Part shown: positions 1-64,000 of the stretch, piece by piece
Numbering within the stretch: position 1 is the stretch's first letter
How the letters are laid out: every line of letters begins with the position of its first letter
NCBI GenBank assembly: GCA_021798985.1
Contig: JAJZBI010000010.1
Span: forward strand, 1-64,000
DNA: 64,000 nucleotides
Direction: 5' to 3'
From: Actinomycetes bacterium
GTDB taxonomy: Bacteria > Actinomycetota > Acidimicrobiia > Acidimicrobiales > Bog-793
Program-made: the position numbers and the translations under genes
The notes under the pieces: generated by a model
What the model saw: only the letters and a program-made list of their open reading frames with translations
Told to the model about the DNA's origin: nothing
Databases searched by the model: none

Positions 1-1
1 C

Positions 2-94
2 TGCCGGCTCCTCGAGCAGGCCGTCGTCACGGGACCGGTCACCGAGGCCGAAGTTCTGCACGGCTATCTCTGGGAGGCGAAACACAAGATGTAG
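2..94 (+). CDS. C-terminal end of an unidentified protein (partial)
   Basis: An open frame runs in from the left window edge and stops with TAG at 92-94. About 30 residues are visible, ending in LHGYLWEAKHKM, with good codon usage for a GC-rich genome. I do not recognise the family. It ends about 13 bases before the end of a truncated IS3 orfA on the opposite strand, so it may be a gene beside, or interrupted by, that element. It could also be part of the mobile element itself. Confidence 0.4.
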   Translation, partial: CRLLEQAVVTGPVTEAEVLHGYLWEAKHKM

Positions 95-106
95 GGGTAG
101 GAGGAG

Positions 107-485
107 CTAAGGCGCTACCCCGTTTCCCTGGATCTCCAAGGCCTGCTGGTGCTTGCGCAGCTGAGCCTCGAGCCGCTCGTTCTTTTTCTTCAGCCGCTCG
201 ATCTCGGCCTGCTCCCTGCCCTTCTTCGTGCTCGGTCCTCGGCGTGGCGCCGAGAGCGCCGGCGTCTCGTGCCCGGCGCCAGTCGACGATGTGGCTCGAG
301 TACAGGCCCTCGCGGCGCAGCAGCGCTCCCTTCTCACCCGGATCGGTGAGCTTCTCGTACTGCTCGAGGATCGAGGTCTTGTAGGCGGCGCTGAACTGTC
401 GCCGCACGGGCTTCGGCGCCGGCTCGTGATCGCTCACGGCACCATTCTCGGCGCGCGCGAGCAGGGCTGCATTGGTCATGGTCAT
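107..485 (-). pseudogene. IS3-family transposase orfA remnant, frameshifted and truncated
   Basis: Reading the minus strand from ATG 485, the product starts MTMTNAALLARAEN and continues into a helix-turn-helix region (RRQFSAAYKTSILEQYEK, LLRREGLYSSHIVDWRR) typical of IS3/IS911 OrfA. Around 235-275 the reading frame must shift by one to continue into the expected C-terminal coiled coil (AEIERLKKKNERLEAQLRK, ending ALEIQG). Homology stops at about position 120 and no orfB follows. The shift lies inside orfA, not at the usual orfA/orfB slippage point, so it looks like decay. The element is most likely inactive. Confidence 0.75.
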
Positions 486-831
486 GTTCTGCGGGATCCT
501 GTCTCGCCCTGGTGGGATCTGGCTGCAGCCGAGCCGACGCACAAAGGAAGCCTTGGCGCGCTTCCTCATCCAGAATCTCCGTTGACGACACCCTCAGGGT
601 CGTCAAGGCTGCACCTCCGGCGGGCCGTGCGGCCCGAGCTTGACGACCCTGTCGATCAATACTCGAGCGCGCTCGGGAGGTACGACACGCCCCCATGCGG
701 CCGCCAAATCGCAAGCGCCGAGCCGGAGTTCCTGCTCAATCGTGTCGCCCTCCGGGCGACGCGTCCTTGACAACGGGCGCTCCTTCGTAGATGAGAGACA
801 GGACAGCGCTTCAAGGCCGAATGCGCTCGGG
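486..831. other. Gap between IS remnant and polysaccharide locus
   Basis: No convincing complete gene. A minus-strand frame ending at 603 reads GDTIEQELRLGACDLAAAWG and PPERARVLIDRVV, which looks protein-like and may be the C-terminal end of a decayed gene; I cannot assign a family. The stretch also holds the inverted repeat at 595-651 and may include the lost end of the IS element. Confidence 0.4.
595..651. repeat. 13-bp perfect inverted repeat with nested hairpin
   Basis: CAGGGTCGTCAAG (595-607) is the exact reverse complement of CTTGACGACCCTG (639-651). The 31-base interval contains a second small hairpin, GGGCC-gtgc-GGCCC (622-635). A further related copy, TTGACGACaCCCT, sits at 582-594 in the orientation of the right arm, so the motif occurs three times in 70 bases. 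It could be a recombination site, an IS end or a regulatory structure. It has no T-tract, so it is not a standard terminator. Confidence 0.6.
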
Positions 832-2583
832 CTAAGGCTGTCTCGCCGGTGCATGCACCTCAAGTACGTCTAGCCAGAGCGCCAGCGGGCCCGCGTGAAA
901 GAACCGCTCGCTGGCGCGGTCCGCGTTGATTCCTGCAAGTTCAAGGGCAACCTGCCCACCATCGCAACTTCGCCGCGCACACAGCAGCACGACAACCGCA
1001 GGGTCTTTGGCTTCCCAATTCGAACTAGCGAGGGCCTCATAGCTCCGCAATAAGCCGGCCGTGCTTGGCATATCGCGAGGAAGGGCCGTGTAATCATAGA
1101 GATAGAACGATTGGAGCCCGCCGTACCAAGAAGTGGCTTGGGTCGCGCGGTACCAGAACATAGGAACACCGCGATTTCCGGTAAAGCGCCGCAAATAAGG
1201 CTCGATCTGTGTCGCAAGCGTGAGAAGGCTCTGGCCAGTACCCGTCGCCGGATGAAGTCGACCCTGCACAGCAACGCTTCCGTCTATCGGGTAAGCCACG
1301 CTCGCACCCATCATGAGTGAAACGCCCAGGACGAGCGGACGAAAACGGGCTGGGGACGCACCGGCGCACAGTGCCGCGACAAGCAATACACCGAGCAGCG
1401 CGGCAACTACTGCCACGATCGGATATGCGCTAGCACCAATCAGGGATTCCGATGAGTGGAATCTAACGAGCACGAGACACCCAACCACCGCGCCCGCTAC
1501 CCCCAGCGCAGGACCCACGCTTTGCCGCGCGTTAGACAGCAATAGGCGCACGCAGGCGCCGACGCCGAGCGCAATCCCCGGCATCAACAGATTGAAGTAA
1601 TACAAATACTCGGCGAAATAGCCGCCAAACACTAACTCATCCAAGGTCCAAAATCCGCAAACAACGAGCAGATAGATCAACACGCCGAGCGCCGCACTCG
1701 GGAGCTCCCTTCGCCGAAACCGGAACACGCATAGCACCGCCAGCATGATCAGGATGAGAATGGGGGCCACAATATATGGTTCGTTAGGAACCCATGTGTC
1801 ATACGGCAACTTCCAGGAAGATTCGTGCACGCCGACAACCGCCGCCAGCTGCGGCTTCAAGAAGAACGATTCAGTACCGTGCTCAAGTGTTGAGAATAGC
1901 TGGAAGAACGCCAACGAGATCAGGCCGCCTACGACAACCGTAGTCATATCGGCGGCGATCCGCGATAGTGCAACTTTCTCTCGGCCCGGGAGCGAGAAGG
2001 CATAGACAAGAGCGAGCGGAGCAACCACAACGAGCGTGAACAGATTGGCTATTGTGCCGGCGACAGCGGATGCGCCAGCAGCTAAGAGACACACATATTG
2101 CACTCGATTGCCACGGCGCCTGGTTAAGAAGAACAGCGTGAGTGCGACGTAGAAGATCGCCGGGCCATCAAAATAATCGTAGGTAAATGCGGTGGCGATA
2201 CTCTCCAATCCGAGCATGAGAGAGAAGACCGCGATTCCGGGTACTACGCCGAATAGTGTCCGAACCGCGAAGTAGAGCGAGAAGGCCGCGCCAAAGAACG
2301 TCAATCCATGAAACGCCAAATACCCGAACTTTGCACCACCCAATAGAGACAGCACATACTGAGGAGCAATGATCGAAAGCCGCGTTGCATAGTACGTAAA
2401 CGAGAACAGGTGGTACATTTGAACGAAGTTCGTCCAGAAGGACGTGTAGTACCAGGGGTCCAGATCCGTAGCAGGTGTGTAGAGAGCTGGATGCCTTATC
2501 CCATATACGAGCAGAACCGCAGCTGTAATTCCAATGAGACATGCAACCTCTATACCGATCCTTACTCCATCGTTACCGGCCAT
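832..2583 (-). CDS. Multi-pass membrane protein, GT-C glycosyltransferase-like
   Basis: About 583 residues with many hydrophobic segments from the N-terminus onward. The first extracytoplasmic loop (residues ~30-45) contains TDLDPWYY; acidic residues here are typical of GT-C (PMT/ArnT/GT39-like) enzymes that use polyprenyl-phosphate sugars. A soluble C-terminal region of about 130 residues follows. I chose ATG 2583 because the frame upstream is basic, non-hydrophobic and shadow-like; an upstream non-ATG start remains possible. It is the last gene of the minus-strand polysaccharide cluster. The substrate cannot be read from the sequence, and a flippase or polymerase role is an alternative. Confidence 0.65.
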   Translation of the reverse strand: MAGNDGVRIGIEVACLIGITAAVLLVYGIRHPALYTPATDLDPWYYTSFWTNFVQMYHLFSFTYYATRLSIIAPQYVLSLLGGAKFGYLAFHGLTFFGAAFSLYFAVRTLFGVVPGIAVFSLMLGLESIATAFTYDYFDGPAIFYVALTLFFLTRRRGNRVQYVCLLAAGASAVAGTIANLFTLVVVAPLALVYAFSLPGREKVALSRIAADMTTVVVGGLISLAFFQLFSTLEHGTESFFLKPQLAAVVGVHESSWKLPYDTWVPNEPYIVAPILILIMLAVLCVFRFRRRELPSAALGVLIYLLVVCGFWTLDELVFGGYFAEYLYYFNLLMPGIALGVGACVRLLLSNARQSVGPALGVAGAVVGCLVLVRFHSSESLIGASAYPIVAVVAALLGVLLVAALCAGASPARFRPLVLGVSLMMGASVAYPIDGSVAVQGRLHPATGTGQSLLTLATQIEPYLRRFTGNRGVPMFWYRATQATSWYGGLQSFYLYDYTALPRDMPSTAGLLRSYEALASSNWEAKDPAVVVLLCARRSCDGGQVALELAGINADRASERFFHAGPLALWLDVLEVHAPARQP

Positions 2584-2995
2584 ACCGGAACCGGTGCGGA
2601 GCGGACGGCTAGCAGACGAGCCAGCGGAGAGCAATGGCTTTCGTTGCTGCTCGGCCAGACCGGCTAACACGAGCCGTTTGATCCGTGATGCTTTAACCTG
2701 CCTGCCAGGAGATGCCTGGCCATGCGACGCGTCACTGTGCGGAAATAGTTGGGGAGAGTGAAGCCCTGACGGCCAGCACCCACGCCTCCGCCTTTTCGTC
2801 CGAGTTCCCGACAACAACGCCGCGCATGCCGCAACTAGCACAACCCCCCCCTAGTTCAATGCAAGAGACCGAGCCGACCCGGAGTGCCGCGCACATTCGA
2901 AGCCGATGCCGACAGAAATGCCACATGCGGGAAAAACGGTCGACTTCGGCCAGGGAGCATTAAGATCCAACCACGCAATTCGGTGCCAAACATGG
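2584..2995. other. Gap in polysaccharide locus; no intact gene
   Basis: No supported gene. The minus-strand frame 2851-3057 is the sequence that would continue the membrane-protein ORF ending at 2996 if one copy of the 16-bp tandem repeat at 3029-3060 were absent. The rest shows no recognisable motif. Confidence 0.5.
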
Positions 2996-3373
2996 TCAGA
3001 GCGCTCCCGCAGCATCAGCTGTCCGCCCAGCAAACGACCACCCCAGCAAACGACCACCCCAGCGGACCACCAAGTCCAACTCCGCGACTAAAAACGGAGT
3101 AATCAGCGCCAGCAACGGCATCTCGGCGACACCGTTCCCGCGCAGGCGAAGAGCCGTTAGCCCAACCAGGGTTACGGTTATTGCTACAACAATACGCATC
3201 GCTGGAGTGATGCCGCTGTGGTGCGGTGCAGTCACACGCTGCATTCGCGCCCCTGCGCCAGTTAAAGCGACGAGCATCGCTGCGGCGGAAAACATGGCGA
3301 GCGCGTAGCGATGAGTGTTGAGGGGTATCCCCACAAGACCACAAATTCCAAGCGCGCCCACACCAGAACTCAT
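2996..3373 (-). CDS. Small membrane protein, possibly frameshifted at its C-terminus
   Basis: 125 residues with about three hydrophobic segments (ALGICGLVGIPL, YALAMFSAAAMLVALTG, MRIVVAITVTLVGLTAL) and no family I recognise. Its ATG overlaps the stop of the upstream small membrane ORF by four bases (ATGA), suggesting translational coupling or an old frameshift splitting one gene. The C-terminus (RLLGWSFAGRTADAAGAL) runs through a 16-bp tandem duplication. With one copy the frame would instead continue into LLGGQLMLRERSDHVW and extend about 60 residues to the stop at 2851. Which form is native cannot be decided here. Confidence 0.45.
   Translation of the reverse strand: MSSGVGALGICGLVGIPLNTHRYALAMFSAAAMLVALTGAGARMQRVTAPHHSGITPAMRIVVAITVTLVGLTALRLRGNGVAEMPLLALITPFLVAELDLVVRWGGRLLGWSFAGRTADAAGAL
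3029..3060. repeat. 16-bp perfect tandem duplication
   Basis: AGCAAACGACCACCCC occurs at 3029-3044 and again, immediately adjacent, at 3045-3060; a degenerate third copy (AGCGGACCACCA) follows. The unit is not a multiple of three, so copy number sets the reading frame of the overlapping membrane-protein ORF. Confidence 0.9.
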
Positions 3374-3621
3374 GCGCAGTGCACCGGCGCTAGCGCTAAC
3401 GCCGCGAGGGCAAGTATCCAGAGCACCGTCAAGGCATCGCTGCTAATCCGCGAAGCGGTCAAAAGGTAAGGGCTTATGCCGACAGTAGTTGTCGCGGCAC
3501 TGCCGAGCGCCGCTACTCCGATCGTCGCGGCTCCTAACGTCCGCTGCGCGTTACGAGAGTCGGCGCTCGTTATAATCGCTAAACGAGACCCATTATGCCG
3601 GCGCATGAGTCGCCCACGCAT
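3370..3621 (-). CDS. Small hypothetical membrane protein
   Basis: About 83 residues from ATG 3621, with AGGG five bases upstream; a TTG at 3633 overlapping the stop of the glycosyltransferase (TTGA) is an alternative start. Two hydrophobic stretches (TLGAATIGVAALGSAATTTVG and ALTVLWILALAALALAP) suggest a membrane protein. Its stop overlaps the next ORF start by four bases. It may be the N-terminal half of a single membrane protein split by a frameshift. No family recognised. Confidence 0.4.
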   Translation of the reverse strand: MRGRLMRRHNGSRLAIITSADSRNAQRTLGAATIGVAALGSAATTTVGISPYLLTASRISSDALTVLWILALAALALAPVHCA

Positions 3622-3629
3622 TCTTTCCC

Positions 3630-4619
3630 TCAACGGCGATCGGTTGCCGTTTTCGTGCCACAGGCGAGGGAATCGCTTGTTGAACTTCTCCCAGCGGTTA
3701 CTTCATCGACGAAGTACAGCGGCCTCGCCTTTGCTTCCTCAAAGACGCGCGCCAGGTATTCACCAACGATCCCGATTGTAAACAGCTGTACTCCTCCCAT
3801 CATGAAGACGAGGGCAATGACTGATGTAAAGCCGTGGATAGCCGTATTGTCGACGAGCCGAGCATAAAGAACATACGCGAAAAAGCACCCGCACAATAGC
3901 ACGACTGCTATCCCAAGCCGACGGACCAATCGTAGCGGGACTGTCGAAAACGAGAACACAGCGTCGAGCGACAGCCGCACCATGTGTGAGAGTGAGTACT
4001 TTGTGGAGCCAGCGAAACGGGCGTCTCGCACGTAAGGAATGCCAATCTGTTCGAATCCGATCCAGCTTGACATGCCTCGTAGGAAGCGGGAATGCTCGGG
4101 CATTGACCGAAGTGCGTTCACGGCCCGTTTTGAGTAGAGACGGAAGTCACCGGCGTCCGCTGGCATGGCAATGTCAGTGAGGCGCCGGAACAGCCAATAG
4201 AAGCCAGTCGCCGTCCACCGCTTCACACGCCGCTCACCGGCCCGAACCGCGCGAACCGCATAAACCACCTCGTAACCCTCACGGGACTTTTCCAATAACG
4301 CGGGTATTAGTTCGGGTGGATCCTGTAAGTCTGCATCCATCACTACTACAGCATCACCACGGGCATTATCCATGCCGGCAGTGATCGCCACCTGATGCCC
4401 GAAATTGCGGCTCAGGCGGATAGCCTTCACGCGCATGTCCTTCCTAGCTAGCTGGCGCAATAGCTCCCAGGATCCGTCCCTTGACCGGTCGTCAACGAAG
4501 AGGAGCTCGAAATCATGTCCTGAGAGGGCCTCACATAGGCGGCGATAAAGCTCCGGCAGAGTGTCGATTTCGTCGTAGACCGGAAGCACTACCGACAGCA
4601 CAATGTTCTCCCTTCGCAA
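3630..4619 (-). CDS. GT2 family glycosyltransferase, GtrB/DPM1-like
   Basis: 329 residues. The N-terminal GT-A domain begins LSVVLPVYDEIDTLPELY, with FVDDRSRDGSWELL for nucleotide-sugar binding and VVMDADLQDPPELI carrying the metal-binding DxD motif. Two C-terminal transmembrane segments (LGIAVVLLCGCFFAYVLYARL and FTSVIALVFMMGGVQLFTIG) followed by VGEYLARVFEE match the GtrB/ArnC-like layout. These enzymes transfer a sugar to undecaprenyl phosphate on the cytoplasmic face. In this locus the lipid-linked sugar could feed the GT-C-like membrane protein encoded downstream. Donor sugar unknown. Confidence 0.85.
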   Translation of the reverse strand: MRRENIVLSVVLPVYDEIDTLPELYRRLCEALSGHDFELLFVDDRSRDGSWELLRQLARKDMRVKAIRLSRNFGHQVAITAGMDNARGDAVVVMDADLQDPPELIPALLEKSREGYEVVYAVRAVRAGERRVKRWTATGFYWLFRRLTDIAMPADAGDFRLYSKRAVNALRSMPEHSRFLRGMSSWIGFEQIGIPYVRDARFAGSTKYSLSHMVRLSLDAVFSFSTVPLRLVRRLGIAVVLLCGCFFAYVLYARLVDNTAIHGFTSVIALVFMMGGVQLFTIGIVGEYLARVFEEAKARPLYFVDEVTAGRSSTSDSLACGTKTATDRR

Positions 4620-4637
4620 TTGCGCGGGCGAGCGGCA

Positions 4638-5432
4638 TTACGAGTTCTGACGCAATACTGCGAGATATTGGGCGCCCAGCGCTAAGTGGGCAAGGCGCTC
4701 TTCGACCCTGCGGAATAGCTGTTGGTCAAACGGGAAGATAAGGGTGTAGTCGATCGACAAGGGACAAAGACCGATCTGGCTGCACATCTTACGAATCGAC
4801 GACCACCGCACCAGTACGACACCATCATCGAATGGACAACGCGCCACCGCGAGTCGCGCAAGTGGGTTGAAAGGATTATGCTCCGCAATGATAATGATAC
4901 CCGCGGGACTGCAAACACGCTTGAGCTCTAGTAGGAGACGCTCCCTCTCGAGTGGAGCTACGTGATGAAACACATTCACTGCATAGACAACATCGAAACA
5001 GGCACTGGGAAAAGGCAGTGAAAAGCCATCGAATTGGAGCAAAGGTAGCGGTAACGTCGCCCGGGCAGCTTGATGAAGCATGGCATGAGATACGTCAGCG
5101 CCCAGCACGGTACCAAACTGAGCGATCAAGTGTTTCGCAACATCACCCGCGCCGCACCCGACATCTAAGACTCTTGTCCCCGCGAGGTCTTTGAGATGCC
5201 GCGCCGCCAATCGGACAATGAGCTGGGCTTTGACGCGCACATAAAAGTCGTGATCCTGTCCAGCGAATGAGATCGAATTCTCGACTAGCTGCCCATAACT
5301 CGATGCGACTTCATCGAATTGTTCCATGGCCAAGTGGTGCACCTCACTCCCCGATAGCCGCGAATCGGCAGCAGGGCAGTCCGCTTCTATCACCATCGCG
5401 CGCGTGCCCGGTCCAGAATAAGCGATAGCCAC
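4638..5432 (-). CDS. Class I SAM-dependent methyltransferase
   Basis: 264 residues. The SAM-binding motif I is VLDVGCGAGDVAKHL (around residue 90), followed by the acidic end of strand 2 (VLGADVSHAML) and YAVNVFHHVAPLERE as motif IV. An N-terminal helical region contains FDEVASSYGQLVEN, as in UbiE/Methyltransf_11 proteins. It lies among glycosyltransferases, so a sugar or lipid-linked intermediate is the likely substrate, but this is inferred from context only. ATG 5432 was kept as start; ATG 5396 is an alternative. Confidence 0.75.
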   Translation of the reverse strand: MAIAYSGPGTRAMVIEADCPAADSRLSGSEVHHLAMEQFDEVASSYGQLVENSISFAGQDHDFYVRVKAQLIVRLAARHLKDLAGTRVLDVGCGAGDVAKHLIAQFGTVLGADVSHAMLHQAARATLPLPLLQFDGFSLPFPSACFDVVYAVNVFHHVAPLERERLLLELKRVCSPAGIIIIAEHNPFNPLARLAVARCPFDDGVVLVRWSSIRKMCSQIGLCPLSIDYTLIFPFDQQLFRRVEERLAHLALGAQYLAVLRQNS

Positions 5433-5535
5433 GCTCGTCCGCTATTGTCAGGCATTGGCATGAAGTCGAAGTCGCAATGCTCGATCCGCCGCCGTGTCGC
5501 TCGATGGCTGGTGATGATGTCGCGCGCTTACCGTC

Positions 5536-6450
5536 CTATCGATCATGTCGGCGGCCTTGAATCAAACCCTCAAGCATCTGTCGACCACCGTGACGCACAG
5601 CGCTATTGAAGCGCAAAAGAGTTCCCTTGAATCGCTTGTGCGGGCTCAGGCGTCGCACCACATATCCGTCATCGGCTGGCATCAGCTCGTGCGTCGCATC
5701 GAGGACAGTACGAACTGACAACGCCCCGCCCATCAATTCGTAGTTGCGTCGGGCATCATGCGAACGCGATAGGTGCCACAGATCCGTGAAGCCGGCTCCC
5801 GATCCACTGACATGCCGATAGCCGTGAGGTTGGTGGAACGTAGTAATTGTTGGCGTGGCGTCGATAAGAGGAAACCCAAGCCGAAGAGGCTCAGCCATGA
5901 GCCAATTGTCCCATGCCGTCCTACCAATGGCGAAGGGCGGAATCGCGCGGAAAGTATTAGGCGTGAAGGCAAAGAAGTCGCTACCGGTACCGTCATTCAT
6001 AACACCGTCGCGTCTAGCCTTTTCGATCACTGGTTGACGCCAGTCATCGCGTTCGAAATCGATAGCATCAGCTAGATCAACATCGATGCGACGTCCGACA
6101 ACGAGAAACTCCTCGAAGTGACGAGCGACGGTCAGCAATGGGGTAACGAACGGGTCGAGCGTAATAATGTCGGCATTGATGTAACAAAGCAGCTGGTTCG
6201 GGTAGCGCTGGCGTACAGCGTCGAATACGGCGTCTAACCGAGGTGCGCCGCCCTCGGAGCGATCACGCACAGCCAAGTAGTCGGTGCCAAGGGCGGCACA
6301 CTCATCAGCCAGCCCTGGCTCGTCTCCTGCGAGCACGATGTATGGACGAGGAGAAAGACGCTTCCAACTCTCTACCGCGCTTCGCTGACTGTGGCCTGCA
6401 TCACCAGAGAAGGTGCGCGGCACACTAAAGAGAATCACTTCCTTAGTCAA
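5536..6450 (-). CDS. Glycosyltransferase-like protein (GT-A type), polysaccharide locus
   Basis: 304 residues with a GT-A-like fold: EVILFSVPRTFSGDAGHSQRSAVESWKRLSP at the start (split here as one region, residues 4-34), then a probable metal site in LLCYINADIITLDPF and a substrate region around GTGSDFFAFTPNTFRAIPPF. It resembles uncharacterised nucleotide-diphospho-sugar transferase-like proteins of surface-glycan clusters. Start is TTG 6450, overlapping the end of the upstream methyltransferase by eight bases. No signal peptide or membrane segment. Donor and acceptor are unknown. Confidence 0.6.
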   Translation of the reverse strand: MTKEVILFSVPRTFSGDAGHSQRSAVESWKRLSPRPYIVLAGDEPGLADECAALGTDYLAVRDRSEGGAPRLDAVFDAVRQRYPNQLLCYINADIITLDPFVTPLLTVARHFEEFLVVGRRIDVDLADAIDFERDDWRQPVIEKARRDGVMNDGTGSDFFAFTPNTFRAIPPFAIGRTAWDNWLMAEPLRLGFPLIDATPTITTFHQPHGYRHVSGSGAGFTDLWHLSRSHDARRNYELMGGALSVRTVLDATHELMPADDGYVVRRLSPHKRFKGTLLRFNSAVRHGGRQMLEGLIQGRRHDR

Positions 6451-7276
6451 CTGTAGCCGTCAAGAGCAAATGCCAGCCAAACACTCTTTCGAGTTTGCGA
6501 AAGAGGTATGGCGGCAGCGCATCTACCCAGCGCTTGTAAACGTAGCGGTGCTCTACATACTCCGCCACTCGGTACGGAAAAATATGCGCAATAGCACAAT
6601 TTTCTACCCTGAAGCCACCCTGTTCGAGCAACCTGCGCCCTTGCTGTCGCGTGTAGGTATAGGTGACAGGGCATCCAGTTTGAGCCTCGGAGTTCTTCGC
6701 GATGATCTCCGCTGACCGACGGAAGTCACCGTGCCCCTCGAGGACTACCGTGGCGAACACCTTCACCGACCGACGGTGATAAACCATCACCTTCAATGTG
6801 GTGCCGGGTTTGCTCAGCAGATGGGCCTGTCCGATTACAGCTTCGGGGTGAGGAGTGTGATGTATTACTCCAAAAGAATAAATAAGGTCGAACGTCCGAG
6901 CGCCCAGCGTCTCTGTGAGCGCTTCGGCGTTGCAATTTATAAACTGGATTCTGTCTTGTAGTCCGAACAATTCGGCACGTTGACGTGCAATCGCGATTGA
7001 CTCACTCGACAAATCAACAGCTGTTACCCGAGCACCAGCGCGCGCAAAATTTATAGTGTCGGTCCCAATTCCACAACCTATCTCGAGAACGTCTTGGTCG
7101 TGCCACTGTGCAAAGTTGGCGAAACTGGGAATGTGCGGCTCAACGAGATACTTCCGGTGCTCGACTTGGTCAAAGTATTCTCGAGTCCCTTGCGGTGCCT
7201 TCGAGTGTCGGACGTTGCATGGCCGAGTATCCCAGTATCGCCGGACCGCATCGATGGGAACGTTAGTGAATGTCAA
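6443..7276 (-). CDS. Class I SAM-dependent methyltransferase
   Basis: 277 residues with motif I DVLEIGCGIGTDTINFARAG, VTAVDLSSESI closing strand 2, and FDLIYSFGVIHHTPHPEAVI as the later motif. The start is TTG 7276: a clear ribosome site AAGGAGA (7281-7287) lies four bases upstream. It is tightly packed between two glycosyltransferase-like genes, so it probably methylates a sugar residue, lipid-linked intermediate or glycan end. Reaction inferred from context only. Confidence 0.8.
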   Translation of the reverse strand: MTFTNVPIDAVRRYWDTRPCNVRHSKAPQGTREYFDQVEHRKYLVEPHIPSFANFAQWHDQDVLEIGCGIGTDTINFARAGARVTAVDLSSESIAIARQRAELFGLQDRIQFINCNAEALTETLGARTFDLIYSFGVIHHTPHPEAVIGQAHLLSKPGTTLKVMVYHRRSVKVFATVVLEGHGDFRRSAEIIAKNSEAQTGCPVTYTYTRQQGRRLLEQGGFRVENCAIAHIFPYRVAEYVEHRYVYKRWVDALPPYLFRKLERVFGWHLLLTATVD

Positions 7277-7285
7277 GCTGTCTCC

Positions 7286-8692
7286 TTAGTGACGACGCGG
7301 CGACATAACGAGTCGGTCGGCGTTCGCGGCGTGTGGCAAAGTCCATGTCGGAGTAGTTACCCAACGTTCGGCGAGCATGCATTCCGCTAAGCCCCATGAC
7401 TCGTCGTTAAGCGGTCCGAGCTCTCGAGATCGCGCGGCGTGGTAGTACTTGGTCGCGCATCCGGCGAAAGCCTCGGACGTGAGATAGGGCACACCAGTAG
7501 CCTCTAGCCGAGAGAATAGCGCAGACTCGTAACCTGGAACATATCCAGAGCCCTTCGCATGCTCCAGGTGCCAAACTGGTGCGGTCTGCCCATCGATGTC
7601 GATCTCTTGGATGCCGAGAGCAGATGCATAATGCAAGAAGACGGAATCCAAATGCCAGCTGAATATCGGCCATTCAGGATACGCGCGAGTACGAGCCCAG
7701 TCTTCTGCCGACAACAGCGTGAAATCGCCACATCCATTAGTGTGCAAATGCGGAAGTGCGTGCGTGTCGATCCATGCGATTCTTAGCGAACGTGTGACCG
7801 CGATTGCGAATTGGGTGGTCCGCCGCATCAGTCCAGATACGAACCTTACAATGGTGAGGGTGATGTTGGGAGTGCGCGAGAGCGATCGACGCAGAGATGT
7901 ACCGCTATGTCGCGCAGCAGAAAGTACCCGACGCCGCCAGCTAGGACGGGTCATCGCTCTCGCTCGCACCGGCCGAGGCGCCACCTTAAATGCCTTAATC
8001 CACCCGATTGCACTCTGGCAGGCGCCCATCGCTATAAGCGCAAGTCGCCGAACAGCGACACGAGGTGCGCGCCGAAGCAGTTTCCACAGCAGCCCATTGA
8101 AGCTCGTGATGACAGGAACGAAGACCCCACCCTCCTTAAACCACGTTCCATAGCGCTCATTTTTTCTGATCGTGTGAGCGCGACACCAACGCTGTATCTC
8201 GTCGAAATCGACGGCTCGGGGCGGGTGCGGTTCGACATCGTGGCGGTCCGCCCGATATAGACACTCAGGGCGGAGGCGCTTAAGCGCGGCAAATATACCG
8301 TCGGACATTAGGATATCAATATTGGTTGCACAGATATACTCTCCAAGACTACGGCGAATGCCCACATTTTTCGCGATCATTTGGAATAGTGGGAGTGCCT
8401 CGGAATGCGCAAAACGAGCATGTAGCTCCGGAGGGACCGTGATAATGCGGATACCTAACAGTCCACCGCTAGGTGGCCACTGCAGCACCTGATCGAGCGG
8501 CGGCGCGTCAGAAGGGGGATTCCATTCGACAAGCACCAGCTCCGCAGTGAGGCCGTGACGCCGACACTGGCGGTCGAGGCCATCGATGAAGTGTTGCATG
8601 CGACCGAGCAGGTCAAGTCCATGGTTATCGTTCCGAGAGGTCGCAACGAACGATACCGTGGGTCGGCCAGCTGGAATTCTCGAGTGCGGCAC
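7286..8692 (-). CDS. Large glycosyltransferase-like protein, polysaccharide locus
   Basis: About 468 residues from a GTG at 8692; the frame stays open to ATG 8902 but the extra 70 residues look non-coding. The N-terminal part reads PTVSFVATSRNDNHG and later LVEWNPPS, AKNVGIRRSLGEYICATNIDILMSDGI, like the GT-A core with a variant metal motif (TNID). A long basic insertion sits around residues 200-290. The C-terminal half (TNGCGDFTLLSAEDWARTRAYPEWP; ASALGIQEIDIDG) resembles the end of GalNAc-transferase-like domains. It may be distantly related to the neighbour at 5536-6450. Start uncertain; substrate unknown. Confidence 0.55.
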   Translation of the reverse strand: MPHSRIPAGRPTVSFVATSRNDNHGLDLLGRMQHFIDGLDRQCRRHGLTAELVLVEWNPPSDAPPLDQVLQWPPSGGLLGIRIITVPPELHARFAHSEALPLFQMIAKNVGIRRSLGEYICATNIDILMSDGIFAALKRLRPECLYRADRHDVEPHPPRAVDFDEIQRWCRAHTIRKNERYGTWFKEGGVFVPVITSFNGLLWKLLRRAPRVAVRRLALIAMGACQSAIGWIKAFKVAPRPVRARAMTRPSWRRRVLSAARHSGTSLRRSLSRTPNITLTIVRFVSGLMRRTTQFAIAVTRSLRIAWIDTHALPHLHTNGCGDFTLLSAEDWARTRAYPEWPIFSWHLDSVFLHYASALGIQEIDIDGQTAPVWHLEHAKGSGYVPGYESALFSRLEATGVPYLTSEAFAGCATKYYHAARSRELGPLNDESWGLAECMLAERWVTTPTWTLPHAANADRLVMSPRRH

Positions 8693-8919
8693 CGGAGCAT
8701 CGTATGCGGTATCACGCGTTCGACACCAAGGATACCCAGCGGGCGATGGCAACGCCCCCCGAAAGAGCACCGCGACTGCTCGTCGGCGGTCGGATACCGC
8801 AGCTTTCGCCCTACAAGCGAGGGGTGACAGTCGAAGTAAATGAGAGTATCGGCCTCTAGAATCGCAAGCATGTCCGTCGACACTGAGGCTGGAGCGCGCC
8901 ATATGAGCCTGCCTGACTC

Positions 8920-10020
8920 ATGAATTCGATGCCGCTTTGGGGATACGGAGCTGTCCTCGGAGTTTCGCTCTTGCTGAGTTTGCTTTTGACTCCACTCGCG
9001 CTCGCCGCGGCAATCCGGTTCCGTATCTTGGATCATCCGGGTCCCACTAAGTCGCATACGGCAGCCGTGCCTTATCTCGGCGGCGCGGCCATTGTGATCT
9101 CATTCGCTGCGGTCGTGCTGATCGCTGTGGGCATTCGGCCACCTGCTAGCGGTCTGGCCGAGTTGGTCGCCTTCTTGGGCCTCGGAGCTGCGCTCGCCGT
9201 CCTTGGGTTGACCGACGATATTTATCGAGGCCTGAGCCCGGTCCTCCGAGTCCTCGTCGAGGCGGGTGCGGGATCGGTGATCTGGGTACTCGGCGATTCG
9301 GCACACTTGGCGGGCGCGCCCGGTTGGCTGAACGCCCTAATCACTGTTCTTTGGATCGTAGGCGTGACCAATGCATTCAACCTCCTCGATAACATGGACG
9401 GCCTATCAGCAGGGATCGCGGCCCTTACCGCGCTCACAATTTTCGCTATCGCGTGCTTTCAGCAGCGCTATTTAGTGGCGTCGCTGAGTATCGCCTTGGC
9501 TGGATGCGCAATCGGGTTCTTGTGGCACAATTTCCACCCCGCGAAGATCTACATGGGGGATGCGGGTAGCCTTTTTCTCGGCTTCGTGCTTTCTGTGTTG
9601 CTGCTCAAGCTGAGAGCGCAGCAGGCGACAAGAGTTGATATCGCGGTGATTCTTGCTATCCCGGCAGTAGCGCTGTTCGATACCGCCCTCGTTGTGGCGT
9701 CACGGCTCGTTCACCGCAGAAATCCGTTCCTTGGCGGTAAGGACCACACGAGCCATCGGCTCATCCGCGCGGGACGATCGGTCCACGGGGCGGTGGCACT
9801 GATCTACGCCGCCGGCGCCCTCTGCGACGGAGCAGCAATCGTGATGGCGCACCTCGGCCGCGCTGCCAGGATTGCAGGAATCGTCGGCATCGTCGGCGCG
9901 GCCGCATGTGCCGCTATCTACCTTGGCCGCATCCCCGTGTACAACGACGCGCCCGCTGCGAGCGAGTCACCGCCTAGTACTTCTCTAGATGCGCAAATCG
10001 ATGAATATGAGCCGCGTTAG
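8920..10020 (+). CDS. WecA/MraY-family polyprenyl-phosphate GlcNAc-1-phosphate transferase
   Basis: 366 residues with about ten transmembrane helices. Signature motifs are in order: DHPGPTKSHTAAVPYLGG near the N-terminus, LGLTDDIYRG, the catalytic NAFNLLDNMDGLSAG, MGDAGSLFLGF, and GGKDHTSHRL (HIHHR-type). Members transfer a sugar-1-phosphate from a UDP-sugar to a polyprenyl phosphate on the cytoplasmic membrane, starting polysaccharide or arabinogalactan synthesis. It faces away from the minus-strand glycan genes. The exact sugar cannot be told from the sequence. Confidence 0.88.
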   Translation: MNSMPLWGYGAVLGVSLLLSLLLTPLALAAAIRFRILDHPGPTKSHTAAVPYLGGAAIVISFAAVVLIAVGIRPPASGLAELVAFLGLGAALAVLGLTDDIYRGLSPVLRVLVEAGAGSVIWVLGDSAHLAGAPGWLNALITVLWIVGVTNAFNLLDNMDGLSAGIAALTALTIFAIACFQQRYLVASLSIALAGCAIGFLWHNFHPAKIYMGDAGSLFLGFVLSVLLLKLRAQQATRVDIAVILAIPAVALFDTALVVASRLVHRRNPFLGGKDHTSHRLIRAGRSVHGAVALIYAAGALCDGAAIVMAHLGRAARIAGIVGIVGAAACAAIYLGRIPVYNDAPAASESPPSTSLDAQIDEYEPR

Positions 10021-10039
10021 CTCAGGAAACTGCCGGCGG

Positions 10040-12337
10040 CTACTTCGAAGCGCGAAGTTGATCCAGGAGGCGCTGGAACTGGCTGTCCCGGGGATTGTCC
10101 GCAACCGCAATACGGACGGCAGCGCGCGCGGCTTGAAGGTATCGAATGGCGTTGCCCTTGTCCGCCCGCGCCAGATCCTCGTCCGCCGTGGCGAGACCAT
10201 CGGCGGCATTCCCATCGAGACGCTCATCGCTCAACGCCCGGGCGTAAGCGGTCCGAGCTTCCTTGAGAACGCTCACCAGCTGCGCAGGCTGACTCAGGTG
10301 GGGAGCCGCACTGAGGAGGGTCGCCCCTTCCGTGGCGGGATACGACGGTTCCCAGGGGTTCAGCGCAATCGCGTGGTTCATGTCCGTGAAGTACGTGGCC
10401 GTGACCTGGTTGCCTGACGCGAGAATGCTCGCTTGAGCAGCCCATGCGGCGTGGTCGGCGCGGTAGGGGCCGTCGGCCCCGACCCAGGCGATTCCGAGAG
10501 CGACCGCAACAACGACGGACGCAGCGATCGCCGGCCACGGCATTGTGACCTGTCGGCGACGTCCACGACGAGTGCGAGGCCAGGTCTCGGCCCTAGTGTC
10601 GTCCTCGGTCGGCTGGTCGACCACCTCGGGCGACATCAAGATCCCCAGTCGGAAACTCTCCGGGACTCCTGCTCCCCTCCAGGCAACACCGAGGGTTCCA
10701 ACGAGCAACCAGAACCCGAACGCCAAGCCGACCTGCTGGACGTTGAAGAGCGCCTGGACAAGATAGGCGACAACGCCCGCTGCGAGCGCCCCGGTGATAA
10801 GGCGATTGCGCCGAGATTCCTCACGCTTCACTTCCGTGGCGCCTTCCTCGATCTCCGTACGACGGAACCGGCGCATCGCTCCGACGGTCTTGACGACGAG
10901 GGTGGTGATCAGGACGAGAAACAGCAGCAGACCGATGAAGCCCTGGTCGGCGAGGATGTTCATCAACAGGTCATGCGCGCCGTTGACGAGGAAGTTGGGC
11001 CCAAGGGCGGCCACCCAGGCAGCGCTTTGATGCTGGGGGTAGACAAGGGCAAAGTTGTCCGGCCCCACGCCGACAAGAGGACGGCTGAGCGCCATATGGA
11101 CCGCGACGTGCCAGATGTCAAAGCGCTGCTGCACCGGCGTGTGGCCGCCGCTCGCGAAGAGCTGCGACAGTGGCTCATGTAACAGCCGTCGGCCAAAGGC
11201 CGCCATGCCCGCAGCGACGACCACGAGCACCCCGGCGGCGCTCCCGGCCATCAGCAGCGGTCGCCGCTTGAGTTCGGGCACAACGGCGAGCAGCAAGACG
11301 GCGAGCGCGGCGATCGCTGCCACCCAGGCGCCGCGCGCGGCCGTGCGCAACAACTCCACCAGCACGGCGACGACGAACCCGCCAGCGACCACACGAAGCG
11401 CCAGCCGCTTGGCGGCCACTCCGAGGACGAGGGCGATCGGCAGGATCGTTGCCAGGTAGCCCCCAAGATGGTTTGGGTTGCCGAAGGTCGAGAAGATGTC
11501 GCCAGCAAAGCTCGTCGTGTGCCAGTGGACGAAATCCCAGGTCGATCCGCTGACGGACGTGTCATGGAGCTGGATGAGGCCGTAGAGTACGACCACGGAG
11601 CCGCCCGCGAACGCGAACAGGCCGCCGACGCGGCGCAGGTCTCCGACGTCGAAGGCTTCAGCCGCCGTGAGCGCGATCACGGCGAAGGCGATGGCGCCAT
11701 AGAGGCCGTCGTAGCTTCCGTAGTTGCCGAGGAGGGCGACGTGAGTGTCGACCGCCGTCGCAGTCGACACCGCCGCCCAAATGAGAACGGCAAAGAGCGG
11801 CCACTGAAACCCACTACGCCAGCGCGCAAGGCCACGACGGTGCACCGCATCGACGATCCATAGTCCACCACACAGCAGCGCTCCGACCACCACCAGGGTG
11901 TATTTGGGAAGGTTGAAGACGTCATCGGTTCGGGGGTCGAAGAGCACCGGCACATAGACGGCCAGCGCAAGGACGACACTCCCGCGCAGGGCACGCAGAA
12001 CCGGCTTCAGCCGAAACAGCTCGACGATGACAGACCCGAGGGCCACCGTTGCGCAAAGCAGGGCAGCCAGGAAAGCAGCAAAGCCACCCGAAACCGCGTG
12101 AAGCGCCCACAGCAACAGCGCGGTGACGCAGGATGATACGCCGAGTGCCAGCGGCACCGGGGGCACGCCCAATACCTTGGGAGCGCGAGACCAGGGATTC
12201 GGCTTCGTCGCGGGGGCGCTCCGCCTCGCCGGTGGCGCCGCGGGCCGCGGTGCTTTTGCGGAGGAACTCACGGGCGGCGAACTTGGCCGCGGCGCCTGGC
12301 GACGCCGCTGTGTGCTGCTCTTCTTTGGCACCGGCAA
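10040..12337 (-). CDS. O-antigen ligase family membrane protein (Wzy/WaaL-like)
   Basis: 765 residues. A basic, Pro/Ala-rich cytoplasmic N-terminus (~60 residues) precedes about twelve hydrophobic segments. The PF04932-type core is visible as IFSTFGNPNHLGGYLATILP, TAARGAWVAAIAALAVLLL, and the periplasmic HMALSRPLVGVGPDNFALVYPQHQS loop. The last ~130 residues are soluble and helical, with TPR-like character (NHAIALNPWEPSYPATEGA; ARTAYARALSDERL). These proteins polymerise or ligate lipid-linked glycans outside the membrane. It is divergent from the GT4 gene, 72 bases away. Confidence 0.85.
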   Translation of the reverse strand: MPVPKKSSTQRRRQAPRPSSPPVSSSAKAPRPAAPPARRSAPATKPNPWSRAPKVLGVPPVPLALGVSSCVTALLLWALHAVSGGFAAFLAALLCATVALGSVIVELFRLKPVLRALRGSVVLALAVYVPVLFDPRTDDVFNLPKYTLVVVGALLCGGLWIVDAVHRRGLARWRSGFQWPLFAVLIWAAVSTATAVDTHVALLGNYGSYDGLYGAIAFAVIALTAAEAFDVGDLRRVGGLFAFAGGSVVVLYGLIQLHDTSVSGSTWDFVHWHTTSFAGDIFSTFGNPNHLGGYLATILPIALVLGVAAKRLALRVVAGGFVVAVLVELLRTAARGAWVAAIAALAVLLLAVVPELKRRPLLMAGSAAGVLVVVAAGMAAFGRRLLHEPLSQLFASGGHTPVQQRFDIWHVAVHMALSRPLVGVGPDNFALVYPQHQSAAWVAALGPNFLVNGAHDLLMNILADQGFIGLLLFLVLITTLVVKTVGAMRRFRRTEIEEGATEVKREESRRNRLITGALAAGVVAYLVQALFNVQQVGLAFGFWLLVGTLGVAWRGAGVPESFRLGILMSPEVVDQPTEDDTRAETWPRTRRGRRRQVTMPWPAIAASVVVAVALGIAWVGADGPYRADHAAWAAQASILASGNQVTATYFTDMNHAIALNPWEPSYPATEGATLLSAAPHLSQPAQLVSVLKEARTAYARALSDERLDGNAADGLATADEDLARADKGNAIRYLQAARAAVRIAVADNPRDSQFQRLLDQLRASK

Positions 12338-12409
12338 AGGCTAGACCACGACGAACCGGCAACGCGTCTCGGCAGTTGCCGCGAGACGACGAGGCGCGGA
12401 GACTAGGAC

Positions 12410-13588
12410 ATGACGCAGGGGCCAGTCATCGAGGGCGAGCCCGTCCTTCATCTCGTGACGAGAATGAACATTGGGGGACCCGCTCGCATTATCAACGCGC
12501 TCGCAAGCGGCCTGACACCGGCCTTCAACGTGACCGTCGGGGCCGGCCATGCGCCGGCCGAAGAGGGCGAGCTCATCGCGGACGGCGTCGCGGTCGCGCG
12601 CTTGCCGCTGGTTCGTCCCATCCGGCCGCTGATTGATGCCCGCGCCTTCGCCATGACCAGGCGATTGCTGGCGAGGTCGCAGCCGCGCCTCGTGCACACC
12701 CACATGGCCAAGGCCGGGATGGTCGGCCGCCTTGCGGCGCTCTCCGTCCGGCCACGTCCCCGGATCGTCCACACGTACCACGGCCACGTGCTCCAGGGGT
12801 ACTTCGGGCGCGCGCAGCAACGCACCTTTCTCGAGATCGAGCGCGCGCTTGCCAGAGTCTCCGACGCGCTGATCGCGGTCAGTCCAGAGATCCGAGACGA
12901 GCTCGTCGACCTCGGTGTGGGTCGAGCGTCGCAGTATCACGTGATTCCAGTGGGGCTCGATTTGGCTCCGTTCGTTTCCGCAAAAGCCACGCGCCACGCT
13001 CTGCGCTCTCGCCTTTGCGTGGGTGCTCGGACTCCGGTCATTGCCGTCGTTGGTCGGCTCGTGCCGATCAAGGACCATGAGACGCTGTTCCTGGCACTGC
13101 GCGAACTCCCCGGCGTGCACCTTGCGATCATCGGTGACGGTGAGCTTCGTACCCGTCTCGAGGGGCGGGCCATGGCCCTTGGAATTGCCGACCGAATCAC
13201 ATTCCTCGGGTGGATCACAGATCTTCCCGATGTCGTTGCAGAAGCTGATGTCGTGGTCCTTGCGAGCAGGAACGAGGGGACTCCGCTCGCCGTGATCGAA
13301 GCGATGGCGGCAGGGCGTCCGGTCGTAGCGACCGACGTCGGGGGCATCCCACATGTGGTCCAGCACGGAGAGTCAGGTCTCCTGTGTCCCCCGGGTCATC
13401 CCGGCGACCTCGCAACCGCAATTCGGCGATTGCTCGACGCGCCGGAGCTCGGACACCAGCTCGCCTCAGAAGGTCAACGTCGCGTCCTCCAACGCTTCGA
13501 CGTCCAACGGATGGTCGCGGTGCACCAGAGTCTCTATGGAGACCTCCTCGCGCACGACTTCTCTGGCCGGCGGCGGGTCCTGCGCTGA
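12410..13588 (+). CDS. GT4-family glycosyltransferase
   Basis: 392 residues, GT-B fold. The N-terminal domain begins LHLVTRMNIGGPARIINALA, with VHTHMAKAGMVGRLAA and HTYHGHVLQGYF. The C-terminal Glycos_transf_1 domain has VIAVVGRLVPIKDHETLF and the retaining-enzyme donor motif ADVVVLASRNEGTPLAVIEA, followed by GRPVVATDVGGIPHVV. No membrane segments. It should add a sugar to the lipid-linked glycan in the cytoplasm. It is transcribed away from the O-antigen-ligase gene, and the shared 72-bp gap must contain both promoters. Confidence 0.88.
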   Translation: MTQGPVIEGEPVLHLVTRMNIGGPARIINALASGLTPAFNVTVGAGHAPAEEGELIADGVAVARLPLVRPIRPLIDARAFAMTRRLLARSQPRLVHTHMAKAGMVGRLAALSVRPRPRIVHTYHGHVLQGYFGRAQQRTFLEIERALARVSDALIAVSPEIRDELVDLGVGRASQYHVIPVGLDLAPFVSAKATRHALRSRLCVGARTPVIAVVGRLVPIKDHETLFLALRELPGVHLAIIGDGELRTRLEGRAMALGIADRITFLGWITDLPDVVAEADVVVLASRNEGTPLAVIEAMAAGRPVVATDVGGIPHVVQHGESGLLCPPGHPGDLATAIRRLLDAPELGHQLASEGQRRVLQRFDVQRMVAVHQSLYGDLLAHDFSGRRRVLR

Positions 13589-13812
13589 ACACGCGTTTGC
13601 CCGCTACCCACCGGCCCGAGACTGGACGGTCGATTTGACCGAGTCGTCGGAGCCGCCTGGATGACAACCCTCTGTTTCCGGGTTCACCGACGACGTTTCG
13701 CCTTCGACTCTCTCCCGCGCTCGCCGTCCGGTCACGGAGCTGCTGTGAGTACTCGGGTGGATCACCGGTGATCCCCAACTTCTGCTCGATCTGAACCGCC
13801 CCGCAGGCGATG

Positions 13813-13845
13813 AAAAAGGGAGGGGCGCCGAAGCGCCCCTCCCTT
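13813..13845 (-). terminator. Rho-independent terminator for the cell wall-binding protein gene
   Basis: A perfect 13-bp stem, AAGGGAGGGGCGC (13816-13828) and GCGCCCCTCCCTT (13833-13845), with a CGAA loop. Read on the minus strand it ends in a run of five T (13813-13817). It lies about 40 bases downstream of the minus-strand gene ending at 13883. The plus strand lacks a T-tract, so it serves only the surface-protein gene. Confidence 0.9.
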
Positions 13846-13882
13846 CACAGCTAGCCGCAATGCGGCACTACCAACTTCTCAG

Positions 13883-16168
13883 CTACGCACCAGCGCCGCT
13901 CGAAAGCGAAGCCTGCATCGCCGAGATCGTCGCAGCGGTCACGGCGTAGGGGCCACCAAGAACCTGGATACCGGTGGTAAGGCCGGAACCAAGCCCGTTC
14001 GTGGGCGTACCCGCCGCCTTGAGGACGGCAGCCGTGTACGTGCCTTCACCGGCCGTCGGGCTCTCGGTAAGGAGAATCCCCTCGTGCACGGTCGAAGCAC
14101 CAGCGCCACCCGTCGGGCACGTGCCACCACAGGCAGACAGAGGAGCCGCGGCGAGGCTGTCGCCCCATCCGTTGCCCGCCGTCGTGCCCTGGGCCACGTA
14201 GAGCGTCGTCTGCTTCCAGCCGAGGACGTTGCCCTCGAGCATCGCAATGTCGGCAGCCGTCTGGGTGTAGTCGTAACCAGCGACGCGAAGGACGCTGATT
14301 CCGCCGTTAAGCGCCTGGATCGCAGTCACCACGTTGTTGCTCAACGCCAGGTTCCCACCAAGGGCGATCACCTGGTTGATGCCGAGCGTAACGAGCTCGC
14401 TGCTTGCCTGGGCGCCGAGCGCGTTGCCCGGCGTCAGGATCACCGGCAGGTGATACAGGTACGCAATACCTGCGGCAGTGTCGGCGTCCTGCCAGTCGGT
14501 GTCGGAGACCACAATGGCCGTCTTCGCCGTCGCAGAAGGCGCCGCCGACGACCCGTTACCAGTGGTCTGGTTGTAGGTGCTGGCCGACGAGAAGGCCCCA
14601 GCCAGCGTCGGCAGCGTCGGCGTGCCCTGACCACCCACACCATTGCTCAAGTAGTTGTCGATCGCCTGAGCAGTGTCATCCGCAGTCTGACCGTAGATGG
14701 CGGGCTCGACAACGATGTTCGAGCCAGTCGTGGCGAGGCCGCCACACAGATACGCCGGCGTGTTCGCGAGAGCGTTGATCTCGGCGGTCGTCACGGCGTC
14801 AGGCCCACCGACCACATACACCCGCTGCACACCCGCGTACTTCAGGGCGGCCAGGGTGGCAGGGTCGATAGTTCCGCTCGAGCTCGGCGGAGTAATGAGC
14901 ACTCCAGTGCCGAGCTGACCCTCAAGGTACGACGCCGACAGCGCGTCGTAAGGGTCCGCAGCCGTGGCAAGAACCGCGTTGCCGTTGTTCGTGCACGTTG
15001 CCGAACCGCCGCTCACGCTGACGAAGGCGTTGTCGAACTCGGCTGCTGCGGTTGCCTCAGCGTTGGTGCCGTAAATAGCCGTGCTCGGCGCCGATCCAAC
15101 GACGAACGCCGTCAGACCCGAGACCAGCGGCGCCGTGTGAGACGAGCCGTTGCTACCCGAGCCAGTCGCGCAGTCATTGTTGGTCACCGACCACACCGAG
15201 ACCGTCGCGGCACCAGCGGTCACGTTTGCGCCTACATCGACGTGCAGGCCGCTGAGGGTGAACGTCGGCGCATTCAGGGACGACTCGTTGACCTGATTAA
15301 ACGCCAACGTGTCGTTCAGACCCGACGCCGTGCTGGTGAGGGTCGCCGAGGCACTGGTGCTGCCGGAAGTTGACCCGACAGCAGCGACGGTCGCGTTTGC
15401 CGCTCCGTTGGTCTGCGTGACCTTCGGCGCTCCCGCGATCGTGTCCCACGTTACGGCGTTGCCAGCGGCACTCGTCGCACCTGTCACATTGCCGAGCTGA
15501 ACGCAAACGGTCTCGTTAACACCCACCGTGTCAACGGCAGGAAGCGAAATCGCCAGGTTGTTCACGGCTGCATCTCCGGTGCCTGGAGACACCGTCGAGA
15601 CTGGCGCCGCCGGCGTCACGGTGACGTTCGCGACTGTCAAGTCAGACGGCACCGTGAAGCTCACCGAGCCGGACGTCTGGATGTAGATCCCGGACAACGA
15701 CAAGGAGCCGCTCGGCACACCGCTCAACAAGTACGTCGGCGTGACGGTGATGGTTGCGCTGCTGGTGCTTGACCCAGTCCAGGTGATCGGGAGCACGTTT
15801 TTGACGTTGCTTCCACACTGGTTGTTAGACGTGAGGGTGCCAGGAGTTGACGTTAGTGCCGTCGACGTGGCGGTGCTAGCGGCCGTGAAGGACACCGTTC
15901 CGCTCGAGGGGCACGACAGCACCAAATCGATCGAGTCCGTGCTGTTGATCGGATTCGACACCGAGCCGGTGATCGTAATGGTGATCGCCGAACCCTGCTT
16001 GGTTGCGGTACCGAGTGAGGTGGTCGCGGTCGCCGCCGAAGCAGTGACCGTAGGTGCCGCTGCATTTGCCACCCCCCCACCAGCGAAGGCGGCTACGCCG
16101 AGGGCGGTAACGCCCGCAAGGAGCGCTGCTCCCACCCGCCGGCGCATCCGGAAGGTTCTTTGGTTCAA
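13883..16168 (-). CDS. Secreted cell wall-binding repeat 2 family protein (possible surface-layer protein)
   Basis: 761 residues. Start is TTG 16168, five bases after a strong AAGGAGG (16174-16180); ATG 16147 is weaker. A signal peptide follows: basic MRRR, hydrophobic core, ANA-AAP cleavage site near residue 36. Residues ~40-390 are Ser/Thr/Ala/Val-rich, extended and beta-like with few charges. The C-terminal part has three CW_binding_2 (PF04122) units marked by VQRVYVVGGPDAVT, INQVIALGGNLALS and IQVLGGPYAVTAATI. The family attaches to the cell wall non-covalently. Strong RBS, own terminator and Thr/Ser-rich composition suggest an abundant surface protein. Single-gene transcription unit. Confidence 0.85.
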   Translation of the reverse strand: MNQRTFRMRRRVGAALLAGVTALGVAAFAGGGVANAAAPTVTASAATATTSLGTATKQGSAITITITGSVSNPINSTDSIDLVLSCPSSGTVSFTAASTATSTALTSTPGTLTSNNQCGSNVKNVLPITWTGSSTSSATITVTPTYLLSGVPSGSLSLSGIYIQTSGSVSFTVPSDLTVANVTVTPAAPVSTVSPGTGDAAVNNLAISLPAVDTVGVNETVCVQLGNVTGATSAAGNAVTWDTIAGAPKVTQTNGAANATVAAVGSTSGSTSASATLTSTASGLNDTLAFNQVNESSLNAPTFTLSGLHVDVGANVTAGAATVSVWSVTNNDCATGSGSNGSSHTAPLVSGLTAFVVGSAPSTAIYGTNAEATAAAEFDNAFVSVSGGSATCTNNGNAVLATAADPYDALSASYLEGQLGTGVLITPPSSSGTIDPATLAALKYAGVQRVYVVGGPDAVTTAEINALANTPAYLCGGLATTGSNIVVEPAIYGQTADDTAQAIDNYLSNGVGGQGTPTLPTLAGAFSSASTYNQTTGNGSSAAPSATAKTAIVVSDTDWQDADTAAGIAYLYHLPVILTPGNALGAQASSELVTLGINQVIALGGNLALSNNVVTAIQALNGGISVLRVAGYDYTQTAADIAMLEGNVLGWKQTTLYVAQGTTAGNGWGDSLAAAPLSACGGTCPTGGAGASTVHEGILLTESPTAGEGTYTAAVLKAAGTPTNGLGSGLTTGIQVLGGPYAVTAATISAMQASLSSGAGA

Positions 16169-16505
16169 GTTGCCCTCCTTATGGGCTTGTTTGTAGTTGC
16201 TGCTCTCGGCGCTACCGGGCTGGCGAGGGCCGCGACGAAGCGCGACTTCCCCCCATTCCGGGAGCGTGGACACGTTACAGCAGCCGCCGTGCAGATGCGG
16301 GGATGCGCAACGACCTTCGCGAAGTCCTCACAACTGCGCCGAAGTGCGAAAACACATCGACCGAACTTCGGTGTTGAGCATTGCCATGCCTAGCAGAGAG
16401 CTCCCACTGCTCAACGTGGCACATGGGGCCGTCAGGTGTCGACTCACCAGACCTCAAGGGTTTTCGGCGCAAGGCGCAATCCTTCACGACGAATAACCTG
16501 GCATC
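16169..16505. other. Divergent promoter region between surface protein and metH
   Basis: Both flanking genes start here in opposite directions, so it must hold two promoters. I could not place convincing -35/-10 pairs. A cobalamin or SAM riboswitch would be expected for metH in some actinobacteria, but I did not find a clear B12-box or SAM-riboswitch core. Only the AAGGAGG of the surface protein (16174-16180) is certain. Confidence 0.4.
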
Positions 16506-19500
16506 GTGGCTCGCTACCTCGATCTTCTCGCTGAACGCGTCGTCGTCTTCGACGGCGCAACCGGCACAAACCTCCAGCTCAGGCATCTGTCCGCGGACGA
16601 CTTCGGCGGGGCAGCGCTTGAGGGCTGCAACGAGATGCTCTCGCTTACCCGTCCGGATGTCATTCGCGATCTCCACCGTTCGTTTTTGGAAGTCGGTGTC
16701 GACGTCGTCGAGACGAACTCCTTCGGCGCGTTCCCGACCGTGCTCGCCGAGTACGGGATCGCCGATCGGGCCGCCGAGATCGCCCGGCGCAGCGCCGAGC
16801 TGGCCGTCGAGGTCGCCCGCGACTTTTCCACCGCCGACCATCCGCGCTTTGTGGCCGGGAGCATCGGTCCGGGGACGAAGTTCCCGACGCTGAACCAGAT
16901 CAGCTACGCCAATCTGCGCGACGCCTACCAGGTGGAAGCCGAAGCCCTGCTCGAAGGGGGCGTCGACCTGCTGATCATCGAGACCGCCTTCGACCTGCTC
17001 GGCGCCAAGGCCGCGGTGGCGGCGTGCCGGCGGGCGATGCGCCGGACCGGTCGCCACGTGCCACTGCAGGTGCAGGTTACGATTGAACTAACGGGTCGGA
17101 TGCTCCCGGGTACGGAGATCGGTGCCGCGCTCGCCGCGCTCGAAGCGCTCAAGCCCGACGTCATCGGGCTGAACTGCTCGACCGGGCCGGTCGAGATGTA
17201 CGAGCCGGTGCGCTACCTCGCCGAGCACTCGCTGCTGCCGATCTCGACGATCCCGAACGCCGGGCTGCCGAGCGTCGTCGACGGCGAGATGCACTACGAC
17301 CTCGACCCCGAGGGGCTGGCGTCCCACCTTCACACCTTCGTCACTGAACTCGGTGTCTCGGTCGTCGGCGGGTGCTGTGGCACGACGCCCGAGCACTTGA
17401 AGCTCCTCGTCGAGCGCGTCGGCCGGCTCGAGCCGCGGCGGCGCAATCCGGTCCACGAAGCGGGCGCCACCTCGCTCTATAGCTTCGTCCCCTTCCAGCA
17501 GGACCGCTCGGTGCTCTTGATCGGCGAGCGGACCAACGCGAACGGCTCGAAGCGCTTCCGGGAGGCGATGCTCGCCGGGGACTTCGAGACGACGACCGCA
17601 ATGGCGCGCGACCAGGTCAAAGAGGGCGCGCACCTGATCGACGTCTGCGTCGACTACACGGGCGCCGACGGCGTGGCGGACATGGGCGAGGTCGCCGGTC
17701 GCCTCGCCACCCAGTGCTCGGTGCCCCTCGTCATCGACTCAACCGAGCCCGAGGTCGTGCGCACCGCGCTCGAACGGCTCGGAGGGCGCTCGATCCTCAA
17801 CTCCGTCAACCTCGAGGACGGCGATGGTCCGGGCACCCGCCTCGACTCCTTCCTCACCCTGGCGGCCGAGCACGGCGCCGCGGTCGTGTGCACCTGCATC
17901 GATGAGGAGGGCCAGGCGCGGACCGCCGAGTGGAAGCTGCGCGCTGCGCAGGCCATCTACGACCTCGCCATCTCGCGCTATGGCCTGTCCCCCGAGGACC
18001 TCTTCTTCGACCCGCTCGCCCTGCCGCTGTCGACCGGGATGGAGGAGAGCCGCCGCGACGGCGTCGAGACCATCGAGGCGATCCGGTTGATCAAAGCGGC
18101 CATGCCGGGCGTGCACACGGTGCTCGGCCTCTCGAACGTCTCCTTCGGCCTGTCCCCCGCCGCCCGCCAGGTCCTCAACTCGGTCTTCCTGCACGAGTGC
18201 GCCGAGGCCGGACTCGACGCGGCGATCGTGCACGCCAGCAAGATCTTGCCGCTGCACCGCATCGACGAGGAGGCCAAGCAGGTCTGTCTCGATCTCATCT
18301 ACGACCGCCGACGGGACGGCTACGACCCGCTCGCCGCGCTGATCGCCCTGTTCGAAGGGGTCGCCGCGCACGGCGGCGGCGGGGGAGCCGACGAGGAGTG
18401 GCGCAGCTGGCCGGTCGATCGGCGCCTCGAGCGCCGAATCATCGACGGCAACCGCGAGGGCCTCGAGGACGACCTCAACGCTGGCCTCGATGCGGGGATG
18501 AGCGCGCTGGCGATCGTCAACGACGCCCTACTGGCCGGCATGAAGATCGTCGGCGAGCTCTTCGGGGCCGGCGACATGCAGCTCCCCTTCGTGCTCCAGT
18601 CAGCCGAGACGATGAAGGCCGCCGTCGCCTATCTCGAGCCGCACCTCGAGCGCGAGCTCGCCGGCTCGGGAGACGCCGCGGCGCGCTCGCGCGGCAAGGT
18701 CGTGCTGGCGACGGTCAAGGGCGACGTGCACGACATCGGGAAGAACCTCGTCGACATCATCTTGTCGAACAACGGCTATGAGGTGCACAACCTCGGCATC
18801 AAGGTCCCCGTCGCCGACATGTTGCAAAAGGCCGAGGAGGTCGGCGCGGATGCCATCGGAATGAGCGGGCTGCTCGTCAAGTCGACCATGGTGATGCGCG
18901 AGAACCTCGAGGAGATGAACCGCCGCGGCATGCAGAACGTCCCGGTGCTCTTGGGCGGGGCCGCCCTCACCCGCAGCTATGTCGAGCGGGACCTCCGCCA
19001 GGTCTTCGCGGGCCGCGTCTTTTACGGCCGCGACGCCTTCGAGGGGCTGCACACCCTCGAGAAGCTGATGGAGGAGAAGCAGACGGGGGTCGTCGACCCG
19101 GCCTTTGGGACCGAGCTCACCGGCCGCATCCTGCCCAAGCGCCGCTCGGAGCGCCTGGCCGAGATCGACCCCTCCACGCTGCCGGCGCGCTCGCCCGAGG
19201 TGGCGGGCGACAACCCGGTCTTCGTGCCCCCCTTCCTCGGGTCCCGCATCGCCAAGGGCATCTCGCTCGATGACATCCGCGGCTATCTGAACGAGACGGC
19301 GCTGTTCCGCAACCAGTGGGGCTATCGCCCGAACAAGGGCGAGGACGACGCCGAGTTCAAAGAGCGCGTCCGCGCCGAGCTGCGCCAGCGCCTGGACGAG
19401 GCCAAGGCGGCTGAATCCCTCGTGCCCCAGGTGACCTGGGGCTACTTCCCCGCCGCCTCGGAGGACAACGAGCTCGTCGTCTTCGCCCCGCCGGCCTCCT

Positions 19501-20033
19501 GGTCGCCAGCGGAGGGGCCCCCGGCGCTCGAGCGCGAGCTCTGCCGCTTCAGTTTCCCCCGCCAGCGCGAGGCGCCGTATCTGTGCATCGCGGATTTCTT
19601 CCGCCCGCTCGCCTCGGGGGAGGTCGACTACCTCGGCGTCGTCGTGACCTCGATGGGCCCGCGGGCGACCGAGTTCGCCGCCGAGCGCTTCGCCTCGGAC
19701 CGCTACCTCGACTACGTCGCCCACCACGGCCTGTCGGTCGAGATGACCGAGGCTCTGATGGAGTACTGGCACCGGCGCATGCGCGAGGAGTGGGGTTTCG
19801 CAAGCGAGGACGGACCCAGCCTGACCGGCCTGTTCCGCCAGAAGTACCGCGGCGGTCGCTACTCCTTTGGCTACCCAGCCTGCCCCGAGCTCGCGGACAA
19901 CGCCAAGGTCGTCGAGCTCCTCGGCGCGGGCGCCATCGGCGTCAGCGTGAGCGACGGCGAGCAGCTCGAGCCCGAGCAGACCACCCTCGCGATCGTCTGC
20001 CACCACCCCCAGGCCAAGTACTTCGTCGCCTGA
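16506..20033 (+). CDS. metH: Cobalamin-dependent methionine synthase
   Basis: 1175 residues, the usual full length, from GTG 16506. Domains in order: homocysteine-binding barrel (1-~320) with zinc ligands in IGLNCSTGP and VVGGCCGTTPEH; pterin-binding barrel (~330-620) with LIGERTNANGSKRF and LIDVCVDYTGADG; B12 cap and Rossmann domains (~640-880) with the cobalt-ligand motif DVHDIGKN (His742); and the SAM-binding reactivation domain (~900-1175) with RGGRYSFGYPACPE near the end. It methylates homocysteine using methyltetrahydrofolate and B12. All four modules are intact. It is monocistronic as far as can be seen. Confidence 0.97.
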   Translation: MARYLDLLAERVVVFDGATGTNLQLRHLSADDFGGAALEGCNEMLSLTRPDVIRDLHRSFLEVGVDVVETNSFGAFPTVLAEYGIADRAAEIARRSAELAVEVARDFSTADHPRFVAGSIGPGTKFPTLNQISYANLRDAYQVEAEALLEGGVDLLIIETAFDLLGAKAAVAACRRAMRRTGRHVPLQVQVTIELTGRMLPGTEIGAALAALEALKPDVIGLNCSTGPVEMYEPVRYLAEHSLLPISTIPNAGLPSVVDGEMHYDLDPEGLASHLHTFVTELGVSVVGGCCGTTPEHLKLLVERVGRLEPRRRNPVHEAGATSLYSFVPFQQDRSVLLIGERTNANGSKRFREAMLAGDFETTTAMARDQVKEGAHLIDVCVDYTGADGVADMGEVAGRLATQCSVPLVIDSTEPEVVRTALERLGGRSILNSVNLEDGDGPGTRLDSFLTLAAEHGAAVVCTCIDEEGQARTAEWKLRAAQAIYDLAISRYGLSPEDLFFDPLALPLSTGMEESRRDGVETIEAIRLIKAAMPGVHTVLGLSNVSFGLSPAARQVLNSVFLHECAEAGLDAAIVHASKILPLHRIDEEAKQVCLDLIYDRRRDGYDPLAALIALFEGVAAHGGGGGADEEWRSWPVDRRLERRIIDGNREGLEDDLNAGLDAGMSALAIVNDALLAGMKIVGELFGAGDMQLPFVLQSAETMKAAVAYLEPHLERELAGSGDAAARSRGKVVLATVKGDVHDIGKNLVDIILSNNGYEVHNLGIKVPVADMLQKAEEVGADAIGMSGLLVKSTMVMRENLEEMNRRGMQNVPVLLGGAALTRSYVERDLRQVFAGRVFYGRDAFEGLHTLEKLMEEKQTGVVDPAFGTELTGRILPKRRSERLAEIDPSTLPARSPEVAGDNPVFVPPFLGSRIAKGISLDDIRGYLNETALFRNQWGYRPNKGEDDAEFKERVRAELRQRLDEAKAAESLVPQVTWGYFPAASEDNELVVFAPPASWSPAEGPPALERELCRFSFPRQREAPYLCIADFFRPLASGEVDYLGVVVTSMGPRATEFAAERFASDRYLDYVAHHGLSVEMTEALMEYWHRRMREEWGFASEDGPSLTGLFRQKYRGGRYSFGYPACPELADNAKVVELLGAGAIGVSVSDGEQLEPEQTTLAIVCHHPQAKYFVA

Positions 20034-20331
20034 TCACGGACGGCCCGGGGAACCGCTCGAGGCGCCGGCCCGCGTCCAACAACCGAGGTCGGCGACCGAC
20101 GCGGGTCCAAGACGGCGAGCGCTCTGTTCTGTGCATGCAACCTTGTTGAGCTGCCCATCCGCGACCTGCTGGGCGCGGCGCCCGGTCGGGCTTGGCGGCT
20201 CAGGTGGGGGCGCGGGGCGCTCTGAGCACCCGAGCGCGCTGGCACAAGCGACCCCTCGCGGCCGACGTTGCTCGATCACTGCCCATCCCGGATCACTGGG
20301 AGCGGCGGTTGGGGCGGCGGCGAGCGGTGAT
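20034..20331. other. Gap after metH; nothing recognised
   Basis: About 300 bases between convergent genes. I see no gene, repeat or clear terminator hairpin with a T-tract. Confidence 0.5.
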
Positions 20332-20895
20332 TCAGGAGGCCCGGCGACCGGCGCCGAGGATCGTCTCGGCCCGCACCGGCACGAGCTGGGGCCGTCCGCC
20401 GACGAGGTACCAATACGCGCTCGCCAAGAAGGCGTCGTCGGCGGGCTTGGTGCCGTGCTCGAAGCCGAACATCGTGGTCAGCGGGCACAGGCGCAGCCGG
20501 CGCGAGGCGAGCGCCCAGAGCTCGTTCTCCTCGTCCATCGACAGCTCGCGCTGTTCTCCGAGGCGGTAGAGCTCGACGAATCGGCCCGCCGCGGTGCGCG
20601 CCGCGAGGTAGCTGCGGCGACAGCGCAGCTCGGCGTCAACGAGGAGCGCCAAGACGACGCCGGTGAGGACCACGGCGAGCAGCGGGGAGCCACCGGCGGC
20701 CGCGGCGGCCCGCACGACCAGCACGATCGCCACGGCAGCCATCGCGACGGCGAGGCCGGCCGCCCAGAGGTGGCGCCAGACCACGAGACGCTCAAAGCGA
20801 CGCCCACCAGCCGCGCGCATCTGGTCCCACGACGCGTTGGTTGGCTGGACAGGGACTGGCCAGTGCCGTCCGCTCCATTGCTCGCTGCTCGTCAT
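20332..20895 (-). CDS. Hypothetical two-helix membrane protein
   Basis: 187 residues. A hydrophilic N-terminus is followed by two adjacent hydrophobic segments (LWAAGLAVAMAAVAIVLVV and LLAVVLTGVVLALLV, residues ~43-85). A cytoplasmic-type C-terminal domain of about 100 residues follows, with ELRCRRSYLAARTAAGRFVELYRLGEQRELSMDEENELW split over residues ~88-128 and FGFEHGTKPADDAFLASAYWYL. I do not recognise a family. It is convergent with metH and divergent from the next membrane protein. Confidence 0.6.
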   Translation of the reverse strand: MTSSEQWSGRHWPVPVQPTNASWDQMRAAGGRRFERLVVWRHLWAAGLAVAMAAVAIVLVVRAAAAAGGSPLLAVVLTGVVLALLVDAELRCRRSYLAARTAAGRFVELYRLGEQRELSMDEENELWALASRRLRLCPLTTMFGFEHGTKPADDAFLASAYWYLVGGRPQLVPVRAETILGAGRRAS

Positions 20896-21095
20896 CGGGC
20901 TCCCCTTCGCTGGCGAGGTCCGTCTCGTCCGCCTCTGCTAACGGCACCTCGGGCGGCGCGCTGTAGGGGCACGCAGCCAAGCAGCTGCCTACCCCGTGCT
21001 CGCGGCTCGCTCACCTGCTCGAGCATGGCGCGCCCGGGGTCGAAGGGGGCCGCGGCCCTGCCGGAGGCCGACTCGCCGACTACCCTTTCCGCCCG

Positions 21096-22790
21096 GTGCG
21101 TAGCAGCGTCGCTCCAAGTCCCGAAGAGGTCCTCTCCCCGTCGCTCCCCCGGCGTGGGGTGAACGGGTCGCGCCGCGGCGTCATGGTCGGCGCGATCGGC
21201 CTGGCCATCGTGGGTGGCCTCGTGCTCGCTTCCTGGTTCCTCTACGTGCTCTCCGTGCATGCCTCGGCGGGCAACTCCGATGGCGCCACCGTCGTCCTCG
21301 AGGGCCAGTCCTTTGCCGCCGGGCACCTCACCTTGAAGGGTTGGGCGCTCTCACTCGACTCGTTCTGGCTGCTCGACGTGTTGTTCTACGCGATCTTCGT
21401 GGCGATCGACGGCCTGCGCGGCGCGTACTTGAACCTCGTCCCCGCCGTCATCGCCGCCCTCGTGGTGTTGGTCTCGCTCCGCCTCGCCACCCTCGGGCGC
21501 CGGCGCGAGGGGGCAGCGGCGGCCGCGCTGACGGTCATCGCCATCATCGGGCTGCCCACGACCTTCTTCGCCTCGCAGTTCCTCCAGGGTCCCCTGCACG
21601 TCGCCACCGCCCTGTGGTGCCTCGTCGCCTTCTTGCTGTTGCGCCATGGCCGGATGGACTGGCGCTTCTGGCTCGCCGCCGTGCTCTTCGCGACCGCCAT
21701 GGTGAGCGACCTCCAAGCGCTCTTTTTCGGCGTGGTGCCGGTCGCGATGGCCGGCGCCGCCCAGATGGTCCGGCGCCGCAAGGTGGCGGCCGGGGTCGTG
21801 CCGGTCGCCGCCGCGGTGGCGAGCGGCGTGATCGCGATCGTCATCCGCGCCATCGGGGACCTGATCGGCACCTTCTACGTCAACAGCCCCCAGCAGGCCG
21901 TGAGCCACGGCCAGATGTTCTCCAACGTCGGCCTGGCCCTCAGCTACGGCACCAAGCTGCTCGGTATCGGCTTGCCGGGCCTCGTCTCGCCGGCGACGCC
22001 GAAGCACCTCGAGGACGCCCACTACCTCGCCGTCCTCGTCATCGCCGTCGTGGTCTGCTACGCGATCGGCCGGCTGTTGATGGGACTGGTCGGCGGCCCG
22101 GCGGTGCTCGCCCCCCAGATCGAAGAGGCCGAGCTGCCGGGTGCCCAGCGCTACCCCGCCCCGGGCGCGGACTTCCTCGACGACATCTTGTTGCTGGCGG
22201 GCATGGCGGACGTGGCGATCTTCATCGACCTCACCCAGAGCGCCGCCTATCCCTATGCCCGCTACCTCACCGCGGCGGTGATCTTCGCCGCCATCTTGAC
22301 GGGCCGCGTCCTCGGCCGCTTCATCGACGGCCTGGCGCCCGGCTGGTGGCGGCGCGGCCTCGCCGTGCTCGGTGCCGTGATCATCGCCGCCTTCGCAGCA
22401 GGGATTGCCGACGGCATCAACAGCCCGGCCCCGGTCCAGCCGGCCGCCGCCCTCGCCGCCTTCCTCGAACAGCACCACCTGAAGGTCGGCCTCGGGGACT
22501 ACTGGAGCAGCTCGATCGTCACCTTGGAGAGCCAGGGCAAGGTCGTGGTGCGCCCGGTCGTCACCAACCTCCAGGGCCAGCTCCTCGCCTATCCCCGCAA
22601 CTCCGAGCCCTCGTGGTTCAACCACGTGGGCTTCCAGTTCTTCGTCTTCCAGCCCCCGGATCCCTTCGGCGGGGCGAACCAGGTCGCCGCCGAGCTCACC
22701 TTTGGCAAGCCGGCCCAGATCTACAACGCCGATGGCTACATCGTCTTGGTCTGGGCGGCCCCCCACCAGCTGCCGCCCGGCCAGGCCTGA
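21096..22790 (+). CDS. Polytopic membrane protein, GT-C/GT39-like, function unknown
   Basis: 564 residues with about ten hydrophobic helices. Start is GTG 21096; ATG 21183 just before the first helix is an alternative. The first outer loop (SAGNSDGATVVLEGQSF) and the helix spacing recall GT-C glycosyltransferases. No hallmark DxD or ExD is obvious, except DLQALFFG and perhaps LSLDSFWLLDVLFY. The C-terminal ~120 residues form a soluble domain (FLEQHHLKVGLGDYWSSSIVTL; LVWAAPHQLPPGQA). It precedes the secreted Ig-like protein by about 120 bases in the same direction. A transporter or glycan-related role is possible. Confidence 0.6.
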   Translation: MRSSVAPSPEEVLSPSLPRRGVNGSRRGVMVGAIGLAIVGGLVLASWFLYVLSVHASAGNSDGATVVLEGQSFAAGHLTLKGWALSLDSFWLLDVLFYAIFVAIDGLRGAYLNLVPAVIAALVVLVSLRLATLGRRREGAAAAALTVIAIIGLPTTFFASQFLQGPLHVATALWCLVAFLLLRHGRMDWRFWLAAVLFATAMVSDLQALFFGVVPVAMAGAAQMVRRRKVAAGVVPVAAAVASGVIAIVIRAIGDLIGTFYVNSPQQAVSHGQMFSNVGLALSYGTKLLGIGLPGLVSPATPKHLEDAHYLAVLVIAVVVCYAIGRLLMGLVGGPAVLAPQIEEAELPGAQRYPAPGADFLDDILLLAGMADVAIFIDLTQSAAYPYARYLTAAVIFAAILTGRVLGRFIDGLAPGWWRRGLAVLGAVIIAAFAAGIADGINSPAPVQPAAALAAFLEQHHLKVGLGDYWSSSIVTLESQGKVVVRPVVTNLQGQLLAYPRNSEPSWFNHVGFQFFVFQPPDPFGGANQVAAELTFGKPAQIYNADGYIVLVWAAPHQLPPGQA

Positions 22791-22913
22791 GCACCCCTCG
22801 CGGCCTCCGAGGAGGTCGAAGCTCCAGACCGCACCGGAGGTAGGGCGCAAAGCGCCAGGAATTCTTGCGACAGAGCCCGTAGGCTCCGGCAGTTCGACGA
22901 GCAAGGGGGGGCG

Positions 22914-24521
22914 GTGCGGTCGCGTGCGTTCGGTGGCGCTCTCGCCGTGCTGGTCGTTGCGCCGCCCTCGTTCGCCCTGGCGGTGCCGGCGTCCGCCGCG
23001 GCGGCGAGCGTGGCGATCGCCAGCCCGTCGAACGGCGCCGTCTTGGACGGCTCGGTGACGGTCGACGTGGTCGCAACCGACGCTTCTGACCCGCCCGCCT
23101 CGATCACCCTCACCGCCACCGTCAACGGCGTCACCTCGAGCCTCGGCAGCGTGACCTGCGACGGCTTCTCCGCGAGCTGCTCGGGCAGCGTGACCTGGAC
23201 GCCAGCGAGCTCCACGACCTCGGCAATCCTCGTCGCTGAGCTGCAGACCGCCGGCGGCGCCGTCCTTGACAGCTCACCGGTGCCGGTCTTACTCAGGAGC
23301 GAGCCGCCCACCGCCACGATCGTCAGCCCGTCCGCGGGGGCCGTGCTGGACGGGACGGTCAGCGTTGAGGTGAGCGGCAGCACCGATCCCAACGGCACCG
23401 ACAGCCCGAGCGAGCTCGTGCTCGACGACACCAGCGGCGGCAAGACGACCGAGGTCGGCTCGACCCAGTGCCTGAGCGCCGCGCTCACCCCCGCCACCTC
23501 GTGCTCGGGTGCGATCACCTGGGACACGACCGGCCTCAGTGGCACCCAGAGCCTCACCGCCCAGGTCTTTACGACCAACGGCGCCAGCGCGACGAGCGCA
23601 CCGGTGGCGGTGACCGTTGCGACGCCGCCGCCGACGGCGAGCATCGCGAGCCCGCTTGCGGGCTCGGTGGTCCGCGGCCTGGTCGAGGTCGACGTGAGCG
23701 GAGCCACCAGCCCGGGGGTGGCGGACTCGCCGAGCGACCTCGCGCTCTATGACGACGACAACGGCACGACGACCGAAGTCGGCGACTTCCCCTGCCTGAG
23801 CGGAGTGCTCGGCGCGACGACCTGCTCGGCCCAGATCGCCTGGGACACGAGTGGCCTCGGGGGCCCGCAGATCCTCACCGCCGAGGTCACGACCCAAAAC
23901 GGCACCAGCGCGACGAGCCCACCGGTGACCATCGACGTCTTCGCCAAGAGCCGCTTCGTCCTCGCCCGCCTGCCGATCGCCCACCTCGGCCAGCGCACCG
24001 TCGTGCAGGGAAGCCTCGAGTCCACGCCCGACGGCACGGGGCTGGCCGGTGCCGAGGTCGCCCTCAGCGTGCACCCGGTACTCGGGGCGGTCCGCGTGCT
24101 GCGGACCCGGACGTCGGGCACCGGGCACTTCGCGTTCTCGCTCGTCGCCCACGGTCGTGCCACCTATGAGCTGGCGGTCAGCCCGACCGCCGCGTTCACC
24201 GCGGCGAGCGCTCGGGCGACCCAGCTCGTCGCGGCATCGGCCACGTGTCACCTGGCGTTCTCCTCGCTGCCGGCCGGCGGCAAGGATGCGCTCGCCTGTG
24301 TGCTGCCCGGCCTACGCCGCGGGATCCACCTCGTGCTCGAGGCTGCGCCGGGCACCACCTGGGCGCCGCTTGCCACCGGCACCACCGAGATCGGCGGGCG
24401 TGTGGCGCTGCACTTCCTCGCGCCGCCGCCCGGCACGAGCCGGCTTCGCCTCGTCGTGGCGGCGACGCCGACCACCATCACGACCGTGGTCGCGCTGCCC
24501 TCACTTCGCGTGCGCGCCTGA
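22914..24521 (+). CDS. Secreted protein with three Ig-like repeats
   Basis: 535 residues from GTG 22914, behind a purine-rich AAGGGGGG site. The signal peptide has RSR, a hydrophobic core and PASAAAAS near residue 30. Three similar ~100-residue repeats follow. Each starts with a bacterial-Ig-type motif (VAIASPSNGAVLDGSVTV; ATIVSPSAGAVLDGTVSV; ASIASPLAGSVVRGLVEV) and contains a Cys pair (for example TCDGFSASCSG and PCLSGVLGATTCSA). The C-terminal ~200 residues look like another beta-sandwich. No LPxTG motif or membrane anchor is seen. It is probably an extracellular binding or structural protein; function unknown. Confidence 0.75.
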   Translation: MRSRAFGGALAVLVVAPPSFALAVPASAAAASVAIASPSNGAVLDGSVTVDVVATDASDPPASITLTATVNGVTSSLGSVTCDGFSASCSGSVTWTPASSTTSAILVAELQTAGGAVLDSSPVPVLLRSEPPTATIVSPSAGAVLDGTVSVEVSGSTDPNGTDSPSELVLDDTSGGKTTEVGSTQCLSAALTPATSCSGAITWDTTGLSGTQSLTAQVFTTNGASATSAPVAVTVATPPPTASIASPLAGSVVRGLVEVDVSGATSPGVADSPSDLALYDDDNGTTTEVGDFPCLSGVLGATTCSAQIAWDTSGLGGPQILTAEVTTQNGTSATSPPVTIDVFAKSRFVLARLPIAHLGQRTVVQGSLESTPDGTGLAGAEVALSVHPVLGAVRVLRTRTSGTGHFAFSLVAHGRATYELAVSPTAAFTAASARATQLVAASATCHLAFSSLPAGGKDALACVLPGLRRGIHLVLEAAPGTTWAPLATGTTEIGGRVALHFLAPPPGTSRLRLVVAATPTTITTVVALPSLRVRA

Positions 24522-24631
24522 GCGGTTCGGCGCGCGCTTGGCCGATCAGCCAGGCGGGCGTGCTCAGTCAGGCGGGCGCGAGCAGGTCGTCGCGCGTCGC
24601 GCAGTGCCGCCGGGCCGGATGCGCCCCGCGA

Positions 24632-26182
24632 TCACGCCGGCCGGCGCACGCCCTCGTCTGGCTCGCGGGCCCCGAGCACCGTGCCCGACGCGGCGCCCTT
24701 CGGCCCACCGGTGCCAAAGCCGGCCTTCGCCGTGGCGATCGGGCGGAGCCGGGAGAAGACCGGCAGGGAGTCCCAGGCGGGGGTCCCTTCCTGCCAGGAC
24801 TGAAGGTCGGGGACCTGCAAGCGGCCGCGGCCCAACCAGAAGATCGCCGCCGCGCCGAGCCCACCGAGGCCGGCGATGCCAAGACAAAGGTAGATGGCGT
24901 CCTTGGTGCCCAGCGCCGAGGAGGACGACAGCGTGCTCGCCAGGTACATCAGGATCGGCGCGATGAGGAAAGCCGTCACGCCACGCATCAGCTCGATCAG
25001 CGCGAAGACCCGCTGGATCTGGCTGGAGCGGAGCGAGAAGCCGGCGAGGAACAGGGCCGGGGACACCGAGGCGCCGACCCCGAGGCCGATCAGGCCGGCC
25101 GAGAGGGCGACGACCGTGTCGCTCCCACTCGACAGATGGGCCAGCACCACGGCCGCCGCGGCGATCAGCGCCGTGCCCGACAGCGCGAGCAGCGGGGTGT
25201 AGCGGGTCCGAAAGAGCACCCCGAACAGCCCGGCGACGACCACCGCGCCGCCGAACTCGGGCAAGAAGAGCACCGCCGCGTGGCCGGGCGTCGTCGTTCT
25301 GGCGAGCGAGGCGAGGGCGAGCTCCATCAATCCGAAGGCCGCCGCGCTGCTGCAGAGCGCGATCCAGATCCCCATCACCGGGAAGGTCGTCACGAGCTGC
25401 TTCACGGGCATCAGCGGGTGGCGGCGGCGGTATTGGTAGACGACCAGGGTGACGACGAGCCCCATGCCACCACACAGGGGCACGAGCGCCGCCGTGCTGA
25501 GGCCGTAGGCCTGCAGCTCGCCGGCGCCGTAGAAGGCGGCGGCACAGCCGACGACGGCGAGGCCGATCGCCACGAGATCGACCGGCGCACTCTGGTCGAT
25601 CGGGGGCTGGTCCTCATAGGTCAAGACCGCGAAGCAAAGCGCCAGCACGGCGATGGCAACGACGCCCCAGAACAGCGGCTTCCAGGCCATCCCGGAGGCC
25701 TGGAAGCCGCCGATCGACGGACCCACCGCGACGGCGCCGAAGATGCACAGGTTCATGACCGCGCCGGTCCAGGGCATCTTGGACGGTGGCCAGCCCGTGA
25801 CGAGGGGTGGGACCGCGGCGATCAGCATCAATGAGGTGCACAGCCCCTCGGCGATGAAGGCGCCGACGAAGACCCCCTTGTCCGGCGCCCAGGCGCACAG
25901 CACCGAGGCGACGACGAACGCGCTCACGTAGACGAGGAGCATGCGCCGCGCCGGGAGGTGCGCAGCGAGCTGGACGGCGAGCACGGTGCCGACGGCGTAG
26001 GCCGCATCGGACATCGCGATCGTGAGGTCGAAGGCCCCGGGGCTCAGCCCCAGGCTCTTTCCCACCACCTGCGCGAGCGGCAGCATGGCCGCGGTCAGCA
26101 GCAAGAACGGCACCAGCGCAAAGACCACGAGCGCCACCGCCGCAGGGAAGCTGTCGGCGAGTGGTCCTTTGAATCGCATCAT
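24632..26182 (-). CDS. MFS transporter, DHA2-like
   Basis: 516 residues with about 14 hydrophobic segments from PAAVALVVFALVPFLLLTAA to AIYLCLGIAGLGGLGAAAIFWL, a pattern of the 14-helix drug:H+ antiporter (DHA2) group. LPARRMLLVYVSAFVVASVL corresponds to the loop 2-3 motif A region, though it is degenerate. The last ~60 residues are a soluble tail. ATG 26182 and the ATG directly after it are both possible starts. Substrate unknown. It is not obviously co-transcribed with its neighbours. Confidence 0.8.
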   Translation of the reverse strand: MMRFKGPLADSFPAAVALVVFALVPFLLLTAAMLPLAQVVGKSLGLSPGAFDLTIAMSDAAYAVGTVLAVQLAAHLPARRMLLVYVSAFVVASVLCAWAPDKGVFVGAFIAEGLCTSLMLIAAVPPLVTGWPPSKMPWTGAVMNLCIFGAVAVGPSIGGFQASGMAWKPLFWGVVAIAVLALCFAVLTYEDQPPIDQSAPVDLVAIGLAVVGCAAAFYGAGELQAYGLSTAALVPLCGGMGLVVTLVVYQYRRRHPLMPVKQLVTTFPVMGIWIALCSSAAAFGLMELALASLARTTTPGHAAVLFLPEFGGAVVVAGLFGVLFRTRYTPLLALSGTALIAAAAVVLAHLSSGSDTVVALSAGLIGLGVGASVSPALFLAGFSLRSSQIQRVFALIELMRGVTAFLIAPILMYLASTLSSSSALGTKDAIYLCLGIAGLGGLGAAAIFWLGRGRLQVPDLQSWQEGTPAWDSLPVFSRLRPIATAKAGFGTGGPKGAASGTVLGAREPDEGVRRPA

Positions 26183-26770
26183 CGGGCGCGCGGGAGAACG
26201 AGGTGGCCGGCCATGGCGCGACTCTGCCCGCGGGCTCCTCGGGGCAAGCGTTCACCAGCGGCCCCCGTTGCCCGCGCGGCAATGCTTGATCCGTCGGGTC
26301 CCTCGGCGCTGTTGGTCGCGCATGCGTTCGGACCACCGACCGGCCGACAGGAGCGCGCCTCCTCGGCGGGGAGGGGCCGAATGAGCCGAGACGTTGACGC
26401 TGCCCCATTGCCGGCGTGCCGCTCATTCGGACCCATGGCGCCGGTATCGATCGATCGAGCCCTCCTCGCTCGACACGGCCAGGGATCGCCAGAGCCCGTC
26501 GTCACGTGATGCTCGCCGACTCGGGGCCACGCGCGGTCGGTGAAGTCGCGGTCGGCACGTCCTCGGTGGCCGGAGCCGGGTCGATTCGCCGGTGTCAGGC
26601 AGGCGAGGTCCCCATTCGGCATTCGGGCGAGCCGCCGGTCGGGGCACGCGCCGCGCCGGGTCGCCCATCTGGTCGAGAACGAGCAGGGGGCCGGTATGGC
26701 GCAGCGGTGACGCGACCCGGTGAGGCCCAACCGACAGGACCGCGGGCGCCGAGCGGGCGGAGAGGGGCGC
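26183..26770. other. 588-bp gap without a supported gene
   Basis: Several long frames exist on both strands, but they are Arg/Pro/Gly-rich, mutually overlapping and lack motifs, as expected from very high GC. I see nothing else in this stretch. Confidence 0.5.
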
Positions 26771-28918
26771 CTATCGGCGCAACCGAGGCGCGCCACGCGC
26801 CGGGACGCTCGACGAGGCGCGCCTCGTGAGCGAGGAGGGCCACCACCAGCTCGGTCCGAGGTCGATGGCGAGCGCGGGGACGAGCGCGGAGCGCACGAGG
26901 AAGGTGTCGAGTAGGACGCCGAAGGCCACCAGGAATCCGACCTCGGTCAACGCGACGAGCGGCAGCACCCCGAGGACTGCGAACGTCGCGGCGAGCACGA
27001 CCCCGGCGGAGGTCACGACCGATCCCGTGACCCCGAGCGCCCGAGAGATCCCGCGCTCCCTGCCACTCGCGACCTCCTCGCGAGCCCGGGCCATGAGGAA
27101 GATGTTGTAGTCGACCCCCAGTGCGACGAGGAACACAAACCCGAAGATCGGCACCGACGGATCGAAGCCCACGAAGCCGAAGACGTGAACGAACACGAGG
27201 GTGCTCACCCCGAGGGACGCGAGGTAGGAGAGCACAACGCTCGCGACGAGTACCACGGGAGCCACGACCGCGCGCAGCAAAAGGCCCAGCATGAGCGCGA
27301 CGACCACCACGATCACGGGGATGAGCACGGCGCGGTCACGGGCGGCCGCCAGCGAGAGGTCGAGGTTCGTCGCCGACTCGCCTCCGACGAGCGCGCCGGA
27401 TCCGGCTGCGATCCACAGCCGCGCGCGCAACCGCTCGATCGTTTGCTGCGCGGCGGGGCTCCCGGGCGACGAGGAGAGCCGGGCGTCGAACAGCGCGGCC
27501 CCACCCCGCCGGCGGGCCGCGCCGACGGCGACGATCCCCGGGGTCGCTCGCGCCGCGGCGAGCGCCTTCGGCGCCTCACTCGCAGGGCGCACGAGGACGA
27601 CCGCGGGGGCGGCACTCGCGGCGGGGAAGTCCTCGTTCACGAGGGCCTGGGCGGCCACGGACCCGACCGAACTCCGAAAGCCATTCTGTTGGTCGACGCC
27701 TCCTCGATACCCGAGGAGGCCGAGCGAACAGGCGACGAGCAACAGCGTCAGGCCGACCCACACGCGACGGGGCCGCCGGGCGAGCGCACCGCCGAGGCGC
27801 ACCCACGCTCCGGGTCGATCGCGCCGGAGCTCGTTGTGCTTGCGGGGGACGAAGGGCCAGAACGCCTTCCTCCCGACGGCGCAGAGCAACGCCGGCAGGA
27901 ACGCGAGCTGCGCGACGAGCGCGCAGGCGATCCCCGCCGCGCACGCCGGTCCGAGGGCCGCGACGTCCGAGAGCTGCGCGAGCAGCAAGCAGACCAGGGC
28001 CAGGATCACCGTCAGGGCGGACGTCACGATCGCCGGCCCGGCGCGGCGGAGCGCGACGGCCATCGCCTGGTGGTGGTCCTCGTGAGCCTGGAGCTCCTCC
28101 CGATAGCGGGCGACGAGGAGGAGCGCGTAGTCGGTTCCCGCCCCGAACACGAGGACCGAGAGGATCCCGACGACCATGCCGTTGATCGTGAACCCCGCCC
28201 GTGCGAGCCCGTAGGCGGCGCCCTGTGCCCAGCTCGCGGCGAGGCCGACGGACGCAAGTGGCACCAGCCACAGGATCGGGCTCTTGTAGATGAGGAGCAA
28301 GAGGAGCGCCACGATCGACGCCGTGACGATGAGCAGCGTCCCGTCGATTCCCGCGAAGGCGTTGCGCGCGTCGGCCGCCGTTCCTGCGGGGCCGCCCACC
28401 GCCACCTGCAGCGCGCCGGCGCGCGGCCGCGAGGTCGCGGGAGCTGCGAATCGCGAGACGACCCGCCGGATGGCCGCGACCCGCGCCGCGACGGTGCTGC
28501 TCCCCGCCCCCGTCGGCACGGCGACGTTGAACACCGCGGCCACCTGGTTCGGCGACACCTGCAGCCCTCCGACAACCGAAGCGCCCAGGCGAGCTGCGAC
28601 CGCCGTCCGGGCGCGTGCGATGACCAGGCGGTCCTCGGCCTTCAGCCCTCCCGGACGCGAGAACACCACGATCGCCGGCAGCGCGGTGCCCCCACCCTGT
28701 GATGCCTGGAAGGCGGCCACCTTGGTCGAGGCCGCTCCGGCGGGCAGGAAGCTCGCCGGCGAGTTGTCCTCCAGGGGGCCGAGCTTGCCCGCGAGCGGGC
28801 CGAGCGCCCCGGCGAGCGCCACGCCAATCGCCACGACGAGCCACTTGCTGCGTCGGCCTGTCACCCAGCGGAGGTAGGCGTCGACGGCGGCACGGTACGA
28901 TTTAGACGCAGTGTGCAT
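26771..28918 (-). CDS. MMPL/RND-family membrane transporter
   Basis: 715 residues with the two-half MMPL layout. A first helix (WLVVAIGVALAGALGPL) is followed by an outer domain (LPAGAASTKVAAFQASQGG), then five clustered helices including VFGAGTDYALLLVARYREEL. A second outer domain (QQNGFRSSVGSVAAQALV) precedes a second cluster with FLVALGVDYNIFLMARAREE. The GTDYALL and GVDYNIF segments carry the conserved Asp-Tyr pairs of proton relay. Such proteins export lipids or drugs. It is divergent from a TetR gene 53 bases away, which probably represses it. Confidence 0.88.
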   Translation of the reverse strand: MHTASKSYRAAVDAYLRWVTGRRSKWLVVAIGVALAGALGPLAGKLGPLEDNSPASFLPAGAASTKVAAFQASQGGGTALPAIVVFSRPGGLKAEDRLVIARARTAVAARLGASVVGGLQVSPNQVAAVFNVAVPTGAGSSTVAARVAAIRRVVSRFAAPATSRPRAGALQVAVGGPAGTAADARNAFAGIDGTLLIVTASIVALLLLLIYKSPILWLVPLASVGLAASWAQGAAYGLARAGFTINGMVVGILSVLVFGAGTDYALLLVARYREELQAHEDHHQAMAVALRRAGPAIVTSALTVILALVCLLLAQLSDVAALGPACAAGIACALVAQLAFLPALLCAVGRKAFWPFVPRKHNELRRDRPGAWVRLGGALARRPRRVWVGLTLLLVACSLGLLGYRGGVDQQNGFRSSVGSVAAQALVNEDFPAASAAPAVVLVRPASEAPKALAAARATPGIVAVGAARRRGGAALFDARLSSSPGSPAAQQTIERLRARLWIAAGSGALVGGESATNLDLSLAAARDRAVLIPVIVVVVALMLGLLLRAVVAPVVLVASVVLSYLASLGVSTLVFVHVFGFVGFDPSVPIFGFVFLVALGVDYNIFLMARAREEVASGRERGISRALGVTGSVVTSAGVVLAATFAVLGVLPLVALTEVGFLVAFGVLLDTFLVRSALVPALAIDLGPSWWWPSSLTRRASSSVPARGAPRLRR

Positions 28919-28945
28919 GATCTTTACAGTGTGTCAATGGTACGA
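28893..28945. promoter_or_regulatory. MMPL/tetR intergenic region with paired direct repeats
   Basis: CAGTGTG occurs at 28909-28915 and 28927-28933 (18 bp apart), flanked by two GGTACGA copies at 28894-28900 and 28939-28945. The right CAGTGTG copy belongs to TTTACAGTGTGTCAA, whose reverse complement contains a TTGACA hexamer pointing toward the MMPL gene. The repeats overlap the MMPL start at 28918, so this is a plausible TetR-controlled region. No single clean palindrome is present. Confidence 0.45.
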
Positions 28946-28971
28946 ACGATCCGTCAACCCGGTCGCCGGCC

Positions 28972-29592
28972 GTGGATGATGCGCCGCGCTCGGGGCGCCG
29001 CTGGGACACCGCCGTCGCACGCCACCGCGCCGACCAGCAGGACCAGATCCTCACCGCCGCCATGGCCCTGCTCCGCCGCAAGGGGCTCGCCGGGCTCACG
29101 ATGGCCGCGATTGCCGAGGAGGCAGGCATCTCGCGCCCTGCCCTGTACCACTACTTCGCAGACATCGACGCCGTGCTCGCCGCCTGGGTCGGCCGGGAGG
29201 TCGAGCGATCGGTCACCGAGCTCGTGGAGCAGGCATCGGCCATCGCCGACCCGTCTGACCGGCTGGACTACCTGGTGCGCGCCCAGTGCGCCACCTTCGC
29301 GAGCCAGGACCACCGGATGGGCGTCGAGCACTTTGAGTCCGAGGCGGTCTCGCCCGTCATCCGGTCCGAGGTCAGCGCCCGAATGGGCCCGGTCCGCGAG
29401 CTGATCGGCCGGACGCTCGCCGAGCTCGAACCCACGGTCGACCCCGAGCTCGGCACCGACCTCATCCTCGGCGTGCTCTCGGCGCTCCGTCGTCGCATCA
29501 TCTCCGGAGAGCACACGGCCAACGCTGCGGCGGAGGCGGCAATCTCGCTCATCCGGAGCGGCCTGGTCCGATCCGACGGCCCGCGCGCCTGA
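28972..29592 (+). CDS. TetR-family transcriptional regulator
   Basis: 206 residues from GTG 28972. The N-terminal helix-turn-helix is ILTAAMALLRRKGLAGLTMA followed by AAIAEEAGISRPALYHYFADID, the standard TetR signature. The C-terminal helical domain (residues ~75-200) is the ligand and dimer part, with a GMGVEHF-like region. It is divergent from the MMPL transporter, the usual arrangement for local repression by TetR. The ligand is unknown. Confidence 0.9.
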   Translation: MDDAPRSGRRWDTAVARHRADQQDQILTAAMALLRRKGLAGLTMAAIAEEAGISRPALYHYFADIDAVLAAWVGREVERSVTELVEQASAIADPSDRLDYLVRAQCATFASQDHRMGVEHFESEAVSPVIRSEVSARMGPVRELIGRTLAELEPTVDPELGTDLILGVLSALRRRIISGEHTANAAAEAAISLIRSGLVRSDGPRA

Positions 29593-29920
29593 GCTGCCTC
29601 GGTCGGCCGCCCGCCCGAGCGGGCCGGCGACCGAGGTCACCCACGGGCGCCCACCCGGTGCATCCGGTCGCGGCCAGTCTCGCGAGAGGGGCGAGCCTCG
29701 GCGGCGGACCCTGCGGAACCGCCCGACGGGACCTCCGACCCCAGCGGGACCGCGTCCCCAGGGGCCCGGAACGCCCGTCATCCGGTCGCCTCACGGGTCC
29801 CACCCTTGTGCCTCAGCACTCGCTACGCGCGGCGGCCGCCCTCAACCGCGAGAGTGCCCACGGTCACCCGGCGAGCCCGTCTCGAGCCGCTCCGAGGGGA
29901 GGTGGTCGGCCACGCCGCGC
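29593..29920. other. Gap between tetR and dehydrogenase; nothing recognised
   Basis: About 330 bases between convergent genes. No supported gene, repeat or terminator structure was found. Confidence 0.5.
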
Positions 29921-30940
29921 TCAGGAGACGATCGCCGCCTTCAAGCAGGTGGGGTCGTGCCGCATCGCCTCGAGCGCGTCGCCAAAGCGTCCGAGGGGGA
30001 ACCGCGTCGTGACGATCCCCTCGGTGCGGACCCGGCCGCTTCGCAGGTAGGCGACTGAGCGGTCAAAGCAGTGCGTCTGGGCGAAGGAGCCCTTGATCGT
30101 CAGCTCGCGCTTGAAGATCTCATAGGGGCTGAAGGCCACGCGGTCCTCGGCGTCCGCCATGCCGTAGACCAAGATGCTGCCCCCGTCGCGGGCAAGGCCC
30201 GGACAGTGCTCGAGCACCGCTGGGGCACCGGTCGCCTCGATGACGACGTCGAAGCCCTCGGGAGCGAGGCGATGGAGCTTGGGCAACGCGGCCTCCAGCT
30301 CACCGCGGCCGACCTGCAGGGTCTGGTCGACGCCGAAGTGGCGCGCCAGCTCGAGCTTGAAGCCCGTCGGCGCCACGACGGTCACCCGCGCCGCCCCGCC
30401 GTGCAGGCAGAGCTGGGCGAGCAAGAGCCCGGTCGGCCCGGCGCCGAACAAGACGACGTCGGACCCGGGCCGGAGGTCGAGCACGTCCATGCCGTGCACG
30501 GCGCACGCCAGCGGCTCCACCATCACCGCCACCTCGTCGGCGAGGTCGTCGACGACAAAGCACTTCTCGGCCCGGGCGATCACGTAGCCGGCAAAGCCCC
30601 CGTCGTCGGTCACCCCGAGCGAGTGGAAGTTGCGACAAAACAGCGGCTGGTCGCGCTGGCACGCCGAGCAGACCCCGCACAACACGGTGTTGTCGACCGC
30701 CACCTTGGTCCCAATCGCGAGCGAATCGACGCCCGCGCCGAGGCGCTCGATCACCCCGACGATCTCATGGCCAGGGGTGAGCGGGTAGCGGGTGAAAAAG
30801 CCCCCCTCGTGGATGTGCAGGTCGGTGCCACAGCACCCGGCGATACTGAGCGCCACGCGCACCTCGCCCGGTCCCGGTTCGGGGTCGGGGACCTCGAGGA
30901 CGGCGAAGGAGCGGGGAGCGTCGTAGCGGACGGCAAGCAC
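29921..30940 (-). CDS. Zinc-dependent medium-chain dehydrogenase (alcohol/polyol dehydrogenase family)
   Basis: 339 residues from GTG 30940. Catalytic zinc ligands lie in AGCCGTDLHIHEGG and LTPGHEIVGV. The structural-zinc lobe has CGVCSACQRDQPLFC, with four cysteines. The NAD(P)-binding fold has VVLFGAGPTGLLLAQL. The order and spacing match sorbitol/threonine-dehydrogenase-like MDR enzymes. Substrate not deducible. It is divergent from the CnoX-like operon. Confidence 0.85.
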   Translation of the reverse strand: MLAVRYDAPRSFAVLEVPDPEPGPGEVRVALSIAGCCGTDLHIHEGGFFTRYPLTPGHEIVGVIERLGAGVDSLAIGTKVAVDNTVLCGVCSACQRDQPLFCRNFHSLGVTDDGGFAGYVIARAEKCFVVDDLADEVAVMVEPLACAVHGMDVLDLRPGSDVVLFGAGPTGLLLAQLCLHGGAARVTVVAPTGFKLELARHFGVDQTLQVGRGELEAALPKLHRLAPEGFDVVIEATGAPAVLEHCPGLARDGGSILVYGMADAEDRVAFSPYEIFKRELTIKGSFAQTHCFDRSVAYLRSGRVRTEGIVTTRFPLGRFGDALEAMRHDPTCLKAAIVS

Positions 30941-31023
30941 AGCGCTGGCCTATCACGTGGTGGCATCGCACGTGGCGTGCGAGCGGCGGGTGATGGCACA
31001 CCTGGCACCGGTAGCCTCGTTGC

Positions 31024-31743
31024 GTGCCCGCGCTCGATGTCACCGATGCCACCTTCGAATCCGACGTCCTCGCCGCCTCGGACGAGGCACCCGTCGTCGT
31101 CGACCTCTGGGCCCCGTGGTGCGGCCCGTGCCGCACCCTCGGGCCGATCATCGAGAAGGTCGTGGACGAGACGAACGGCGCCGTCCGCCTCGCCAAGGTG
31201 AACGTCGACGAGAACCCCCAGGTCTCGGCCGCCTTCCAGGTGCAGTCGATCCCGGCCGTCTTCGCCATCTCCAAGCGCAAGGTCGTCGACGGCTTCATCG
31301 GCGCCCTCCCCGAACCACAAGTCCGCGACTTCGTTGGCCGCGTCGGCGGCGCGGCAACACCGAGTGAGGCCGACGAGCTCGTCGCCAAGGGCGACGAGGC
31401 GTCGCTCCGAGCCGCCCTCGAGCTCGAGCCCGACCACGCCGGGGCGATCGTCGCCCTTGCCGAGCTGCTCGTCGACGACCAGCGCCCCGAGGAGGCGCTC
31501 ACCCTCCTCGGCCGGATCCCCGAGAACGCCGAGACCCGGCGCATCGCGGCGCTGGCCCGGCTGGCGGCGAGCGACCAGGACGCCGCCACCTCCGACGTCG
31601 AGGCGCGCCTCGACGGCCTGCTCGAGCGGGTGAAGGAGGACGAGGACGCCCGACGCGAGTTCCTCGACCTGTTGGAGACGCTCCCGACCGAGGACCCGCG
31701 CCGCGCCACGTACCGCCGGGCGCTCTCTTCTCGACTCTTCTGA
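31024..31743 (+). CDS. Thioredoxin-TPR protein, CnoX/YbbN-like
   Basis: 239 residues from GTG 31024. Residues 1-~108 are a thioredoxin domain with the intact active site WAPWCGPCRT (Cys33, Cys36) and the cis-proline in VQSIPAVFA. Residues ~115-239 are a tetratricopeptide-like helical tail (LRAALELEPDHAGAIVALAELLV and EEALTLLGRIPEN). This is the CnoX architecture, a chaperone-redoxin that protects proteins and hands them to GroEL. The CxxC should allow redox activity. First gene of an operon with the FolP2-like gene 29 bases downstream. Confidence 0.85.
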   Translation: MPALDVTDATFESDVLAASDEAPVVVDLWAPWCGPCRTLGPIIEKVVDETNGAVRLAKVNVDENPQVSAAFQVQSIPAVFAISKRKVVDGFIGALPEPQVRDFVGRVGGAATPSEADELVAKGDEASLRAALELEPDHAGAIVALAELLVDDQRPEEALTLLGRIPENAETRRIAALARLAASDQDAATSDVEARLDGLLERVKEDEDARREFLDLLETLPTEDPRRATYRRALSSRLF

Positions 31744-31772
31744 CTTCTCGACTCTTCTGAGCGCCGCCATTC

Positions 31773-32669
31773 GTGCGACAATCCGGGATCGCCTCCGGTC
31801 CAATCTCTGACGAGCTCGTCGCCCCGGCGGCCGCCGCCGAGCTCGTGCTCGGCCGGTACCGCTTCGACGTCACCAAGCGGGCGCTCGTGATGGGCATCTT
31901 GAACCGCACGCCGGACTCCTTTTTCGACCACGGCGCCTATTTCGCCCTCGACGACTTGCTGCGACGCGCCGAGGGCCTCGTCGCGGCGGGCGCGGATCTG
32001 CTCGATGTCGGCGGGGTGAAGGCCGGCTCGGGGCCGGTCGTCACCTTGGACGAGGAGCTCGAGCGCGTCGTCCCGACCGTCGAGGCCCTCGCCCAGCGCT
32101 TCGACGTGCCGATCTCGGTCGACACCTGGAACGCCACGGTCGCCGAGGCCTCCTACGCGGCGGGCGCGGTGCTCGGCAACGACATCTCGGGCTTTGGCGA
32201 TCCCCGCTACCTCGCGGTCGCCGCCGCCGCCGGGGCGGGGGTGGTCGCCACCCACATCCGCTTAAAGCCCCGCGTCGACGACCCGAACCCGACCTATCCG
32301 CACGACGACGTCGTCGGTGCCGTCGAGGACTTCCTCGCACGCGCCCTCGACCAAGCGGTCGCCACGGGGGTGCGGCGCGCCTCGGTGATCCTCGATGCGG
32401 GCCTCGATCTCGGAAAGACGACGCCGCAGTCCCTCGAGCTGCTGCGCGCCTCGGACCGCCTGGCACGCCTCGGCGCCCCGCTGTTGCTGTCGGCCTCGAA
32501 CAAGGACTTCTTGGGCCGGATGTTCGACCTCCCGGTGACCGAGCGCAACGAGGCCTCCCTCGCCGCGGTCGCCCTCGGGGTCTCCCTTGGCTGTCGGATC
32601 GTGCGGGTGCACGACGTCGCCGGCTCCCGAGCGGTGTGCGCCACGATCGCCGCCATCTTGGACCAATGA
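31773..32669 (+). CDS. FolP2-type dihydropteroate synthase paralogue
   Basis: 298 residues, pterin-binding TIM barrel from GTG 31773. The first loop reads MGILNRTPDSFFDHG instead of the catalytic NVTPDSFSDGG-type loop. The second reads DVGGVKAGSG instead of the GGESTRPG-type loop. A third is LLSASNKDFLGRMF. These substitutions match mycobacterial FolP2 proteins, which are not regarded as functional dihydropteroate synthases. Folate synthesis should therefore not be assumed. It overlaps the start of holA by four bases (ATGA) and belongs to a four-gene operon. Confidence 0.82.
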   Translation: MRQSGIASGPISDELVAPAAAAELVLGRYRFDVTKRALVMGILNRTPDSFFDHGAYFALDDLLRRAEGLVAAGADLLDVGGVKAGSGPVVTLDEELERVVPTVEALAQRFDVPISVDTWNATVAEASYAAGAVLGNDISGFGDPRYLAVAAAAGAGVVATHIRLKPRVDDPNPTYPHDDVVGAVEDFLARALDQAVATGVRRASVILDAGLDLGKTTPQSLELLRASDRLARLGAPLLLSASNKDFLGRMFDLPVTERNEASLAAVALGVSLGCRIVRVHDVAGSRAVCATIAAILDQ

Positions 32670-33730
32670 GCCCGGCCGACCGCCCGCTCGCCCCGATCTA
32701 CCTCGTCCAGGGGGCCGATCCCGCCCTTGTCAGCCAGGCGCTGTCCAAGCTCCTCGAGGAGCTCGCCCCGCGCTGTGGCGGGAGCGCCGTCATCGAGGAG
32801 TACGGCGAGCCGGGAAAGGACGAGCCGGTCCAGCTCGGCCCGGTGCTCGATGCCTGCATGACCCCGCCCTTCCTCACCGACCGCCGCCTCGTCGTGCTCC
32901 GCGCGCTGTCGAGTGGCCTGGATGCCGCGCAGGCCAAGGCGCTCGCCGCCTATGTCGCCGCGCCGCTCGATTCGACGGTGCTCGTCGTGGCCCTTTCGGG
33001 CAAGGCCGCCCCGGCCGCGCTCGCCAAGGCCGTCAAGGCCAACGGCGAGGTCATCCAGGCCGAGCCCGGCAGCGGGGCGCGGGCGAAGTCGGCCTGGTTC
33101 ACCGAGCAGCTGCGCGCCGCGCCCATTCGTCTTGATGGCCAGGCCGCCGCCCTCCTCGAACAGCACCTCGGCGAGGACCTCGCCCGATTGTCGGGCATCG
33201 TGTCCTCGCTCACCTCGACCTACGGCGAGGGCGCCCGATTGTCGGTCGCCGAGCTCACGCCCTTTTTGGGCGAGGCGGGCGGGATCGCCCCCTGGGACCT
33301 CACCGGGGCCCTCGATCGCGGCGACATCGACAGCGCCCTCGGCGCGCTGGCGCGCCTGTTGGGCGCCGGCGGCCGCCATCCCCTCCAGGTGCTCGCCATC
33401 TTGGCGCGCCACTACGGTGCGATGTTGCGCCTGGACGGCGCCGGCATCGCGGATGAGCAGGGCGCCGCCGCGGCGACCGGCCTGCACCCCTTCCCGGCGA
33501 AAAGGGCGCTTGAACAGTCGCGCCGCCTCGGCCACGACGGGGTCGCCCGGGCGATCGCGCTCTTGGCAGGCGCCGACGTCGATTTGCGCGGCCGCATCGG
33601 CTGGCCGCCGAACTTGGTGATGGAGGTGCTCGTCGCCCGGCTCGCCCAGCTGGCGCGCCGGGGCGCCAGAACAAGCACCGGGCGCGCGAGCGCGCCGGGC
33701 CGGGCACGCCACATGAGCGGAGCACGATGA
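32666..33730 (+). CDS. holA: DNA polymerase III delta subunit
   Basis: 354 residues from ATG 32666, overlapping the preceding stop (ATGA). The N-terminal AAA-like region starts APIYLVQGADPALVSQALSK, with PFLTDRRLVVLRAL for the second strand. It lacks a working P-loop, as delta subunits do. The C-terminal collar domain includes ALGALARLLGAGGRHPLQVLAILARHYGAML, split over residues ~220-252, and LVMEVLVARLAQLARRG. Delta opens the sliding clamp within the clamp loader. It overlaps the next gene start by four bases. Confidence 0.88.
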   Translation: MSPADRPLAPIYLVQGADPALVSQALSKLLEELAPRCGGSAVIEEYGEPGKDEPVQLGPVLDACMTPPFLTDRRLVVLRALSSGLDAAQAKALAAYVAAPLDSTVLVVALSGKAAPAALAKAVKANGEVIQAEPGSGARAKSAWFTEQLRAAPIRLDGQAAALLEQHLGEDLARLSGIVSSLTSTYGEGARLSVAELTPFLGEAGGIAPWDLTGALDRGDIDSALGALARLLGAGGRHPLQVLAILARHYGAMLRLDGAGIADEQGAAAATGLHPFPAKRALEQSRRLGHDGVARAIALLAGADVDLRGRIGWPPNLVMEVLVARLAQLARRGARTSTGRASAPGRARHMSGAR

Positions 33731-34569
33731 GCACACCGATGACCATGACCGAGCTCGCCGAAGACGAGCTGCGGCGCCTGCGCGAGCTGGCGACCGGCAT
33801 CGCGATCGCGGCGGGGGACCTGATCCTCGACGTGATCGCCGAGTCCGGCCGGGCCTCGTTGCGCCGCGGCGCCCACACCAAGTCCTCGCGCACCGACCTC
33901 GCCACCGAGGCGGACCGGCGCAGCGAGGCGCTGATCCGCGACGCCATCGGCGCGGCGCGCCCCGACGATGCCATCTTGGGCGAAGAAGGTGGCCATGTCG
34001 ATGGGCCCTCGGGCTTCACCTGGGTCGTCGATCCCTTGGACGGCACGACCAACTTCGTCTACGGCTTCCCGGCCTGGTCGGTCTCGATCGCGCTCACCGA
34101 CGCGAGCGGCGCCGCCGTCGTCGGCGTCGTGCGCGACCCCGAGCGGCGCGAGACCTTCTCGGCGATGCGCGGCCTTGGGGCGGAGGTCGACGGGCACCCG
34201 CTGCGCATCGCGCCGGCCGCCCCGCTCGCCGAGAGCCTGGTGGGCACGGGCTTTGGCTACGCGCCCGAGCGCCGCGCCGCCCAGGCGGCCCTCTTGCCCG
34301 CCGTCCTTCCCGCCGTGCGCGACATCCGCCGGGCCGGCTCCGCGGCGCTCGATCTGTGCTGGCTCGCCGCGGCGCGCCTCGACGCCTTCTACGAGGCCGG
34401 CCTCAGCCCCTGGGACAGCGCCGCTGGCCTGCTCGTCGCCGAGGAGGCGGGATGTGCCTCGGCCACCATCGGCGGGCTCGCCGACGGTGCCGAAGCCCTC
34501 GTCGTCGCCGCACCCGAGCGCCTGGACGAGCTCGTGGCCCTGTTGTCGCAGGCCGCCGCGGGCCGCTGA
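33727..34569 (+). CDS. Inositol monophosphatase family phosphatase
   Basis: 280 residues from ATG 33727 (ATGA overlap with holA). Magnesium-binding motifs are ILGEEGG, then WVVDPLDGTTNFVYGFP (motif A), and SPWDSAAGLLVAEEAG (motif B), all intact. The family hydrolyses inositol-1-phosphate, histidinol phosphate or FBP. In actinobacteria such paralogues may serve inositol or histidine synthesis; the sequence alone does not decide. Last gene of the CnoX-folP2-holA operon. Confidence 0.88.
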   Translation: MSTPMTMTELAEDELRRLRELATGIAIAAGDLILDVIAESGRASLRRGAHTKSSRTDLATEADRRSEALIRDAIGAARPDDAILGEEGGHVDGPSGFTWVVDPLDGTTNFVYGFPAWSVSIALTDASGAAVVGVVRDPERRETFSAMRGLGAEVDGHPLRIAPAAPLAESLVGTGFGYAPERRAAQAALLPAVLPAVRDIRRAGSAALDLCWLAAARLDAFYEAGLSPWDSAAGLLVAEEAGCASATIGGLADGAEALVVAAPERLDELVALLSQAAAGR

Positions 34570-34756
34570 GCTGGGCGGCCGCCGCGGCGGCAAAGGAAAC
34601 GACCGGCCGGCTCCTCGCGTCCTGCCGCGACCGCGGCCGCGCCTCGGCGGGTGCTCCCAGGGGCGCCGTATTCCCAGTGGCGCCGGGTTCCCGAGGGCGG
34701 CGCACCGATCCGGCACCACCCCGGCCGGGATCGCCGAGGAGCGATCATCTGCTCCA

Positions 34757-34784
34757 CGCATCTGATGCGTTAGCATCAGATGCG
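34757..34784. promoter_or_regulatory. Perfect 12-bp inverted repeat abutting the vapB start codon (putative operator)
   Basis: CGCATCTGATGC (34757-34768), spacer GTTA, then GCATCAGATGCG (34773-34784). The last base of the right arm is the first base of the GTG start. No ribosome binding site fits upstream, so the mRNA may be leaderless. A TAGCAT hexamer at 34771-34776 could act as -10. The position suggests autorepression by the antitoxin or the VapBC complex. Confidence 0.8.
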
Positions 34785-35029
34785 TGCGCACCACGGTGAA
34801 CCTCGATGAGGACGTGCTCCTCGCCGTTCACGAGCGCGCCCGGCGCGAGGGGCGATCGATGGGGGCGGTCCTTTCCGAGCTCGCCCGGAACGCGCTCATC
34901 GATGCGGGCAGCGACACGGCGGCGGACCAGGCGACAGCGTCGGGCTTTGGCTTCGAGCCGCTCGCGCATCGCGGGCCGGCCGTCTCGAACGCGCTGATCG
35001 ATCGCCTGAGAGAGGACGAACCCGCGTGA
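34784..35029 (+). CDS. Ribbon-helix-helix antitoxin (VapB-like)
   Basis: 81 residues from GTG 34784. The N-terminal RHH motif is RTTVNLDEDVLLAVHERARREGR followed by SMGAVLSELARNAL (residues 2-~40), which binds DNA as a dimer. The C-terminal half (GFEPLAHRGPAVSNALIDRL) resembles the toxin-binding tail of VapB proteins; the FxPL..RG element is common there. The stop overlaps the toxin start by four bases (GTGA). The perfect inverted repeat at the start is its likely operator. Confidence 0.85.
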   Translation: MRTTVNLDEDVLLAVHERARREGRSMGAVLSELARNALIDAGSDTAADQATASGFGFEPLAHRGPAVSNALIDRLREDEPA

Positions 35030-35460
35030 CGCGCGCGCTCTTGGACATCAACGTCCTCCTGGCCCTCTTTGACAGCGACCACGTCGACCACTCCTTGGCG
35101 CATCGCTGGCTGGCTGCTGAGATCGGTGACGGCTGGGCCTCGTGCCCCATGACCGAGAACGGGTTCGTCCGGATCATCAGCCAGCCGCGCTACCCGAGCC
35201 CCATCTCGCCGGGGCGCGCCATCGAGCTGCTCAGGCGATCCCAGGAGACCACCCATCACGAGCACTGGCCGTGCGACATCAGCATCGGCGATCCGCGCCG
35301 GCTCGATCGCCGGCGGCTCCACGGCCCGCGTCAGGTCACCGATGCCTATCTCCTGGCGCTGGCGGTGGCCCACGGTGGCCGCTTCGTCACCTTTGACCGG
35401 ACCATCTCCATCTCAGCGGTGCCCGACGCGGTCGAGGACGACCTCGTCGTGGTGCACTGA
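35026..35460 (+). CDS. PIN-domain toxin (VapC-like)
   Basis: 144 residues from GTG 35026. Acidic active-site residues are visible in order: ALLDINVLLALFD (Asp), MTENGFVRII (Glu), VTDAYLLALAVAHGG (Asp) and FVTFDRTI (Asp). VapC PIN enzymes cleave RNA, often tRNA, when freed from antitoxin. Motif set and length suggest an intact, active toxin. Coupled to the antitoxin by a GTGA overlap. Confidence 0.88.
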   Translation: MTRALLDINVLLALFDSDHVDHSLAHRWLAAEIGDGWASCPMTENGFVRIISQPRYPSPISPGRAIELLRRSQETTHHEHWPCDISIGDPRRLDRRRLHGPRQVTDAYLLALAVAHGGRFVTFDRTISISAVPDAVEDDLVVVH

Positions 35461-35535
35461 GGACCGCTGGGCTGGCTCGTTCCGATTAGCCTGTTGGCCG
35501 CCCGAGCCGAGGCAGCCAAGGAGGAAGGCAGAGCG

Positions 35536-36024
35536 GTGGAATTCGACGTCTTGATCGAGATCCCACGGGGTCAGCGCAACAAGTACGAGGTGGACCACGA
35601 GACGGGCCGCCTGCGCCTCGACCGGACGCTGTTCACCGCCACCTGCTACCCCGCCGACTACGGCTACATCGAGGACACCCTCGGCCGGGACGGCGATCCT
35701 CTTGACGCCCTCGTGCTCCTGCCCGAGCCGGTCTTCCCCGGCGTCCTCGTGGCCTCGCGGCCGATCGCAATGTTCCAGATGACCGACGAGAAGGGGCCCG
35801 ACGACAAGCTGATCTGCGTCCCGGCGGGCGATCCCCGCTACGACTCGCTCCAGGACCTCGCCGACATCCCCGAGTTCCAGCGCCAGATGATCCAGCACTT
35901 CTTCGAGGTCTACAAGGCCCTCGAGCCGGGAAAGCGCGTCGAGTCGGCGAGCTGGACCGGCCGCGCCGAGGCCGAGGCGGAGGTCACCGCCGGCATCGCG
36001 CGCGCCAAGCAGTCCGCGCACTGA
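35536..36024 (+). CDS. ppa: Inorganic pyrophosphatase
   Basis: 162 residues from GTG 35536, preceded by AAGGAGG at 35518-35524. The frame is open further upstream, but the family starts at [18 protein letters not shown]. Active-site motifs are intact: [23 protein letters not shown], spanning residues ~52-74 and containing the signature DGDPLD, then [13 protein letters not shown]. It hydrolyses pyrophosphate to drive biosynthetic reactions. Family I, cytoplasmic. Unrelated to the VapBC pair upstream. Confidence 0.93.
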
Positions 36025-36243
36025 GCCACGCGCCGCTGACCGCTCGCGGCAGCGTCGCGGCGCGACGAGCGCCAAAGATGTCCGCGCCGCCCCGAGCGAG
36101 AGCACCGCGGCGCGTCTTGGCGGCCCGTCACCTGCCGCAGGCCCAGCAACGCCGCCGCGTGTCGGATTCGCCACGCACCGCCCAACATCGCGGCGCCGGT
36201 GGGTGCGTCGCGTGGGCGAGCCAGCAGGCCGCCGGCGCCGGTT

Positions 36244-37485
36244 TCAGTGCGCGATCGACCCGCGCACGCTCTCGGCTCGCCGCAGCCGCGCCGCCAGGCT
36301 GCGATGGGGCGGGGCCTTCGGGCCACGCGCCACCACGATGCGGTCCCGCCCGCTGTGCTTTGCCTCATACAGGGCGGCATCGGCCCGCGCCGAGAGCTCC
36401 TCGGCGCTCTCGCCACCGACCAAGGCGGCGATGCCGACCGAGCAGGTCTCGGGCGACGGCGTGACGCGGCGCACCTGCTCGAGCAGCTCGGCCGCCTCCT
36501 CGACACCACAGTCGGGCAACAAGACGGCGAACTCCTCGCCGCCGTAGCGGGCAAGCACGTCGCCCGGGCGAAGGACCTGGCGCCAGGCGGCCGCCGCCTC
36601 GGCCAGCAATGCGTCGCCTGCCCCATGGCCGTGGGCGTCGTTGTAGGCCTTGAAGTCGTCGAGGTCCAACATCGCGAGCGCCAGCGCCCGGTTCTCGATA
36701 TGGGCGCTCGACACCGCCACGGCGAGCTCGCGGTCCCAGGCGCGCCGGTTCGGCAGCTTCGTGAGGGCATCGGTGCTCGCCATCTCCTCGAGGCGCGCCA
36801 GCAGCTCCACGCGCTCTTGCTCGAGCGCCTTGCGCTCGGTGATGTCGCGAGCGACCGCGTACTTGCGGTGGCGGTCCGAGCGCGCCGACCACAAGAGCCA
36901 GCGGTAGGTGCCGTCCTTGTGGCGGTAGCGGTTCTCGAAGTTAAAGACGTCCCCCGGCGCGACGTCGAGCGCGTCGGCGTGCACGTTGGTCGCCGCCAGG
37001 TCGTCGGGGTGGATGAACTCCCGGAAGGGGCGCGCCATCAGCTCGGCGCGCGACCAGCCCAAGACCTCCTCCCAGCGCGGGGCGAGACGGGTGAAGTAGC
37101 CGTCCAAGCTCGCCTCGACCAACAGCTCGTTCGAGATCTCGAACCACCGGTCGTCGCGCCCGGGCGACGCGATCCGGCCCGAGGTGGCAAGCGCCACGGC
37201 GAGGCCGGCAACGACGAAGCCGACCCCATCCCCCGCCCCGACGAGCGCGTCGGCCTGCGGGGTGGCGCACACGACGCCAATCAGCGCCAGGCTGGCCACG
37301 CCGATCGTGGCGATCCCGGTGCGCAGGCTCCCGAGCGCGGCGAGGACGACAGGGACGAGCGCGAAGCCGAGCGTGCCGAGGCCGTCGGCGGGTGGCACCA
37401 GGGCGACCGCCACGATCACGAGCGCGAGCAGCGCCGTTGCCACGCCGCCCAGCACCAACTCCCGCCGGTGCTGCCTGGCGCTCAT
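36244..37485 (-). CDS. PAS-GGDEF diguanylate cyclase
   Basis: 413 residues. ATG 37485 was chosen because an ACGAGG element lies six bases upstream; ATG 37491 is close. Four or five N-terminal hydrophobic segments (VATALLALVIVAVAL onward, residues ~15-110) anchor it in the membrane. A PAS domain follows (LLVEASLDGYFTRLAPRWEEV...FREFIHPDD). The GGDEF domain has the active site RYGGEEFAVLLP. An RPGD motif five residues before it matches the RxxD inhibitory I-site. It should make cyclic di-GMP from two GTP, with product inhibition. Monocistronic. Confidence 0.9.
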   Translation of the reverse strand: MSARQHRRELVLGGVATALLALVIVAVALVPPADGLGTLGFALVPVVLAALGSLRTGIATIGVASLALIGVVCATPQADALVGAGDGVGFVVAGLAVALATSGRIASPGRDDRWFEISNELLVEASLDGYFTRLAPRWEEVLGWSRAELMARPFREFIHPDDLAATNVHADALDVAPGDVFNFENRYRHKDGTYRWLLWSARSDRHRKYAVARDITERKALEQERVELLARLEEMASTDALTKLPNRRAWDRELAVAVSSAHIENRALALAMLDLDDFKAYNDAHGHGAGDALLAEAAAAWRQVLRPGDVLARYGGEEFAVLLPDCGVEEAAELLEQVRRVTPSPETCSVGIAALVGGESAEELSARADAALYEAKHSGRDRIVVARGPKAPPHRSLAARLRRAESVRGSIAH

Positions 37486-37955
37486 CTGCATCCTCGTCTC
37501 ACCAACTGCCCGCCCCCGCGCCGTGGCGCCCACCGATGCACTCCCGGTGGGTGTGCCACTCCGCCGCCTATCTCTACGGACCGCGACGCCGCGCAATTGA
37601 ACGCGCGCCGACGCCACAAGGTCCAGCATTGCCGATACGCAGGGGCGCCGATGCAGCGGGTCGGCCCGGGCCGACCGCCATCGCGTCGATGGCGGCGAGC
37701 TCCTCCGGCGAGCGCTGCGAGCTCGCCACCTCGGCGCTGGTGGCGGTCTGGTGCGGGCGCGTCAGCCCGCTGATCACGCTCGTGTCGACCAGACGGGCGC
37801 AAAAGAATGGCGACGACCGCGCTGGGGCCAGCGATCTCTGGGCCAGCGATCGCCTCGTCCGGCGAGCCGTGGGCGAGCGGGCGATCGCCACCGAGCCAAG
37901 GCGCGACGTGGCCTCGCTCGGGTGCGGCCAGCGCGCTCGGGAGCGGGAGGGCGCG
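37486..37955. other. Gap between diguanylate cyclase and XPB helicase
   Basis: No intact gene. It contains the aldo/keto reductase C-terminal remnant (37660-37795); the remainder shows nothing recognisable. Confidence 0.55.
37660..37795 (-). pseudogene. Aldo/keto reductase C-terminal remnant
   Basis: The minus strand encodes TSVISGLTRPHQTATSAEVA followed by SSQRSPEELAAIDAM. This aligns by eye with the C-terminus of the intact aldo/keto reductase at 43781-44704 (ASVIAGAMRPEQVAANAKAA, then SWELSSEEIEAIDAI). Nothing upstream encodes the rest of such an enzyme. It is a stranded gene end between the diguanylate cyclase and the helicase. Confidence 0.65.
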
Positions 37956-39614
37956 CTATCGGTCGTGCCAGAGGACCGACTCGGCGTCGGCGATCTCATA
38001 GGCGTAGCCCTGCTCGGCGAGGAAACGCTGGCGACGGGCGGCGAAGTCCTGGTCGTTGGTATCGCGCGAGACCACGGCGAAAAAGCGCGCCTGGCGACCG
38101 TCGCGCTTTGGGCGCAGGATCCGGCCGAGGCGCTGGGCCTCCTCCTGGCGGCTGCCAAAGGCGCCAGAGACCTGGATGGCGACGGACGCGTCCGGCAGGT
38201 CGATCGAGAAGTTGGCGACCTTGGAGACGACGAGGACGGGAATCTCCCCCTCCCGGAAGGCGGCGTAGAGGCGCTCGCGCACCCGCGTCGGGGTCTTCCC
38301 CGTGATCGTGGGCGCACCGAGGCGCTCGGCGATCTCTCCGAGCTGGTCGAGGTACTGGCCGATCACGAGCGTGGGCTCCTTGCGCTCGATCGCCTCCCGG
38401 CAGAGCCGCTCGGTGACCGCCAGCTTGGAGCGCGCCGTCGCCCCGACGCGGTAGCGCTCCTCGGCTTCGGCCAGCGCGTAGGCGAGCCGCTCCTCGTCGG
38501 TGAGGGTGACGCGCACCTCGGTGCAGTGCGCCGGGGCGATCCAGCCCTGGGCCTCGATGTCGCGCCAGGGGGCGTCGTAGCGCTTGGGGCCGATCAAGGT
38601 GAAGACGTCGCCTTCGCGGCCGTCCTCGCGCACGAGCGTGGCGGTGAGCCCGAGGCGCCGGCGGCTTTGGATGTCGGCGGTCATGCGGAAGATCGGGGCG
38701 GGGAGCAGGTGGACCTCGTCGTAGACGATGAGGCCCCAGTCCTCGGCAGAGAACAGCTCGAGGTGCGCGTAGTTTCCCTTTTGCTTCGAGATCAAGATCT
38801 GGTAGGTGGCGATCGTGACGGGCCGGACGTCCTTGCGCTCGCCGGAGTACTCGCCGATCTCGGCCTCGGTCAAGGTGGTGTGGGCGAGGATCTCGGCGCG
38901 CCACTGGCGTGCCGCCACCGTGTTGGTCACAAGGACGAGGCTGTGGGCGCCGGCGCGGGCCATCGCCGCCATGCCGACGAGCGTCTTGCCCGCCCCACAC
39001 GGCAGGACGATCACGCCGCTCCCAGCCTGGGAAAAGGCGTCGGCCGCCTCGCGCTGGTAGTCGCGCAGCGAGAAGCCCTCGTGTTCTTCGAGGAAGATCG
39101 GATAGGCGCTTCCGTCCACGTAGCCGGCGCGGTCCTCGGCGGGCCAGCCGACCTTGAGGAGCGCCTGTTTGAGCCGCCCGCGCTCGGACGCGGGGACCGA
39201 GACGGTGTCGGGGCCAAGGCGGGGACCGACCAGGGCGGCGACGGGCTTGGCCCGCAGCACCTCTTCGAGCACCGGACGGTCGTTGCTGACGAGCACGAGC
39301 CCGTGGGCGGCGTGCAGCTCGAGCGCGAGGCGACCGTAGCGGGCCATCGTCTCGGCGACATCGACGAGCAGGCTCTGGGGCACCACGTAGCGGGACCAGG
39401 ACAAGAGCGCGTCGACCGCCTGCTCGGCGTCATAGCCCGCAGCGCGAGCGTTCCACAGCGCAAGCGGCGTGACGCGGTAGGTGTGGACATGCTCAGGGGA
39501 GCGCTCGAGCTCGGCGAAGGGCGCGATCGCCGCCCGGCACGCGGCAGCGTCGGGGTGGTCCGTCTCGAGCAAAAGCGTCCGATCGCTCTGCACGATCAGC
39601 GGGCCGTCATTCAT
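37956..39614 (-). CDS. XPB/Rad25-type superfamily 2 DNA helicase
   Basis: 552 residues from ATG 39614; the frame further upstream is shadow sequence over the next gene. The N-terminal ~190 residues hold the XPB damage-recognition-like region. Helicase motifs follow: Walker A IVLPCGAGKTLVGM, DEVH box LIVYDEVHLLPAP, TATLVRED (with the RED motif of XPB), and motif VI EEAQRLGRILRPKRDG. The protein should unwind DNA with ATP as a 3'-5' translocase in repair. It overlaps the upstream helicase-associated gene by eight bases, an arrangement like Rv0861c/Rv0862c of M. tuberculosis. Confidence 0.92.
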   Translation of the reverse strand: MNDGPLIVQSDRTLLLETDHPDAAACRAAIAPFAELERSPEHVHTYRVTPLALWNARAAGYDAEQAVDALLSWSRYVVPQSLLVDVAETMARYGRLALELHAAHGLVLVSNDRPVLEEVLRAKPVAALVGPRLGPDTVSVPASERGRLKQALLKVGWPAEDRAGYVDGSAYPIFLEEHEGFSLRDYQREAADAFSQAGSGVIVLPCGAGKTLVGMAAMARAGAHSLVLVTNTVAARQWRAEILAHTTLTEAEIGEYSGERKDVRPVTIATYQILISKQKGNYAHLELFSAEDWGLIVYDEVHLLPAPIFRMTADIQSRRRLGLTATLVREDGREGDVFTLIGPKRYDAPWRDIEAQGWIAPAHCTEVRVTLTDEERLAYALAEAEERYRVGATARSKLAVTERLCREAIERKEPTLVIGQYLDQLGEIAERLGAPTITGKTPTRVRERLYAAFREGEIPVLVVSKVANFSIDLPDASVAIQVSGAFGSRQEEAQRLGRILRPKRDGRQARFFAVVSRDTNDQDFAARRQRFLAEQGYAYEIADAESVLWHDR

Positions 39615-42090
39615 CACCTGACTCCTCATCGCCGAAGATCGCCTCCAGCAGTGCCAGCTGGTGATCGTCGTTGCGCTGGCGCGGGGCCGCTCGCTGTTCG
39701 CGAGGCGCCGGTGCCCGAAGCGGAGCGGCACGAAGGCGCGCCACCAGGCCTGGTGGATCCTCGAGCGCCCGCGGTCGCGCCGGGTGCTGGCGGGGACGTG
39801 CGTCACGAAGCCGGGCGAGCAGCGAGGCGGCGCCGGCCGGCGGGAGTCCGACGGCTTGCAGCAGCTCGAAGGCCTCACCGTCGTCGAGCTCGGCGGCGAG
39901 CCGGACGAGCTCAGCCGGCACCTCGGCACCGAAGAGGTCCTCGTCGAGGTCGTCCTCCAGCCACTCATCGAGCGCGTCGCCGAGCACGCCCGGAGCGGCG
40001 CGCTCGTCGAAACGACCAAAGCGCCGCTGCCAGCTCGCAGCGCTGAAGATCGAGCCCTCAGCGCGCCGGCGCTCGGGGCGACGCAGCGCGAGCGCTCCGG
40101 TCTCGTCCTCCAGCGCGGCGAGGTAGCCCGCCGCGCGCAGCGTGGCGATGAGGGCTTCGGGCGCCTGGTTGCTCAGCGCGACGGTGGGCGCGAGCGGTCG
40201 CAGTCCGGCGGCACGCAGGCGCCGCGCCCCGCAGACCTCGGTGATCATGGCCGGGTCTTCGCTGCGGACCACGGACCGTCCGCCGGCGACGCGCAGGCGC
40301 CCGTAGCGGCGATCCAAGTCCTCGATGAGGTAGCCGAGCGCCTGGGGGACCCCGCGGGGACAAAGCGCCGTGAGGAAGGAGAGGATCTCTTGCCCCCGTC
40401 GCCCGGCATCAAAGGCGCGACCGAGCGAGGCCTCGCTGAAGCGGTAGACCTGCGCCCCGCCGTGTGACTCGAGCTCGGCCAGCACCTCGAGCTCGGCGCG
40501 CCGCTCCGGCTCGAGCTCGCCGGCGGCGACCGCCGTGAGGTCGGCCTGGATCGTCACCTCCCAGACGATCGGCGGGAGCGCTGCGGCGAGCGCTGCCTCG
40601 GCGCCCGTCTCGTCCTCCCCGGCGATCGCGCGGCCGAACTCGCTCAGGCGGCCCCCGGCCACCACCCCGAGCAGCTCGGCCTCTTGGAGGATCCAGTGGC
40701 ACAGGGTCTCCGGTGTCGCCGGACCGCCGGCAAAGAGCCCGGGCGCTTGCCACAGCACCCGGCCGATCACGCTCGCTTGCTCAGCGGCCTCACCCACCGC
40801 CAGGTTGGCGAGCACCCCCAAGACCGCGCTCCGGCGCTCGCTCGCCAGGGCGTCGGGCTGGGGCGGGATCGGCGGAACCGTCTTTCCCTGTTCATCGTTG
40901 GCTCCAGCAACGCTGAAGGCGATCGGGGCGCGGCGCCACGTCATCGCAAGGCGCGTCCAGCGCTTGGCGGTTGCCCAGGCGGCCCACTCGTCATAGCGCG
41001 CGGTCGCCAGCACGAACTCCCCGCTCGCCTCGGGCCAGATCAGGCCGACGCCGGCGACGAGCTCGATGAGGCGGGCCGCATCTCGCTCGCTGCGCCCGAG
41101 CGCCTTGGCGACCCGGCGCACCTCGCGCACCCCGAGCCCTCCGCTCTTCAGGCACTTGGCGGGGACGGCGGCGAAGCTCTCGGCGATCTCGGCCACCTCG
41201 GCGACGAGCCGGCTCGCCGCCTCGATCGCCTGATCGTCGCCATGTGCCGCCGCGCTGATGACGAGCGGCGGCGGATCGAGCGCGAGGTCGGGGAAGATCC
41301 TCCCGCCCCGCAGCGCGATCGCGACCTCGGCGGGCATGACGGCTCGATACCCCGCCGTGCTCGCGCAGCCGCGGCGGAACAAATAGCCGAGCGGCGTGTC
41401 GTCCGAGCGCAGCTGCTCGAAGCCGAAGTAGCTGGCCGAGGAGAGCTCGCCCATGGACGCGAGCCGGCTCGCGAGCTCGACCGTGCCCTTCGGTCCGCCC
41501 TCGACGAGGGCGCGCACGCGTTCTGGCACCGACAGCGTCGCGGCCAGGTCGTCCAAGATTGCGCCCTTCTGGGCGCGTGCGGGGATGCCGAGCCGCTCGG
41601 CGACCTCGCGCAGCGCGCGCATCGGCGTGGCGGCAAACAGCACCGCGAGGGGCCGGTTGAGGCCAGCCGGGTGCGGGAACAGCGAGGCGAGGCCCGGGTT
41701 GGCGAACACGATGGCATCGCCTGAGCCCGACAGCGCCACGAGGCCGAGCCGGGCGAGCGCGCCGTAGTGCACGCGACAACTCGACGCCTCGATGCCGAGG
41801 CGGGCGGCGAGGTCGGAGAGCCGAGTGGCCGAGCGGATGCAAGCGGCCTGCACCAGCTGGCGCGCGCCCGAGTCGAGGCGGTCATAACAGGCGCGAAGCG
41901 ACCGCGGCTCACTGGCGAGGGCCGCGAGCTCAGCGAAGGTCTCCGGCTGGCGCTCGCAGAGGTCCGGACGCTGAGCCAAGAGCGCGACCAGGTCGGCGTC
42001 ATCAAGCGCGGCGAGTGATTCAACGAAGGTGTCGACGGGCGCGCTGGAGGGCACCGGCAAGGTCCTTGGCTCGGAAGTTCCGGCGCTCAT
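39607..42090 (-). CDS. Helicase-associated protein, XPB partner
   Basis: 827 residues. The N-terminal region begins TFVESLAALDDADLVALLAQRPDL, followed by winged-helix-like units (ARLGIEASSCRVHYGALARLGLV). The central part contains TIQADLTAVAAGELEP and the C-terminal part ALCPRGVPQALGYLIEDLDRRYG. This is the helicase conserved C-terminal / XPB N-terminal-like (PF13625-type) family found immediately upstream of bacterial XPB genes. It lacks ATPase motifs, so it probably assists or regulates the helicase encoded next. The coding regions overlap by eight bases. Confidence 0.82.
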   Translation of the reverse strand: MSAGTSEPRTLPVPSSAPVDTFVESLAALDDADLVALLAQRPDLCERQPETFAELAALASEPRSLRACYDRLDSGARQLVQAACIRSATRLSDLAARLGIEASSCRVHYGALARLGLVALSGSGDAIVFANPGLASLFPHPAGLNRPLAVLFAATPMRALREVAERLGIPARAQKGAILDDLAATLSVPERVRALVEGGPKGTVELASRLASMGELSSASYFGFEQLRSDDTPLGYLFRRGCASTAGYRAVMPAEVAIALRGGRIFPDLALDPPPLVISAAAHGDDQAIEAASRLVAEVAEIAESFAAVPAKCLKSGGLGVREVRRVAKALGRSERDAARLIELVAGVGLIWPEASGEFVLATARYDEWAAWATAKRWTRLAMTWRRAPIAFSVAGANDEQGKTVPPIPPQPDALASERRSAVLGVLANLAVGEAAEQASVIGRVLWQAPGLFAGGPATPETLCHWILQEAELLGVVAGGRLSEFGRAIAGEDETGAEAALAAALPPIVWEVTIQADLTAVAAGELEPERRAELEVLAELESHGGAQVYRFSEASLGRAFDAGRRGQEILSFLTALCPRGVPQALGYLIEDLDRRYGRLRVAGGRSVVRSEDPAMITEVCGARRLRAAGLRPLAPTVALSNQAPEALIATLRAAGYLAALEDETGALALRRPERRRAEGSIFSAASWQRRFGRFDERAAPGVLGDALDEWLEDDLDEDLFGAEVPAELVRLAAELDDGEAFELLQAVGLPPAGAASLLARLRDARPRQHPARPRALEDPPGLVARLRAAPLRAPAPREQRAAPRQRNDDHQLALLEAIFGDEESGDE

Positions 42091-42263
42091 CGTAGTGACG
42101 AGCCGTCCCTCACAAGGGGATCACCCCCCGGGCCCCGGCGAACACAGGGGCGCGAACTCGTGCCGAGCCATGAGCCAACTCGTGCCGACGCACGATCCAC
42201 CCATGGCCTCCACCTCGCGCCCTGCTGGGATCCTTCCGACCGCAAGGACGGTCCGCCACAATG

Positions 42264-42292
42264 GTGTACCACTTCTAGTATCAGTGGTACAC
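42264..42292. promoter_or_regulatory. 10-bp inverted repeat upstream of second antitoxin (putative operator)
   Basis: GTGTACCACT (42264-42273) and AGTGGTACAC (42283-42292) are exact reverse complements around a 9-base spacer. The spacer carries TAGTAT (42276-42281), a good -10 hexamer. The right arm ends seven bases before ATG 42300, so promoter and operator coincide, as in autorepressed toxin-antitoxin operons. Confidence 0.8.
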
Positions 42293-42299
42293 TTTAATC

Positions 42300-42563
42300 A
42301 TGCCGACGGTGAAGCCTCGCTACCAGATCACCGAGACCGCTGAGGTGGGACACGCCCTGGACATCGCCGCACGTCGGTGGCCCGATGAACCACGCTCCAA
42401 GCTGCTGGTCCGCCTCCTTCAAGCCGGCAGCTCGGCCCTCGAGCGGGAAGCCAGCAACGCGCTCCGCCAGCGCCAGGAAGCGATCCGGGCCACGAGCGGC
42501 AAGTTCGCGGACGTCTTCAGCCCCACCTACCTGAGCGAGCTGCGTGCGGACTGGCCCGAGTGA
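42300..42563 (+). CDS. Putative antitoxin of PIN toxin pair
   Basis: 87 residues from ATG 42300. The N-terminal part (KPRYQITETAEVGHALDIAARRWPDEPRSKLLVRLLQAG, residues ~5-43) could be a small ribbon-helix-helix or similar DNA-binding unit; the C-terminus (KFADVFSPTYLSELRADWPE) would bind the toxin. The assignment rests on position, size, the four-base GTGA overlap with a PIN gene and the inverted repeat upstream rather than on a clear family motif. Confidence 0.7.
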   Translation: MPTVKPRYQITETAEVGHALDIAARRWPDEPRSKLLVRLLQAGSSALEREASNALRQRQEAIRATSGKFADVFSPTYLSELRADWPE

Positions 42564-42979
42564 TCACCCTCGACGCCAGCGTGGTGGTCGCCCACCTCTC
42601 GCCGCGCGATCCCCACCACGAACAAGCCACCGCCTACCTGCTGCAGTCTCGGACCGAGGACTTCTGCATGCACTCGTTGAACCTCGCCGAGGTCCTCGTC
42701 GGCGGTGGCAGGGCGGGACGTGGCCAGGAGATGCTCGACGACCTGTTCGCGATCGGCATCCGGGTCGCGCAGCACCCCGACGGCGAAGCACTCCGGCTGG
42801 CCAACCTGCGGGCGAGTTCGGGCCTGAAGCTCCCCGACTGCTGCGCGCTCGACACGGCGCTTCTCACCGGCTCCACCCTGGCCACCTTCGACGAGCACCT
42901 GGCCCAGGCAGCACGCCAGCGGCGCATCGCCGTTGCTCCCGCTCCCGGCACGAAACTGGCGAACGCTCCGTCCCCTTGA
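42560..42979 (+). CDS. PIN-domain toxin (VapC-like)
   Basis: 139 residues from GTG 42560. Active-site acids in order: ITLDASVVVAHL (Asp5), SLNLAEVLVGGGR (Glu), LKLPDCCALDTALLTGS (Asp) and LATFDEHLAQAARQ (Asp). All four positions are intact, so RNase activity is expected. GTGA overlap with the antitoxin. Separate lineage from the PIN toxin at 35026. Confidence 0.88.
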   Translation: MITLDASVVVAHLSPRDPHHEQATAYLLQSRTEDFCMHSLNLAEVLVGGGRAGRGQEMLDDLFAIGIRVAQHPDGEALRLANLRASSGLKLPDCCALDTALLTGSTLATFDEHLAQAARQRRIAVAPAPGTKLANAPSP

Positions 42980-43780
42980 TTCCCCGGTGCTCGAGCCTGG
43001 CGCCGTAAAGGTCACACCGACCGGCGTCATCAGGCCCGCAGTGGCCTTTGCTGGCCAGGTGGCTGGGCCGTCGGCGGCGATCTCCATCCACACGTGCCGC
43101 AACCTCGGACAGGGCACCGGCGCCCACCGGAGCGAGCGATGCGGGACCGAGGTGCCGCGCCCGGCTGGCAGGGCCATGAGACGCGGCTCGCCACGGCGCC
43201 ACCATGCTGGCCCTGGGCGCGACTGCTGGAGCGCGATGCGCGATCACCGGTCCGAGGTCCTCGGTCGCCTCGAGCACCACCACGGGGCGGGGCTCTGTCC
43301 AGGGTGACCAGTACGCGAAGCGGCCACGACGCCGCCGTCTGGGTGCGCCCAGAGGAATCGGCGCACTCGAGCCGACCCGCTCAGTGCTGAAGCGCCGGCA
43401 TCCCTCGCTGACCTCAGACCAACCGACACCGCCCACTCCCGTGGCGATGGCGTCCGTGGCCAGAAGGCGGCGCATGGGCATCGCCGATGCGCGATGTTGC
43501 ACGCCACGACTTCGTCGTCGCCCCGCCAGCGCCTCGCGCCCTACCGATCGGCGTCCCGAGCGCATCGCCCGAGCGGTCACCGACGTCCTCACGGCGGCCC
43601 TGGCGGAGCGGCCCTGATCGTGGGCGACCGCGGCGTGCCGCCAACGCCGCCTTCGGTCGGCACGCCGTCGTCCGTCCTCGCGCATCCCGACCCCGGGCCG
43701 AGGGCGTCGCCATTGGCATCGGAGCCCGCCGAGGCGTGTTCGCTGCCCGGTCGCCCGCGTTGGCGCGGCGTGCGCCGGCG
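42980..43780. other. 801-bp gap without an assignable gene
   Basis: Minus-strand frames contain protein-like pieces, for example FAYWSPWTEPRPVVVLEATE around 43220-43310 and AADGPATWPAKATAGLMTPV around 43020-43090, in different frames. These may be remnants of a decayed gene, but I cannot assign a family and some could be chance frames of GC-rich DNA. Confidence 0.4.
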
Positions 43781-44704
43781 CTAGCGGATCGTGATGGCGT
43801 CGATCGCCTCGATCTCCTCGCTCGAGAGCTCCCAGCTCGCCGCCTTGGCGTTGGCGGCGACCTGCTCGGGACGCATCGCCCCGGCGATCACGCTCGCCAC
43901 GGCCGGGCGGGTGAGCAGGAAGGAGAAGGCCGCATCCAACAGGCTGTGGCCGCGCGACTCGGTGTAGATGGCGAGCTCCTCGACGATGTCCAAGTTGCGC
44001 TCGTTGTAGAAGCGGCTGCGCCGCTCGTCGTCCATCGCCGCGATCCGCGTGCCTGAGGGCAGGTCCTTGTTGCGCCGGAACTTGCCGGTCAACAAGCCAG
44101 AGGCAAGGGGGAAGTAGGGGACATAGCCGATGTTGAGACGCTCGCACTCGGGCAGCACCTCGGCCTCGTCCCCGCGCGCTAACAGGTTGTACTCGTTCTG
44201 CAGGTTGACGAAGCTCACCCCGCCGGCGGCCGCCTGCTCGGCCTCGCGCAGCTGGGCGACCGAGAAGTTCGAGCAGCCGATCTCGCGCACCGTGCCGTCT
44301 TTCACCAGCTCGGCGAGCGCCGCGAGCGTCTCGGCGATCGGGGTGTCGGGGTCGGGGCGATGGTAGATGTAGAGGTCGATGTGGTCGGTGCCAAGGCGCC
44401 GGAGGCTCGCCTGGACGGCGCGGCGCACGTAGTCGGCCGTGCCGCCGCCTTCCATGTCCCCATAGGCCCCGGCGAACTTGGTGGCCACGATGACCTGGTC
44501 GCGCCGGGCCCCGAGGGCCTTGCCGAGGTACTCCTCGCTCAAGGTGTTGCCGTAGACGTCCGCGGTGTCGAAGAAGTTGATGCCCTCCTCGAAGCACGCG
44601 TCGACGACCGCCGCCGTCGCCTCGGCGTCGAGGCGGCTGCCGAAGTTGTTGCAGCCGAGCCCGACGACCGAGACGTCCAGCGATCCGATCTTGCGTGTGC
44701 GCAT
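43781..44704 (-). CDS. Aldo/keto reductase
   Basis: 307 residues. Start ATG 44704 is set by AAGGAGC a few bases upstream; the longer frame is spurious. The catalytic tetrad is visible: INFFDTADVYGN (Asp, Tyr), VIVATKFAG (Lys), DLYIYHRPD (His). The (beta/alpha)8 barrel includes REIGCSNFSVAQL and ASVIAGAMRPEQV near the NADPH site. Close to the YajO/Tas-like group that reduces aldehydes or ketones; substrate unknown. A stranded C-terminal copy of a relative lies at 37660-37795. Confidence 0.9.
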   Translation of the reverse strand: MRTRKIGSLDVSVVGLGCNNFGSRLDAEATAAVVDACFEEGINFFDTADVYGNTLSEEYLGKALGARRDQVIVATKFAGAYGDMEGGGTADYVRRAVQASLRRLGTDHIDLYIYHRPDPDTPIAETLAALAELVKDGTVREIGCSNFSVAQLREAEQAAAGGVSFVNLQNEYNLLARGDEAEVLPECERLNIGYVPYFPLASGLLTGKFRRNKDLPSGTRIAAMDDERRSRFYNERNLDIVEELAIYTESRGHSLLDAAFSFLLTRPAVASVIAGAMRPEQVAANAKAASWELSSEEIEAIDAITIR

Positions 44705-45287
44705 GCGAGCTCCTTGTGGCCGGGGTTCGCGCCGAGCGTAACGACCCCCCGGCCCTCCCCGCGCCACGACTCGGCGCGCCGGGCCGCTCGAGGACAACCT
44801 CCCGGGGGGCCGCGGCACGCATCGGCCGTCGCTGCGCAGGAGGTGCCATTGCGCTCGCGGCACGCCGCCCTGCCGTTCCAGCCGGCGGGGCGTTCCAGGT
44901 TGCGCCCCCGAGGAGTGCGCGAAGCGTCGCGATGACGACTTTGCCTTGCACGCGGAGCCAACTGGGTTGGCGCGTCGCGTCGCGGTGGTCACGGCGGGCA
45001 GGTGGCGGACCGCACGACGGGTGCTACCTCTCCTTCGGATGCACCCGGTCCGAACCGAAGTATCGACCAGCATCACCTCGCGAGCCGGTGGTTCGTGTGC
45101 ATCGCAGAAGCCAACTTCCCAGCCGGCGCCCGCCATCGCCAGGGCAGCCCGCGCCATCGAGTCGCCGAGGTGTCGGCGCAGCGCGGGGCCAGGAAGGCGG
45201 GCGGCTCCCCGTTCTCAGGCGTCAGGCCGCGCCTGGACTGAAGGCTTCGATGCCGGCCGTCCGGGACGCCGCGCGCAACTCGGTGTC
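44705..45287. other. Gap holding toxin-antitoxin remnants
   Basis: Contains the end of the interrupted VapC gene (45222-45287) and a separate decayed vapBC junction (about 45020-45190). The part nearest the aldo/keto reductase (44705-45020) shows nothing recognisable apart from its ribosome binding site. Confidence 0.5.
45020..45190 (-). pseudogene. Decayed vapB-vapC junction
   Basis: On the minus strand one frame reads ARAALAMAGAGWE, like the C-terminal GxGWEGDLD element of VapB antitoxins. It is followed within ~15 residues by EVMLVDTSV, the classic VapC N-terminus, and then RRRGSTRRAVRHLP, like the next VapC helix. The conserved Trp after DTSV appears as Arg (a TGG to CGG change would do this) and frames then break up. 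No complete antitoxin or toxin can be built. It sits directly downstream of the interrupted VapC gene, in the same orientation. Confidence 0.5.
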
Positions 45288-45623
45288 TTAGACGACCATC
45301 GCGCGGGCAGCAAGGCGGAGCGCCGAAGCGAGATGAAGCGCATCTGCCGAGCGCAAGCGCCCTGGGAGCAGCGGCGCCGTCGTGAGATCTCCATTCTCAA
45401 TGTCGACGAGCGCGATCGCCGACAGCACCTCGGAAACCGACTCGTGCTCGATGTGCTCGGGCCACCGGTTCGCCGCGCAGTGCAACTCCGGGTGCAACAG
45501 CAGCGAAGCCACGAGCGTGTCGCCGCCCTGGGCGCGTCGCTGAAGATGGTCGGCCAGCGTGGCAGATTCCGCCTCCTCCACGAGGAGCTTCATCGCCGCC
45601 GAGGTATCGACATCGACAATCAC
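45222..45623 (-). pseudogene. PIN-domain toxin gene interrupted by an in-frame stop
   Basis: From GTG 45623 the product has IVDVDTSAAMKLLVEEAES (Asp), LLHPELHCAANRW (Glu) and RSADALHLASALRL (Asp), then stops with TAA at 45288-45290 after 111 residues. Reading through the stop continues in the same frame as AMVV-stop-DTELRAASRTAGIEAFSPGAA, ending at TGA 45222-45224. This restores the expected ~133-residue length and the last PIN motif, where V-Y-D is normal. The TAA replaces the Tyr codon. The toxin therefore lacks its fourth acidic residue and last strand and is probably inactive. GTGA overlap with the antitoxin is kept. Confidence 0.82.
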
Positions 45624-45889
45624 CGGTCACCTCGAAGGTCCGCGATGATCTCCGCACTGGATAGGGGTGCACGCACGCGCCGGATGTTCCGCAGGTCGAC
45701 CGGTCGGTCCTTGCGCGGCTCTCGGATCTTTCCCGCCGCGGCGAGACGCTCGTACGGTGTCAGCACCGGCGGGACGAGCACTGCGGCGACTTCACCGTGG
45801 TTGGTCACCTCGATCGTTTCCCCGGCGGCCACCGCGCGGAGCACTTCTGCACTGTTATTGCGCAGTTCCCGATGGTTGATCCTCCGCAC
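45620..45889 (-). CDS. Phd/YefM-family antitoxin
   Basis: 89 residues from GTG 45889, chosen because GGAGG lies five bases upstream; the open frame continues further but lacks the motif. The N-terminus PVRRINHRELRNNSAEVLRAV followed by AAGETIEVTNHGEVAAVLVPP is the Phd/YefM DNA-binding fold. The C-terminus (APLSSAEIIADLRGDR) is the toxin-binding tail. It looks intact although its toxin is interrupted. Direct repeats TTGTA at 45914-45918 and 45923-45927 lie just upstream and may be the operator. Confidence 0.85.
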   Translation of the reverse strand: MRRINHRELRNNSAEVLRAVAAGETIEVTNHGEVAAVLVPPVLTPYERLAAAGKIREPRKDRPVDLRNIRRVRAPLSSAEIIADLRGDR

Positions 45890-46415
45890 GGGCACCTCCG
45901 CCGTTCGTCGCAGTTGTAGCACTTGTACCAAAAGAGCGGTCATGCCCTTGTTCTCTGTGGGGTGACAGGAGGAAGCCATACATTCCCCCTCCGTGTCGCG
46001 CCTGGAGAATGGTGTCCACCATGGCGCGGGACAAGAGCCGTGTGGCAAGCCACGGGGGACGGCGACTCCGCCTACCCGGCGCGTGTTCGCGGACGATATG
46101 GCGGTCACTTCCCACGCCGCCAAAGCCGCCGTCCCCAGGGCATCGATGGCGCCGGGTCCACAGCCCCGCGGGCGGCGCGCGTTCGGATGGTCCGAGCCGT
46201 GGGAGGCACGTGCGACCGAGTAAACGCCCCGCGCGCACGACCGCTGCTGGGTGCGGTCGCACACCGTCCGTGACGGTCACCTGTTCGAGCCCGAAAACAT
46301 CGACGGAGTCCAAGGCGTGAAATCGCGGGACTCGCCTCGTCGGCAGCGGCCAGCCCCACTCACGTGGGAGACCAAGCACCGTTGCTCGCTCGCGGAGGGC
46401 ATCCGCTATCATTCA
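45890..46415. other. Gap upstream of antitoxin and Ddn-like operon
   Basis: About 525 bases between divergent operons. Supported items are the GGAGG of the antitoxin and the TTGTA direct repeats at 45914-45927 (9 bp apart). The rest holds only overlapping GC-rich frames without motifs. Confidence 0.45.
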
Positions 46416-46430
46416 GCTAACACTGTTAGC
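46416..46430. promoter_or_regulatory. 15-bp perfect palindrome, putative TetR operator
   Basis: GCTAACA-C-TGTTAGC, exact 7-bp arms around one base. It lies 18 bases before the ATG of the Ddn-like gene and just after a TATCAT hexamer (46407-46412) that could be a -10 element; TTGCTC at 46382-46387 is a weak -35 at 19-bp spacing. The TetR gene is second in the same operon, so autoregulation is likely. Confidence 0.8.
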
Positions 46431-46447
46431 CAGCGCAGAGGAGCGAC

Positions 46448-46912
46448 ATGGGCGCTGAAGTGGCACCACGGCACTACCGCGCCCCGGGCTGGTTCACGAA
46501 GAACGTCCTCAACAACGCCGTCGGGGTACTGACCCGGCTCGGCGTCAGCGTCTGGGGAAGCCGGGTGCTCGAGGTGAAGGGCCGCAAGAGCGGAGCGCCG
46601 CGGCGGACTCCGGTGAACCTGCTCAGCATCGGCGATGCGCACTACCTCGTCTCGCCGCGCGGCGAAGGGCAGTGGGTCCGCAATGTGCGCGCCGATGACG
46701 GGCGGCTGGATCTGATCCTCGGTCAGCACCGCACCCACTACCTTGCCGACGAGCTCGAGGACTCAGCAAAGATCCCCGTGCTGCGCGCCTATCTGAAGCG
46801 GTGGAAGGCAGAAGTGGGCGTCTTCTTCGAAGGCGTCGGGCCCGAGGCGACCGACGAGGAGATCGCCGCAATCGCCCCGCGACACCCGGTGTTCGTGCTC
46901 CGGCAACGGTGA
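46448..46912 (+). CDS. F420H2-dependent (Ddn-like) nitroreductase/quinone reductase family protein
   Basis: 154 residues from ATG 46448, with AGAGGAG shortly upstream. The fold is a split beta-barrel of the PF04075 family: GSRVLEVKGRKSGAPRRTPVN, LVSPRGEGQWVRNVRA and the C-terminal ELEDSAKIPVLRAYLKRW. Known members use deazaflavin F420H2 to reduce quinones or nitro compounds, or bind related cofactors. F420 use is inferred from family and host type. The stop overlaps the TetR start (GTGA). Confidence 0.85.
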   Translation: MGAEVAPRHYRAPGWFTKNVLNNAVGVLTRLGVSVWGSRVLEVKGRKSGAPRRTPVNLLSIGDAHYLVSPRGEGQWVRNVRADDGRLDLILGQHRTHYLADELEDSAKIPVLRAYLKRWKAEVGVFFEGVGPEATDEEIAAIAPRHPVFVLRQR

Positions 46913-47529
46913 CGCCCCCACCCGCGCGCAGCGAGCGATCGAGCCGAGCGAAGGAGATCGTCGCCGTGGCGCTCGGCATTCTCGAACACGAGGGGGCCGA
47001 CGCCCTCACCATGCGCCACTTGGCAGCTGCGGTCGGCATGCAGGCCCCCTCGCTCTACAAGCACTTCGCGACCAAGCGCGCCGTCGAGGTCGCCCTCATC
47101 GAGCAGGGCCTGGCCGAGCTCGGCGCCACCTTGCACGCCTCCGTAGCAAGGGGCGCCGGCGGTGGCGATGGTGCCGTGCGGCGGCTGCTCAGCGCCTACC
47201 GAGCCGCCGCTCGCGCGAATCCGGCGCTCTACCGGCTGGCGACGGCCGGACCGCTCCCCCGAGCGGACCTCCCTCCGGGCCTCGAGGACTGGGCGGGCGA
47301 GCCGTTCTTGCTCGCCACCGGTGATCCGTGGCGCGCGCAGGCGCTGTTCGCGTTCGCGCACGGGATGGTCATCCTCGAGCTGGATGATCGCCTCGTGCCC
47401 GCGCCCGATCTCCGTTCGACCTGGGGCGCCGGCGCTCGCGCCTTCGCCGGGACGACGATCACCGGCTCTCGTGTCGAGCTCGAGACGCGAGCCCAGTGGC
47501 CAGGTGGTGATGCCGAACGGTCCGATTGA
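46909..47529 (+). CDS. TetR-family regulator of the Ddn-like operon
   Basis: 206 residues from GTG 46909, overlapping the preceding stop by four bases. The helix-turn-helix is IVAVALGILEHEGADALTMR then HLAAAVGMQAPSLYKHFATK. The C-terminal domain has WRAQALFAFAHGMVILEL, resembling WHG/TetR_C-type ligand domains. Co-transcription with the reductase and the palindrome upstream imply self-repression and induction by a reductase substrate. The ligand is unknown. Confidence 0.9.
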   Translation: MTPPPARSERSSRAKEIVAVALGILEHEGADALTMRHLAAAVGMQAPSLYKHFATKRAVEVALIEQGLAELGATLHASVARGAGGGDGAVRRLLSAYRAAARANPALYRLATAGPLPRADLPPGLEDWAGEPFLLATGDPWRAQALFAFAHGMVILELDDRLVPAPDLRSTWGAGARAFAGTTITGSRVELETRAQWPGGDAERSD

Positions 47530-47700
47530 TCGAGATGAACAATGAGATCGACCTCGGGCCGGTGGACCTGCCGTCCCCCGCACGGACCTGCACCGCGTAG
47601 CGAGCTCCTTGCCCCAAGCTCCACGCTGGCCGCGATGCACCTGAGGGCGTGGCGAGTCTGGTCGCTCGAGCCCAGCGTGGGGGATCGACGCCGGCCCGTG

Positions 47701-49530
47701 TCAGCGACCGGGCTGGCGCGTGATCAGCGCGGCGATCTCGCTGGCGGGGAGCTTCGGCTTGCGATCGGGCCAGGCGAGGCCATTCTCTTCCTGGTCGGTG
47801 TCACACAGCTGGGTGTAGCAAAAGCCCGCCAGCGCGCGGCACTCCGCAATCGCTGTGAAGAGCGCGTCGAGGCGCTCGGCGAGTCCGGCGGGGTCCTCGG
47901 CGTCGCTGTAGCCGTGCCAGGCGCCGTCGTGCTCGGCCGGCAGCGCCACGCCGCCAAACTCGCTCAAGATCACCGGCAGTCCCGAAGGCGCCGGGCCGAT
48001 GCTGAGGGCGCGCACCGCCGGCCAGGAACCGGACAGCGTCGCGGCGAGCGCCGCGGCATCGCCGTAGCGCTCGAGCAGCACGGCGGGGTCCCGGGCGTAG
48101 TCATGGATTGTGAACAGGTCGCTGTTGGTGTGCTCCCAGCCGTCGTTCGAGACGACCGGCCGGCTCGGGTCGAGCGAACGGGTGAGCTCGGCAAGGCCAC
48201 GCACGAGGCTCGCCTGCTCGGGGCGATCCGCGATCGCCGGGACACCCCAGCTCTCGTTGAAGGGCACCCAGACCACGATGCAGGGATGGCTGCGGTCGCG
48301 CTCGATCGCCTCGGCCCACTCGGTGAAGAGGCGGCGGACGGCGCGGCGCGAGAAGGCGCCACAGCTCGGCATCTCCTCCCACACCACGAGCCCGAGGCGG
48401 TCGCACCAGTACAAAAAGAGCGGGTCCTCGATCTTTTGGTGCACCCGGGCGCCGTTGAAGCCGAGCGACTTGATCAGCTCGACCTCGTCGCGAAGCGCCA
48501 GGCGGCTCGGCGCCGCGAGATGGGTGTCGGGCCAGTACCCCTGGGTGAGCACGAGGCGCAGGCGGTAGGGGCGCCGGTTGAGGACGAACTGGCCGTCTCG
48601 CGCGCCAACCGAGCGGATGCCGAGGTAGGAACGCGCCGAGTCCACCACGGCGCCGTCCTCGTCCAAGAGCGCCACCTCGGCCCCGAGGCGTCGGGGGTGC
48701 TCGGGCGACCACTCGAGGTGCTCCCACTCCCAGGCATTGGCGAGCGCGGGAAGCGCCAGGTGGGCGGAGACCTCGCCGGCCAGGGCGCGGCACTCGTGCT
48801 CGGCGACGAGCTCGCCGCCCATCGACAGCCGCAGGCGCACCCGGGCCGAGGTGCGCGTGCTGAGGCGGGCGCTCCAGGCGATCTCGCCGCGCACCACGTC
48901 GCTGTCGAAGTCGAGCGCGCACAGGTGCGTCGCCGGGACGACCTCCAGCCAGACCGGCTGCCAGATGCCGCCCGTGCGCCCGTACCAGACGCTGTGGGGC
49001 GCGTCGCGCCAGTCCTGCTTGCCGCGAGGCTGGGCGAGGTCACCGGGCTGGTCCTCGGCGCGCACCACTAAACACACCTCACCGGCCGCGTCGGCCGGCA
49101 GCGTGGCGGAGAACGGCGTGTGGCCACCTTCGTGCTCGGTGAGCAGGGCGCCGTCCAAAAAGACCTGCGCGGCGTAGTCGACCGCCCCGAAGTGCACCAC
49201 GACCCGCTCGTCGGCGCCGTGGTCGGGCAAAGTGATGGTCCGCCGGTACCAGAGGACCGGGTGCGGGCCCGCCTCGCCGATCCCCGAGCGCTCGGACTCA
49301 AAGGGGAACGGCACGATGATCGAGCGGTCGAAGACCGGTGCGCCCGGGTCGCCAAAGTGCTGATCACGACCGACGTCGCCGTCGTCAAAGCAGAACTCCC
49401 AGGGCCCCGTCAGGTCGACGAAGCCGTCGCGGACAAGGCGCGGACGCGGATATCCGGCCTCGACGGCGGCGTCGAGCGCGGCGAGGTAGTCGGTGTCGGC
49501 GGCCTCGTCGGGGCGGGATTGGGTCGTCAT
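47701..49530 (-). CDS. Glycoside hydrolase family 2 enzyme (beta-galactosidase/glucuronidase-like)
   Basis: 609 residues from ATG 49530, with GAGAGGAA upstream. The N-terminal sugar-binding beta domain (GFVDLTGPWEFCFDDGDVG; VVVHFGAVDYAAQVFLDGAL) is followed by an Ig-like domain and the TIM barrel. The general acid/base is in VVWVPFNESWGVPAI and the nucleophile in LPVILSEFGGVALP. It also has VVWEEMPSCGAFSRRAV, typical of smaller GH2 members. No signal peptide, so it acts in the cytoplasm on imported oligosaccharides. Last gene of the LacI-controlled sugar operon. Confidence 0.87.
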   Translation of the reverse strand: MTTQSRPDEAADTDYLAALDAAVEAGYPRPRLVRDGFVDLTGPWEFCFDDGDVGRDQHFGDPGAPVFDRSIIVPFPFESERSGIGEAGPHPVLWYRRTITLPDHGADERVVVHFGAVDYAAQVFLDGALLTEHEGGHTPFSATLPADAAGEVCLVVRAEDQPGDLAQPRGKQDWRDAPHSVWYGRTGGIWQPVWLEVVPATHLCALDFDSDVVRGEIAWSARLSTRTSARVRLRLSMGGELVAEHECRALAGEVSAHLALPALANAWEWEHLEWSPEHPRRLGAEVALLDEDGAVVDSARSYLGIRSVGARDGQFVLNRRPYRLRLVLTQGYWPDTHLAAPSRLALRDEVELIKSLGFNGARVHQKIEDPLFLYWCDRLGLVVWEEMPSCGAFSRRAVRRLFTEWAEAIERDRSHPCIVVWVPFNESWGVPAIADRPEQASLVRGLAELTRSLDPSRPVVSNDGWEHTNSDLFTIHDYARDPAVLLERYGDAAALAATLSGSWPAVRALSIGPAPSGLPVILSEFGGVALPAEHDGAWHGYSDAEDPAGLAERLDALFTAIAECRALAGFCYTQLCDTDQEENGLAWPDRKPKLPASEIAALITRQPGR

Positions 49531-49627
49531 GACGCGGTTCCTCTCGGTCGGTTCGATCCACCAGCAGCCGTGATCGCGAGGGACGGGTCGCCCCACCCGA
49601 TGCGGCGCCGCACGCCGGCCCGCGGCG

Positions 49628-50530
49628 TCATCGGATGCCGGAGGTGGCGATGCTCTCGACGAAGCGTCGCTGGATGAGCAAGAAGGCGATCACCATCGGT
49701 GCGATCGCGAGCGTCGAGCCGGCCATCACGAGCCCGTACTGAATCACATGTTGGCCCGTGAAGAGCGCGAGGCCAGAGGCGAGCGTGTACATCGAGCTGT
49801 TGGAGGAGATGATCAGCGGCCAGAGTAGGTCGTTCCAGTTGTACATGAAGTGGAACAGCGCAAGGGTCAGCACCGCCGGGGTGGCGAGGCGCAGCATCAC
49901 GCTGCGGTAGATGCGCAGGTCCCCAGCTCCGTCCACGCGCGCCGCGTCCTCGAGCTCGGCGGGGATGCTCAAGAAGAACTGGCGCAAGAAGAAGATGCCG
50001 AACGCATTCGTCGCCCGCGGCAAGATCAGGCCCTGGTAGGTGTTGATCCAGTGGAAGTTCGTCAGCTCGACGAACAGCGGGATCAAGTTCACCTGGAACG
50101 GCAGCATCAGCGTGATCAAGATGAGGACGAAGATCACGTTCTTGCCGGGAAAGTCGAGGCGCGCCAATGCGTAGGCCGTCAGCGAGTCGAAGGTCAACGA
50201 GCACAGCGTGACCCCGCCGGCAAAGATCGTCGAGTTCAACAACAGCCGCGGCATGTCGATCGCCGACCAGGCGCCCGAGTAGTTCGACCAGGTGAACTGC
50301 GCGGAGACAAAGCTCGGATGGGCGGTGATGATGGCCCCTTCTGGCTTGAAGGAGGTCGCCACCATCCACACGAGCGGCAGCACGATGACGAGGGCGGCGA
50401 CGCTCGCCATCGTCACCGCCCAGGCGGTGCCAAAGCGCGACGCCTCGCCGCTTCGGCGCCTGGTGGGGAACCCGCTGCGGCGGGCGGTGGACGCCGGCGG
50501 GTCGAGGTCGCTGAGGGTCGTCGCCATCAA
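49628..50530 (-). CDS. Carbohydrate ABC transporter permease (MalG-like)
   Basis: 300 residues, six hydrophobic segments beginning MASVAALVIVLPLVWMVATS. The cytoplasmic EAA loop is ELEDAARVDGAGDLRIYRSVMLRLATPAV, split over residues ~185-214, the contact point for the ATPase. CUT1-family arrangement. Overlaps the upstream permease by four bases (ATGA). It pairs with the MalF-like permease and the binding protein. Confidence 0.9.
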   Translation of the reverse strand: MMATTLSDLDPPASTARRSGFPTRRRSGEASRFGTAWAVTMASVAALVIVLPLVWMVATSFKPEGAIITAHPSFVSAQFTWSNYSGAWSAIDMPRLLLNSTIFAGGVTLCSLTFDSLTAYALARLDFPGKNVIFVLILITLMLPFQVNLIPLFVELTNFHWINTYQGLILPRATNAFGIFFLRQFFLSIPAELEDAARVDGAGDLRIYRSVMLRLATPAVLTLALFHFMYNWNDLLWPLIISSNSSMYTLASGLALFTGQHVIQYGLVMAGSTLAIAPMVIAFLLIQRRFVESIATSGIR

Positions 50531-51450
50531 TACCGCACCACGCGCTTTGAGAAGAACTTGAGCTGCAACAAGCTGAGCATGAGCACGATCGCCATCAACA
50601 CGTACGCGATCGCCGAGGCGTAGCCCATCTGGAAGTTGGTGAAGCCCTGGCGATAGATCAGCATCACGAGCGTCTCGGTGCTGAACGCCGGGCCGCCCTG
50701 GGTCATGACGTAGATCTGGTCGAAGGCCTGGAGGCTGGCGATCAGCGCGATGACGGTGACGAACATCGTCGTGTTGGAGAGCAGCGGGACCGTCACGTTC
50801 GAAAAGCGTCGCCAGCGCGTCGCGCCGTCGATGGAGGCGGCTTCGTAGAGCTCTTTCGGGATGGTCTGGAGGCCGGCGATGAAGATGACCATGTAGAAGC
50901 CCACGTTCTTCCAGATCCCGACGAGGATCACCGCCGGCATGGCGAGGCTCACGCTGTCCAGCCAGTCCGGCACGTGGATGCCGATCTGGCCGAGCCAGTA
51001 GGTGAGGAAGCCGATCGAGGGGGTGAACATGAAGCGGAAGACGATCGCCGAGACCGCGAAGGAGACGACGGCCGGCAAGAAGATCGCCGCCCGGAACAGC
51101 CCGCGGCCCGGCAGGCCCTTTCGGTTCAACAACAACGCGAGGCCAAGGGCGAGGGCGACCGAGACCGGCGTGACGACCCCGGCGTAGTACAAGGTGTTGA
51201 CGAGGTCGCGCCAGAACTGCGGGTCATGGACGAGGTGGCCGTAGTTCGACAGGCCGATGAAGCGCGAGGCGCCGAAGAAGGAGTAGTTCGTGAGCGAGAG
51301 CCAACCGGCACGCACCAGGGGGTAGAACATGAAGACCCCGAGCACGATCAGGCTCGGCGCCATGAAGAGGTAGGCGACGCGGGTGCGCCGACGGCGCTGC
51401 TTGGTCGCCCACGGGTACCACAGGCGGCTCTTCAAGGTCCTGGTCGCCAT
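50527..51450 (-). CDS. Carbohydrate ABC transporter permease (MalF/UgpA-like)
   Basis: 307 residues from ATG 51450, with GGAGCG just upstream; the longer frame is unsupported. A basic N-terminus (KQRRRRTRVAYLFMAPSLIVLGVFM) leads into six helices. The EAA loop is IPKELYEAASIDGATRWRRF. CUT1 family. A large inverted repeat separates it from the binding-protein gene upstream, and it overlaps the next permease. Confidence 0.9.
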   Translation of the reverse strand: MATRTLKSRLWYPWATKQRRRRTRVAYLFMAPSLIVLGVFMFYPLVRAGWLSLTNYSFFGASRFIGLSNYGHLVHDPQFWRDLVNTLYYAGVVTPVSVALALGLALLLNRKGLPGRGLFRAAIFLPAVVSFAVSAIVFRFMFTPSIGFLTYWLGQIGIHVPDWLDSVSLAMPAVILVGIWKNVGFYMVIFIAGLQTIPKELYEAASIDGATRWRRFSNVTVPLLSNTTMFVTVIALIASLQAFDQIYVMTQGGPAFSTETLVMLIYRQGFTNFQMGYASAIAYVLMAIVLMLSLLQLKFFSKRVVRY

Positions 51451-51477
51451 CAACGCTCCGATCTTGCTCCGGCGCGG

Positions 51478-51508
51478 CCACCTGGGGGAGGGCCGCTCCC
51501 CCAGGTGG
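51478..51508 (-). promoter_or_regulatory. Perfect 13-bp intercistronic hairpin after the binding-protein gene
   Basis: CCACCTGGGGGAG (51478-51490) and CTCCCCCAGGTGG (51496-51508) with a GGCCG loop. It lies between the stop of the solute-binding protein and the permease start on the minus strand. No T-tract follows, so it is better seen as an mRNA-stabilising or partial-attenuation structure. That would keep binding-protein mRNA more abundant than permease mRNA, as in malE-malF. Confidence 0.85.
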
Positions 51509-51531
51509 CGATGCGCCATTGGTCTGGCGGA

Positions 51532-52794
51532 CTAGCCGAGATAGCTCTGGATCTGCTGGCTGGCGGACTCGAGCGTCGACTTGACGGGGGCGCCGTCGAG
51601 GATCTTCTCGATCGCCGGCGTCCAGGTGTTGGTGTCGATGTTCGTGAAGTTCGCCCCGAGCTGGTAGGGAACCGCGTTGTGCCCGGCCTGCTCGAACAGC
51701 GCGACCTGGGGATTCTTCTTCAGCTCCGCGGCGGTGACGTCGGTGCGCGTCGGCACGAAGCCGGTGTGCACCGCGTAGTCGATCTGGGTCGCCTTGGCGT
51801 TCCAGAAGTTGAAGAACGTCTCGGCGGCCTTCACCTTGGCGGCGCTGTCCTTGGCGTTGATCGACATCGCGGTCACGTCGGTCAACGTGAGCGTGCGCTT
51901 CGGGCCGGCGGGCACCGGCGCGAGGCCGTAGTTGACCTTGGCCTGGGTGTAGCCCGTGGTCGCCCAAGGGCCGTTGACCTCCATCGCTGCCTTCTGGGCC
52001 TGGAAGAGGCTGTCGGCGTCCGCACCGGTGATGTTCTTCGGCGCGATCCCGTCTTTGATGATCAGCTTCGACCACTGCTCGACTGCCGAGATCGACTGCG
52101 GCGAGGCAAGCACGCTCTTGGTGATCGAAGAGTTCACGATGCCGCCGCCGTTCTCCCACAATAGGATCGGCCAGACCGGGATGGTGTTGTTGTCCGCCAG
52201 CGCGATGCCGTACTGGGGCGACTTGCCGCCGTGGGAGAGCTTCACCGCGTCGCTCATCCACTGCGACCAGTTCTTCGGCGGCCCGGCGATGTGGGCCTTG
52301 GCGAACAAGGTCTTGTTCCAATACATCATGAGCGGCGCGTAGTTGACCGGCACCCCGTACTGCGTGCCGTTCACGCGGGTCGCCGCGACGGCGCCCTTGG
52401 CGAGGGCGTGGGTGTCGGGGCTGTGCTGGTAGTAGGAGTTCAGCGGCAAGAAGACGTGCTTCTCCGCGTACTGCGGAAGCTGCTGGGTGTCCATCGCCTC
52501 GATGTCGGGCCCGCTCCCGGACGCGAGCGCCGGCAGCAGCTTGGTGTAGAAGGTGTCCCACGGCATGATCGACATGTCGATCGTGATGTTCGGATGCGTC
52601 TTGTTGAACTCGTTCACGAGCGCCTTCACCGTCGGCCCGTCCGGGCCGGTGAAGCCGTTCCAGTAGGTCAGCGTGATGTGGCCGCCGCTCGCCTTGGGCG
52701 AGGCGCTCGCCAGGCCGCCCACCATTGCCGCGCCGGCGGCGCCGGCGATCAGCGCGGCGGTCGCCCGGAGCGCCTTGTGCTTGGAGCGCTTCAT
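51532..52794 (-). CDS. Sugar ABC transporter extracellular solute-binding protein
   Basis: 420 residues from ATG 52794, behind GGGGAGAGG. The signal peptide is basic MKRSKHK followed by LRATAALIAGAAGAAMVGGLASAS. Unusually for a Gram-positive binding protein, there is no lipobox cysteine. The mature part is a family 1 binding protein (HITLTYWNGFTGPDGPTVKALV; FAKAHIAGPPKNWSQWMSDA; GGKSPQYGIALADNN). It should capture an oligosaccharide outside the membrane. Second gene of the GH51-led operon. Confidence 0.9.
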   Translation of the reverse strand: MKRSKHKALRATAALIAGAAGAAMVGGLASASPKASGGHITLTYWNGFTGPDGPTVKALVNEFNKTHPNITIDMSIMPWDTFYTKLLPALASGSGPDIEAMDTQQLPQYAEKHVFLPLNSYYQHSPDTHALAKGAVAATRVNGTQYGVPVNYAPLMMYWNKTLFAKAHIAGPPKNWSQWMSDAVKLSHGGKSPQYGIALADNNTIPVWPILLWENGGGIVNSSITKSVLASPQSISAVEQWSKLIIKDGIAPKNITGADADSLFQAQKAAMEVNGPWATTGYTQAKVNYGLAPVPAGPKRTLTLTDVTAMSINAKDSAAKVKAAETFFNFWNAKATQIDYAVHTGFVPTRTDVTAAELKKNPQVALFEQAGHNAVPYQLGANFTNIDTNTWTPAIEKILDGAPVKSTLESASQQIQSYLG

Positions 52795-52941
52795 CGTTGT
52801 CGGTTCCTCTCCCCTGAGTTTCTCGATCGGTGCTGATTCAGTACTGCTGCGCGCGGCCCGTGCCGCGCCGTGGACGCCCATGCGTGAATGCCGTCCCCCT
52901 TTCCCCCGCTTTGTCGGACCACGCGTCGATGCCTCGAGCGC

Positions 52942-54420
52942 TCAGGCGAGCGCCAGCGAGATGACGCTGTGGGTGTGCGCCGGGAAGCGCTGGATCCGCG
53001 CTCCTCCTGGCCCCTCGAGCGGCTCGGCGACCACGCCGACCGCGTCGGGGTGCGCAAAGGTGTTGGTGGCTCGCCAGTCCGACGCCTCGACCCGCTCCAG
53101 GCTGGCCGCGGAGACCTCGAGGCTCGGCCACAGCGCGAGCTCGGCAGTCAGGTCCTCCTCGGCGCGGTTCACCACGCTCAGCCACAGCGTTTTCTGATCG
53201 CTCGAGCGCCACGCGACCACGTCCAGTACGGGGAAGGGACCGAGGTCGGCGACCCGGTGGGCCTCGGCAGTGTCGAGGACCTCGGCAAGGTCATGGCGTG
53301 GGCAGCTGACCGCCACATCCAGCGCCTCGCCCTCGAGGTGGGCGCCAAAGAGCCGGAGGGGGTGGTAGATCGACTGCAGGACGATTCCCTCCGGGCTCGT
53401 CATGATCGGCGCGAGGACGTTCACCAGCTGGGCGAGGTTCGCCATCTTCACCACCGCCGCGTTGCGGACAAAGCCGTGGACGTAGGTCGCGACCGCAAGC
53501 GCATCGGCGAGCGTGTAGGTCTCCTCGTGGTCGTCTGGACCGTGGTGGCGCTTGGCGACGCGGACGTTCCATTCGTCGTAGGCGATATCGATGCGATGCG
53601 AGAGGCGCTGGTTGTAGCGGGCCTTTTCGATCAGCGCCGAGGTGATCCGCACCGCTCGCTCCGCCTGGTGAGGAGCAAGCACGTTCGACCAGTAGTCCTC
53701 GCTGCCGGTGTAGATGTGGATGCTGTAGTAGCGGACGAACTCGGCGAGGCCCGAGATGACCGTCTCGTCCCAGTCCGACCAGCCCGTCTCTCCGCACGCC
53801 ACGAGCTCGATGCTCGGGTCCGTCCACGTCAGCACCTTGGCCCACTCACGAGCCGCCGTGACGTAGTCGCTGGCGGTCTTGTGGCCGATCTGCCACTCGC
53901 CGTAGACCTCGTTGCCCAGGCCGAAATAGCGCACGCCATAGGGTTCATCGCGCCCGTTCGCCCGGCGTTGGCGGGCGGCCTCGGTGTTGCCGGCCGAATT
54001 GCAGTACTCGAGCCACTCGCGCGCCTCATCGAGCGTGCCGGTCCCCATGTTGAGGCACAGGTAGGGCTCGGCGCCGACGAGCTCGCACAGGCGCATGAAC
54101 TCATCGGTCCCAAAGCGGTTCGACTCCTCGGTGCGCCAGGCGGCGTCAAAGCGACGGGGCCGGGAGTCGATCGGGCCGATGCCGTCGTGGAAGTGGTAGC
54201 CGGAGACGAAGTTGCCGCCGGGCCAGCGCAGCACCGGTGGCCGCAGGGCGCGCACCGCCTCGAGGACGTCGGTGCGAAAGCCCTCGGCGTCGGAGCGAGG
54301 CGAGTTCTCGTCGAAGACGCCGCCGTAGATGCAGCGCCCCATGTGCTCGGCGAAGCCACCGAGGATCCGCCGATCGACGGTGCCGACCACGCGGTCGGTG
54401 TTCACGACGATGCGATTCAC
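52942..54420 (-). CDS. GH51 alpha-L-arabinofuranosidase
   Basis: 492 residues from GTG 54420, which has AGGGGGG two bases upstream and matches the family N-terminus (NRIVVNTDRVVGTVDRRILGG, then FAEHMGRCIYGGVFDE). The TIM barrel contains PVLRWPGGNFVSGYHF, the acid/base GLGNEVYGEWQIG and the nucleophile IAYDEWNVRV. A C-terminal beta-sandwich follows. No signal peptide, so it is cytoplasmic and releases arabinofuranose from imported oligosaccharides. First gene of the minus-strand sugar operon and divergent from lacI. Confidence 0.92.
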   Translation of the reverse strand: MNRIVVNTDRVVGTVDRRILGGFAEHMGRCIYGGVFDENSPRSDAEGFRTDVLEAVRALRPPVLRWPGGNFVSGYHFHDGIGPIDSRPRRFDAAWRTEESNRFGTDEFMRLCELVGAEPYLCLNMGTGTLDEAREWLEYCNSAGNTEAARQRRANGRDEPYGVRYFGLGNEVYGEWQIGHKTASDYVTAAREWAKVLTWTDPSIELVACGETGWSDWDETVISGLAEFVRYYSIHIYTGSEDYWSNVLAPHQAERAVRITSALIEKARYNQRLSHRIDIAYDEWNVRVAKRHHGPDDHEETYTLADALAVATYVHGFVRNAAVVKMANLAQLVNVLAPIMTSPEGIVLQSIYHPLRLFGAHLEGEALDVAVSCPRHDLAEVLDTAEAHRVADLGPFPVLDVVAWRSSDQKTLWLSVVNRAEEDLTAELALWPSLEVSAASLERVEASDWRATNTFAHPDAVGVVAEPLEGPGGARIQRFPAHTHSVISLALA

Positions 54421-54463
54421 GTCCCCCCCTGCGACGACCCGGTCGGGCGATTGCGTTCGTAGC

Positions 54464-54507
54464 ATGCCACGTGGCATTCCACGTTGCAACGAGACCTCTC
54501 CTACAAT
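54464..54507. promoter_or_regulatory. LacI-type operators and promoter between GH51 gene and lacI
   Basis: Two perfect palindromes: ATGCCACGTGGCAT (54464-54477) and CGTTGCAACG (54482-54491). The second, with its central C-G step, is typical of LacI-family sites. A -10-like TACAAT lies at 54502-54507 for the plus-strand lacI gene. Placement would let one repressor control both divergent units. Confidence 0.75.
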
Positions 54508-54543
54508 GTCGGCGCCAGTTGGTCGGCGAGGACGGAGCAACCC

Positions 54544-55590
54544 ATGCCGGTGACGATGCGGGACGTGGCCCTGTTGGCCGGGGTCTCGCCGAGGACGGTG
54601 TCGAACGTCGTCAACGACTTCGCCCTCGTCGCCCCCGAGACCCGCGCCCGGGTGCGCCGGGCGATCGAAGAGCTCGGCTACCGCCCGAACCCGATGGCAA
54701 AGAGCCTGCGCAGCGGCCGCTCGGGCTTGGTCATGCTGGCCCTGCCGGACCTATCGATCGCGTATTTCGCCGAGCTGTCGTCGCTCATCATCGCCGAGGC
54801 GCGTCAGCGCTCCTACACCGTCATCATCGAACAGACCGACGGGGACGGGGTGCGCGAGCTCGAACTGATCGATCGCGACGCCCGCCGGGCCTTCGTCGAC
54901 GGGCTGATCTTCAGCCCGCTCGCACTGAGCGCCGAGCAGCTCGCCGACGCCTCGGCGGCCCTCCCTGTCGTCCTGCTCGGAGAGCACGGCGCGGTCGGCG
55001 GTCACGACCACGTGGGCATCGACAACGTGGGCGCCGCGCGGGCGGCCGTCGAGCACCTCATCGGCCTCGGCCGTCGGCGCATCGCGGCGATCGGGCAGCA
55101 GGACGCGGTGAGCAGCGAGACGGCGGTGCTGCGCAGCGCGGGATATCGCGCCGCCCTCGAGGCGGCCGGGCGTCCCGTCGTGCCCGAGCTCATCGCCAGC
55201 GTCCCCGCCTACCACCGAGATGACGGAGCGGCGGCGATGGCCCGGCTGCTCGCGCTCGACGAGCCTCCCGACGCCGTCTTTTGCTACAACGACCTCCTGG
55301 CATTCGGTGCGATGCGCGCGCTCGCCGAGCACCGCCTCTCGGTCCCCGACGACGTCGCCGTCATCGGCTTTGATGACAGCGAGGAGGGCCGCTACCGCTC
55401 GCCCTCGCTCTCGACGATCGCCCCGGACAAGAAGGCGTTGGCCTTTGCGGCGATGGAGCGCCTGGTCGGACGGATCGACGGCGCCGAGGGACCGCCCACC
55501 AGCCAGGCGGTGCCCTTTCATCTCGCGGCGCGTGAGAGCACCCTCGGGCTCGGCACCGGTCGCTCTCCCGCTGGGCTGACGACGGGCTGA
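54544..55590 (+). CDS. LacI-family transcriptional repressor of the sugar operon
   Basis: 348 residues from ATG 54544, with GGACGGAG upstream. The HTH and hinge are TMRDVALLAGVSPRTVSNVV and RRAIEELGYRPNPMAKSLRSG. The periplasmic-binding-like sensor domain includes LPVVLLGEHGAVGGHDHVGIDN, split over residues ~140-160, and VAVIGFDDSEEGRYRSPSLS. It should bind the palindromes at 54464-54491 and release them when the imported sugar is present. Likely autoregulated. Confidence 0.92.
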   Translation: MPVTMRDVALLAGVSPRTVSNVVNDFALVAPETRARVRRAIEELGYRPNPMAKSLRSGRSGLVMLALPDLSIAYFAELSSLIIAEARQRSYTVIIEQTDGDGVRELELIDRDARRAFVDGLIFSPLALSAEQLADASAALPVVLLGEHGAVGGHDHVGIDNVGAARAAVEHLIGLGRRRIAAIGQQDAVSSETAVLRSAGYRAALEAAGRPVVPELIASVPAYHRDDGAAAMARLLALDEPPDAVFCYNDLLAFGAMRALAEHRLSVPDDVAVIGFDDSEEGRYRSPSLSTIAPDKKALAFAAMERLVGRIDGAEGPPTSQAVPFHLAARESTLGLGTGRSPAGLTTG

Positions 55591-55977
55591 TCCTCGGAGC
55601 CAGGCAACCCACCGCTCGGCGGCCCGGGGTCGATGCGCCGTGCGCTCGTCGTGGAGATTCGCGCGCCGCCAAGCGCGCCCATCGCCGAGTCCGTGGACAC
55701 CCGAGGATCAGCGACATCACCTCTGTGGGCCTGCACCTGGGGGCGACGCTCGGCCACAAAGCTGCGGTGCGAGCGCCAAGCACCGCCTGGACCTCTCGGA
55801 ACGCACCGGTGTCGGTGAGTCCCGCGCCGCGGCACTGGCGAGCGACAAGAGCTCAGCGGCCGTCATTGCCGTCAGGGCTGGTCGTCCCCGCTGGCCTGAG
55901 GAGGCAAGACCAGGGCTGGAGCCTCCGGTCCTGGCTCTTGAGCCAGAAATCCCCCGGCTCTTCGCCGTGCGGAGGAT
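55591..55977. other. Gap after lacI; nothing recognised
   Basis: 387 bases between convergent genes. Only overlapping GC-rich frames without motifs; no clear terminator hairpin was found. Confidence 0.5.
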
Positions 55978-56304
55978 TCAGGATGAGGGACAGTCGATCG
56001 CTTGAGCCGTTGCCGCGCAAATCGCCCGCAACGTGTGAGGGGTCACACGACCGACGCGTCGCACCAATCTCGCCCGGGGGACGAGCTGGAGGTTGTCGAG
56101 GTTGACCACGCACGGTCGTCGGAGGCCGTCCTCCTCGGAGAGCTCGACCTCGGTGCTGAGGCCGCGGATCGTCGAGGTGACCGGACCGACGATCACCGAA
56201 CGCAGCACCCGGCCCATGGGATCGCGCGTCAATACGACCACCGGTCGACGCTTGTCGAGCTCAGCGAGCCAGATCTCGCCACGTCGGGCCGCAGGCTCGC
56301 TCAC
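55978..56304 (-). CDS. MazF/PemK-like endoribonuclease toxin
   Basis: 108 residues from GTG 56304, which overlaps the antitoxin stop by four bases (GTGA); a GTG at 56319 is also open. Motifs of the MazF fold are RRGEIWLAELDKRRPVVVLTR (residues ~7-27), RSVIVGPVTSTIRGLSTEVEL and PCVVNLDNLQLVPRARL. The final strand is RVTPHTLRAICAAT. MazF toxins cut mRNA or tRNA at short sequences. The gene looks intact. Confidence 0.85.
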   Translation of the reverse strand: MSEPAARRGEIWLAELDKRRPVVVLTRDPMGRVLRSVIVGPVTSTIRGLSTEVELSEEDGLRRPCVVNLDNLQLVPRARLVRRVGRVTPHTLRAICAATAQAIDCPSS

Positions 56305-56564
56305 CGGTCCTCGGGCCACTCAGCTTCCCAGTCGGTGTCGTCGGCGAGATCGACCCAATCCGGTGACGAACGGCCGAGCGCCATCTCCTCGGCGGTCGGG
56401 GGGCTTGCGGTATACGCCTTCAGATCGTTGCGCAACTTGTGCCGGCGGATGAGCTCTGACAGCGCGACGTCGATGGCGGCCGATGCCGAGGTCGCGCCGA
56501 GCAGGGCGCGCGCTTCGGCGAGCTTCTCTCGGTCGACGGTAATGGTCGCCTTCTCCTTCGCCAT
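56301..56564 (-). CDS. Antitoxin partner of the MazF-like toxin
   Basis: 87 residues from ATG 56564; the frame extends far upstream but the rest is not protein-like. The N-terminus EKATITVDREKLAEARALLG followed by SAAIDVALSELIRRHKLRND is a ribbon-helix-helix-type unit. The acidic C-terminus (SSPDWVDLADDTDWEAEWPE) is a plausible toxin-binding tail. An inverted repeat lies just upstream. Coupled to the toxin by a four-base overlap. Confidence 0.8.
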   Translation of the reverse strand: MAKEKATITVDREKLAEARALLGATSASAAIDVALSELIRRHKLRNDLKAYTASPPTAEEMALGRSSPDWVDLADDTDWEAEWPEDR

Positions 56565-56573
56565 ACCATCAAT

Positions 56574-56592
56574 ACTACCGATCGGCAGTAGT
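56574..56592. promoter_or_regulatory. Inverted repeat upstream of the MazF antitoxin (putative operator)
   Basis: ACTAC (56574-56578) and GTAGT (56588-56592) flank a centre that contains the perfect palindrome CCGATCGG (56578-56585). The element ends nine bases before ATG 56564 on the minus strand, the usual place for an antitoxin operator. Confidence 0.6.
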
Positions 56593-56869
56593 GATCTCCC
56601 GTGGAACGGGACCCCCCTGCGGGCGGCAACCTGGCGCCGCGGCGACGTCTCGTCGCGGCGGGAATCCTCAGCGAGCAGGGAACGGTCGGCGGCCGAGGCC
56701 CGGGGCAGCCGGTGGCGCTCCGTCTCATGCGCGCTGCTCGTCCGGTGCGGATCCAGCCCGTTGCGGTCGAGGCGCGAAGCCCACGTGTCGGGCCGGTCGG
56801 CGGGCGGAGCAGCTGAGCGCTTCCTCACGCGGGCATCTGCCCGGAGCGGACTCGCCAGAGATGCCCCGC
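56593..56869. other. Short gap; nothing recognised
   Basis: About 280 bases between the antitoxin promoter region and the end of the SGNH operon. No gene or clear terminator seen. Confidence 0.45.
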
Positions 56870-57685
56870 CTACAGCCGGATCGACCAGTCGGCGCGGATC
56901 TGGCGGAGCACGGCCCCGGCGATCAGGTCGTTGCCCCCCGGCGGGGCGATATGGACCCCGTCGGGGTCGCGCACCTCGACGAGCGCCCCGTGCGGGCCGA
57001 CCGGCAGGTCCTGGGCGTAGTGGCCCTGCGGGGTCGAAAAGAGCTTCCAGCTCGAGTAGTAGTGGACGTTCGCAAAGTGCGCCGCCTCGGCGCGGTAGAT
57101 GGTGTTCAGCCGGTGCATCGCCGCGGAGAAGGTGGCCGAGGCCATGATCGGCATGCCGACCCAGAGCACCTGGGCGCCGGCCGCCTTGGCCTCGGCCATC
57201 ATCGTCGCCACGCGCGCCGCGTACTCCTCGCGCCAAAAGCGGGTGCCAAAGAGCGCCGGGCGGCCGTTCACGTCAAAGCCCTGGTCGTCGTTGCCGCCGA
57301 TGAAGACGATGACCAGTCCGGGGTGCTCGGCGGCGAGCTCGGCGCGAAATCTCGCCGGCCAGTTGTAGTAGGCGACGTTGGCCAGTCCGGTGTCACCGAC
57401 GGCCTTGGTGTACAGCCGCACGTCGCGATGGCCCGCCAGCAGCTGGGCGAGGCCGTAGCCGAGGTCCTCGCCGAGCGAGTCGCCGATCTCGAGCACCGAG
57501 AGCGGGTGCCGGGCGCTCGGCTGGGCAAGCGGCGGCCGCCGGGCCGCCGCGGTGGCGCCAGCGGGGGCGGCGTGCCGAGCGGCGGTCGTGCGCAGGCCGG
57601 CCGCGTCGCGCCGCAACAGGGGGAAGAGGTTGGCGATCCCGAGCGCCAGCGCGACGACGCACAGCCCGATCAAGACGCGCTTCAC
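56870..57685 (-). CDS. DUF459-like SGNH hydrolase, short paralogue
   Basis: 271 residues from GTG 57685, overlapping the preceding stop (GTGA). One N-terminal helix (RVLIGLCVVALALGIANLF) anchors or exports it. The SGNH domain begins SVLEIGDSLGEDLGYGLAQ (nucleophile Ser), followed by AYYNWPARFRAEL, FIGGNDDQGF and the C-terminal DPDGVHIAPPG with the Asp-His pair. The order matches DUF459-type SGNH proteins. It is clearly homologous to the gene just upstream. With the MBOAT gene it probably moves acyl groups onto a surface glycan. Confidence 0.82.
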   Translation of the reverse strand: MKRVLIGLCVVALALGIANLFPLLRRDAAGLRTTAARHAAPAGATAAARRPPLAQPSARHPLSVLEIGDSLGEDLGYGLAQLLAGHRDVRLYTKAVGDTGLANVAYYNWPARFRAELAAEHPGLVIVFIGGNDDQGFDVNGRPALFGTRFWREEYAARVATMMAEAKAAGAQVLWVGMPIMASATFSAAMHRLNTIYRAEAAHFANVHYYSSWKLFSTPQGHYAQDLPVGPHGALVEVRDPDGVHIAPPGGNDLIAGAVLRQIRADWSIRL

Positions 57686-59055
57686 AGCTGCACCTTCCAG
57701 TGCTCGCGCAGCGCCTTGACGATGGCGTTGGCGACCAGGTCGTCGCCGGCGGGGTAGTCGATGTGCACCCCGTCGGGGTCGCGCACCGCGACAAGCGAGC
57801 CCGAGGCGTTCGGCAGGAACGTCGAGTACTGGCCCTTGTTGTTGGCGAGCACCTTCCAGGTCGGCACGTAGAGCACGTCCGGGACGGTGCGCGCCGCTTG
57901 CTCGTAGACCGAGTCGAGCGTCGCCATCTGGGCGCTCGTCACCGGCGCGCCCGGCGCCATCTGGGGCATGCCGACCCAGGCGACGTGCGCTCCGGCGCTC
58001 GTCGCCTCGCGCATCAGCGCCTCGACGCGCGCGAGGTAGGCGGCCCGCCACGCCGGGGTCCCAAAGACGTAGGCCCGCTGGCCGATCGCGAAGTTCTGGG
58101 TGTCGTTGCCCCCGACCATCACGATCACGAGCCCGGGGTGCTCGGTCTTGAGCAGCTGGGCGAGCTGGGCGGGCCAGTTGTAGTAGGCGACGTTCGCGAG
58201 GCCGGTGTCGATCACCGCCTTGGTAGACAGGCGGATCGCCCGGTTCTGGCCGAGCACGTCCTGCAGGCCGTAGCCGAGGTCGACGCCGAGCGAGTCACCG
58301 ATCTCGAGCACCGAGAGCGGGTGGGCAGGGCTCGGGGTGACGAGCGGAGGCAGCCCACTGCTCGCCGGCGTGGTTCCGCTGCCCGACGGCGCGGTGCTGC
58401 TAGCCGACGGCGGACTCCCGCTGCCAGCACTCGGCGGCGAGGTGACCCCGAAGGGGCTCGTGACGTGGCGGCGCAAGACGCCGAGGCCGGTGCCCGGCCC
58501 GGGCGCGGCGTTGGTGGCAAAGGGGTCGAAAGAGCTCGCCGCCCACACGCCGGTGCCCGGCGCCACGGCCGAGGCGCCAGTCGCCGGAACGCCCGATCCG
58601 CGGTGGGGATGGTGCGCGGGCGGGGGCTGCGTCGGCAGCGTCTGGGACAACGACGGCGGCGTGGAGGCGCGCCCGAGCGCCCGGTTGCCGCCGTCGACGA
58701 GGCGGTCGGCGCCGAAGAACTCCTCGACGCGGGCGATCGGGCCGAGCAGGTCCATCGACACGGTGCGCCGCGTGCCCGGTGGCGAGGCGACGGCGTTGGT
58801 GTAGAGCTGGCGGGCGTCAAAGAAGCACCACAGCGCGAAGCAGATGAGGCCGACCCCGAGGATCTGGCCCGCCGCCACGTAGCGCTGGCGCTCGGGCGTG
58901 CGCCGGGGCGGGCGCCCCCGACTCGCCGAGCCAAGCGCGCGCGCCGGCGGGCGTGACGCGCCGTTGCGGGCCGGGCGCGCCGGCAGGGCGCGGCCCGACG
59001 GGCGCGGCGCGGCCTTGCGGGCGGGCTGGGTGCGACGGACGCGTGCTGGCTGCAT
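57682..59055 (-). CDS. DUF459-like SGNH hydrolase with long linker
   Basis: 457 residues. A basic, Arg/Pro/Ala-rich cytoplasmic start (residues 1-~62) precedes one transmembrane helix (VAAGQILGVGLICFALWCFF). A long Pro/Ser/Thr-rich outer linker (~100-235) leads to the SGNH domain: SVLEIGDSLGVDLGYGLQD, AYYNWPAQLAQLL, MVGGNDTQNF and DPDGVHIDYPAGDDL. The catalytic set is present. The start is two bases after the MBOAT stop, so translation is coupled. The linker would let the domain reach across the wall. Confidence 0.83.
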   Translation of the reverse strand: MQPARVRRTQPARKAAPRPSGRALPARPARNGASRPPARALGSASRGRPPRRTPERQRYVAAGQILGVGLICFALWCFFDARQLYTNAVASPPGTRRTVSMDLLGPIARVEEFFGADRLVDGGNRALGRASTPPSLSQTLPTQPPPAHHPHRGSGVPATGASAVAPGTGVWAASSFDPFATNAAPGPGTGLGVLRRHVTSPFGVTSPPSAGSGSPPSASSTAPSGSGTTPASSGLPPLVTPSPAHPLSVLEIGDSLGVDLGYGLQDVLGQNRAIRLSTKAVIDTGLANVAYYNWPAQLAQLLKTEHPGLVIVMVGGNDTQNFAIGQRAYVFGTPAWRAAYLARVEALMREATSAGAHVAWVGMPQMAPGAPVTSAQMATLDSVYEQAARTVPDVLYVPTWKVLANNKGQYSTFLPNASGSLVAVRDPDGVHIDYPAGDDLVANAIVKALREHWKVQL

Positions 59056-59057
59056 GC

Positions 59058-60494
59058 TCAGAACCGGAAGTAGATGAAGGGCGCGACGCCCGTCGGCCCG
59101 AGCGTCGTGATGACCAGCAAGGCGGCCGCCAGCGTCGCCCCCTTGGCGACGGTGCCGAGGCGGGCGAAGAGCTCCTCGGCCCGCCGGGGGAGGCTGGCGG
59201 GCAGGTACTGCATGGCGATCGAGGCGACGATTACCAAGATGACCGGCAGGCGGAAGAGCGGCGCGGGGTCGCCCCAGGTCGTAAAGAGCCGCTCGATCAT
59301 CGTGAAGGCCACCGAGAAGCTGGCGGCGTTGAAGAAGAGCCAGCCGAGGCAGACGAACTGGAAGGTCGCAAAGCGCTGCCAGGCCCGCGCGAGCGGGGTC
59401 TCGCGCATGGCGGGCAGGCCGCTAGCGACGCGCCGCGAGCGCCGCCAGTGCCCGACGCTCTGGCCCACGCCGTGCAGGCCACCCCAGGCGATGAAGGTCC
59501 AGCCGGCGCCGTGCCACAGGCCCCCGAGCAGCATCGTGATCATCAAGTTGCGATACAGCGTCTTTCGCGAGCCGCGGCTGCCGCCGAGGGGCACGTAGAG
59601 GTAGTCGCGCAGCCAGAACGAGAGCGTCATGTTCCAGCGGCGCCAGAAGTCCTGGAGGGTGCGCGCCGTGTAGGGGACGTTGAAGTTCTCGGGGAACTGG
59701 AAGCCGAGCAGCATCGCGCAGCCGATCGCGATGTCGGTGTAGCCGCTGAAGTCGCAGTAGATCTGGACGGCGTAGCCGTACACGGCGAGCAGGATCTCCG
59801 GCGCCGAGTGCACCGAGGGGCTCATGAAGACCGGGTTGACGATCGCGCTCGAGACGTAGCTCGAGATCACGACCTTCTTGAACAGCCCGGCGAAGATCAG
59901 ATAGCTCGCCCGCGGCAGGTCGATGTGGCGGGGGTCGCGCTCATGGGCGCGGGCGAGCTGGGGCAAGAGCTCCGAGCCGCGCACGATCGGGCCCGCCGCG
60001 AGGTGCGGGAAGAAGGAGAGGTAGGCGGCGACGTCGATGAGGGGCGCCGGCTCGAGGCTGCGGCGGTAGATGTCGGCGACATAGGAGATCGCCATGAAGA
60101 CGAAGAAAGAGAGCCCGACGGGCTCGACCGTCTCGATGATCGGGATCGGCGTGGCGTGGATGCCGAGGTCGCGGACGAAATTGTCGACGTTCACGCTGAA
60201 GAAGCCCGCGTACTTGAACCACACCAACAAGCTCAAGTTGCCGGCCACCGTGGCGATCAGCCAGATCTTGCGGCGCGCCTCGACGCGACTGTGGAACAAG
60301 AACCACCCCCCGAGCGCCGTGATCAAGGTGCAGCTCATGAGGAGGAAGATGTCGCGCCAGTCGAACCACGCGTAGAAGACGTAGCTGGCGCCGATCATCA
60401 TCAGCTTCCACGGCCGCGGGAAGGGCGCGAGGAGCCAGTTGGCCACGAAGACGATCCCGAAGAAGATCGCGAAGTCGATCGTTGGGAACAGCAC
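59058..60494 (-). CDS. MBOAT-family membrane O-acyltransferase (AlgI/DltB-like)
   Basis: 478 residues with about eleven hydrophobic segments, beginning DFAIFFGIVFVANWLLAPF. The MBOAT signature is DFWRRWNMTLSFWLRDYLYV, followed by the catalytic histidine in LLGGLWHGAGWTFIAWGGLHG; other parts include YCDFSGYTDIAIGCAMLLGF. Such proteins pass acetyl or similar groups across the membrane to partner proteins that modify surface polymers. First gene of a three-gene operon with two SGNH proteins, like AlgI-AlgJ/X and PatA-PatB systems. Confidence 0.9.
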   Translation of the reverse strand: MLFPTIDFAIFFGIVFVANWLLAPFPRPWKLMMIGASYVFYAWFDWRDIFLLMSCTLITALGGWFLFHSRVEARRKIWLIATVAGNLSLLVWFKYAGFFSVNVDNFVRDLGIHATPIPIIETVEPVGLSFFVFMAISYVADIYRRSLEPAPLIDVAAYLSFFPHLAAGPIVRGSELLPQLARAHERDPRHIDLPRASYLIFAGLFKKVVISSYVSSAIVNPVFMSPSVHSAPEILLAVYGYAVQIYCDFSGYTDIAIGCAMLLGFQFPENFNVPYTARTLQDFWRRWNMTLSFWLRDYLYVPLGGSRGSRKTLYRNLMITMLLGGLWHGAGWTFIAWGGLHGVGQSVGHWRRSRRVASGLPAMRETPLARAWQRFATFQFVCLGWLFFNAASFSVAFTMIERLFTTWGDPAPLFRLPVILVIVASIAMQYLPASLPRRAEELFARLGTVAKGATLAAALLVITTLGPTGVAPFIYFRF

Positions 60495-60846
60495 GAGGAG
60501 GGGCCCCTTCCCGGCTCGCTGCGTCGCTGGGCGACCTGAGACTACTCAGGTCGCACCCAGATCCGGTGTCACGTCCACGACTTTTCGAGGAATTCCCGAC
60601 GACCCACCGCCAGCTACCCTGGCGCGCGGCACCGCCATGTTTCAATTGACACATGGATGCAACCATCTCGAGCGGTGCGCCCGGCGCGTGGCGCGGCCCG
60701 CGCCCAGACGCCCGCGCCCTCCGGGCCGCCCGCGGCGCCCCATGGGACGCCCGCACCGGCCCGATCGGGCAGGTGGTGGTTTCGCCACCGAGCGCGGTGG
60801 GCAACTGCCCGTGTTGATCTCTTGAGATTTAGCGATGCGAAGGACC
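60495..60846. other. Divergent intergenic region before whiB
   Basis: About 350 bases between the divergent MBOAT and whiB transcription units, ending at the whiB promoter at 60847-60875. I see no gene in it and no clear promoter for the MBOAT side. Confidence 0.45.
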
Positions 60847-60875
60847 TTGCCGACGGTGCAACATCGGCGTAACAT
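60847..60875 (+). promoter_or_regulatory. Predicted whiB promoter
   Basis: TTGCCG (60847-60852) and TAACAT (60870-60875) are separated by exactly 17 bases. Transcription would start near 60882 and give a leader of about 90 bases before GTG 60972. Within that leader, CTTGT and ACAAG (60914-60918, 60929-60933) form a short inverted repeat beginning with a TGTGA half-site like that of CRP-type regulators; this last point is weak. Confidence 0.55.
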
Positions 60876-60971
60876 CACGCCCCGGCACACGCGCACGCTG
60901 GACGTGGTCCACTCTTGTGAATGAGTGAACAAGACAGGCGCGGGTGCCGGGGCGAGTTCAGAGGAGGCAAC

Positions 60972-61262
60972 GTGGCCCTCAGCTGGAACCGGACCATTGA
61001 CTGGGACCGGGAGGACTGGCGATCGCGCGCGGCGTGCCGCGACACCGAGCCGGACCTTTTCTTCCCAGTCGGGACGACCGGTCAGGCGATCGATCAGATC
61101 GAGGCCGCCAAGGCCGTCTGTGAGATCTGTGAGGCCCAGGCGGCCTGTCTAGAGTTCGCCCTCGCTACCAACCAGGAGTCTGGGGTGTGGGGCGCGACCT
61201 CCGAGGAAGAGCGCCGCAAGCTGCGCAAGGCCTGGCTCGCCCAACAGCGTCGCGCCTCCTGA
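60972..61262 (+). CDS. WhiB-family iron-sulfur transcriptional regulator (WhiB1-like)
   Basis: 96 residues from GTG 60972, preceded four bases upstream by AGGAGG (60962-60967). The four cluster-binding cysteines are Cys22, Cys50, Cys53 and Cys59 (RAACRD...VCEICEAQAAC). A GVWG turn (ESGVWGATSEEERR) and a basic C-terminal tail (RRKLRKAWLAQQRR) complete the family pattern. WhiB1 binds a 4Fe-4S cluster, partners with the main sigma factor and responds to nitric oxide. Position beside a PdtaS-like kinase matches WhiB1 in Mycobacterium. Ends in its own terminator. Confidence 0.93.
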   Translation: MALSWNRTIDWDREDWRSRAACRDTEPDLFFPVGTTGQAIDQIEAAKAVCEICEAQAACLEFALATNQESGVWGATSEEERRKLRKAWLAQQRRAS

Positions 61263-61281
61263 ATCGTTTCGCCCACGACAC

Positions 61282-61310
61282 CGGGCCGGCCACGGGCCGG
61301 CCCGTTTGTT
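61282..61310 (+). terminator. Rho-independent terminator of whiB
   Basis: CGGGCCGGCC (61282-61291) and GGCCGGCCCG (61295-61304) form a perfect 10-bp stem with a three-base loop, followed by TTTGTT. It sits 20 bases after the whiB stop and just before the end of the convergent kinase gene. Confidence 0.85.
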
Positions 61311-61344
61311 GTGAACGGCCGCAAATCGCAGCGCGACGGAGCGT

Positions 61345-62907
61345 TCAGCGCGCCTCGGCCGGTGCCTCGAGCGGCACGAGCAGGCGCACCTTGGCGCCGC
61401 CGTCGTTCTCGATGCTGATGGTCCCCCCGAGCTGGCTGCGCACGAGGTCGCGGACGATCGACAGGCCGAGGCTGCGGCTGCGGTCCAGATCGAAGCCGGG
61501 CGGGAACCCCGAGCCGTTGTCGCGCACCACCACCTCGAGCTCGTGCTCGTCGTGGTGGAAGCTGAGGTCGACCTTGGGCAGGTGACCGGCGTCGAGCTCG
61601 ACGGTGTCGGTGGGCTCGCCGCCAAAGATCGGGCCGAAGGCGTGCTCGGAGGCGTTCTGCAACAGCTCGGCGATCACCACCGCGAGCGGCGTCGCCACGT
61701 CCGCCACGATCTCGCCGACGTCGCCGTGCACCGCGACGGCCACGTCGCTCCGGCCGATGCTGGCGTCCCGGCCGAGCTGGACGAGGGCCGGCACGATCTC
61801 GTCGAAGGGCACCTGTTCGCCGGGCTCACGGGCGAGGATCTCGTGCACGAGGGCGATCGCCCGCACGCGGCGCTCGGCCTCGAGGAGGGGGATGCGGGCG
61901 CCGGGCTCGGTGAGCCGGCGCGACTGCAGGCGCAAGAGCGACGAGATCGTCTGCAGGTTGTTCTTCACCCGGTGGTGGACCTCGCGGATCGCCGCGTCCT
62001 TGGACAGCAGCAGCCGGTCGCGCCGGCGCAGGTCGGTGACGTCGCGCACGAGCACCGCGGCGCCGGTCGCCTCGCCCTCGTCGATGAGCGGGATGGCGCG
62101 CACCAACACGATGACGTCGGGGCGCCGCTCGATCTCTTCGGTCACCGGCAGGTGCCGCTCGAAGGCGAGGGTGACTGCGGCGGAATCCGCGCCGAGCTCG
62201 GCCAGGGTCGAGCCGACGATCGCCGAGACGATGCCCATGCGGTGCAGGGCGTTCACGGCGTTCGGCGAGGCGAAGCTCACCCGCCGCTCGGCGTCGAGCA
62301 CGATCACGCCGTCCCCGACGCGCGGCGCGTCCTCGACCGCCTCGTCGGTGAGGAAGGGGTAGACGCCGGCGTTGACCATCGTCGCCAGGCGCTCGAAGAG
62401 GCGCACGTAGGTGCGCTCGAGCCCGCCGGTGCGCCGCCCTGCCGTCGGCGACCACACCCGGCTCAGCACGCCGACGACCTCGCCGCCAAAGCGGACCGGG
62501 ATGCACTGGTAGCGGGCGAGGGTCGCCTCGCCCTCGGGTTCCGGCTCGAGCGCCCGCTCGCCGAGCACGATCGTGCCCTGGCGCCAGGCCTCCAAGACGA
62601 GCGGCACGTCGTTGCCGGCGACGACCTCGCCCACCAGGTCGTTCTCGAACAGCGTCTGGCTCGTGGTCGGTCGCATCTGGCCGAGCACCACAAAGTGCAG
62701 GCCGTGGACGATCATCGCCTCACCGTCCGGGCTCGGCGGCCCGCCGGCGTCGGCGAGGGAGAACTCATCGAGCGGCACGTAGAGCAACAGGTCGGCAAAG
62801 GAGAGGTCGGCGAGCAGCGACCACGTGCTCATCAAGCGCTCGAAGTGCTGGCGGGCTCCGAGGTCGAGGCCCGTGTACTCCCGGGCAAGATCGGCTGCGC
62901 TGCTCAT
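61345..62907 (-). CDS. PdtaS-like sensor histidine kinase
   Basis: 520 residues, no membrane segments. An N-terminal GAF-type domain (residues ~10-150; LLADLSFADLLLYVPLDEF) is followed by a PAS domain (~195-295; VIVLDAERRVSFASPNAVNAL) and a HisKA_2 dimerisation box (EVHHRVKNNLQTISSLLRLQ; His311/312 as phosphoacceptor). The HATPase domain ends the protein (AELLQNASEHAFG, RDNGSGFPPGF, SLGLSIVRDLV). This is the cytosolic PdtaS architecture, which signals to the RNA-binding antiterminator PdtaR. The partner gene is not in the window. Overlaps the PHP gene by four bases (ATGA). Confidence 0.9.
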   Translation of the reverse strand: MSSAADLAREYTGLDLGARQHFERLMSTWSLLADLSFADLLLYVPLDEFSLADAGGPPSPDGEAMIVHGLHFVVLGQMRPTTSQTLFENDLVGEVVAGNDVPLVLEAWRQGTIVLGERALEPEPEGEATLARYQCIPVRFGGEVVGVLSRVWSPTAGRRTGGLERTYVRLFERLATMVNAGVYPFLTDEAVEDAPRVGDGVIVLDAERRVSFASPNAVNALHRMGIVSAIVGSTLAELGADSAAVTLAFERHLPVTEEIERRPDVIVLVRAIPLIDEGEATGAAVLVRDVTDLRRRDRLLLSKDAAIREVHHRVKNNLQTISSLLRLQSRRLTEPGARIPLLEAERRVRAIALVHEILAREPGEQVPFDEIVPALVQLGRDASIGRSDVAVAVHGDVGEIVADVATPLAVVIAELLQNASEHAFGPIFGGEPTDTVELDAGHLPKVDLSFHHDEHELEVVVRDNGSGFPPGFDLDRSRSLGLSIVRDLVRSQLGGTISIENDGGAKVRLLVPLEAPAEAR

Positions 62908-63827
62908 GACGTGGCCGCCTCGTCGGCCGCCCGCGCCCCGCGCTCCGCGCGCAGGGGGACGTCGCGCCCCTGGCGGGCGGAGAAGGCGCGCAGGTGCGAA
63001 TAGCCGGCCGCCTCGGCGAGTTCGGCGAGCTCGGCCGAGCGGCTCGCCACGTCGGCGCGGCCGTGGGTGTCCGAGGCCGTCGTCAACGGCACCGAGCGCT
63101 CGAAGAACCGTGCCAGCAGGCTCGGCGAGGGGTAGGCCTCAGCCGCGGGCTTGCGCCAGCCCGCCGAGCTCAGCTCGGCGGCCATCCCGCTCGTCGCAGC
63201 GGCCTCGGCGATACGCGCCTCGCATTCGCGCACGAGCCCGGCGTCGGGGCGATGGCCCGCCACCTTGACGAGGTCGGGGTGGGCGAGGACGTCGACGGAG
63301 CGCGTGGCGGCGAGCTCGCCGAGGGCGTCGGCATAGGCGCGCCAGGTCGCCTCGATCCCCCGGCGCGCCCACTCGGCCTGGGCCACCTCGCTCGACAGGT
63401 CGTCGAACATGAAGGTGCCGAGCCAGTGCACCGAGCCGAGCAGGACGTCGAAGGGGTAGCCGGCGAGCAGGGCGGCGACCTTGTCCATCTGGCCGGGGTA
63501 GTAGTCGACCTCGAGGCCGAGGCGGACGGGCAGCCCGGCCGCCTTGGCGGCGAGCGCCGCCTCGACGTAGTCGTCGAGCTCCGCGGTGGCGTGGTGGTCG
63601 AAGTAGCAGGCGATCGCGCCCCGCAGCGCCGGGTCGGCCTCGTCGTCCCAAAAGCCGTCGATCACCGCCCGGGCGGAGCGGAAGCGGAAGAAGTGCTCGG
63701 TGAGCGCGATCTCCTCGACCCCGCGGCGCGCCGCGTCCTCGCAGTAGCGGGCGAGCTCCTCGAGGCGGTGCTCGAGCGGGTCCGCCGTCTCGGCGTGCGG
63801 CCACAGGTGCACGTGGTAGTCGAGCAC
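62904..63827 (-). CDS. PHP-family phosphoesterase (histidinol-phosphatase type)
   Basis: 307 residues. Metal-binding motifs are DYHVHLWPH at the N-terminus, EIALTEHFFRF, LGLEVDYYPG, VLLGSVHWLG, VDVLAHPDLVKVAG and TASDTHGRADV near the C-terminus, the set of HisK-type PHP phosphatases. The enzyme probably cleaves histidinol phosphate or a similar phosphate ester; a histidine role is not certain without other his genes nearby. It lies between the kinase and a further gene upstream, with nine bases to the latter. Confidence 0.87.
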   Translation of the reverse strand: MLDYHVHLWPHAETADPLEHRLEELARYCEDAARRGVEEIALTEHFFRFRSARAVIDGFWDDEADPALRGAIACYFDHHATAELDDYVEAALAAKAAGLPVRLGLEVDYYPGQMDKVAALLAGYPFDVLLGSVHWLGTFMFDDLSSEVAQAEWARRGIEATWRAYADALGELAATRSVDVLAHPDLVKVAGHRPDAGLVRECEARIAEAAATSGMAAELSSAGWRKPAAEAYPSPSLLARFFERSVPLTTASDTHGRADVASRSAELAELAEAAGYSHLRAFSARQGRDVPLRAERGARAADEAATS

Positions 63828-63836
63828 ACCTGCAAT

Positions 63837-64000
63837 CTAGGCGTCTTTGGGTGCGCCCCTCCGGGGCCCGTCCCCGCCCGTCGCGCCGCTGCTCGCGCCC
63901 TCAGAGGGCCGAGCGCCCCGCGGCCGGCGCGCCGGTGGCGCCGGCTCGCCCGTCCCCGGTGCGAACAGGTGCCGGCCCACCTCCAACAGCCCGGGCAGAT
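63837..64000 (-). CDS. C-terminal end of an unidentified protein (partial)
   Basis: A minus-strand frame runs in from the right window edge and stops with TAG at 63837-63839. About 53 residues are visible, starting LPGLLEVGRHLFAPGTGEPA and ending in a Pro/Arg/Gly-rich tail (GGDGPRRGAPKDA). Only nine bases separate it from the PHP gene, so they are probably co-transcribed. The family is not recognisable from this end. Confidence 0.5.
   Translation of the reverse strand, partial: LPGLLEVGRHLFAPGTGEPAPPARRPRGARPSEGASSGATGGDGPRRGAPKDA

Follow-up and report, generated by a model that had tools for sequence, protein, structure and literature searches.

Phase variation by simple sequence repeats relies on homopolymer and tetranucleotide tracts, which comprise many short units and mutate frequently. 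In the capsule genes of the pneumococcus, where duplications are involved instead, reversion rises with the length of the duplicated segment. Spontaneous duplications within these genes, at the type 3 capsule locus and in cap8E/wchA and tts, reportedly bring about phase variation (Waite et al. 2001, 2003, as quoted in an excerpt of PMC4022640). For insertions no longer than nine bp, the same excerpt gives an expected reversion of at most ~1e-5. Duplications in Staphylococcus aureus differ in their stability: an excerpt of PMC6686034 describes a duplication in agrA that yielded no revertants and another mutation, a duplication plus inversion, that did revert.

Here we describe a perfect tandem duplication of a 16-bp unit that invites comparison with these systems. 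Like the pneumococcal duplications, as far as the excerpted text of PMC4022640 presents them, it is short, arranged in tandem, and located within an ORF of a glycan locus; in both, a length not divisible by three shifts the frame and is in principle reversible by loss of a copy. The two cases part at the level of the gene. In the pneumococcal examples the capsule genes are known, they have a capsule phenotype, and phase variation is reported in the titles quoted there, whereas the ORF duplicated here (hereafter ORF2) is an orphan with one allele in the assembly. The locus also resembles simple-sequence-repeat phase variation in that repeat number sets the frame, but those tracts contain many short units, whereas this array has two. 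Weighing the evidence presented below, we consider the repeat to be most probably an ordinary tandem duplication of 16 bp within weakly coding sequence and not a switch. The relevant features are as follows.

3026..3063, no strand assigned: perfect tandem duplication comprising 2.4 copies of a 16-bp unit
2996..3373, minus strand: ORF2, 125 aa, without a family match; a simple hydropathy scan detects three hydrophobic segments
2851..3057, minus strand: one-copy frame encoding the 57-residue alternative end, in the non-coding score range
3370..3633, minus strand: ORF1, 87 aa from the listed start, lying between the glycosyltransferase gene and ORF2; it contains one hydrophobic segment and matches no family
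3630..4619, minus strand: GT2 glycosyltransferase, best NCBIfam models PgfS and ArnC-type, both below cut-off
832..2841, minus strand: ORF for a large polytopic membrane protein (669 aa with the listed start) that has ten hydrophobic segments

The array spans 38 bp at 3026-3063, reads CCCAGCAAACGACCACCCCAGCAAACGACCACCCCAGC, and shows 100% identity across 2.4 copies of the 16-bp unit. The window, by which we mean the whole 64-kb stretch of DNA analysed, contains two perfect tandems of period 10-40, the other being a 17-bp unit repeated twice at 31727-31760. As a chance model we used 60 first-order Markov simulations of 64 kb each. Simulated windows held a mean of 0.28 perfect tandems of period 10-40, and across all 60 no perfect tandem of period 16-40 arose. 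The 16-bp repeat therefore exceeds chance and is a duplication, not a chance similarity. An earlier note on this DNA had claimed such a duplication, placing the copies at 3029-3044 and 3045-3060; the duplication is real and its position was given correctly. A search of the assembly for a one-copy version returned only the two-copy array.

Copy number determines where ORF2 ends, since the unit lies inside the ORF and 16 is not divisible by three. With two copies, the assembled state, the product has 125 aa and stops at 2996. A single copy would yield 168 aa with a stop at 2851, three copies 124 aa with a stop at 3015, and four copies 184 aa, again with a stop at 2851. The one- and two-copy products share their first 111 residues and then diverge, with 57 C-terminal residues in the one-copy end vs 14 in the two-copy end. 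The frame change proposed in the earlier note, in which the same start leads to 2996 with two copies and to 2851 with one, is thus arithmetically sound, with 57 differing residues. The one-copy frame is also the frame of the large downstream ORF: from 3060 to 2580 it is interrupted only once, by the TAG at 2851-2853.

Coding potential was scored with a codon-usage table trained on six neighbouring ORFs only. The body of ORF2 is weakly coding, with a score of 0.022 (18% of true-frame windows score lower, and 9% of wrong-frame windows score as high or higher). A second frame across this body is also stop-free, so openness alone says little. The 21 codons of the two-copy end score 0.003, but this stretch is too brief for a verdict. 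For the one-copy tail the score is -0.049, which falls in the non-coding range (5% of true-frame windows lie below it, and 37% of wrong-frame windows reach or exceed it), and the hydropathy scan detected no hydrophobic segment in this tail. The ATG of ORF2 overlaps the stop of ORF1 (ATGA). Judged from its sequence, the 125-aa ORF2 may be a gene, and since its weakly coding body carries three hydrophobic segments, it is perhaps a real one whose end matters.

ORF1 as listed starts with TTG; an in-frame ATG lies at 3621 with AGGGA just upstream. Its codon score of -0.003 (12% of true-frame windows lower, 17% of wrong-frame windows as high or higher) is no better than that of another frame over the same bases that contains three stops (0.000). 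Among 197 other genomes of the order it has four matches at E 0.002-0.006, a count made without a decoy comparison.

Searches for relatives of ORF2 returned weak matches at best. Neither ORF1 nor ORF2 matched Pfam or NCBIfam at E <= 0.1, nor did either match PHROGs. At E <= 10, Pfam gave two weak matches (best 0.21), both within the shared body of ORF2, and none for ORF1 or the one-copy tail. A scan of genome contigs found no ORF2 relatives, and at E <= 0.5 both ORFs were absent from 80 named glycosyltransferase loci and from 21 loci of other genomes of the order, the latter located via the glycosyltransferase and searched with only ~1.5 kb of flank. Protein-level matches at E <= 0.1 occurred in 45 of the 197 other order genomes for ORF2 vs 38 for its exact reversed decoy; hits numbered seven vs nine at E <= 0.01 and three vs one at E <= 0.001, and the best E values were 2.1e-5 (one genome) vs 7.1e-4. 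Because the decoy draws nearly as many matches as ORF2, most of the latter probably reflect composition. The best E value and the count at E <= 0.001 speak in favour of ORF2.

We inspected the loci of the two best ORF2 matches. Both are ABC-transporter ATPase ORFs (PF00005) beside permease-like genes, and both alignments run through ORF2's two-copy end. ORF2 aligns over the stretch of the Walker A motif, which is marked by a lysine, and lacks that lysine; it also has no ABC_tran match at E <= 10. We therefore read this apparent kinship as probably due to chance. Structure prediction from the single sequence gave helices only, with a mean pLDDT of 57 and a pTM of 0.33, too poor for a fold search.

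The surrounding genes place the duplication in a glycan locus. The GT2 glycosyltransferase scores 269.9 bits against the PgfS model (cut-off 500) and 190 bits against that for an ArnC-type undecaprenyl-phosphate transferase (cut-off 529). The 5' part of the large membrane ORF, 2581-2841, has a codon score of -0.159 and is non-coding by this measure, so the protein probably starts near the ATG at 2583. This protein has no match in Pfam, NCBIfam or PHROGs, none among the 197 other order genomes, and none among plasmids; there are two weak matches among 395 other genomes of the phylum. The minus strand of 832-8902 encodes both of these proteins together with two methyltransferases and ORFs lacking a family match, and its GC content is 57%, vs 70% in 10000-64000. 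We infer that 832-8902 is a low-GC, foreign-looking glycan island that was probably acquired horizontally. Island DNA had no match in 34 other genomes of the family, 19 of them at >=90% completeness and <=5% contamination. A control search with the core stretch 31300-32400 found matches in 30 of the 34, so the island's absence from them is meaningful, the two same-genus genomes, which match the core stretch over short pieces only, being the closest relatives and the weakest controls. The DNA of 2580-3660 had no plasmid or phage match.

The second tandem repeat in the window offers an instructive comparison.

31727-31760: 17-bp perfect tandem duplication, 2 copies, spanning the stop codon of the ORF at 31024-31743

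We take this ORF to be thioredoxin-like. The first copy retains the stop, leaving the protein end unchanged. The sequence is single-copy in all 11 relatives read, which come from among the 30 other genomes of the family that gave a match. All 11 belong to other genera of this family; the two genomes of the same genus did not cover the repeat. This distribution suggests that the lineage gains duplications of similar size with no evident switch. Other glycosyltransferase loci contain 10 perfect two-copy tandems of period 14-30 in 758,365 bp, distributed over 9 of the 80 named loci, and three of the 10 have a period not divisible by three. Their density is lower than that of the two in this 64-kb window.

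What, then, does the duplication represent? The earlier note had offered two readings, slippage that alternates two C-termini or a recent mutation, and our analysis favours the latter. The perfect copies, their number of 2.4, the orphan ORF and the comparable 17-bp duplication all better support a simple mutation, and a recent one would be consistent with them. The proposal of alternating ends found no positive evidence beyond the frame arithmetic. A reversible switch would be expected to display many repeat units, a protein-like alternative product, or a second allele. Instead there are two copies only, the alternative end is unlike protein in its non-coding score and in having neither a Pfam match nor a hydrophobic segment, and the alternative allele was not found in the assembly. 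A 16-bp unit would indeed shift the frame with every copy gained or lost, and the repeat does sit in a glycan locus, as do the capsule-gene duplications whose phase variation is reported in the excerpt of PMC4022640. Yet the reversion figure given there for insertions of up to nine bp suggests that reversion would be rare for a 16-bp insertion too, and the agrA duplication, in the excerpted account of PMC6686034, stands without revertants. We regard slippage between one and two copies as a means of alternating ends as very unlikely. Slightly less likely still is the more specific picture of a rare switch that equips a small three-helix membrane protein of the glycan locus with its short end in one state and a soluble tail of 57 residues in the other, altering a surface glycan in a subpopulation.

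A different history would make the one-copy form ancestral, with a functional 168-aa protein that the duplication truncated, a loss-of-function mutation. The frame does stay open for 57 codons beyond the point of divergence, it is shared with the large downstream ORF across the single TAG, and a single weak match to it, spanning 33 residues at E 0.063, comes from locus L066. The tail's score, its lack of hydrophobic segments and of a Pfam match, and the fact that the locus was found in none of the 34 other family genomes nevertheless make this history improbable. An assembly or sequencing error, which would remove the question altogether, also deserves consideration. The window begins at the first base of contig C62 in a 3.76-Mb genome of 71 contigs, which may be metagenome-assembled; a 16S search of the genome gave no match, a weak point in favour of error given that the same search missed 5 of 14 control genomes. 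The 38-bp array, however, would fit within an ordinary short read, and errors of this kind should therefore be uncommon; we think there is very little chance of one here.

An ordinary tandem duplication is the reading we prefer, and it suggests a simple sequence of events. A single event of replication slippage, or its equivalent, would have copied 16 bp close to the 3' end of ORF2. This small membrane-protein ORF is an orphan, and it lies in a glycan gene island of low GC content that was probably acquired horizontally. The duplication would have shifted the end of ORF2 and otherwise been ordinary, probably neutral and perhaps recent, and the 16-bp repeat presumably does not switch. Its tolerance may stem from the weak coding signal of the interval that separates the glycosyltransferase stop (3630) from the probable start of the large membrane protein (near 2583); this interval could be the remains of a decaying gene.

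This locus illustrates that a frame-changing two-copy repeat is, by itself, no evidence of phase variation. Were switching shown here, phase variation driven by duplications, as reported for capsule genes of the pneumococcus, would extend to a bacterial lineage very different from it.

Two minor observations concern other parts of the locus. At the contig edge, 1-569 holds transposase-looking sequence split over two minus-strand frames (39-569 and 107-337); its family matches are all sub-threshold, one of them to an IS66 accessory-protein model (E 0.067), and the region is possibly an insertion-sequence relic. Further in, positions 2844-2851 form a run of eight C on the plus strand (eight G on the coding strand). 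It is flanked by the TAG that ends the one-copy frame (2851-2853) and by the GTG listed as the start of the large membrane ORF (2841), which share a frame. The run is the sole homopolymer of at least seven bases within the first 10 kb.
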